DNA of 27,477 nucleotides from a virus, in IMG/VR virus record IMGVR_UViG_3300042923_000450, positions 1 to 27,477 of that record, one strand, 5' to 3'. Made by a program: the position numbers and the translations under genes. Positions 1 to 27,477 of the stretch are shown one piece after another. How positions within the stretch are numbered: the first letter of the stretch is position 1; every line of letters begins with the position of its first letter. The notes under the pieces were generated by a model, which was given only the letters and a program-made list of their open reading frames with translations, searched no databases and was not told the DNA's origin.

Positions 1-859
1 GCACAACGGCGTTTTTAAAGGTCTTGCATCCCATTTCAATATTCATCTCACGCTTGAAGCTTCTCCAGCGTGTTCTCATGCCTGCCGTAGTCATGTGGGA
101 TCCATCACGGTTTTTAAAAACATACTCGTATGGATCAACCTTAAGCGTCCTTAACTCAGGAAGCAAAATATCAGGTATGGGTACCGTTCTTTTGCCAGAT
201 CGACTCTTGGTATCCCCAATGGTATTATCGTGGCGCTTTAATGCGTTTTCGATCTTCAGGTTACCACCTTTTAGATCCAGATGTCTGCCTTGCAGGGCGG
301 CGGTTTCTTGGGGCCGCAGCCCACAATACAGCATCAGCTTGACCCAAAGACCTGCGGGGTGCTTCTCAGCCACTTTTAATATATATGTACGTTCTGTATC
401 CGTAATGGACCGTCGGGTATTATTCTCTGCTCTCGGTATATCCAGATCTTCAGCGGGATTGTTTATGATCAGCTTGTTACGCTGGGCCTTCGTAAATATT
501 TGAACCAGGGTATATCGGATTTTCTTTATATGGTCTCTAGAGTATCCAGCAGCGCTGTTGAGGATTTTGCGGAGATGCAGCGGTCTGACATCAACCAGAC
601 GCATGTTACCAATTGATGGGGTAATATAGTTCTTGATGCGACATTTATAGGCATACAACGTGGCGTCGCCGACATTGGGTTCCACATAAGTCTGCAGCCA
701 CTCATCAGTCCATTTCTTTACTGTCATTCCTTTATTTAAGGTAATTGATCCCTCTTCGAGGGCTTTCTTTTTTTCGGCTACTTTAAGAATTAGCTCTTTT
801 TCTGTCTTTGCTTTTACATCGTACCTCTTACCCTCAAAGGTGAACGTTTCTCTTAGCAT
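1..859 (-). CDS. int: Tyrosine recombinase (phage integrase), C-terminus cut by window edge
   Basis: Site-specific recombinase expected to integrate and excise this prophage. Translating the minus strand from ATG at 859 gives 286 residues with no stop before the window edge. Residues 1-40 resemble an arm-binding region, 45-135 a SAM-like core-binding domain (TVKKWTDEWLQTYVE, then NMRLVDVRPLHLRKIL), and 150 onward the catalytic domain. The first catalytic Arg is in YCGLRPQETAAL (R182), and the beta-hairpin Lys region is in TKSRSGKRTVPIP. The HxxR box and nucleophilic Tyr would lie beyond position 1. An AAGAAAGGAA ribosome site precedes the ATG. It is read away from the early genes, as usual at a prophage end. 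Whether the distal catalytic residues are intact cannot be judged. Confidence 0.93.
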   Translation of the reverse strand, partial: MLRETFTFEGKRYDVKAKTEKELILKVAEKKKALEEGSITLNKGMTVKKWTDEWLQTYVEPNVGDATLYAYKCRIKNYITPSIGNMRLVDVRPLHLRKILNSAAGYSRDHIKKIRYTLVQIFTKAQRNKLIINNPAEDLDIPRAENNTRRSITDTERTYILKVAEKHPAGLWVKLMLYCGLRPQETAALQGRHLDLKGGNLKIENALKRHDNTIGDTKSRSGKRTVPIPDILLPELRTLKVDPYEYVFKNRDGSHMTTAGMRTRWRSFKREMNIEMGCKTFKNAVV

Positions 860-881
860 ATGTCCATTCCTTTCTTATTTT

Positions 882-917
882 GGGCATAAAAATGCCCGAG
901 ACTTGATTTTCTCGGGC
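882..917 (-). terminator. Overlapping hairpins upstream of the integrase gene
   Basis: On the minus strand, GCCCGAGA and TCTCGGGC (plus positions 894-901 and 910-917) form an 8-bp stem. They are followed by GGGCATTTTTATGCCC, which gives a T-rich stretch and can itself fold (882-887 with 892-897). The two stems share positions 894-897, so they are mutually exclusive. The first looks like an intrinsic terminator for leftward transcripts coming from the methyltransferase gene. The second lies just before the integrase ribosome site. The roles are inferred from geometry. Confidence 0.55.
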
Positions 918-965
918 TGTAATGGTACAATTCTGGTATTGAGTCAGGCTTGTACTATTACAGCC
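915..965. repeat. 16-bp inverted repeat upstream of integrase
   Basis: GGCTGTAATGGTACAA (915-930) and TTGTACTATTACAGCC (950-965) are inverted copies matching at 15 of 16 positions, separated by 19 bp. The element lies between the integrase and methyltransferase genes. It could be a recombination-accessory or regulator binding site, or an RNA hairpin. Its left arm overlaps the neighbouring terminator-like stem by three bases. Confidence 0.7.
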
Positions 966-978
966 GATTTATAACATT

Positions 979-1011
979 CGCTCCTGCGCCAACAGGGGCG
1001 TTTGTTTTTTT
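979..1011 (+). terminator. Rho-independent terminator on the plus strand
   Basis: CGCTCCTG (979-986) pairs with CAGGGGCG (993-1000) across a six-base loop with one G-T pair, followed by TTTGTTTTTTT. The T-tract shows it works on plus-strand transcripts, although every gene here is on the minus strand. It probably blocks transcription entering from the left from running antisense into the methyltransferase gene. Confidence 0.6.
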
Positions 1012-1012
1012 A

Positions 1013-1870
1013 TTATGCTGTACTCTTTTTATCAGTTAAAGAGTCTAAATTATTACTAAATATGGCTAATTCCGTTCCTTTTTTATTTGTCCCAGCACTA
1101 TAATTAATATCAATGATTTCTTGCTTAAATCTGGAATACAGTTCGGACATATCGTCAGTTACATCGTAAGTTACCAGCCATGGACATGCGATATTATTAT
1201 AGATTGACATATATAAATCCACATGGTCTTGATAAGTGAAGAAATTCTGATACAATTCAGGACCTTTTTTCACATAAGGAGGGTCGAGATACACAAAGGT
1301 ATTATCGATATCGTAATTCTTAATATTATTCCTGATAAGGTCAATTGCATCAAGATTCAATACGTCAATCTTATGCCTATATTGGTGTATTAATTTTATT
1401 TTTTCAATTAACACATTGCGATTGAATCTACAATCAATAGGGTATTTTCCATTCTGTTCAAAACCACCAATGACTCCACCATTAATTATCCCAGATCGAT
1501 TTGTTCTGTTTAGGAAAAACGTAGCATAACCGACATCAAAGATATTGTGTTGATACTGATTAACATACACATCTTTATAGTAATGCCATTGATCTAAATC
1601 AACTGATTCATTTTTTATTTTTCGACAAAATTCTTCTGTTTCATTTAAAATACTATACCAAAAGGCATAGATTGCAAAATCAAAATCATTGATAATAATA
1701 TGGTCGACATCTTTATTGATTAGCAGTTTTAGGGCAAGCCCAGATCCCCCGGCAAAGGGTTCGATGTACGTACATCCTTCAAGATTGTTTAATTCAATAA
1801 TTCTTTTTATATAAGGGTAAAGTTTTGTTTTGCCCCCGGGATATCGAAGAGGAGATAAATTATTATTCAA
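1013..1870 (-). CDS. D12-class (Dam-like) N6-adenine DNA methyltransferase
   Basis: Predicted to methylate adenine N6 in DNA using S-adenosylmethionine. It has the D12 family layout: LSPLRYPGGKTKL at the extreme N-terminus, the SAM-binding PFAGGSG motif near residue 40, and catalytic DPPY at about 196-199. At 285 residues it is full length. The frame is open six codons further, to a TTG at 1888. I chose the TTG at 1870 because GTAGGTG lies six bases upstream and the product then starts where family members do. A promoter lies just upstream (1901-1929). The gene follows the ParB-like gene by 64 bp and is visibly more AT-rich than the phage core. No restriction enzyme gene is recognisable nearby, so it may protect phage DNA or serve the ParB-like partner. 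Confidence 0.92.
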   Translation of the reverse strand: MNNNLSPLRYPGGKTKLYPYIKRIIELNNLEGCTYIEPFAGGSGLALKLLINKDVDHIIINDFDFAIYAFWYSILNETEEFCRKIKNESVDLDQWHYYKDVYVNQYQHNIFDVGYATFFLNRTNRSGIINGGVIGGFEQNGKYPIDCRFNRNVLIEKIKLIHQYRHKIDVLNLDAIDLIRNNIKNYDIDNTFVYLDPPYVKKGPELYQNFFTYQDHVDLYMSIYNNIACPWLVTYDVTDDMSELYSRFKQEIIDINYSAGTNKKGTELAIFSNNLDSLTDKKSTA

Positions 1871-1900
1871 AAACACACCTACTTTCAAGTTTATATCTGT

Positions 1901-1929
1901 ATTATAACAATCTTAATAGGCGTTGGCCA
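1901..1929 (-). promoter_or_regulatory. Promoter for the D12 methyltransferase gene
   Basis: On the minus strand, TGGCCA (1929-1924, four of six matches to the -35 consensus) and a perfect TATAAT (1906-1901) are separated by 17 bp. Transcription would begin about 25 bases before the chosen start codon. This would let the methyltransferase be expressed separately from the ParB-like gene. Confidence 0.5.
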
Positions 1930-1934
1930 GTAAA

Positions 1935-3446
1935 TTACTTTTCTAGACATAACCGAATAAACGTTTCAAAATTATCAAAATAATTAATTACTGAATCCGC
2001 GAAAGGGTGAACGTCATCATAATGGACATAACCATTAAAAATCGTTATAGCATGGTTTTTATCAATAAGTTCTAGCATAGATCTCTGTGATTTATCAGTT
2101 AATTCATGCCGTGATCCCATTAGGTTGATAGCATTTTTTAATGTATCTCGTAATTTGTTTTCTTCAATCTTTTCTGCCTTTCCTGTTTTTGTTAAATAAT
2201 ATTTGGCATTCAACTCAAGATAAACTCTTAGCAGAACGGCACATGAATTTGTGAATTTATGAACATTTAGCTCTTTCAATTCTACTGTTATATTATTAAT
2301 CTTACTGGAGGAACAAGTACATCCAAATGCTGAAGGAATAACGGTTGATCTTTTTGATGTAGCACTTTTTTCAATTTTACCCTTGTCACTACTATTATTT
2401 TGAGTATTGTAATTTTGAGTATTCGTTTCTTCGGCGGAGGAAGTATCTTGCCTACGAGTTGTGGATGAGGGATTTGAATTTTGATTGGTCCCTGGGTCGC
2501 CTCGATCTATATCTTCGTTCTCTTGTTTATCTGATTTTAACTCATTAGATTTTTTATTATTTGTAGGCAGCAAGTCTGTTTTTATTAAGTAATCTTTTAA
2601 TCCAGGTACATCTAGATATGTATTTCTTGTATTAAAATCATTTTTATCTACAAAAGCGGCACGGGCAATTAAGTATATGCAGTAATCAAAATGCTCTTTT
2701 TTTATTGTAGTTATTGGATTGAAATACTCATCCTCACTAAGCTGAAGTATTTCCTTTAACGGCGGGAGTTCTTTTTCCTTACTGTTTGCAGAAAAAACTC
2801 TTATAAATCTAGAAATTTTTAAATCCTCTAAATTCAAATAATTCTCCGACTCTTCTTCAGTCCACATCGGGAGCTCCAAAGCATACTTTATTAGCTTATA
2901 TTCCTTAATTCCTCTTTTTATTGTGTTCTTTGCTGAGCCCGTGACATCCATGATTTCCTCAAGCGGTTTTCCCGCTTCGAATTGTATTGCAAAGAATTTT
3001 TGCTTTGCAATCGCAGTCCATTTTTTTATCCCATCTATATGTTTAGAAGCCAGTGCGCTCTGAGCCATTGTACGGCTTGGTAATATATCAACATCCAGCA
3101 CCGATATATTGTCCAATGTTTCCTTGCTTACGTCAAAAGACTTTACGGAAGCTGGCTTTACATTTCCGAGGAGTTGCAAATTTTTTAGAATTTTGCATGC
3201 GCAGACACGACGGTTACCCTCCAAAACAACATATCGGCCATGTTCTTTACAGGCGATTACTCGTTCTCCAGCATAGAAGCCTTTACTTCGATCTATTTTC
3301 ATAGCCAATTTGTCTACGCCTTCATTCATAATAAGATGCCTAATAATATCAGTTTGTTTAGGATTTGGCGGAACAATAAAGCGGGGATTTTCTTCATCTA
3401 AGTATAAATCATCCAAAGGAATACTTTTTGATTCAAATTTAGCCAT
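1935..3446 (-). CDS. ParB/Srx-like nuclease-fold protein with helical C-terminal domain
   Basis: Residues 8-110 resemble the ParB/sulfiredoxin-like domain: SIPLDDLYLDEENPRF at the start, then the signature VVLEGNRRVCACKIL with EGNRR at about 76-80. Proteins with this box include partition proteins, nucleases and defence components. A helical part around 135-190 has an HTH-like stretch (PLEEIMDVTGSAKNTIKRG). A low-complexity Asn/Ser/Thr/Gln linker (about 300-375) follows, then a C-terminal domain of about 110 residues that looks all-helical and may be HEPN-like; that is a guess. I chose ATG 3446, not 3485, because AAGGAGAT lies eight bases upstream. It is AT-rich and precedes the D12 methyltransferase with its own promoter, so the pair looks like an acquired defence or modification cassette. 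No chromosomal parA partner is seen. Confidence 0.75.
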   Translation of the reverse strand: MAKFESKSIPLDDLYLDEENPRFIVPPNPKQTDIIRHLIMNEGVDKLAMKIDRSKGFYAGERVIACKEHGRYVVLEGNRRVCACKILKNLQLLGNVKPASVKSFDVSKETLDNISVLDVDILPSRTMAQSALASKHIDGIKKWTAIAKQKFFAIQFEAGKPLEEIMDVTGSAKNTIKRGIKEYKLIKYALELPMWTEEESENYLNLEDLKISRFIRVFSANSKEKELPPLKEILQLSEDEYFNPITTIKKEHFDYCIYLIARAAFVDKNDFNTRNTYLDVPGLKDYLIKTDLLPTNNKKSNELKSDKQENEDIDRGDPGTNQNSNPSSTTRRQDTSSAEETNTQNYNTQNNSSDKGKIEKSATSKRSTVIPSAFGCTCSSSKINNITVELKELNVHKFTNSCAVLLRVYLELNAKYYLTKTGKAEKIEENKLRDTLKNAINLMGSRHELTDKSQRSMLELIDKNHAITIFNGYVHYDDVHPFADSVINYFDNFETFIRLCLEK

Positions 3447-3464
3447 AATTTCTATCTCCTTTTG

Positions 3465-3517
3465 AAATTTCGAAATTTGCTTCATCTTGATCTAGTCCAG
3501 TACAATAAGCCAGTACA
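3465..3517. promoter_or_regulatory. Palindrome and direct repeats in the ParB-like gene leader
   Basis: AAATTTCGAAATTT (3465-3478) is a perfect 14-bp palindrome just upstream of the ribosome site. CCAGTACA occurs twice in direct orientation (3497-3504 and 3510-3517), next to the expected transcription start. Either could be an operator for autoregulation of the cassette. This is inferred from position only. Confidence 0.35.
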
Positions 3518-3524
3518 TAGTAAA

Positions 3525-3553
3525 ATTATGGTATATATTATCGAATTTTGCAA
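3525..3553 (-). promoter_or_regulatory. Promoter for the ParB-like gene
   Basis: On the minus strand, TTGCAA (3553-3548) and CATAAT (3530-3525, five of six matches) are separated by exactly 17 bp. The leader would be about 70 nucleotides. This separates the accessory cassette from the repressor operon upstream. Confidence 0.5.
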
Positions 3554-3602
3554 TGTTTTTTCTGAAGGATCTCTGTATATTTACCAAATAAAACTGCCTA
3601 GT

Positions 3603-3830
3603 CTAACCAATATGCCGATGCTTTTCAACCAGATCAACATCAGCCATATTATCATAATCCCCGTTCTCAATATGCCTTATCTCATGATCGTATGTATGAA
3701 TCTGCATTTCACTGCTCAACCGAGCATTAATCATTATCGAATAACTGCCATCCTTATTCTTCTTTGTGAAACCTCGAACCCCATGGGGCAGATCAACAAG
3801 ATGAACTCCAATGTATTCTACATATGTCAT
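3603..3830 (-). CDS. Short ImmA/IrrE-like metallopeptidase
   Basis: ImmA-type proteins are zinc peptidases that can cleave the phage repressor and so trigger induction. This one has the zinc-binding HExxH helix as YDHEIRHIENGDY (H49, E50, H53), preceded by a strand-like SIMINARLS segment. At 75 residues it is much shorter than canonical ImmA and is reduced to the peptidase core; small forms of this kind are common in clostridial prophages. The start codon overlaps the repressor stop by one base (TAATG), so the two are translationally coupled. That places it in the switch operon as the likely anti-repressor. Confidence 0.75.
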   Translation of the reverse strand: MTYVEYIGVHLVDLPHGVRGFTKKNKDGSYSIMINARLSSEMQIHTYDHEIRHIENGDYDNMADVDLVEKHRHIG

Positions 3831-4192
3831 TAATCATCGTCACCACTCATTCGTTTAACCATGTCCTTTATTAACTTCAGATCCTCCGGCTTTACTTTTC
3901 TGGTGGTGTCGAAGAGTATCCGCAGATCAGGGTTATCAAAGATTTCTTGAGCAATCTTTGCTGCTTCTTCATCAAGATAGTAGCCATGCCCATCGACATC
4001 ATTTTCTAATATGAAATCTATTGTAACGCCATAGAAACGGGCGATCTTTCTTAATGTTTCGGAACCAACATCTCTCGTGTCAGTTTCATAATTATTATAA
4101 GTAGTATAGGGCATTCCGAGCTTTTCAGCGGCCTCTCGTTTATTAAAGCCTTTCGCTTCTCTAAGTTCTTTTAATTTTTCTCCGATACTCAT
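3830..4192 (-). CDS. CI-like XRE-family repressor
   Basis: Probable master repressor of lysogeny. Residues 2-60 form an XRE helix-turn-helix (IGEKLKELREAKG, then REAAEKLGMPYTTYNNYE). The C-terminal half (about 65-120) is charged and helical and lacks a LexA/CI-type Ser-Lys autoprotease, which fits control by the ImmA-like protein encoded next in the operon. I chose ATG 4192 (120 residues) because GAGGTG lies six bases upstream; the frame also opens at a GTG at 4201 that overlaps this ribosome site. It is divergent from the Cro-like gene and faces three operator copies in the shared control region. Confidence 0.88.
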   Translation of the reverse strand: MSIGEKLKELREAKGFNKREAAEKLGMPYTTYNNYETDTRDVGSETLRKIARFYGVTIDFILENDVDGHGYYLDEEAAKIAQEIFDNPDLRILFDTTRKVKPEDLKLIKDMVKRMSGDDD

Positions 4193-4213
4193 ACGTTTCA
4201 CCTCTTTATATTG

Positions 4214-4241
4214 ATATTACCATTTTATAGGAATAAGTCAA
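4214..4241 (-). promoter_or_regulatory. Leftward (lysogenic) promoter
   Basis: On the minus strand, TTGACT (4241-4236) is followed after 16 bp by TAATAT (4219-4214, four of six matches). It would drive the repressor and ImmA-like genes. Operator copy 1 (4251-4263) lies just upstream of the -35 box. The -10 is weak and its exact position is uncertain. Confidence 0.45.
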
Positions 4242-4250
4242 TAAAATATT

Positions 4251-4263
4251 TCTCGTTTTGGGA
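4251..4263. promoter_or_regulatory. Operator copy 1 (degenerate)
   Basis: TCTCGTTTTGGGA, read in reverse as TCCCAAAACGAGA, shares the CNCAAAACGRG core with the two other copies. It lies upstream of the leftward promoter, where a bound repressor could regulate its own synthesis. Confidence 0.55.
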
Positions 4264-4283
4264 AGATTATTAATGAAAGGCTA

Positions 4284-4312
4284 TTGACGATTTACTCAAA
4301 ACGAGTTATAGT
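4284..4312 (+). promoter_or_regulatory. Rightward early (lytic) promoter
   Basis: TTGACG (4284-4289) and TATAGT (4307-4312) are separated by 17 bp, each five of six matches to consensus. It reads into the Cro-like gene and the early operon. Operator copy 2 fills almost the whole spacer, so a bound repressor would block RNA polymerase directly. Confidence 0.75.
4294..4306. promoter_or_regulatory. Operator copy 2 (best match)
   Basis: ACTCAAAACGAGT has perfect ACTC and GAGT half-sites around a five-base centre. It lies between the -35 and -10 boxes of the rightward promoter. Confidence 0.7.
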
Positions 4313-4321
4313 TAAGGAAAA

Positions 4322-4340
4322 ATTACTCAAAACGGGTAAT
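4322..4340. promoter_or_regulatory. Operator copy 3
   Basis: ATTACTCAAAACGGGTAAT carries the same core with extended dyad arms (ATTAC and GTAAT). It is 31 bp centre-to-centre from copy 2 and lies just downstream of the expected rightward transcription start. Confidence 0.7.
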
Positions 4341-4362
4341 CAGGAAAGGAGGACAACTCAAT

Positions 4363-4596
4363 TTGAGAATGGTAATTTTACGTAACATTGAAGCTGAGAG
4401 AGTCCGCAGTGGGCTATCAAAAGAGGCTTTATCTGAGCAACTCGGTATAACGTCAAAAACCTATTTATCGTGGATCAGAGGTACTACCGAAATCCCATCA
4501 GGGAAGTTAAGACTGATGAGTCAGAAATGGGGAGTAACCATTGAATATTTATTAGAGTTACCAGGTGACGAGCCAAAAGAGCCGAAGGCGGGATAG
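4363..4596 (+). CDS. Cro-like XRE-family DNA-binding protein
   Basis: First gene of the early operon, 77 residues, almost entirely one XRE helix-turn-helix: RNIEAERVRSGLSKEALSEQ, then LGITSKTYLSWIRG and a C-terminal VTIEYLLEL. The size and divergent position against the CI-like gene match a Cro role, repressing the lysogenic promoter during lytic growth. The likely start is TTG at 4363, ten bases after a strong AAAGGAGG; the in-frame ATG at 4369 would be too far away. Its leader carries operator copy 3. Confidence 0.82.
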   Translation: MRMVILRNIEAERVRSGLSKEALSEQLGITSKTYLSWIRGTTEIPSGKLRLMSQKWGVTIEYLLELPGDEPKEPKAG

Positions 4597-4631
4597 GGAG
4601 GGAAGGGCTTTAATAGAAAGGAGGAGAACTA

Positions 4632-4841
4632 TTGGACAAGCAGTCCTTGACTAGAGACATGAAGGCGTTTGTCGGCGGCGGCGCCTTCATCACACCAACA
4701 CAGACCGCCAAATATATGCGGCTCTCTCCAGGGCGAATGCCGGAGTTCTTACAAGGGCTTGAATTTATAAAAACCGGCAAGGCGAAGCAGTATCACATTC
4801 TGGATGTGGCCGGAAGGATTGTGGAGAAAAGTCAGATGTAG
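4632..4841 (+). CDS. Small excisionase-like DNA-binding protein
   Basis: A 69-residue protein starting at TTG 4632, six bases after AAAGGAGG. Residues 20-45 (TPTQTAKYMRLSPGRMPEFL) look like a winged-helix or MerR-type HTH, and KAKQYHILDVAGRIVE resembles the wing and last strand. Proteins of this size and position in clostridial phages are often annotated as excisionase-like or simply DNA-binding. It would be a reasonable directionality factor for the integrase, but nothing in the sequence proves this. Confidence 0.55.
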   Translation: MDKQSLTRDMKAFVGGGAFITPTQTAKYMRLSPGRMPEFLQGLEFIKTGKAKQYHILDVAGRIVEKSQM

Positions 4842-4874
4842 CAGCCGGGAACGCCGGCGGAAAGGAGGAACAAC

Positions 4875-5102
4875 ATGCACTTTAAAATCATAGTTTCAAA
4901 CGGGCGCTATCCGCTAGAATACCGATGCAGCACTGCAGCGGAAGCGTATGGCTGCATAGAAAGTCTATCTACTGGATTGTTGCAAGACGTATCAATTGAT
5001 CTGGACGAGATCATGGAAATGCTGGTCGCCATGAAGACTGGAAAGATGCGTAGTACTGAACAGCACAAGCTCAGCATCTTCTGGGCAGAAGGCGAAGTAT
5101 AA
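4875..5102 (+). CDS. Hypothetical early protein, 75 residues
   Basis: Not recognised. It has an excellent ribosome site (GGAAAGGAGG, six bases before ATG) and lies in line with the early operon, so expression is likely. The predicted fold is short beta followed by helix: MHFKIIVSNGRYPLEYRC, then an Ala-rich AAEAYGCIESL and an acidic IDLDEIMEMLVAM helix. No membrane segment or metal motif is visible. Confidence 0.75.
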   Translation: MHFKIIVSNGRYPLEYRCSTAAEAYGCIESLSTGLLQDVSIDLDEIMEMLVAMKTGKMRSTEQHKLSIFWAEGEV

Positions 5103-5132
5103 GTTATAACTGATCATTTAAAGGAGGAACCA

Positions 5133-5375
5133 ATGAAAGCAACAGGAATTGTAAGAAAAGTGGACGAGCTCGGAAGAATAGTTCTTCCAATCGAGCTGAG
5201 AAGAACCCTGGACATTGAGATCAAGGATCCAGTGGAGATCTTCGTTGACGGTGACTACATCGTTCTTAAAAAGTACGAGCCCGCTTGCATTTTTTGTGGG
5301 AACGCGAAAGATGTTAAGAGGATTCATGACAAGAATGTTTGTGCAGATTGCATTGCCGAGATGCAGAGGAGGTGA
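5133..5375 (+). CDS. AbrB/SpoVT-like regulator with C-terminal zinc-finger-like motif
   Basis: Residues 1-48 are a typical AbrB/MazE swapped-hairpin DNA-binding domain: GIVRKVDELGRIVLPIELRR, then the DPVEIFVDGDYIVLKKY strands. The last 30 residues hold CIFCG and CADC, two CxxC pairs suited to binding one zinc. AbrB proteins bind AT-rich promoters as tetramers; here the gene probably tunes host or phage transcription early in the lytic cycle. An AAAGGAGG lies seven bases before ATG. Its stop (TGA) lies inside the ribosome site of the following gene. Confidence 0.88.
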   Translation: MKATGIVRKVDELGRIVLPIELRRTLDIEIKDPVEIFVDGDYIVLKKYEPACIFCGNAKDVKRIHDKNVCADCIAEMQRR

Positions 5376-5379
5376 TGGG

Positions 5380-5979
5380 ATGCCAGACAGCCAGATAGGA
5401 CGTATCCATGGACACCTACATAAAATCACTAGGAAGCTCTTTGTGATTACAATGCTGCTAGCCGGACTTCTGATCTTCTTAACTCTTATTGGTCTGCTGA
5501 TCCTGGCTAACCAAGCTCAGCTGCTGACCCAGCAGAAAGACACGCTGAACCAGATCATGGAGCTACGACAGGAACTAGAACCGGCGAGGATGAACCCGAT
5601 AACTCAAATTCCTGACGCACAGCCGGTCAGCCTTGGAACATTTACCGTTACACATTACTGCAGCTGCGCGATCTGCTGCGGAAAGTCCGACGGTATAACG
5701 GCTACCGGTACGATGGCAACGGAGGGTAGAACTGTAGCAGTGGACCCAGAAGTGATACCTCTTGGCAGCGAGATCCTGATCGATGGACAAGCTTACATAG
5801 CTGAGGATGTCGGTGGAGCAGTTAAGGGCCGAAAGGTTGACATTTACGTTAGTAGCCATCAAGAGGCCATACAGCGGGGCAAAATCGAAAGGGAGGTACA
5901 GATCAACAAAGAAAAAGCGCCCACAGAAGCTGCAACTTCCGTATTAGGCGCACGCGAAAATATTTCACCCTCAGAATAA
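5380..5979 (+). CDS. Membrane-anchored 3D-domain protein
   Basis: Starts at ATG 5380 after AGGAGGTGAT; the frame is open further upstream but that part overlaps the AbrB gene. Residues 16-44 are a hydrophobic signal or anchor segment (LFVITMLLAGLLIFLTLIGL), followed by a short coiled-coil-like stretch rich in Gln. Residues 85-170 form the 3D domain, a double-psi beta barrel related to MltA-type lytic transglycosylases: HYCSCAICCGKSDG, AVDPEVIPLGS, AEDVGGAVKG and KVDIYV, with the three namesake Asp at 122, 143 and 154. The host counterparts act on peptidoglycan or in germination. Its place between a regulator and recombination genes is unusual for a cell-wall protein. The last 30 residues are low-complexity. 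Confidence 0.85.
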   Translation: MPDSQIGRIHGHLHKITRKLFVITMLLAGLLIFLTLIGLLILANQAQLLTQQKDTLNQIMELRQELEPARMNPITQIPDAQPVSLGTFTVTHYCSCAICCGKSDGITATGTMATEGRTVAVDPEVIPLGSEILIDGQAYIAEDVGGAVKGRKVDIYVSSHQEAIQRGKIEREVQINKEKAPTEAATSVLGARENISPSE

Positions 5980-6001
5980 CACGAAAGGATAAGAGTGTCA
6001 A

Positions 6002-7270
6002 ATGAGTATTAAAATCAACAAACTCGAAATAGAGAATGTGAAACGAGTTAAGGCTGTGAGAATAGAACCGACTGCAAACGGCCTGACAGTAATCGGTGGC
6101 AAGAACAACCAGGGCAAGACTTCCATCTTAGATTCTATTGCCTGGGCTCTTGGTGGGGAAAGGTACCGACCGTCGGATCCGCAACGCGACGGATCCGTTA
6201 TTCCACCTAATCTACATATAGTCATGTCGAACGGACTTGTAGTCGAACGCAAAGGCAAGAACAGTGATCTGAAGGTAATAGACCCGGACGGTAGGAAAGG
6301 AGGTCAGCAGCTCCTGAATGATTTTGTTGAGCAGCTCGCTCTGGATCTTCCTAAATTCATGGAATCTAGCAATAGGGAAAAGGCTCAGGCGCTTCTGCAG
6401 ATCATCGGCGTCGGTGTTCAGCTGGCCGAGCTTGAACGGCAGGAGTCAGAGATATATAACCGTCGGCATGCCATTGGCCAGATCGCTGATCAAAAAAAGA
6501 AATTCGCCAAAGAGCAGCCATACTTTCCAGATGCACCGAAGGAACCAATATCAGCATCGGATCTGATCAAGCAGCAGCAGGAGATTCTCGCAAGGAACGG
6601 TGAGAACCAGTGGAAAAGGCAGAACCTTTCATTCTTAGAGGGACAAGCCGCAGATATCCAGCGGAAACTTGATGAACTGCTCGAAAAGCAGAAAGTCGTC
6701 CTAGCTGACCTAGAGATCGCCAGAAAATCCGCCCTGGATCTGCATGATGAATCCACGGAAGAACTTGAAGCAAATATAAGCAATATCGAAGAGATCAACC
6801 GGAAAGTCAGAGCTAACCTTGACAAAGATAAGGCCGAGCAGGATGCTCAGGAATACGAGAACCAATACAACGCTCTCACCGGTGAAATTAACGATGTAAG
6901 GCAGAAGAAAATAGACCTGCTGAAAGGCGCACAGCTTCCTTTGTCTGGACTCTCCGTTGAGGACGGCGAACTTACATACAATGGGTACCGGTGGGACAAT
7001 ATGTCGGGATCTGATCAACTGAAGGTATCAACCGCCATCGTTAGGAAGCTTAACCCCAAATGTGGCTTTGTCCTCCTAGACAAGCTGGAGCAGATGGACC
7101 TTGATACTCTGCGGGAGTTTGGGGCGTGGCTCGAGGCGGAAGGTCTGCAGGCTATTGCCACCAGAGTTAGTACCGGAGACGAATGTAGCATCATTATTGA
7201 AGACGGATATGTGGCTGGAACAGAAGCACCAACAGAGGCGGTGCCATCATGGAAGGCAGGTGAATTCTAA
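6002..7270 (+). CDS. RecF/SMC-like AAA ATPase (recombination/repair)
   Basis: A 422-residue ABC/SMC-type ATPase. Walker A is GGKNNQGKTS (32-41). A long charged region (about 130-300) predicts a coiled coil. The signature-like MSGSDQLKVSTAI and Walker B-like CGFVLLDKLEQMD lie near the C-terminus, before an AIATRVSTGDE strand. This is the two-lobed head with coiled-coil insert of SbcC/RecF-like proteins, short for the family. The canonical Walker B Asp-Glu pair reads Asp-Lys (LLDKLE), with Glu two residues later, which is atypical. It heads a recombination block and ends one base into the start of the Sak4-like gene (TAATG), so the products are probably co-translated. Confidence 0.82.
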   Translation: MSIKINKLEIENVKRVKAVRIEPTANGLTVIGGKNNQGKTSILDSIAWALGGERYRPSDPQRDGSVIPPNLHIVMSNGLVVERKGKNSDLKVIDPDGRKGGQQLLNDFVEQLALDLPKFMESSNREKAQALLQIIGVGVQLAELERQESEIYNRRHAIGQIADQKKKFAKEQPYFPDAPKEPISASDLIKQQQEILARNGENQWKRQNLSFLEGQAADIQRKLDELLEKQKVVLADLEIARKSALDLHDESTEELEANISNIEEINRKVRANLDKDKAEQDAQEYENQYNALTGEINDVRQKKIDLLKGAQLPLSGLSVEDGELTYNGYRWDNMSGSDQLKVSTAIVRKLNPKCGFVLLDKLEQMDLDTLREFGAWLEAEGLQAIATRVSTGDECSIIIEDGYVAGTEAPTEAVPSWKAGEF

Positions 7271-8334
7271 TGCAGATTATAAAAGGAAAACAGATCAAAC
7301 CTTTAAAGGTTGTCGTATACGGACCAGAAGGGATTGGCAAATCAACAATTGCCTCACAGTTTCCGGATCCGCTGTTTATTGACACTGAGGACAGCACGGC
7401 GAATATGGATGTTGCCAGATTCCCCAAGCCATCATCATGGACAATGCTGCTGTCACAGGCAGAGCATGTTAAAAACCATCGCAACATCTGCCAGACGCTC
7501 ATAGTAGATACGGCAGACTGGGCTGAAAGGCTTTGCGCGGAGCATATCTGCGCAAAGTCAGGGGTAAGCGGTATTGAAGATTTTGGCTGGGGCAAGGGAT
7601 ACACCTACCTGGAAGAAGAATGGGGCAGGTTCCTTAATAAATTGCAAGAGATTATCGAAGTCGGCATCAATGTTGTTATTACAGCTCATGCCGAGATTAA
7701 AAAAATCGAACAACCCGAGGAAATTGGTGGGTACGATCATTGGCAGCTAAAACTGGAAAAGAAAACCGCTCCTCTCTTAAAGGAGTGGGCCGACCTCCTA
7801 CTCTTTGCTAACTATAAGACGCTTGTTGTAAATGTGGACAGCCAAGGAGCACAGAAGGGTAAGAACAAAGCTCAAGGTGGAAAGCGAGTAATGTATACCA
7901 CACACACGCCGTGGTGGGACGCCAAGAATCGACATGGTCTCGATCCAGAGCTCCCGTTTGAATACGCCGCAATCGCTCACTGTATACCAATCAGGGCAGT
8001 AAACCTACAACAGACACAAGCGGCAGAGGTTAAGTCTGATCAGACTCTGCAGACTCAACCTACTACCACCCCGGCAGCTCAGCCCCAAGATGAACCGCCT
8101 GTAGCAAAGGATGAAATGTCCTGGCCAATCCCGAAAGCTCTCGCTGAACTGATGGTGACAAACAGCGTCAAGTATGAGGAGGTCCAGGCAGTCGTAACAG
8201 AGAAAGGATATTACCCAAAAGGGACTCCAATAGAAAACTACGATACAGGATTCATTGATGGGGTGCTGGTGGCAGCATGGCCGCAAGTATTCGATATGAT
8301 AAAGAAGAAAAGAGAAGACGAAATTCCGTATTAA
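7270..8334 (+). CDS. Sak4-like RecA-fold ATPase (single-strand annealing family)
   Basis: Phage nucleotide-binding protein of the AAA_24/Sak4 type, 354 residues. Walker A is GPEGIGKST (18-26), Walker B-like QTLIVDTADWAE follows near residue 80, and INVVITAHAEIKK resembles the sensor strand of RecA folds. The core ends near residue 245. The C-terminal 110 residues are a Gln/Pro/Thr-rich linker and a small helical region, finishing in the acidic REDEIPY. Sak4 proteins are recombinases that cooperate with a phage single-strand DNA-binding protein; the DUF669 gene next door fits that role. Translationally coupled to the upstream ATPase. Confidence 0.85.
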   Translation: MQIIKGKQIKPLKVVVYGPEGIGKSTIASQFPDPLFIDTEDSTANMDVARFPKPSSWTMLLSQAEHVKNHRNICQTLIVDTADWAERLCAEHICAKSGVSGIEDFGWGKGYTYLEEEWGRFLNKLQEIIEVGINVVITAHAEIKKIEQPEEIGGYDHWQLKLEKKTAPLLKEWADLLLFANYKTLVVNVDSQGAQKGKNKAQGGKRVMYTTHTPWWDAKNRHGLDPELPFEYAAIAHCIPIRAVNLQQTQAAEVKSDQTLQTQPTTTPAAQPQDEPPVAKDEMSWPIPKALAELMVTNSVKYEEVQAVVTEKGYYPKGTPIENYDTGFIDGVLVAAWPQVFDMIKKKREDEIPY

Positions 8335-8353
8335 CCGAAAGGAGATAGTAATA

Positions 8354-8857
8354 ATGGCAAACAATAACATACCTGATGGATTCTATGAGGACACTGAACG
8401 CGAATTAGGGTGGGATGATGAGATACAAAATGATGGCCAGGATTTTGAACTGGTCCCTGATGGAGATTATGATTTCGAAGTCATATCCTTTGAACGTGGC
8501 CGACACCCGGGAAGTGAGAAACTCCCAGCGTGCAATAAAGCCATACTACATATTAAGGTATGTGGTAGCAATGGCGCTACAACAACAATCACCCACAATC
8601 TTTTCCTACATAGCAGGACGGAGGGAATGGTGAGCGCCTTCCTGGTTGGAATCGGACAGAAGAAAAAAGGCGAGAGCATGAAACCCCGCTGGGGCGAAGT
8701 TGTAGGATCAAAAGGAAAATGCAAAGTCATCGTGAAAAAATGGAAGCATAGAGACACCGGTGAAGAAATGTCCGGCAATGAGATCAAGAAGTTTTATGAA
8801 CCGGCTGAGAAACCGCCCACTCAACCACCGGTCACTTTCCAAGCAGGATCATTTTAA
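8354..8857 (+). CDS. DUF669-family protein, probable ssDNA-binding partner
   Basis: A 167-residue protein with the DUF669 pattern: VPDGDYDFEVISFERG at the start of a beta-rich domain, then AILHIKVCGSNGATTTITHNL, FLVGIGQKKKGE and GKCKVIVKKWKHRDTGEE. The basic beta-barrel-like core and a Pro-rich tail ending QAGSF suit an OB-fold single-strand DNA-binding role. The family is almost always found beside phage annealing ATPases and helicases, as here; a direct DNA-binding function is inferred from this. AAAGGAG lies eight bases upstream. Its stop overlaps the helicase start by one base. Confidence 0.8.
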   Translation: MANNNIPDGFYEDTERELGWDDEIQNDGQDFELVPDGDYDFEVISFERGRHPGSEKLPACNKAILHIKVCGSNGATTTITHNLFLHSRTEGMVSAFLVGIGQKKKGESMKPRWGEVVGSKGKCKVIVKKWKHRDTGEEMSGNEIKKFYEPAEKPPTQPPVTFQAGSF

Positions 8858-10446
8858 TGGATCTCAGACCATATCAGCAGGAAGCCAAGGAGGCAGTGCA
8901 GCAGGAATGGGCGAAGGGAAACCGTAAGACCCTGCTGGTACTGCCGACTGGCTGCGGCAAGACTATCGTTTTCAGTAAGATCATTGAGGATCGTGTAAGG
9001 CAAGGGGAAAGGGCCTTGGTCCTTGCTCATCGAAGTGAGCTACTTGACCAGGCAGCAGATAAGTTGGCCCAGGCAACCGGCCTCATGTGTGCAACAGAGA
9101 AAGCAGAAGAAAGCTGTCTCGGTAGTTGGTTCCGGGTGGTAGTCGGTTCCGTCCAGTCTCTGATGAGGGAAAAGCGGTTAAAGCAATTCCCTTCCGACTA
9201 CTTTGACACGATTATTGTAGACGAGGCGCACCATTGCCTGTCCGATAGCTATCAGAGGGTCTTAGGTCATTTTGATGCTAAGGTGCTGGGTGTAACTGCA
9301 ACACCCGATCGGGGAGATATGCGGAACCTAGGGCAGTACTTTGAATCTTTGGCCTATGAATATACTCTCCCAAAAGCAATAAAGGAAGGATTCCTCTCGC
9401 CAATAAAAGCACATACAATCCCGCTGAAACTAGATCTTTCTGGTGTTGGGATGCAGTCGGGAGATTTCAAGGCGGGCGACATTGGTACGGCACTGGATCC
9501 ATATCTCCACCAAATAGCGGATGAAATGGTTAAGTGTTGTATGGACCGCAAGACCGTTGTTTTCCTTCCCCTGATTAAGACTAGCCAGAAGTTTTGCGAG
9601 ATTCTCAATTCAAAGGGCTTTGCTGCAGCAGAGGTAAACGGAGATAGCCGTGATCGGGCCGAGATCCTTGCAGACTTTGATGCTGGAAAGTATAACGTGC
9701 TATGTAATTCTATGCTGCTTACAGAGGGTTGGGATTGTCCGTCGGTAGACTGCATTGTGGTCCTTAGGCCAACGAAGATTCGAAGCCTTTACTGCCAGAT
9801 GGTGGGACGCGGTACCCGGCTTTATCCGGGGAAAGAGGATTTGTTACTTTTGGATTTCCTCTGGCATACAGAACGCCATGAGCTCTGCCACCCGGCCAGC
9901 CTGATCTGTGAGAACGAAGAAGTAGCTAAGAAGATGACAGAGAATATCGAGGCAGCTGGCTGCCCGGTAGATATTGAGGAAGCAGAGAAACAGGCAGCTG
10001 AGGATGTCGTTGCACAGCGCGAGGAAGCCCTGGCAAAGAAACTGCAGGAAATGAAAAATCGGAAGCGTAAACTGGTGGATCCCCTGCAATTTGAAATGAG
10101 TATCCAGGCAGAAGACCTCGCAAGCTATGTGCCGGCTTTCGGGTGGGAAATGAGTCCACCATCTGAAAAACAGATCCAGACACTTGAAAAACTCGGAATC
10201 ATGCCGGATGAGATTGATAATGCCGGTAAAGCTGCAAAGCTCCTTGATAGACTTGATAAGCGAAGAACGGAAGGGCTGACGACTCCAAAGCAGATTCGCT
10301 TCCTCGAAGGGCGCGGCTTCCAGCATGTCGGCACATGGCAATTTGACTCAGCTAAAAACCTTATTGATCGGATTGCTGGCAACGGCTGGAGAGTTCCCAG
10401 CGGTATCAACCCTTCCGAATATAGACCTGAGGTGATCACGTGGTAG
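8857..10446 (+). CDS. SF2 DEAH-box helicase (UvsW/type III Res-like)
   Basis: Superfamily 2 helicase, 529 residues. It has LRPYQQEA (Q-motif region), Walker A PTGCGKT (30-36), LVLAHRSELLDQA (Ia), VDEAHH (motif II, D122-H125), VTATPDRGD (III), the second RecA lobe with FLPLIKTSQKF and NSMLLTEGWDCPSVDC (V), and QMVGRGTRL (VI). Residues after about 385 form a charged helical tail with two similar segments (PPSEKQIQTLEKLG and TTPKQIRFLEGRG) that may be a small repeated DNA-binding module. It would remodel forks or recombination intermediates during phage replication. It starts in a TAATG overlap and its end overlaps the primase-helicase start. Confidence 0.92.
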   Translation: MDLRPYQQEAKEAVQQEWAKGNRKTLLVLPTGCGKTIVFSKIIEDRVRQGERALVLAHRSELLDQAADKLAQATGLMCATEKAEESCLGSWFRVVVGSVQSLMREKRLKQFPSDYFDTIIVDEAHHCLSDSYQRVLGHFDAKVLGVTATPDRGDMRNLGQYFESLAYEYTLPKAIKEGFLSPIKAHTIPLKLDLSGVGMQSGDFKAGDIGTALDPYLHQIADEMVKCCMDRKTVVFLPLIKTSQKFCEILNSKGFAAAEVNGDSRDRAEILADFDAGKYNVLCNSMLLTEGWDCPSVDCIVVLRPTKIRSLYCQMVGRGTRLYPGKEDLLLLDFLWHTERHELCHPASLICENEEVAKKMTENIEAAGCPVDIEEAEKQAAEDVVAQREEALAKKLQEMKNRKRKLVDPLQFEMSIQAEDLASYVPAFGWEMSPPSEKQIQTLEKLGIMPDEIDNAGKAAKLLDRLDKRRTEGLTTPKQIRFLEGRGFQHVGTWQFDSAKNLIDRIAGNGWRVPSGINPSEYRPEVITW

Positions 10447-12701
10447 AACACGATAACAACAACTTACTTGAAATATTGGATCATATCCATCCTGCAGATC
10501 TTGATTACCAGGAGTGGATCAACGTCGGCATGGGCCTAAAGGAAGCAGGCTATACAGCTGCGGACTGGGATGCCTGGAGCCGGAGGGATGCACACCGGTA
10601 CCATCAGGGCGAGTGCTTCCGGAAGTGGGAAAGCTTCCGGGGCACCTCAAAGCCCATTACCGCAGGGACCATCGTACAGATGGCGCTTGATCACGGCTGG
10701 CAGCCTGAACGAGATCAGGGTCATGAGCTGGACTGGAATGATATTATCGGTGCGAAAGATGAACTGGTGGTAATCGATAAGAACTGGATTGAAGGAAGAG
10801 ACATCACGCAGCCGATAAACTGGAATCCGGTTGAGGATCTTGTTCGGTACCTTGAAACGCTCTTTGAGGCATCGGAGAATGTCGGATATGTGACTGAAAG
10901 TTGGTATGACGATGAAAAGAAGAAATACTTCCCGAAGAAAGGATGCTGCGATCGTACCGCTGGCCAGTTGATAGAACTGCTTAATAAATGCAATGGAGAC
11001 ATTGGCGCTGTATTAGGCGACTACAAACCAGAAGTAGGTGCGTGGATCAGGTTCAATCCCCTAGATGGGAAAGGGGTTAAAAACGAAAATGTGACTGAGT
11101 TCCGTTATGCACTTGTGGAGTCAGATAACCTCGATCTGGACAAACAGAACGCTATCATCCGGGAACTTGAACTGCCGGTGGCATGCCTTGTTTTCAGCGG
11201 GGGAAAGAGTCTCCATGCAATCGTAAAGGTGGAAGCTGCTGACTATGACGAATATCGTAAACGGGTTGACTACCTCTATACAGTGTGCCAGAAAAACGGC
11301 CTCAAGATCGATACTCAGAACAGAAACCCATCCCGGCTCTCTCGGATGCCAGGTGTGATGAGAAACGGGCATAAACAGTTCCTTGTAGATACAAATATCG
11401 GTAAGGAAAGCTGGAAGGAATGGTTTGAATGGATCGAAGGCGTCAATGATGATCTTCCGGAACCTGAAAGCATGGAGTCTGTCTGGAACAACTTGCCGGA
11501 GCTGTCGCCGCCCTTAATTGAGGATGTCCTGCGACAGGGGCACAAGATGCTCCTTGCCGGTCCGTCAAAAGCTGGTAAGTCTTACGCCCTAATCGAACTT
11601 ACTATTGGAATTGCGGAAGGAAAGCAGTGGATCAATTGGAAGTGTACGCAGGGTAAGGTTATGTATGTCAACCTGGAGCTTGACAGGGCGAGCTGCTTGC
11701 ATCGCTTCAAGGATGTATATGAGGCTCTGGGGTGGAAGCCGGAGAACCTTTCTAATATCGATATTTGGAATCTTAGGGGTAAGTCCGTACCTATGGACAA
11801 ACTCGCGCCAAAACTGATCAGACGGGCTCAGAAGAAGGATTACATAGCAATCATTATTGACCCGATCTATAAGGTCATAACCGGTGACGAGAACAGCGCT
11901 GATCAAATGGCCCACTTCTGTAATCAGTTCGACCGGGTTTGCACAGAGCTGGGTTGCGCGGTTATCTATTGCCATCACCATAGTAAGGGCAGCCAGGGGG
12001 GCAAGCGCTCCATGGACCGTGCATCCGGATCCGGAGTATTCGCACGTGACCCGGACGCGCTGCTGGATCTCATCGAGCTGGAACTAAATGAGGATCTGCT
12101 AAAGCAGGAAGAAAACAAGGCTGTATGTGCAGTTTGTATCGATCACCTAGACCGTTATTCGATGACCTGGGAGGATCATGTTTCTCAAGATGATATGTGT
12201 TCGGAAAGAGCCATGCTCGCGGCTTGTGATAAGTATCTTCTGGGCGAAGAGCAGCATAGCAGTCTCAAGGAAGCAATCAAGAAGGCACGAAGAGCTGTAC
12301 AGAACCGGACGGCCTGGAGAATAGAAGGCACGCTCAGAGAATTCTCAAAGTTTCCTCCAGTGAATCTGTGGTTTGATTATCCGACGCACCATGTGGATGT
12401 GATTGGTAGCCTGAAGGACATCGACGCAGACGGAGAAATGCCACCATGGAAGAAAGCAACAGATAAAAGGAAGGCGAACGCAAAAGCCGAAAAACGGACA
12501 AAGGAACAGGCCTTTGAGGACGCAGTCAATAACTGTAACATGGGTGAGCCTCCTACGATTAAGGACCTGACTGAGTGGTTTTCTTCAACAGGAAAAGAGG
12601 TTGCTGATCGAACAATTCGGGACTGGATTTCTCGATTTGGATACACGATTGATAAAAATAGAGGTAGTATTGTTGTCAAAAAAGATGCGACAAACGAATA
12701 A
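10440..12701 (+). CDS. Primase-helicase fusion (PriCT-2, Prim-Pol, RepA-like ATPase)
   Basis: Large replication protein, 753 residues, starting at GTG 10440 after GAGGTGAT. Domains in order: PriCT-2-like region (about 5-80, PADLDYQEWINVGMGLKEAG); archaeo-eukaryotic primase-like core (about 195-345) with catalytic-type VESDN (E227, D229) and SGGKSLHAIV (S253-H259); RecA-type helicase (about 360-570) with Walker A GPSKAGKS (374-381), Walker B-like IAIIIDPIY and YCHHHSKG; then a helical tail with a possible HTH (PTIKDLTEWFSSTGKEVADR). It can plausibly prime and unwind, and is the likely initiator at the iteron array that begins 17 bp after its stop. Confidence 0.88.
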   Translation: MVEHDNNNLLEILDHIHPADLDYQEWINVGMGLKEAGYTAADWDAWSRRDAHRYHQGECFRKWESFRGTSKPITAGTIVQMALDHGWQPERDQGHELDWNDIIGAKDELVVIDKNWIEGRDITQPINWNPVEDLVRYLETLFEASENVGYVTESWYDDEKKKYFPKKGCCDRTAGQLIELLNKCNGDIGAVLGDYKPEVGAWIRFNPLDGKGVKNENVTEFRYALVESDNLDLDKQNAIIRELELPVACLVFSGGKSLHAIVKVEAADYDEYRKRVDYLYTVCQKNGLKIDTQNRNPSRLSRMPGVMRNGHKQFLVDTNIGKESWKEWFEWIEGVNDDLPEPESMESVWNNLPELSPPLIEDVLRQGHKMLLAGPSKAGKSYALIELTIGIAEGKQWINWKCTQGKVMYVNLELDRASCLHRFKDVYEALGWKPENLSNIDIWNLRGKSVPMDKLAPKLIRRAQKKDYIAIIIDPIYKVITGDENSADQMAHFCNQFDRVCTELGCAVIYCHHHSKGSQGGKRSMDRASGSGVFARDPDALLDLIELELNEDLLKQEENKAVCAVCIDHLDRYSMTWEDHVSQDDMCSERAMLAACDKYLLGEEQHSSLKEAIKKARRAVQNRTAWRIEGTLREFSKFPPVNLWFDYPTHHVDVIGSLKDIDADGEMPPWKKATDKRKANAKAEKRTKEQAFEDAVNNCNMGEPPTIKDLTEWFSSTGKEVADRTIRDWISRFGYTIDKNRGSIVVKKDATNE

Positions 12702-12717
12702 TGCGGCGGCAAAAAAC

Positions 12718-12847
12718 ATGGTCCCCGCAAAGTCGCAAGTATCATGATTTTATGGTCCCCGCAACATTGCAACGATCATCATTGCTATGGTCTCCGCAAA
12801 GTCGCGGTAATCATTAAAACATGGTCTCCGCAAAGTTGCGGGGAAAT
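12718..12847. repeat. Four iterons, 34-35 bp period (candidate phage replication origin)
   Basis: Four direct repeats begin at 12718, 12752, 12787 and 12821. All start with ATGGTC(C/T)CCGCAA, followed by a variant of (A/C)(G/A)T(C/T)GC. Each contains an inverted motif around CGCAA-NN-T(T/C)GC(A/G), perfect in the last copy (CGCAAAGTTGCG). The period is 34, 35 and 34 bp. Placement directly after the primase-helicase gene and before an AT tract is typical of a replication origin recognised by the upstream initiator. Confidence 0.8.
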
Positions 12848-12880
12848 CTATATATATAAATATATATAATTTTTCCCGCC
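12846..12880. other. AT-rich tract, candidate DNA unwinding element
   Basis: About 27 bases of almost pure A/T (alternating TATATA on both sides of an AAA) directly follow the fourth iteron. They are bounded by GCGGGGAAA on the left and TTTCCCGC on the right, so the tract also sits in the loop of an inverted repeat. This is the expected place for strand opening next to an iteron array. Confidence 0.65.
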
Positions 12881-12896
12881 GCTAACGCGACGTCAC

Positions 12897-12957
12897 GTAT
12901 GGGGAAGGTATAGGGGACCGCGATAGACGACGCGGTTCCCCCCTACCCCTCCCATAC
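12897..12957. repeat. Long imperfect inverted repeat beside the origin
   Basis: A 26-base arm (12897-12922, starting GTATGGGG and ending GACCGCG) and a 27-base arm (12931-12957, starting CGCGGTT and ending CCCATAC) are inverted copies with a few mismatches around an eight-base loop. No T-tract follows, so it is not a standard terminator. A single-strand initiation hairpin or structured leader of the RusA gene is possible. Confidence 0.75.
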
Positions 12958-13013
12958 AAGACAGTGACAAAAATGATCATTGCTAAAAAGTAAAAATATG
13001 GGAGTTGATAAGA

Positions 13014-13409
13014 ATGACGACTGAGTTTTTCATGACAATGAAGCCGCCGACAAAAACACACCAAGAGAAAAAGATTCATGTCGTAAACGGCAAACCGGTA
13101 CCGTATGAGCCGCCTGAGCTGGCAGCTGTCAGGAACAAACTGCAGGGGCACCTGGTCAAGAACATACCGGAAGCAAAATACACCGGAGCGGTCAGACTGG
13201 TGACGAAGTGGTGTTTTCCAATCAAAGGCAAGCATCAGGACGGGGAGTATAAGATCACCAAGCCGGATACCGACAACCTGCAGAAGATGCTCAAGGACAT
13301 CATGACGCAGCTGGGATACTGGACCGATGATGCTATAGTGGCATCGGAAATCATAGAGAAGTTCTGGGCAGCGGTGCCTGGGATTTACATAAAGATCGAG
13401 GAACTATAA
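13014..13409 (+). CDS. rusA: RusA-family Holliday-junction resolvase
   Basis: A 131-residue endonuclease of the RusA type, which as a dimer cleaves Holliday junctions formed during phage recombination and replication. The hallmark is KPDTDNLQKMLKDIM followed by YWTDDAIVASEIIEKFW; the Asp residues in these blocks bind the catalytic metal. The N-terminus FFMTMKPPTKTHQEK is typical. I chose ATG 13014, ten bases from GGGAG; a TTG at 13005 is in frame but too close to that site. It stands apart from the early operon, behind the 312-bp origin region. Confidence 0.92.
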   Translation: MTTEFFMTMKPPTKTHQEKKIHVVNGKPVPYEPPELAAVRNKLQGHLVKNIPEAKYTGAVRLVTKWCFPIKGKHQDGEYKITKPDTDNLQKMLKDIMTQLGYWTDDAIVASEIIEKFWAAVPGIYIKIEEL

Positions 13410-13420
13410 GAACATAAAAG

Positions 13421-13476
13421 TGCCCGCTCCTGATGTCGGTTGTAATACTGAGGTAGGTCTCGACACAGGACAGGCA
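13421..13476 (+). ncRNA. Candidate structured RNA element
   Basis: CCTGATGTCG (13429-13438) pairs with CGACACAGG (13461-13469) except for one bulged A. The outer TGCC (13421-13424) pairs with GGCA (13473-13476) across an internal loop, leaving a 22-base apical loop. There is no T-tract, so it is not a simple terminator. It lies between the RusA gene and the next HTH gene and matches no RNA family that I can name. Confidence 0.35.
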
Positions 13477-13494
13477 ATTTAAGAGAAGTGGTCA

Positions 13495-13584
13495 ATGAAA
13501 AGTTTTACTCGCAATATCAGTATAGGCGAGTTTTATAAGGAACAGATACAGATAAAGACTGTGTTAAAGGTTTGTAAATTCTGA
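13495..13584 (+). CDS. Possible 29-residue peptide
   Basis: An ATG frame (MKSFTRNISIGEFYKEQIQI and nine more residues) ends at TGA 13582-13584, just before the next gene. Its ribosome site (AAGAGAAGTGG) is mediocre. The frame also contains an ACTCGC/GCGAGT stem (13507-13512 and 13526-13531), which may be the real feature. Listed as tentative only. Confidence 0.25.
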   Translation: MKSFTRNISIGEFYKEQIQIKTVLKVCKF

Positions 13585-13608
13585 ATTGAAGGAACGGAGG
13601 AAAAACAG

Positions 13609-14502
13609 ATGGCTAAATCAAAATTCACCGACGATGAAATATACGCTCTGATAGATGAGGGTAAAACAAATGCACAGATTTCCAGGGCTATGGGTATGAC
13701 CCAGGGGAGTGTAAACACCCGAATCAATAGGCTTCGGGCGCAAGGAGAGAAGGCGAAGGAAGGGTCTAAACAGACAGAGCCAAAACCGGAGAAACCAGTG
13801 GAGCTTACAGGCACCCCCTTCCCCTTTGATCGCAACGAACAGATCATGTATGATGGCAAGCTACACATTGTCAATAGCATTGGTAAAGACCGCATGATCA
13901 TCCGCGAGAATGCGACACTGACACCAAAGACCCTTACGACAGATGACTTCGAAAGGAATAAGAGTCTCTTTAAGAAACTCAAATCAAAATCCGAGAATCA
14001 GTATGAGAACATCGCGCGTAACAGGCCAGATGAGGAACCGGAGAAGTCGGTTGAGACTTTATTTAAACCTGAACCCTCGCCAGATCAGAAAACAAAATTT
14101 GAGAAGTTGGTTGAAAGGATGAGGGAGGAAGCAGTGACCAGGAAGCCTGCAACAATCAATCCGGTATTCGAGGCAGCTGTACAGGATATGGTAGCACAGA
14201 ATGAGGCTAAGAAAGAGCCGATTAAGCTCGACCCCGAGATGGAAAGCAGCGTGGATCCGGTCAGCCCATTTCCAAAGGAGCCGGAAGGATACATAGATCC
14301 TGAGTGGATGTGTAAACCAATACCGCATAAGGGTACCCTGGAGTATCGTATCTGGCAAAAGGCCTATAACGAGATTAAAGCATACCATGAGGCTAAGGCC
14401 GATGTGGAGAAAGCCCTGCTGTCGGGCGGCAGACTTCCTGCGACGGTCACTGATAAGTACAACCGGATTGTCAGCAAGTATGGCGAGGAGGCGGGGGCAT
14501 GA
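13609..14502 (+). CDS. Hypothetical protein with N-terminal helix-turn-helix
   Basis: A 297-residue protein not recognised as a whole. Residues 5-45 are a resolvase/GcrA-like HTH (FTDDEIYALIDEGKTNAQIS, then RAMGMTQGSVNTRINRLRAQ). The rest is hydrophilic: a short beta-rich part around 65-110 (NEQIMYDGKLHIVNSIGKDR), a long charged Glu/Lys/Pro linker, and a helical C-terminal region (LEYRIWQKAYNEIKAYHEAK). A GGAACGGAGG ribosome site precedes ATG. Its stop overlaps the next start (ATGA), beginning a run of coupled small genes. It may be a regulator of middle genes, but only the HTH supports that. Confidence 0.8.
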   Translation: MAKSKFTDDEIYALIDEGKTNAQISRAMGMTQGSVNTRINRLRAQGEKAKEGSKQTEPKPEKPVELTGTPFPFDRNEQIMYDGKLHIVNSIGKDRMIIRENATLTPKTLTTDDFERNKSLFKKLKSKSENQYENIARNRPDEEPEKSVETLFKPEPSPDQKTKFEKLVERMREEAVTRKPATINPVFEAAVQDMVAQNEAKKEPIKLDPEMESSVDPVSPFPKEPEGYIDPEWMCKPIPHKGTLEYRIWQKAYNEIKAYHEAKADVEKALLSGGRLPATVTDKYNRIVSKYGEEAGA

Positions 14503-14894
14503 GTGAGTTGAAGAGTTGCCCGTTCTGCGGCGGTGAAGCGGTTCTTGAAACCTATCCAGATCCACCCGGTGGAACCAAATGGGAAGAGCCGTACTATGTG
14601 GCCTGCAAGAGCTGCGGTACATATAAAAATGATTTCCCGACAGAAGGAGATGCGATTGCTGACTGGAACCGTCGAATCTGCCTAACGCTATCTGATGATA
14701 CCGTCAAACAACCGTGTATCGAGGGGCCTTGTACTCCAGATCCTCGCCAGCTGACACTGGACGAATTAGAAGCCTTTGTGAAAGTCGCAATGAATAAGTG
14801 TACCTTGGAGCAGTCATTGATCCTTCAGCCGATCCTGAATAGGATTTACCGCATGAGAAAAGGCGATCGGCTGCCGGGAGGTGAGGGGCGATGA
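14499..14894 (+). CDS. Lar-like restriction-alleviation zinc-ribbon protein
   Basis: Residues 5-55 match the Lar family: SCPFCGGEAV, then YYVACKSCGTY, and the typical end GDAIADWNRR. The two CxxC pairs should bind one zinc. The Rac prophage protein Lar in E. coli alleviates type I restriction by stimulating modification. Many phage homologues share only this ribbon, so the activity here is uncertain. The C-terminal 75 residues are an extension with a helical segment (LTLDELEAFVKVAMNKCTLE) that I do not recognise. Both ends overlap neighbours by four bases (ATGA). Confidence 0.75.
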   Translation: MSELKSCPFCGGEAVLETYPDPPGGTKWEEPYYVACKSCGTYKNDFPTEGDAIADWNRRICLTLSDDTVKQPCIEGPCTPDPRQLTLDELEAFVKVAMNKCTLEQSLILQPILNRIYRMRKGDRLPGGEGR

Positions 14895-15043
14895 AAGAAT
14901 TATTGCAATGCCTATTGTTTATCGCCTTACCCGCAGCTATCATCATTTACGCATGGGCCTGGTTTGGATCACGAGAGGTTGCAAACGCGGAAGATGATAT
15001 TGTTCCACCGCATTGTCAAAAGAAAGTAGGTGACCGCCCATGA
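14891..15043 (+). CDS. Small single-pass membrane protein, 50 residues
   Basis: A short gene starting at ATG 14891 behind GGAGGTGAGG and ending at TGA 15043. It overlaps the Lar-like gene and the next gene by four bases at each end, which strongly supports translation. Residues 4-25 form one hydrophobic helix (LLQCLLFIALPAAIIIYAWA), with a hydrophilic tail of about 25 residues (REVANAEDDIVPPHCQKK) after it. Function unknown; small membrane proteins of this kind in phages include inhibitors and exclusion factors. Confidence 0.7.
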   Translation: MKELLQCLLFIALPAAIIIYAWAWFGSREVANAEDDIVPPHCQKKVGDRP

Positions 15044-15240
15044 GAGATAGATCACCCTGCATCGCCTGCAAGCACCGATCACCGGGGTGTCAGAGCCGGT
15101 GTGAGCTTGGGCGGAAGTATTTCAAGAAGCAAGCTGAGGAGCGGGATCGGGTAAATTCGGAACGCCGGAAAGATAAGACATTCGATAGTTTTAAGTCTGA
15201 GAGAGTTTATGAGTCGAAGAAGAGGGCGGGAGTGCTGTAG
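15040..15240 (+). CDS. Hypothetical cysteine-containing small protein
   Basis: A 66-residue, very basic protein. Four cysteines in the first 21 residues (CIACKHRSPGCQSRC) could bind a metal. A helical Lys/Arg/Glu-rich tail follows (YFKKQAEERDRVNSERRKDK). Similar short proteins are common in clostridial phages next to the late regulator, but I know no assigned function. It is coupled by ATGA to the membrane peptide gene; 12 bp separate it from the next gene. Confidence 0.7.
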   Translation: MRDRSPCIACKHRSPGCQSRCELGRKYFKKQAEERDRVNSERRKDKTFDSFKSERVYESKKRAGVL

Positions 15241-15252
15241 GGAGGTGAGGCC

Positions 15253-15645
15253 TTGACGAGAGTAGAATTGGAGCAATTAAAGTGGCTAAAAAAAGAAGTG
15301 GAGCAGGCAAGGAAAGACTACCTTAATGCCAAGCCGATCTATGAAGCCGATTCAGTCGTCGGATCGACCCCGGACAGGTGGGACAAGCACGTGATTCCGG
15401 TTACCGGAAATACATATCAGGATATCGATCGAAAGCTGAAGCGATATGAAAGACTGATCAGGAAACTTGAAGGTGAGATTGAATATCTTGAGGATTGGAT
15501 TGAATCGATACCGGACAGTCTCATGCGGCAGATCTTGCAGCTGAGATATCGCAATGACATGGGGTGGGGGCAGATCGGGCAGGAATTGGGATATGATAGA
15601 ACTACGATAGCTAAAAAACATAATGCATTTTTCGAGGGTAAGTGA
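15253..15645 (+). CDS. ArpU/sigma-70 region 4-like late transcription regulator
   Basis: A 130-residue protein starting at TTG 15253, seven bases after GGGAGGTGAGG. Residues 1-100 are helical and charged, and the C-terminus carries a region 4-like HTH: LRYRNDMGWGQIGQELGYDR, then TTIAKKHNAFF. Proteins of this type (ArpU, RinA, DUF1492-like) sit at the end of the early or middle genes in Firmicute phages and switch on the packaging and structural genes. The candidate targets are a dyad and promoter-like site just downstream and the strong promoter before the terminase block. Confidence 0.8.
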   Translation: MTRVELEQLKWLKKEVEQARKDYLNAKPIYEADSVVGSTPDRWDKHVIPVTGNTYQDIDRKLKRYERLIRKLEGEIEYLEDWIESIPDSLMRQILQLRYRNDMGWGQIGQELGYDRTTIAKKHNAFFEGK

Positions 15646-15650
15646 AGATT

Positions 15651-15681
15651 CCCACAATTCCCATTTTACCTGTGGTACGAT
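15651..15681 (+). promoter_or_regulatory. Candidate late-control site downstream of the ArpU-like gene
   Basis: CCCACAATTCCCA (15651-15663) is followed by TGTGG (15671-15675), giving a CCACA/TGTGG dyad directly next to TACGAT (15676-15681, four of six matches to a -10 box). There is no good -35 box, as expected if an activator replaces it. The assignment rests only on position and pattern. Confidence 0.3.
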
Positions 15682-15736
15682 GATATCGGTGAAATATGCG
15701 TTCTGGGTCTTCATTGTATGACCTCCTTTAAGAAAG

Positions 15737-15765
15737 CGCCCTTCGGTTGGACCAGGGCGTTTTCT
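15737..15765 (+). terminator. Rho-independent terminator after the middle operon
   Basis: CGCCCT (15737-15742) pairs with AGGGCG (15754-15759), followed by TTTTCT. It closes the transcript from the ArpU-like gene and insulates the moron-like gene downstream. Confidence 0.75.
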
Positions 15766-15766
15766 G

Positions 15767-15796
15767 TTGCATTTTAGTAATATTTGGTAGTATTAT
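15767..15796 (+). promoter_or_regulatory. Promoter of the moron-like membrane gene
   Basis: TTGCAT (15767-15772) and TATTAT (15791-15796, five of six matches) are separated by 18 bp. It lies directly after a terminator and before an AT-rich gene, which suggests independent expression, possibly in the lysogen. Confidence 0.45.
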
Positions 15797-15819
15797 TATG
15801 CAAAAGAGGAGGGTGTTTT

Positions 15820-16143
15820 ATGAAATCAACAGTAAATAAAGCCGTAAAAAAGTATGACGTAATTTATAAAGAATATTATAGAAAGTGTAAAACTAATTTA
15901 AACGTAGAAAGAGCAAGATTAAAACGGGATACCGCTCTCTATAATGTAATTACGTTAATGATGACAATATTTGCAATATATGCATCGGTGGCGTATATGG
16001 AAGATCAAAAATACCAATTGTTTGTAACAATTATTATATTAGGAGTAGTGGGAACGAAAGCTGCATTTCAAGGTGGGGATAATGAGTTTAAAATGAGCGT
16101 ACTTGAAGATATATTGCAAGAAAAAAATAAGAAAATAGAATAG
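15820..16143 (+). CDS. Moron-like membrane protein with two transmembrane helices
   Basis: A 107-residue protein starting at ATG 15820 behind AGAGGAGGG. Residues 1-42 are basic and helical (YDVIYKEYYRKCKTNLNVER). Two hydrophobic helices follow (about 45-63, YNVITLMMTIFAIYASVA, and 70-86, YQLFVTIIILGVVG), then a short amphipathic C-terminus. The gene is clearly more AT-rich than its neighbours, has its own promoter and is preceded by a terminator, all marks of a moron. The layout (cytoplasmic helix, two membrane spans, short tail) resembles SLATT-like or superinfection-exclusion proteins, but I cannot assign a family. Confidence 0.8.
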   Translation: MKSTVNKAVKKYDVIYKEYYRKCKTNLNVERARLKRDTALYNVITLMMTIFAIYASVAYMEDQKYQLFVTIIILGVVGTKAAFQGGDNEFKMSVLEDILQEKNKKIE

Positions 16144-16174
16144 GAATTTCGCAAACCACCAAGAAAGGAATGCG

Positions 16175-16894
16175 ATTTACATAATAAATAAAATATATAA
16201 CATGGACTGCCTGGAGGGAATGAAACAGATTCCTGATGGCAGCATCGATATGATCCTTTGTGATCCCCCATACGGAACAACGAATTGTAAGTGGGACTCA
16301 ATAATACCGTTCGGGCCATTATGGGAGCAATACGAGAGGATCATCAAACCAAGGGGCGCGATGGTGTTTACCGCTGCACAACCCTTTACGACAACCCTAA
16401 TTAACAGCAACCGGCGCTATTTCAGGTACTGCTGGTACTGGATCAAGAACCAGGTAACTGGATTTCCATTTGCAAAGATACAACCACTCCGCTGCATTGA
16501 GGATGTGGTTGTTTTTTATAAACAGGCACCGACCTACAACGCCCAGGGGCTGATCAGGGTAGATGACCCGATCAAGTGCCGGGGAAAGAAAATGAGAGAT
16601 TCGGTCTATCATGTAAGTTCTCTGGGCAAAGACACGCAGACCCATTACAAGAATTACCCTCGGCAGGCTCTGTACTTTAAGTGCGAGCGGGGCCTCCATC
16701 CGACGCAGAAGCCGGTTGAGTTGTTCGAATATCTGATCAGGACCTATACGAATCAGGGAGAGATTGTTCTGGATAACTGCATGGGCAGCGGGACCACGGC
16801 GGTTGCTTGCATTAATACGGGGAGAAATTACATCGGGTTTGAGAAGGATCCAGGGTATTACGAGATAGCAAAGGAAAGAATTAAAAATATTTGA
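16175..16894 (+). CDS. Beta-class DNA methyltransferase, probable ATT start
   Basis: N6-adenine or N4-cytosine DNA methyltransferase. Counting from the internal ATG at 16202, catalytic DPPY lies at 21-24 and the SAM-binding DNCMGSGTT at 191-199, with HPTQKPVELFEYLIR between; this motif order (IV before I) is the beta class. The 16202 ATG has no ribosome site. The frame runs upstream without a stop to ATT 16175, five bases after AAAGGA, adding IYIINKIYN. Family members usually begin with a similar NKIYNMDCLEGM stretch, so translation probably starts at ATT. The TAA-blocked ATG at 16170 is out of frame. It would modify phage DNA against host restriction, complementing the D12 enzyme. Confidence 0.85.
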   Translation: MYIINKIYNMDCLEGMKQIPDGSIDMILCDPPYGTTNCKWDSIIPFGPLWEQYERIIKPRGAMVFTAAQPFTTTLINSNRRYFRYCWYWIKNQVTGFPFAKIQPLRCIEDVVVFYKQAPTYNAQGLIRVDDPIKCRGKKMRDSVYHVSSLGKDTQTHYKNYPRQALYFKCERGLHPTQKPVELFEYLIRTYTNQGEIVLDNCMGSGTTAVACINTGRNYIGFEKDPGYYEIAKERIKNI

Positions 16895-16911
16895 CGTTTG
16901 CCCAGATTTTG

Positions 16912-16940
16912 TTGAAAGTTGCCATAATTTAGGTTATGAT
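16912..16940 (+). promoter_or_regulatory. Promoter before the packaging genes
   Basis: TTGAAA (16912-16917) and TATGAT (16935-16940) are separated by 17 bp, each four or five of six matches. It precedes a small gene and the terminase block and could be recognised by host sigma-A without an activator. Confidence 0.65.
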
Positions 16941-16971
16941 GAAAGCAAAAACGGGAAAGGAGGTCGTTTGA

Positions 16972-17199
16972 ATGTCCGATACAATAAAAACAGAGCCGAC
17001 TCCAATTCAAAGAAATGATAAGGATGTTGCAATGGAATTGACAAAATTGTATGCAGAGAATTTTGGTTGCGAGAATGCAGACGAACTAGCTGAAATATAT
17101 TTAAAGTTTTATGCGACATCGGCAGGAGCAAGCGCTAAGGGATATTCCTTAATAAGCCTGATGCCGGAAGTCTTAAGAAAGGCTTACGAGCAGCGATAA
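16972..17199 (+). CDS. Hypothetical protein, 75 residues, first gene of late block
   Basis: Not recognised. Residues 18-75 look helical: VAMELTKLYAENFG, then ENADELAEIYLKFYATSAGA and LMPEVLRKAYEQ. The first 15 residues are hydrophilic. It has a strong AAAGGAGG ribosome site and a promoter 32 bp upstream, and is followed by a terminator, so it may be transcribed as a single-gene unit. No metal-binding or membrane segments. Confidence 0.75.
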   Translation: MSDTIKTEPTPIQRNDKDVAMELTKLYAENFGCENADELAEIYLKFYATSAGASAKGYSLISLMPEVLRKAYEQR

Positions 17200-17214
17200 C
17201 ATAAACAATCTAAA

Positions 17215-17245
17215 AGGACAGCTTTTGTGGCTGTTCTTTTCTTTT
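17215..17245 (+). terminator. Terminator or attenuator between the small gene and terS
   Basis: AGGACAGC (17215-17222) pairs with GCTGTTCT (17230-17237, one G-T pair) across a seven-base loop, followed by TTTCTTTT. If it functions, the terminase genes need read-through or antitermination, since no obvious promoter lies between it and terS. Confidence 0.65.
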
Positions 17246-17266
17246 GCCCGGAAGGAGGTAAACCTG

Positions 17267-17773
17267 ATGGCGGAATTAAGAAATAAAAAACATGAGCTAT
17301 TCGTGCAGGAATACCTTGTAGACCTAAATCAAACGCAAGCGGCTATTCGTGCAGGATACAGTCCAATATCGGCATCGCAGACGGCGTCTGAAATCATGGC
17401 AAATCCGAAGGTTCGCACACGCGTGGAAGAGTTAAGGGCCGAACGATCCAAACGCACCGGCGTTAACGCTGACCGCGTGGTCCAGGAGCTGGCCAGGATC
17501 GCCTTTGTGAATCCTACAGAGGTAGTAAACGCCAAGGATGCCACTCTGAAAGAGGATGCCGACGAAGATGACACCGCTGCCATTGCCTCTGTAAAGGTTA
17601 AGATAGTGGACGGCGACTTCAGCAGCGTGGAGCGTGAAATCAAGTTTGCTGATAAACTGAAGGCGCTGGAGCTGCTGGGTAAGCACCTAGGGATGTTTAC
17701 GGATAATGTTAAGCTGACGGGCGATGTGGGGGTGACGATTGTAAATGATATCCCAAGGAAAACCGACGGTTAA
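17267..17773 (+). CDS. terS: Terminase small subunit (TerS)
   Basis: DNA-recognition subunit of the packaging motor, 168 residues. I chose ATG 17267 because GGAGGTAAA lies seven bases upstream; the longer open frame starts inside the terminator. Residues 1-60 are the Terminase_2-type HTH (NKKHELFVQEYLVDLNQTQA, then AIRAGYSPISASQTASEIMA). A helical oligomerisation region follows (RVEELRAERSKRTG), then KALELLGKHLGMFTDNV near the end, which is also typical of the family. The gene overlaps terL by 29 bases, so the two subunits are probably made together. Confidence 0.92.
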   Translation: MAELRNKKHELFVQEYLVDLNQTQAAIRAGYSPISASQTASEIMANPKVRTRVEELRAERSKRTGVNADRVVQELARIAFVNPTEVVNAKDATLKEDADEDDTAAIASVKVKIVDGDFSSVEREIKFADKLKALELLGKHLGMFTDNVKLTGDVGVTIVNDIPRKTDG

Positions 17774-19022
17774 TCTGACTGATGTCATAGCCCCATCCTT
17801 TTATGATCTTCACTGGGACGTTTACGAGGGCCGTCACACTTACTATAAACTCGACGGGGGACGTGGATCCACCAAGTCCTCTTTCGTGGGGTCTGAGATC
17901 ATCCTGGGAATAATGGACGATGCAGCCAAAGGAAAAATGACCAGCGCTGTTGCTTTCCGGCGATATGGTGTCAATCTTCATGATAGCGTATACGAGCAGC
18001 TGGTATGGGCTATTGATACGCTGGGAGTTTCCGATCTGTGGCATCAAACCATATCGCCGTTACGGCTCACATACAAACCAACCGGGCAAGTGATCCTCTT
18101 TCGGGGAGCAGACAAGGTCAAGAAATCCAAATCGATCAAGGTCTCGAAAGGATATATCAAATACCTCTGGTTTGAGGAACTGGACGAATTTGAGGGCGCA
18201 GACAAGATCAGGAGCATACAGCAATCGGTTGTCAGAGGCGGTGAGCAATTCACCGTCTTTTATTCTTATAACCCGCCTAAATCTCAACGGAGCTGGGTGA
18301 ATAATCCTATTGAATTCGATACGCCCGATACGGTCTGTCACCATAGCGATTATAGATCTGTTCCGCCTGAATGGTTGGGAGAGAAGTTCATCCAGGCTGC
18401 AGAGCATCTGCAAGCGACAAAACCTGATCTATACAAACATGAGTATCTGGGGGAGGTTACCGGCACCGGGGCAGAGGTATTCACCAACCTTACAAAGCGA
18501 ATCATTACCGACGAAGAAATTAAATCGTTCGATCGGATCCGAAGGGGCCTTGACTGGGGCTACGCTTCGGATCCTTTTCATTATACGGTATGCCATTACG
18601 ATAAGACCAGGAAACGGCTGTATATCTTCTATGAGATTCATCGGGTTAAGCTCAGCAATCGAAAATCAGCCGAACTCGTGAAGCAGGAGAATAAAAATAA
18701 TAACTTGGTTATTGCGGACAGTGCAGAACCCAAAAGTATTGCAGATTATAAAGAGTATGGAGTTAGGATAAAGGGTGCCAGGAAAGGCCCTGACAGTGTT
18801 GATCATGGGATGAAATGGTTGTCTGAGGAACTCGAGGAAATCATTATTGATCCAGAGCGCTGCCCGAATACCTGGCGTGAATTTTTTGGCTATGAGCTGG
18901 AAAGAGACGCAAACGGCAATCTTAAGGCAGAATATCCAGATAAAGATAATCACAGTATTGATGCGGTTCGCTATGCCCTTGAGGACGATATGAAGCAAGC
19001 AGGGCTAAAGATCTTTAAATAG
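17745..19022 (+). CDS. terL: Terminase large subunit (TerL), PBSX family
   Basis: ATPase-nuclease of the packaging motor, 425 residues, full length for the PBSX type. Walker A-like LDGGRGSTKSS is at about 37-47 and Walker B YLWFEELDEF near 140. The nuclease domain has RGLDWGYASDP, VIADSAEPKSIADY and a final HSIDAVRYAL carrying the metal-binding Asp residues. The P-loop has Thr where most relatives have Gly or Ala (GSTKS), which is common in this subfamily. ATG 17745 lies inside the end of terS, with GGGGGTGA upstream. Followed after 12 bp by the portal gene. Confidence 0.95.
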   Translation: MISQGKPTVNLTDVIAPSFYDLHWDVYEGRHTYYKLDGGRGSTKSSFVGSEIILGIMDDAAKGKMTSAVAFRRYGVNLHDSVYEQLVWAIDTLGVSDLWHQTISPLRLTYKPTGQVILFRGADKVKKSKSIKVSKGYIKYLWFEELDEFEGADKIRSIQQSVVRGGEQFTVFYSYNPPKSQRSWVNNPIEFDTPDTVCHHSDYRSVPPEWLGEKFIQAAEHLQATKPDLYKHEYLGEVTGTGAEVFTNLTKRIITDEEIKSFDRIRRGLDWGYASDPFHYTVCHYDKTRKRLYIFYEIHRVKLSNRKSAELVKQENKNNNLVIADSAEPKSIADYKEYGVRIKGARKGPDSVDHGMKWLSEELEEIIIDPERCPNTWREFFGYELERDANGNLKAEYPDKDNHSIDAVRYALEDDMKQAGLKIFK

Positions 19023-19034
19023 TGAGGTGAGGAA

Positions 19035-20441
19035 ATGATATTTAACAACAGCGTAAATATGCTAACCCGGGAAGAGCTTATTAAGATCTACATAGACGAG
19101 TTCAACGGGTCCCGTGAGCGTCGCCTCATGATCAAGGGTGAGCAGTATTATAAAACCGAAAACGATATCCGCAATCGAAAGATGATCCGTTATGAGAACG
19201 AGCAGCCGGTTGAGGATGAAACGAAAGCCAATAACAAACTGGCCCATGGGTTTATGCATACTCTGGTCGATGACAAGATCAATTATCTGCTTACCAAGCC
19301 TTACACCTTGACCTGTGAAGATGAGAAGTACCTTGAGGCAGTGGAAAATACACTGGGTAAGAGATTTCAGAAGATGCTTAACCGGTTGGGCACCGATGCA
19401 TCGAATAAGGGAATTGCCTGGCTTCATCCCTATATCGACAGCTCCGGTAAATTCAGAGTCATGAAGATACCGGCGGAGCAGTGTATTCCGATCTGGGTTG
19501 ATAATGATCATGAGGAGCTGGAAGCATTGATCCGGTATTACCTTGTAGAAACTTACGAAGGTAAGACTAAGAAGTATATCACCAAGATCGAATACTGGAC
19601 CGCTGAGACGGTTGAGTATTATATGCTGGAGGAGAACGCAGGGCAGGTCGTTGAGGATGCAGAGATGTATCTGGACGACGAGAACAACTATGACGGCCAC
19701 TTCAAGGTCGGCAATATACCAGAATCATGGAAGAAAGTGCCGTTCATACCATTCAAGAATAACGACTTCGAACTTCCCGACCTGCAGTTCGTGAAAACTC
19801 TGATAGATAACTACGATCTTACCCGGTCCGATGTTGCCAACCTTCTGGAAGAGGTAAAAAACATTATTTACGCCCTCAAAGGATACGGCGGGGAAAACCT
19901 CAGTGAGTTCATGAGAGATCTGGCTTATTACCGAGCTGTTAAGCTGGATGCTGATGAGAATGCTGGACTGGACAAGGTTGAATCCACAATAAATATTGAG
20001 GCGGCAGAAAAGCATTACCAGCAGCTCAAGAAAGATATCTTTGACTTCGGTCAGGGCGTTGATAAAAACTCAGATAAACTCGGAAACAGCCCCTCCGGGA
20101 TTGCACTGAAATTCATCTACTCAGGGCTGGATCTGAAATGCAATGCCTTAGAGGAAAACTTCAAATGGGCGATTGAGCAACTACTTTATTTCGTAAATAC
20201 ATATCATACATTTACGAAACAGCTGGTTTCAGATAAGGATATCGAAATCGTGTTCAATAGGGATATTGCTATTAATGAATCCCAGACAATCACCGATTGC
20301 CAGAACAGCAAGGGCATTATCTCCAACAAGACGATCATTGCAAATCATCCGTGGCCGGAATCGGTCGAGGAGGAACTCAAGCAGATCGAGGAAGAGAGCA
20401 AAACTCCGGAAGATGATCTGTTTGGCGATAAAAAGGTCTAG
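19035..20441 (+). CDS. Portal protein, SPP1 gp6-like
   Basis: Dodecameric ring at the unique capsid vertex through which DNA passes. The 468 residues match the SPP1 portal family: an N-terminal helical part (YYKTENDIRNRKMIRYENEQ), a middle wing with NNKLAHGFMHTLVDDKINYL and AWLHPYIDSSGKFRVMKIP, and the stem and crown part with GIALKFIYSGLDLKCNALEE. The acidic C-terminus (EEESKTPEDDLFGDKK) is usual. GAGGTGAGG lies just before the ATG. Placed between terL and the MuF gene in the standard order. Confidence 0.93.
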   Translation: MIFNNSVNMLTREELIKIYIDEFNGSRERRLMIKGEQYYKTENDIRNRKMIRYENEQPVEDETKANNKLAHGFMHTLVDDKINYLLTKPYTLTCEDEKYLEAVENTLGKRFQKMLNRLGTDASNKGIAWLHPYIDSSGKFRVMKIPAEQCIPIWVDNDHEELEALIRYYLVETYEGKTKKYITKIEYWTAETVEYYMLEENAGQVVEDAEMYLDDENNYDGHFKVGNIPESWKKVPFIPFKNNDFELPDLQFVKTLIDNYDLTRSDVANLLEEVKNIIYALKGYGGENLSEFMRDLAYYRAVKLDADENAGLDKVESTINIEAAEKHYQQLKKDIFDFGQGVDKNSDKLGNSPSGIALKFIYSGLDLKCNALEENFKWAIEQLLYFVNTYHTFTKQLVSDKDIEIVFNRDIAINESQTITDCQNSKGIISNKTIIANHPWPESVEEELKQIEEESKTPEDDLFGDKKV

Positions 20442-20451
20442 GTGATCATCT

Positions 20452-22197
20452 ATGAGTAAGCCAAACAAGACATACTGGATCGATCGGCAGGAGCAGCAGT
20501 TTATTGCAGGCGAGAAGTTGATTGCCGATTATTACACAGACCTACAAAAGGCCTTCAGGCAGGCACAGAAAGAAATAAATAAAGTCATTGAAAGCTATTA
20601 CGTCCGTTATGCTGATGCAAACGGATTTTCTTTTGCCGCTGCTCAAAAGGCACTTAATAGAGCAGAAATAGGCGAGCTGAATGACTTCATCGATCTAGTC
20701 AGGGCCAACATGGGAAGCTATAACCTCGAAGTTACCAATATGTCGATCAAGGCTAGAATCACTCGGTATCAGGCACTTCAAAAGCAGATTGACGCGCTTC
20801 TCCAGCAGCTCTATGCGGTCGATTACGAAGTTAATGGTGCCAAAATGCTGAAAGAGGTTTATTCTCGTTCCTATTATCAGACGTGGTTCAATATCGATCA
20901 GTATAAGGGCTTTCATCAGGCGTTTGCCCTTGTGGATTCAAAGGCAGTTGAAGAACTAATTACATACCCGTTCAATGGTGCTGATTACTCAGATCGGCTC
21001 TGGAAGCAGAAGGACCACATGCTGCAACAACTGAATGAGGGGATTACCACAATGCTGGTCCAGGGCAAGAATCCGAATACTTTCTCACAAGACTTCGCTA
21101 AGAAGTTCGAGCGCAAGCAGTATGAGGCTAACCGGCTGCTCTATACGGAAGGATCCTTCATGATCGAACAAGGTACGCTTGCGGCATATCTAGAAGATGG
21201 GGTGGGGCAATATGAGTTGATTGCAACTCTCGACCTGAAGACATCGGAGATTTGCATGGAGATAGACGGGAAGCGTTTTGATATTGCCGAGGCTGTAACC
21301 GGCGTCAATTATCCACCGTTTCATCCATGGTGCCGGACTACGACGATTCCTTATTATGATGATACGGATTCTTCCGGTAGTACAAGAGCGGCTAGGGACC
21401 CAATAACCGGTAAAACATATAAAGTACCAGCCGACATGACGTACAAGGAATGGAAAGCTGAATACATAGAAAGTAACCCAGATGCAGTGCTTGCAGCGAA
21501 GAAATACCAAAATGCCATAACCGACAAAACTCAGTTTGAAAAGTATCAGATCCTGCTTGGTGGAGATGCTCCTAAGAGTCTGGCTGTATTTCAGGAAATT
21601 AAATATAACAATTCCGATGAATATGGCGTTTTAAAGGCTCAGGTAAAAGGTATGGGTTATTATAATCTGGCTCTTTCAAAGGAGCCTGCAATAACCCAGA
21701 TTGTCACAGAGACAGCGAGTGCAACCGGTATGAAGCAAGTTGGATTGCAGTATCTCCTTAAGGCAAGGGATTCCTTCTTGCGGAAAATCAGATCCAATTA
21801 TGATCCAGGCGGCAATCAATACGAAATAAAGGATATTTTAAGGTATACCTACACTGCATCGGCCCAGGATTTAGCAGATAAAACACTGAAAAGCATTGAG
21901 GCACTAAAAAAGAAGGGGTATAATACTATTGAGATCAAAAATACATGGACCAATAAGAATAATCCTTATAAAGGAATCAACACAACGGTAATCTCACCGG
22001 ATGGCCAGAAATTTGAATTACAGTATCATACGCCTGAAAGCTTTACCCTGAAAGATGGAAAACTGCACGAGCTGTATGAAAAACAGCGCTTGTTAACAGA
22101 CGTCACGTCCGAGGAATACTTGAAGCTACAGCAGGAAATGTTTGAACTATCTGATTCATTGGTTAAGCCAAAGGATATAGAGAAGGTGAAGAAATGA
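20452..22197 (+). CDS. MuF minor head protein fused to a RelA/SpoT-like (toxSAS) toxin domain
   Basis: A 581-residue polymorphic toxin candidate. Residues 1-310 are the SPP1 gp7/MuF head protein, ending with the family motif ICMEIDGKRF (C268) and YPPFHPWCRTTTIP (C294). Residues 315-345 (ITGKTYKVPADMTYKEWKAE) are the usual MuF end. From about 400 the sequence resembles RelA/SpoT synthetases: LLKARDSFLRKIR (437-447), DILRYTY (D461), NPYKGINTTV (Y506) and KFELQYHTPESF (E522). The D-Y-E spacing of 45 and 16 nearly equals that of the bifunctional Rel synthetase domain (D264, Y308, E323). Such domains make alarmones or pyrophosphorylate tRNA in toxSAS systems. An alarmone-hydrolase gene follows. 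MuF proteins enter the capsid, so the toxin is probably injected with phage DNA. Confidence 0.85.
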   Translation: MSKPNKTYWIDRQEQQFIAGEKLIADYYTDLQKAFRQAQKEINKVIESYYVRYADANGFSFAAAQKALNRAEIGELNDFIDLVRANMGSYNLEVTNMSIKARITRYQALQKQIDALLQQLYAVDYEVNGAKMLKEVYSRSYYQTWFNIDQYKGFHQAFALVDSKAVEELITYPFNGADYSDRLWKQKDHMLQQLNEGITTMLVQGKNPNTFSQDFAKKFERKQYEANRLLYTEGSFMIEQGTLAAYLEDGVGQYELIATLDLKTSEICMEIDGKRFDIAEAVTGVNYPPFHPWCRTTTIPYYDDTDSSGSTRAARDPITGKTYKVPADMTYKEWKAEYIESNPDAVLAAKKYQNAITDKTQFEKYQILLGGDAPKSLAVFQEIKYNNSDEYGVLKAQVKGMGYYNLALSKEPAITQIVTETASATGMKQVGLQYLLKARDSFLRKIRSNYDPGGNQYEIKDILRYTYTASAQDLADKTLKSIEALKKKGYNTIEIKNTWTNKNNPYKGINTTVISPDGQKFELQYHTPESFTLKDGKLHELYEKQRLLTDVTSEEYLKLQQEMFELSDSLVKPKDIEKVKK

Positions 22198-22415
22198 CAT
22201 ATTATAAATTGCTTTCTCCGAAGCACAAGGATACCATTGTCCGTACTGAAGGGAGAAGCCAACAACAATATATTTCAGGTAAAGGCTGGGTTGACAGCGG
22301 CATCATGATCCAGTACTTCTCTGATGAGTCTGATTTCTATGGGAATTATACCGAGATATCCGAAAGTGAGGCGATGGAAATTGTCAATAGAAAAGGCTCT
22401 GGAAGTAGCTCGTAA
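22194..22415 (+). CDS. Small protein between MuF toxin and hydrolase (possible immunity factor)
   Basis: A 73-residue protein whose ATG overlaps the toxin stop (ATGA) and whose last 35 bases overlap the hydrolase gene. It contains YYKLLSPKHKDTIVRTEG, SGKGWVDSGIMIQYFSDESD and an acidic TEISESEAMEIV end; a small alpha/beta fold is likely, with no membrane segment or catalytic motif. Its position, wedged between a toxin domain and its putative enzymatic antidote, suggests a second, binding-type immunity protein or a chaperone. I do not recognise a named family. Confidence 0.75.
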   Translation: MTYYKLLSPKHKDTIVRTEGRSQQQYISGKGWVDSGIMIQYFSDESDFYGNYTEISESEAMEIVNRKGSGSSS

Positions 22416-22797
22416 AGCGCACGAGGGGCAAAAGGACAAGGCGGGAGCCGATTATATCTTGCACCCGCTTTCGGTGGCAGGTATGCTCGAATTAGAACAA
22501 GAGAAGATTGTCGCTCTGCTCCATGACGTTGTTGAGGATTCAGACATGACGCTTTCTGATCTCCTGGAGATGGGATTCGAGGAGGAAATCGTAAAAGCCG
22601 TGGGACTACTGACCAAGGACGGCACGCATTATGGTGAATACCTGAACAGGATAAAGCTTAACCCGCTTGCCAGGGAAGTAAAGATCGCAGATCTGAGACA
22701 CAACATGGATCTGAGCAGAATCCCAGACCCAACAGAAAAGGATTTACATAGGGTAGAAAAATACAAAAACAGTCTTGAATTTCTTCAAGCGGAATAG
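22381..22797 (+). CDS. Small alarmone hydrolase (SpoT/MESH1-like HD domain), probable immunity
   Basis: A single-domain pyrophosphohydrolase of 138 residues. The HD motifs are intact: ARKAHEGQKDKAGADYILHP (H28), LLHDVVEDSD (H48, D49, E52, D53) and KIADLRHNMD (D104, N108), the manganese-binding and catalytic set of SpoT and MESH1. LLTKDGTHYGEY matches the family middle region. Such enzymes remove the 3-prime pyrophosphate of alarmones, and small hydrolases act as antitoxins for some toxSAS enzymes. TTG 22381 is the best start: MSIEKALEVARKAH is a typical family N-terminus and GAGG lies nine bases upstream. The frame is open further upstream, but that overlaps the 73-residue gene. No separate promoter was seen; a terminator follows directly. 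Confidence 0.88.
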   Translation: MSIEKALEVARKAHEGQKDKAGADYILHPLSVAGMLELEQEKIVALLHDVVEDSDMTLSDLLEMGFEEEIVKAVGLLTKDGTHYGEYLNRIKLNPLAREVKIADLRHNMDLSRIPDPTEKDLHRVEKYKNSLEFLQAE

Positions 22798-22823
22798 GCG
22801 CTTACTTCGGTAGGCGCTTTTAT
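22798..22823 (+). terminator. UUCG-loop terminator closing the toxin-immunity block
   Basis: GCGCTTAC (22798-22805), a TTCG tetraloop and GTAGGCGC (22810-22817, one G-T pair) are followed by TTTTAT. It lies immediately after the hydrolase stop codon, in the middle of the head operon. Confidence 0.85.
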
Positions 22824-22858
22824 ATTGTAGACATTCAGATTGTTAATTTTATTAGGAG

Positions 22859-23005
22859 GTGATTCTTCCTGTCTTGTCATGGAGCGCTGACGTTAAACAG
22901 GCTTGTTTTTTATTGTCTGAAAAGGCCAATTGTAAACTCAGCCGGAGAATAACGGCTATATCCCACCACCCGGAGAGCGGGAATAAAAATCTATGGAGGA
23001 ATTAA
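22859..23005 (+). other. Scaffold leader: tandem hairpins and a possible short frame
   Basis: An AGGAGGTGA ribosome-like site (22854-22862) is followed by a frame open from GTG 22859 to TAA 23003-23005 (48 codons; LSWSADVKQACFLLSEKANC inside). I do not recognise it. Two small stems with the same GGAGA feature, AGCCGGAGAATAACGGCT (22940-22957) and CCCGGAGAGCGGG (22969-22981), lie just before the scaffold ribosome site. This may be a structured leader rather than a gene. Confidence 0.3.
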
Positions 23006-23007
23006 AA

Positions 23008-23631
23008 ATGGAATGGTTAAAAGCATTACTTGAGAAGGCAACGATTACAGACGGAAAGCTTGATATAGATGGTTTGATGAAAACGATTAAAGAAGAGTTC
23101 CCGAAGAATGCGGTGCCAAAGTCAGAGTTCAATACACTGAATGAGACCAAGAAAGATCTGGAGAAGCAGATCGGCGAAAGAGATACGCAGCTTAAGGATC
23201 TTCAGGGAAAGGTAAAGGGCAACGAAGACCTTGAAAAAACGATCAAGGACCTGCAGGAGGCCAACAAGACCACAAAAGAAACCTATGAGGCTAAGCTGAA
23301 AGACTTGAAAATCGAAACTGCTATTCAGGCAAAGCTCACTGATGCCAGGCACCCAGAACTTCTCGTCGGAAAAATCGATAAAACAAAATTATCGCTGTCC
23401 GAAGACGGTTCGCAGGTATTTGGCATTGATGAGCAGATTACTGCTCTCAAAGAAACTTATAAAGATCTGTTTACAACAGATATCAAAGGCAAGGGAGATC
23501 CTTTTAATAAGGACAAGAATCCTTCCGGGGTTAAGAACCCTTGGAGTAAGGAACATTTCAATCTGACGCAGCAAGCAAAGCTCCTGAAAGAAGATCCGGA
23601 GCTTGCAGCACAACTAAAAGCAAGTGTATAG
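23008..23631 (+). CDS. Capsid scaffolding protein, Phage_GP20-like
   Basis: A 207-residue protein that shapes the procapsid and is then lost. It starts MEWLKALLEKA, continues with KSEFNTLNETKKDLEKQIGE and a long coiled coil (about 45-115), then IQAKLTDARHPELLVGKIDK, and ends in a hydrophilic tail with FNKDKNPSGVKNPWSKE, the usual pattern of GP20-type scaffolds. I chose ATG 23008, with GGAGGAA seven bases upstream, over the in-frame ATG at 22993, which has no ribosome site of its own. The major capsid gene follows after 35 bp. Confidence 0.9.
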   Translation: MEWLKALLEKATITDGKLDIDGLMKTIKEEFPKNAVPKSEFNTLNETKKDLEKQIGERDTQLKDLQGKVKGNEDLEKTIKDLQEANKTTKETYEAKLKDLKIETAIQAKLTDARHPELLVGKIDKTKLSLSEDGSQVFGIDEQITALKETYKDLFTTDIKGKGDPFNKDKNPSGVKNPWSKEHFNLTQQAKLLKEDPELAAQLKASV

Positions 23632-23666
23632 GCAATAAGATTAAAAGAAAAGAGAGGTAAATTAAT

Positions 23667-24617
23667 ATGCCAACAAGAATTGCGGACGTTATAGTCCCTG
23701 AGGTGTTTAATCCATACGTAATTCAAAGAACTGCGCAGCTGTCTGCGTTAGTCCAAAGCGGAATTGTAGTTCCAAACCCTGAGCTTGACAGGCTAGCCTC
23801 AGCAGGCGGAAAACTGATCAATATGCCATACTGGGATGATTTGACCGGCGATGATGAAGTTCTTTCAGACAGCACCGCCCTGACACCTGGGAAAATCACA
23901 GCCGGTCAGGACGTCGCTGTATTACTCATGAGAGGTAAGGCGTGGGCAGCAAACGATTTAGCCAAAGCCTTGTCTGGTGATGATCCAATGAGAGCGATTG
24001 GTGACTTGGTATCAGCTTATTGGGCACGTATGGAGCAGAAAGTGCTTATCGCAACCCTTAATGGTGCGATGGGCGCAGCTACAATGACTGGAAATGTTCA
24101 TGATATCAGCGCGGGAACAGGCGATGCAGCAAATATTGATGGAACGAATTTCCTTGATGCATCTCAGAAACTGGGAGACGCAAAAGATCGTCTCGTAGCT
24201 GTTGCAATGCACAGTGCAGTCGAGACATACCTTGCTAAACTCAATTTGATTGAGTACATTAAGGAATCCGAAGCAAATCCTCGCGTACCGTACTACATGA
24301 ACAAGCGTGTTATTGTCGACGACGGTATGCCGGTTACAACTGGCGTATATACCACATATCTCTTCGGAGAGGGCGCTATTGGACGCGGCGAAGGAAGCGC
24401 TCCGGTACCCACCGAGACAGACCGAGACAGCCTGGCTGGTGATGACATCCTGATCAATCGCAGACACTTCATTCTGCATCCTAGAGGCATCGCATTCACA
24501 GGAAACCCCACAGGAGCGTCTCCAACAAATGCAGAGTTGTCCACTACCACAAACTGGGCAAGAAAGTACGAGAACAAGAACATTCGTATTGTCCAGTTCA
24601 AACATAAGATTGGTTAA
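23667..24617 (+). CDS. Major capsid protein
   Basis: Main shell subunit, 316 residues. The start PTRIADVIVPEVFNPYVIQR and the following NMPYWDDLTGDDEVLSDSTA are typical of a capsid family in Firmicute phages with an HK97-type fold. The C-terminal half has YLFGEGAIGRGEG and NRRHFILHPRGIAFTG. There is no N-terminal delta domain or protease gene nearby, consistent with the separate scaffold gene. AGAGAGGTAA lies before the ATG. Confidence 0.93.
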   Translation: MPTRIADVIVPEVFNPYVIQRTAQLSALVQSGIVVPNPELDRLASAGGKLINMPYWDDLTGDDEVLSDSTALTPGKITAGQDVAVLLMRGKAWAANDLAKALSGDDPMRAIGDLVSAYWARMEQKVLIATLNGAMGAATMTGNVHDISAGTGDAANIDGTNFLDASQKLGDAKDRLVAVAMHSAVETYLAKLNLIEYIKESEANPRVPYYMNKRVIVDDGMPVTTGVYTTYLFGEGAIGRGEGSAPVPTETDRDSLAGDDILINRRHFILHPRGIAFTGNPTGASPTNAELSTTTNWARKYENKNIRIVQFKHKIG

Positions 24618-24632
24618 TAGGAGGTGTAGCAT

Positions 24633-24818
24633 ATGAGCGCAACTGCGTTTCAGAGAATGCGGCGTGAAGCCTTGGCGAAAGAGCAGCAAGACCAGGAGGA
24701 AACCTCTGAGGGCTTAACTGTTAAACAGATTAAAAATCTGCTTAAGGACAAGGCTGTTGAGTTTGATCCCAAGGCCAAGAAAGAAGATCTAATTAAACTG
24801 TTAGAGGGCGCTGAGTAA
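24633..24818 (+). CDS. HeH/LEM-like domain protein of the head region
   Basis: A 61-residue protein. Residues 1-27 are charged and disordered (RREALAKEQQDQEETSEG). Residues 28-60 form a HeH or SAP-like helix-extended-helix (LTVKQIKNLLKDKAVEF, then KEDLIKLLEG), which often binds nucleic acid. Genes of this type commonly sit right after the capsid gene and may interact with DNA near the portal or decorate the head. TAGGAGGTG lies seven bases before the ATG. The role is not established. Confidence 0.8.
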   Translation: MSATAFQRMRREALAKEQQDQEETSEGLTVKQIKNLLKDKAVEFDPKAKKEDLIKLLEGAE

Positions 24819-24849
24819 ATCAGCTCCCTTTTTTAAGGAGTTGATCAGA

Positions 24850-25191
24850 ATGCTAATAACAGACTTACTCGCAAAAGTTAGAGAAAACCTTAAAATAACC
24901 AGCACGGACAAAGACCTTATGATCAATGATGTCATACAGGATGCAATGAATTACTGCAATCTTACTGAACTTCCTGAAGCACTGGAGCCATACATTCGTA
25001 AGAAAGTAAAGGCAATCATTGATTATGAGGCGGAGAATGGGGATGCTGCCGTATTCGATGTGAAGTCAATCAAAGAGGGGGATACGTCCATTACTTATAA
25101 TGTTGACGGTTCTATCTCTAAGGATACTATCTACGGGCTGTCTGACCGAGATAAGAAAACACTGCAGCAGTTTAGGAGGACACGGAAATGA
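24850..25191 (+). CDS. Head-tail connector protein, gp15/gp6-like
   Basis: A 113-residue adaptor that docks under the portal. The helical pattern fits the SPP1 gp15 and HK97 gp6 family: LLAKVRENLKITSTDKDLMI, then LEPYIRKKVKAIIDYEAENG and a short beta part (DTSITYNVDGSISKDT). I chose ATG 24850, nine bases from AAGGAG; a TTG at 24841 is in frame but touches the ribosome site. Its stop overlaps the next ATG (ATGA). Confidence 0.8.
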   Translation: MLITDLLAKVRENLKITSTDKDLMINDVIQDAMNYCNLTELPEALEPYIRKKVKAIIDYEAENGDAAVFDVKSIKEGDTSITYNVDGSISKDTIYGLSDRDKKTLQQFRRTRK

Positions 25192-25523
25192 AACCTTCGG
25201 AACGATTGTGGAAAGACAGAATGGATGTGTACCGCTGGACCGAGAACGTGGTTAACGGCGTTACGAAGAACAGTGAATCGCAAATCGCTTACGGAATCAA
25301 GTGTCATTATAGCGGTGGGAGTTTGACGGATACGGGGGACCAAGGCTCTCCCGACCTGGTCAACTCCCATAAGCTTTTCTGCAGTTCGAGTGCTGACATT
25401 AAGGAGGGAGACCGGGTTGTCATAACCCAACGGAATGGGAATACCATCAGTCTTTCTGTCGGTGAGGGTTTTGTTTATTCCGGAAAGTTCGAATTCAGTG
25501 TTAAGCGGAGTGATAAGGCATGA
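25188..25523 (+). CDS. Head-closure (stopper) protein
   Basis: A 111-residue, mostly beta protein in the slot of SPP1 gp16-like head-completion proteins, which seal the connector and hold DNA in. It has RLWKDRMDVYRWTENVVNGV, KCHYSGGSLTD and IKEGDRVVITQRNGNTISLS. It is coupled on both sides by four-base overlaps. The family call rests on size, fold pattern and order rather than a strict motif. Confidence 0.7.
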   Translation: MKPSERLWKDRMDVYRWTENVVNGVTKNSESQIAYGIKCHYSGGSLTDTGDQGSPDLVNSHKLFCSSSADIKEGDRVVITQRNGNTISLSVGEGFVYSGKFEFSVKRSDKA

Positions 25524-26008
25524 CCAGTAACAAGGCATATAACCAAAAGCAGGTCGAAAAGTACCGAAGAATTCTGCGCAGTTATTTTGGGGACATCCGC
25601 CAGATCGATGCAAAATGTCTCAATAAAGCTGTAAACATTGGAAAAGCCGACGCAATTAAAAATACGCCTGTTGGGGACTATCCACATGCAGTTGATTTTT
25701 ACACGAGAGAAGGTAAACATGTTCATTTCGATGTAAAAACAGTTAAGATGGGCGGGTTCATGCGCCGGAGCTGGAAGTCCAGTAGAATAAGGCGGGCGGG
25801 AAAAGTCATAACCAAAGTCCTTTACAATACCGCAGACTATGCCTCGTATGTAAATGACGGGCATCGTGTTGTGAATAAGTCTGGAGAAACAGTGGGATGG
25901 ATCGAAGGCGATTTCATGCTTGAGAGGGCAATGCACGTGGTTGAGACAAATCTTGCGGCTGAATTCCAGAAAGAAGTGATAAAGGTGGGGAAGAAATATG
26001 TTAAGTGA
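25520..26008 (+). CDS. HK97 gp10-like tail-completion protein
   Basis: A 162-residue protein of the HK97-gp10/XkdI-like group, which acts at the head-tail junction. It has AIKNTPVGDYPH, MGGFMRRSWK and the family-typical TADYASYVNDGHRV, then GWIEGDFMLERAM. The mix of short helices and strands fits. It overlaps both neighbours by a few bases, within a tightly coupled connector block. Confidence 0.83.
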   Translation: MTSNKAYNQKQVEKYRRILRSYFGDIRQIDAKCLNKAVNIGKADAIKNTPVGDYPHAVDFYTREGKHVHFDVKTVKMGGFMRRSWKSSRIRRAGKVITKVLYNTADYASYVNDGHRVVNKSGETVGWIEGDFMLERAMHVVETNLAAEFQKEVIKVGKKYVK

Positions 26009-26405
26009 TGTAAAACAGGCGATCGTGGACAAATTGGCAGCCTTATATCCGACATTTAAGATCTATGACGATAATGTCCCGCAGAATTTTAAAACGCCCT
26101 CATTCCAAATCTTTATCTTCGACCAAGATTACGGGAAAAGGTTAGGCAAGAAATATAAAAGTCTGGTGTCATTTGATCTGGCCTATTTTAGCAATAAAAA
26201 GATTTCAGACATTAGAATAGACTGCCTCGAGGTCCAAGAAACGCTTCTCAGGGAGCTGGATATTGCCGGAACTTATCGGATACAGAATAAGCAAGCCAAA
26301 ATCACAGACAATGTTCTGCATATTACCTTCGATGTAGGCTTTTCAGAAATGATAGTTGAAACCGGAACAGTGATGCAGGCACAAGAAACCACAACCAATA
26401 TTTAA
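25998..26405 (+). CDS. Tail terminator-like protein (XkdJ/DUF6838-like)
   Basis: A 135-residue protein in the slot between the gp10-like gene and the tail sheath. It has VKQAIVDKLAALYPTFKIYD, then FQIFIFDQDYGKRLGKKYKS and KITDNVLHITFDVGF, an alpha/beta pattern like that of tail terminators in PBSX-type myophages. It starts inside the preceding gene, 11 bases before its end. The family name is tentative; the placement argues strongly for a tail-end or neck role. Confidence 0.7.
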   Translation: MLSDVKQAIVDKLAALYPTFKIYDDNVPQNFKTPSFQIFIFDQDYGKRLGKKYKSLVSFDLAYFSNKKISDIRIDCLEVQETLLRELDIAGTYRIQNKQAKITDNVLHITFDVGFSEMIVETGTVMQAQETTTNI

Positions 26406-26423
26406 AAGAAATGGAGGGTTATC

Positions 26424-27464
26424 ATGGGAGGAACATGGACCAGTCAAAATAAAATCCTTCCCGGCGCCTATATCAATTTCCTAACCAATGCTCCGCTGTC
26501 CATTACGCCGGGCGACAGAGGCATTGTTGTGATCCTGCAGGAAATGAGTAAGGGCACCCAGGATGATATGTATACCATCACGGCTACCGATGCCAGTGAA
26601 TGGCCGGCGGCTGCCACAGCTGCGGATAAATTCCTGGCAGGTGAAGCCTTGAAAGGTGCAAAGACGGTTATCATCTATAATCTTGGCGCCGCAACTCACG
26701 AAGCTGCGGACGTAACCGCAGCATTGGCAGCATTAAAAACGGTAAACTTCAATGTCCTTTGCTATCCGTACACGACTTCCGCAATCCACGCATCGATCAA
26801 AACATGGGTTGAGGCCATGAGAAATGATGAGGGCGTCAAGATCCAGGCGGTGTTACCGGACTATGTAGCAGATAGCGAAGCGATTATCAATGTTACGCAG
26901 GCAGTCCGGTTGTCTGACGGGACTTCACTCACAAATGCTCAGGTAACGGCTTGGGTTGCGGGTGTTACGGCGGGTGCGGCTGTTTATCAGTCAAATACCG
27001 GAAAGAAGTACATTGGCGCAATCGATGTTGTGCCGAGAATGACCAAGTCAGAGATGGAGGCGGCAATCACGGCCGGGAAATTCATCTTCAAGGTTGACTC
27101 CGCTCAAAATGTCATGGCAGTGTATGACATCAACTCGCTCACGACCACAACAACTTCGAAGGGCGCTCAGTTCAAAAAGAACAGGATCATCCGTACTCTC
27201 GATGGTATTAACAATGATATCGTTGAAATCTTCGAATCTGGGTATGCCGGAAAGGTCAACAACAACGCCGACGGAAGATCCCTCCTGCGTGCGACGCTAG
27301 TTCAGTATTTCAATGAGCTCCAGCGCCTTGCAGCAATCCAGAACTTTACCGCCGACGATGTTACAGTATCCGCGGGAGCTGCTTCAGATGCTGTCCTGAT
27401 TGAATGTTATATCCAGCCGGTTGACAGCGTTGAAAAGATGTACATCACAGTCAACTTATCCTAA
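26424..27464 (+). CDS. Contractile tail sheath protein
   Basis: A 346-residue sheath protein, which identifies the phage as contractile-tailed. It starts TSQNKILPGAYINFLTNAP, with the family pattern PGVYINF...GDRGIV. The middle has KTVIIYNLGAATHE and NFNVLCYPYTTSAIHASIKT. The C-terminal part carries KNRIIRTLDGINNDIVEIFE and the final NGRSLLR-type block (NNADGRSLLRATLVQYFNEL) and IQPVDSVEKMYITVNLS, which form the sheath handshake strands. ATGGAGGG lies eight bases before the ATG. An AAGGAGG after the stop (27467-27473) announces the next gene, expected to be the tail tube, outside the window. Confidence 0.95.
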   Translation: MGGTWTSQNKILPGAYINFLTNAPLSITPGDRGIVVILQEMSKGTQDDMYTITATDASEWPAAATAADKFLAGEALKGAKTVIIYNLGAATHEAADVTAALAALKTVNFNVLCYPYTTSAIHASIKTWVEAMRNDEGVKIQAVLPDYVADSEAIINVTQAVRLSDGTSLTNAQVTAWVAGVTAGAAVYQSNTGKKYIGAIDVVPRMTKSEMEAAITAGKFIFKVDSAQNVMAVYDINSLTTTTTSKGAQFKKNRIIRTLDGINNDIVEIFESGYAGKVNNNADGRSLLRATLVQYFNELQRLAAIQNFTADDVTVSAGAASDAVLIECYIQPVDSVEKMYITVNLS

Positions 27465-27477
27465 TGAAGGAGGATTG

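Follow-up and report, generated by a model that had tools for sequence, protein, structure and literature searches.

The 27,477-nucleotide stretch analysed here (positions 1 to 27,477 of the IMG/VR virus record IMGVR_UViG_3300042923_000450; hereafter the window) carries two minus-strand genes, A and B, between its integrase and repressor genes. Judging by their profile matches, this pair is a divergent member of the described PD-λ-5 anti-phage system and it very probably helps the host of the phage to resist other phages. The pair is a genuine and well-defined defence module, and its interest lies in a testable mechanism and in the exchange of partners among its relatives rather than in its presence itself.

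Genomic context of the A-B pair

The features of the region are listed in Table 1. The residues of protein A are numbered on the 516-aa ORF, and the numbers of the 503-aa protein are obtained by subtracting 13. The ATG of gene A is preceded by an AAAGGAG ribosome-binding site (about 3462-3456) and yields the length of 503 aa used in the first-pass annotation, and the second TTG of gene B has a better ribosome-binding site than the first start. The order of genes is integrase, B, A, ImmA-like metallopeptidase and CI-like repressor, after which a divergent Cro-like gene follows. No accessory ORF besides A and B was found in the interval from integrase to repressor. The first-pass annotation described two AT-rich genes in this slot, and both ORFs are indeed present, with a G+C content of 34% (gene A) and 32% (gene B) versus 46% in the downstream DNA. 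Taken together, the A-B island has a G+C content of 33% against 46% around it, and all downstream stretches of 2.47 kb were at or above 42%.

Separate promoters had also been proposed for the two genes. One promoter-like site was identified in the gap between A and B and a weaker one upstream of A; both are consensus matches, and the region contained 21 such sites when 16.6 were expected by chance. Separate promoters were thus not established, and the 46-bp gap by which gene B lies downstream of gene A is compatible with a single transcript too. Two other parts of the earlier interpretation, the defence cassette and the HEPN-like C-terminus, are supported, as considered below. Comparison of the window with known phage genomes gave a sole match of 65 bp. 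The carrier of the pair is a temperate phage, probably of a clostridial host.

Table 1. Location of genes, predicted domains and candidate signals in the window.
Feature	Position	Strand	Size or evidence
Gene A, PD-λ-5_A-type protein	1935..3446, ORF open to 3485	-	503 aa from ATG 3446; 516 aa as full ORF
Gene B, D12-class N6-adenine DNA methyltransferase	1013..1888	-	291 aa; alternative 285 aa from TTG 1870
Tyrosine-recombinase-type integrase, truncated by window edge	2..859	-	Translation, named from sequence
Short ImmA/IrrE-like metallopeptidase, HEIRH	3603..3830	-	PF06114, 5e-4
CI-like HTH repressor	3830..4201	-	PF01381, 2.8e-15
Candidate promoter-like site in the A-B gap, TGGCCA-17-TATAAT, extended -10	1901..1929	-	Consensus match 10/12
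Candidate weak promoter-like site upstream of gene A, TTGCAA-17-CATAAT	3525..3553	-	Consensus match 9/12
Terminator-like hairpin downstream of gene B	894..917	-	Sequence scan
Predicted N-terminal ParB/Srx (ParB-CTPase) fold of A, residues 14-160	3006..3446	-	Structure matches, conserved residues
EGNRR box of A, counterpart of ParB box II GERR	3207..3221	-	Sequence
Predicted helical middle part of A, like ParB/KorB DNA-binding helix-turn-helix region	2571..3014	-	Structure match
Predicted disordered linker of A, residues 306-376	2358..2570	-	pLDDT <50 in 310-329 and 332-376
Predicted C-terminal HEPN-fold domain of A, residues 384-516	1938..2336	-	Predicted structure
Near-invariant Arg of the HEPN domain, R420 (R407 from ATG 3446)	2226..2228	-	0.99 of 70 sequences
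Invariant His of the HEPN domain, H488 (H475 from ATG 3446)	2022..2024	-	70/70

Assignment to PD-λ-5

The product of gene A matched the PADLOC model PD-Lambda-5_A (PDLC03998, 5.3e-50) and many more PD-Lambda-5_A models. The best-matching stretch was the C-terminal half, while other models aligned with the N-terminal half or, like PDLC04013 (residues 19-515), with the entire length, and the C-terminus by itself also matched models of this name. The same product matched phrog_9592 (1e-64). Pfam gave no match to the A product in one search and only weak ones in another (DUF4145, DUF5677, ParB_N and GmrSD_N), PF02195 did not match it by sequence, and no convincing solved relative was retrieved by sequence profiles, whether of the whole protein or of the C-terminus. 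The ParB-CTPase folds surveyed in 2025 (PMC12704722) were collected with PF02195 at its cut-off. Since this cut-off misses A, the branch to which A belongs may be overlooked in that survey.

The product of gene B matched PADLOC PD-Lambda-5_B over residues 9-287 (PDLC04018, 1.8e-113) and Pfam MethyltransfD12 (PF02086, 1.9e-19). Its identification as a Dam orthologue was rejected, as it scored 67.3 bits against a TIGR00571 cut-off of 114.85. The DPPY motif was present in 68/68 methyltransferases paired with A and EP[FY][AC]GG in 63 of them; the enzyme of the window has both, as DPPY and EPFAGG.

PD-λ-5 is an E. coli prophage system which was obtained from a functional selection for phage defence and restricts phages (Vassallo et al., 2022; PMC9519451). 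The window reproduces its layout: two adjacent genes, a protein A of about 500 aa and a D12 methyltransferase B, both matching PADLOC models and occupying a prophage accessory slot. When scored with the A profile of this analysis, an A-B pair from the P2-like hotspot of an E. coli genome obtained 379 bits. On the other hand, the phage of the window is of Bacillota type and belongs to another host group, its A is about 20-35% identical to most members and 46% to the nearest found, and its slot lies between integrase and repressor instead of in the neighbourhood of the P2 portal gene. The proposal of a candidate defence or modification cassette is strongly supported by the match with a system known to restrict phages. 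As a side observation, the first-pass annotation did not recognise that the A-B system was already known.

An adenine methyltransferase with intact catalytic motifs adjoining a presumed effector recalls the self/non-self logic of Type II restriction-modification systems. However, the A-B pair differs from them by having no recognisable restriction endonuclease: as had been noted from the sequence, neither A nor B matched an endonuclease family. PD-λ-5 is widely annotated, yet no mechanism for it was found in the literature that could be checked.

Predicted domain architecture of protein A

Protein A was modelled with AlphaFold2 on 29 sequences (mean pLDDT 81.5). The N-terminal part of the model aligned with ParB-CTP/CDP structures with Z scores of 9.4-10.4 over 92-95 residues and a Foldseek prob of 1.00. 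The EGNRR box reported earlier is present in it, and its GNRR was invariant in 70/70 relatives. The alignment extended through the helical middle part when A was compared with KorB (8qa9; residues 18-308, Z 9.2) and with pNOB8 ParB-N (residues 8-301, Z 8.5). The disordered linker that had been suspected corresponds to a low-confidence stretch of the predicted model (residues 310-376), beyond which the model has a compact domain of helices at residues 390-516.

The C-terminal domain folded alone, on 67 sequences, gave a pLDDT of 92.8. Its structure matches at ranks 1-24 were all HEPN or HEPN-like (Z 9.5 to 6.0 over 105-116 residues), with AF_0298 at the top (Z 9.5) and with MntA-HepT (Z 8.6) and the anti-phage RNase AbiV (Z 6.9) among them, and unrelated folds came only after these; between helical bundles such Z scores arise easily by chance, and the HEPN assignment rests on the unanimity of these top 24. 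Some entries among them have uninformative titles, and these we take to be HEPN proteins. Foldseek by itself placed HepT first, with E-values of 0.16 or worse. The suggestion of a possibly HEPN-like helical C-terminus is therefore upheld by comparison of the predicted structure.

Conservation across the 70 relatives is complete or nearly so at N33, R35, G90-N91-R92-R93, H149, W156 and R229 in the first part of A and at E402, R420, E424 (E411 from ATG 3446) and H488 in the HEPN domain. The canonical HEPN RNase motif Rx4-6H was absent in 69/70 relatives, with 1/70 having an Arg five to seven positions before the invariant His, so the HEPN domain of A may be inactive or may work differently. ENxxR is the ParB motif of CTP hydrolysis, and no EN pair was found at the corresponding place of A; the structural alignment ends at A 153 = ParB 130, and H149 would lie near E126, the Glu of this motif, if no gap intervened. 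According to the model, A has ParB-CTPase and HEPN folds, and the textbook catalytic motif is evident for neither family. The nucleotide pocket of A may differ in its chemistry from that of ParB.

A shares the fold, the G-x-R-R box and the HTH-like middle part with the ParB-CTPase/ParB-Srx superfamily (ParB, Noc, KorB, PadC, sulfiredoxin and DndB), but it departs from this superfamily in having no PF02195 match, no evident ENxxR, no ParA and a fused HEPN domain. In the same way, its likeness to the HEPN superfamily (MntA-HepT toxins, AbiV and AF_0298) covers the fold of the entire C-terminal domain and the conserved His and Arg, whereas Rx4-6H is lacking and a ParB-type sensor is fused to the domain in place of an MNT antitoxin partner. 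This architecture of ParB-CTPase-type sensor, linker and HEPN domain with three near-invariant residues leads directly to mutants that can be tested.

Proposed mechanism

We favour, with moderate confidence, the interpretation that A and B form a PD-λ-5-type module of a temperate phage in which B marks self, A senses unmarked DNA and the HEPN domain is the effector. B would methylate adenines of a short DNA motif, by which host and prophage DNA would be marked as self, and A would patrol the DNA via its ParB-type nucleotide-binding and helix-turn-helix modules. On meeting unmarked DNA of a superinfecting phage, A would change its conformation or oligomeric state and so license the tethered C-terminal HEPN domain. 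This domain would then damage nucleic acid, most likely RNA, with the result that phage production would stop at the expense of the infected cell. We infer in this scheme the trigger (the missing methyl mark), the nucleotide gating, the role of the HEPN domain as effector and catalysis. It had been suggested earlier that the ParB-like protein might itself sense or cleave DNA lacking the mark; the presence of a HEPN domain in A points as much to RNA as to DNA as the target.

Cleavage by the ParB/Srx domain corresponds to restriction proper, the main rival explanation, which we consider unlikely. The ParB/Srx domain of A would nick or cut DNA lacking the mark of B, and the HEPN fold would serve only to dimerise or to bind nucleic acid. 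DNase activity has been reported for ParB/Srx domains in Osa, in a ParB-methylase and in others (reviewed in PMC5512222), the most invariant residues of A are in its ParB part (GNRR, W156 and H149), and the HEPN domain is without the canonical catalytic motif. Nevertheless, the HEPN domain also has nearly invariant residues (R420, E424 and H488). In addition, P2-like and other relatives encode a separate ORF beside the ParB-like protein, with a nuclease-like motif in six of ten cases, and such an ORF would be superfluous if the ParB-like protein cut DNA.

Pairing of A and B across genomes

Single-protein scans of viral contigs detected one close relative for A and none for B. When viral contigs were scanned with the methyltransferase as the only anchor, two groups emerged, the close enzymes that form the clade of B and distant D12 enzymes. 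Of 40 viral methyltransferases of the B clade, 25 adjoin an A-type gene, 14 an OLD-like ATPase gene and one lies at a contig end, compared with 0/40 distant D12 enzymes adjoining an A (Fisher p 2e-10 for A beside the B clade versus beside distant D12 enzymes). Among 80 bacterial and archaeal methyltransferases of the B clade, 53 adjoin A, 28 an OLD-like gene (seven having both) and six neither; two of these six have an AlbA-like and HerA-like neighbourhood, named from sequence (L103 and L109). These counts reject a pairing unique to the prophage of the window: the survey of neighbourhoods called for by the first-pass annotation found it to be widespread. One viral contig (L002) has an order identical to that of the window (repressor, ImmA-like, A, B and integrase), and in E. 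coli A occurs with B in prophage contexts, including the P2-like hotspot.

It could also be thought that the pair gives no defence against other phages. B would then serve the phage as an anti-restriction methyltransferase, and A would be a ParB-like protein for DNA maintenance or regulation of the lysogen. Phages commonly carry orphan ParB-fold proteins and methyltransferases (PMC12704722), and the pair lies within the lysogeny region. We regard this explanation as very improbable, given that the matched PD-λ-5 came from a selection for phage defence, that no role in partition is obvious for a HEPN domain and that the pair also turns up where phage genes are not obvious (L185). Furthermore, the deviant Walker motif of ParA-like proteins, KGG[VITAC][GC]K[ST], was found in no ORF within about 4 kb of A at any of 90 loci. 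A partition system was rejected on the same count, as was a tie of A to partition genes in its relatives.

In 73/82 pairings A and B share a strand and A comes first, the median gap being 14 bp. Over 68 pairs, the pairwise identities of A vary together with those of B (r 0.61-0.66 by domain, 0/500 permutations as high), a relation that might equally result from common descent with no direct interaction. A evolves faster than B, with mean identities of 0.19-0.30 by domain versus 0.43. This faster divergence of A would agree with a regulated toxin-antitoxin-like addiction, as would an operon in which A precedes B, often with overlap or coupling of the two, and the fact that HEPN folds of the MntA-HepT type are toxins. 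Under such an arrangement B or its methylation would silence A; once the prophage was lost or a phage had induced the shutdown of B, A would be free and would kill the cell or arrest it, defence being one outcome. However, the clade of B is also tied to the unrelated OLD-like ATPase, which favours a DNA mark and not a protein-specific antitoxin, and we judge addiction improbable.

Partner exchange and the OLD-like ATPase

The OLD-like partner gave AAA_15/AAA_21 and TOPRIM-like matches, and Walker A was present in 32/40 members of the set; no PADLOC model of its own was among its best matches. It thereby resembles the OLD-family ATPase-TOPRIM defence proteins (Gabija GajA, Septu PtuA and PARIS AriA), with the differences that the OLD-like gene is absent from the window and that no PADLOC match names a pairing with a D12 methyltransferase. 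The regular pairing of the B clade with another defence-type effector counts in favour of the defence reading. Moreover, the combination of the same mark with quite different effectors argues, without proving it, that the mark on DNA is read rather than the methyltransferase protein; this argument is based on gene neighbourhoods.

In a tree of 122 methyltransferases of the B clade, the partner type (A versus OLD-like) changed at least 16 times, six of the changes being forced by well-supported branches. Shuffling gave more changes (mean 29.9 for the OLD label); partners are therefore inherited, yet they have been repeatedly exchanged. The methyltransferase of the window groups (97) with an A-paired Lacrimispora enzyme, and then with ten enzymes of which half are paired with A and half with OLD.

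Both partners may share one methyltransferase. At the loci with the nearest A relative found (L181/L185; 46% over the full length), A overlaps B and an OLD-like gene follows on the same strand with a 4-bp overlap, giving an A-B-OLD operon. Since one methyltransferase clade also serves an OLD-like ATPase, in some cases within one operon, several weapons may be guarded at once by a common methyl mark, and an annotation seeking A and B alone would miss the OLD-like partner. Tentatively, PD-λ-5 may be one face of a modular family in which one D12 clade marks self for several unrelated effectors (the ParB-HEPN protein A, the OLD-like ATPase-TOPRIM, ParB-like plus nuclease-like proteins and, rarely, AlbA-like plus HerA-like ones), which replace each other or share one methyltransferase. 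Within this family, A would be a nucleotide-gated DNA clamp firing an atypical HEPN domain.

In relatives, the ParB-like part occurs with a separate HEPN-like ORF (L008) or with a putative nuclease ORF (L003, L005, L007 and L045), which is what a sensor whose effectors can be exchanged would be expected to show. In the P2-like phages Wphi, 12474III and D14A, a short ParB-like gene is accompanied by a cytosine methyltransferase and by another ORF, whose motif resembles that of Mrr-type nucleases. A Vibrio phage has A as two genes, one ParB and one HEPN-like, next to which lie B and an OLD-like gene. Finally, the OLD-like gene and its methyltransferase occupy the same repressor-integrase slot in the Streptococcus phage Javan645, and OLD and B are found beside an integrase in E. 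coli.

Partners of the methyltransferase clade

The clade of D12-class methyltransferases to which B, the adenine methyltransferase of the window, belongs was frequently found with a partner other than A, the ParB-fold protein with a C-terminal HEPN-fold domain. At 34 loci of the tree set of 122 methyltransferases, the partner was an OLD-like AAA/TOPRIM protein of about 520–600 aa rather than A, and no name for this pairing was found among the PADLOC hits. In Streptococcus phage Javan645 the pair lies in the same slot as A and B in the window. At two other loci, the methyltransferase is preceded by an AlbA-like ORF and followed by a HerA-like ATPase, in place of A or the OLD-like gene. In addition, both A and an OLD-like gene flank a single methyltransferase in operons or arrays of L185, L133, L146, L162 and L126. 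All three genes overlap in L185, which is also the home of the closest relative of the window's A.

Gene arrangements in related loci
Arrangement	Locus	Coordinates	Strand	Source
OLD-like + methyltransferase, repressor-to-integrase slot	L193	837-5891		Streptococcus phage Javan645
OLD-like + methyltransferase, examples	L019, L044, L099, L101, L102, L193, among others
A + methyltransferase + OLD-like	L185	3352-7422	minus
AlbA-like + methyltransferase + HerA-like	L103	3076-8210
AlbA-like + methyltransferase + HerA-like	L109	3050-8271
A split into ParB and HEPN-like genes	L008	3132-4684		Vibrio phage ValB1MD-2

Relatives of the ParB-like protein

The PF02195 model did not detect A (1935-3446) and gave at best a marginal match in only 3 of 29 relatives. 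Because the 2025 ParB-fold survey relied on this model at its cut-off (PMC12704722), the branch of A may be absent from it. In Vibrio phage ValB1MD-2, an OLD-like gene lies downstream of the split A on the opposite strand. Shorter ParB-like proteins adjoining a separate ORF were observed beside an adenine or cytosine methyltransferase (L045, L050, L117, L138, L140, L003, L005 and L007), the latter type in L003, L005 and L007. Several of these separate ORFs carry a GxDxxAW...QC motif similar to that of Mrr-type nucleases. This arrangement is a cassette related to, yet distinct from, that formed by A and B.
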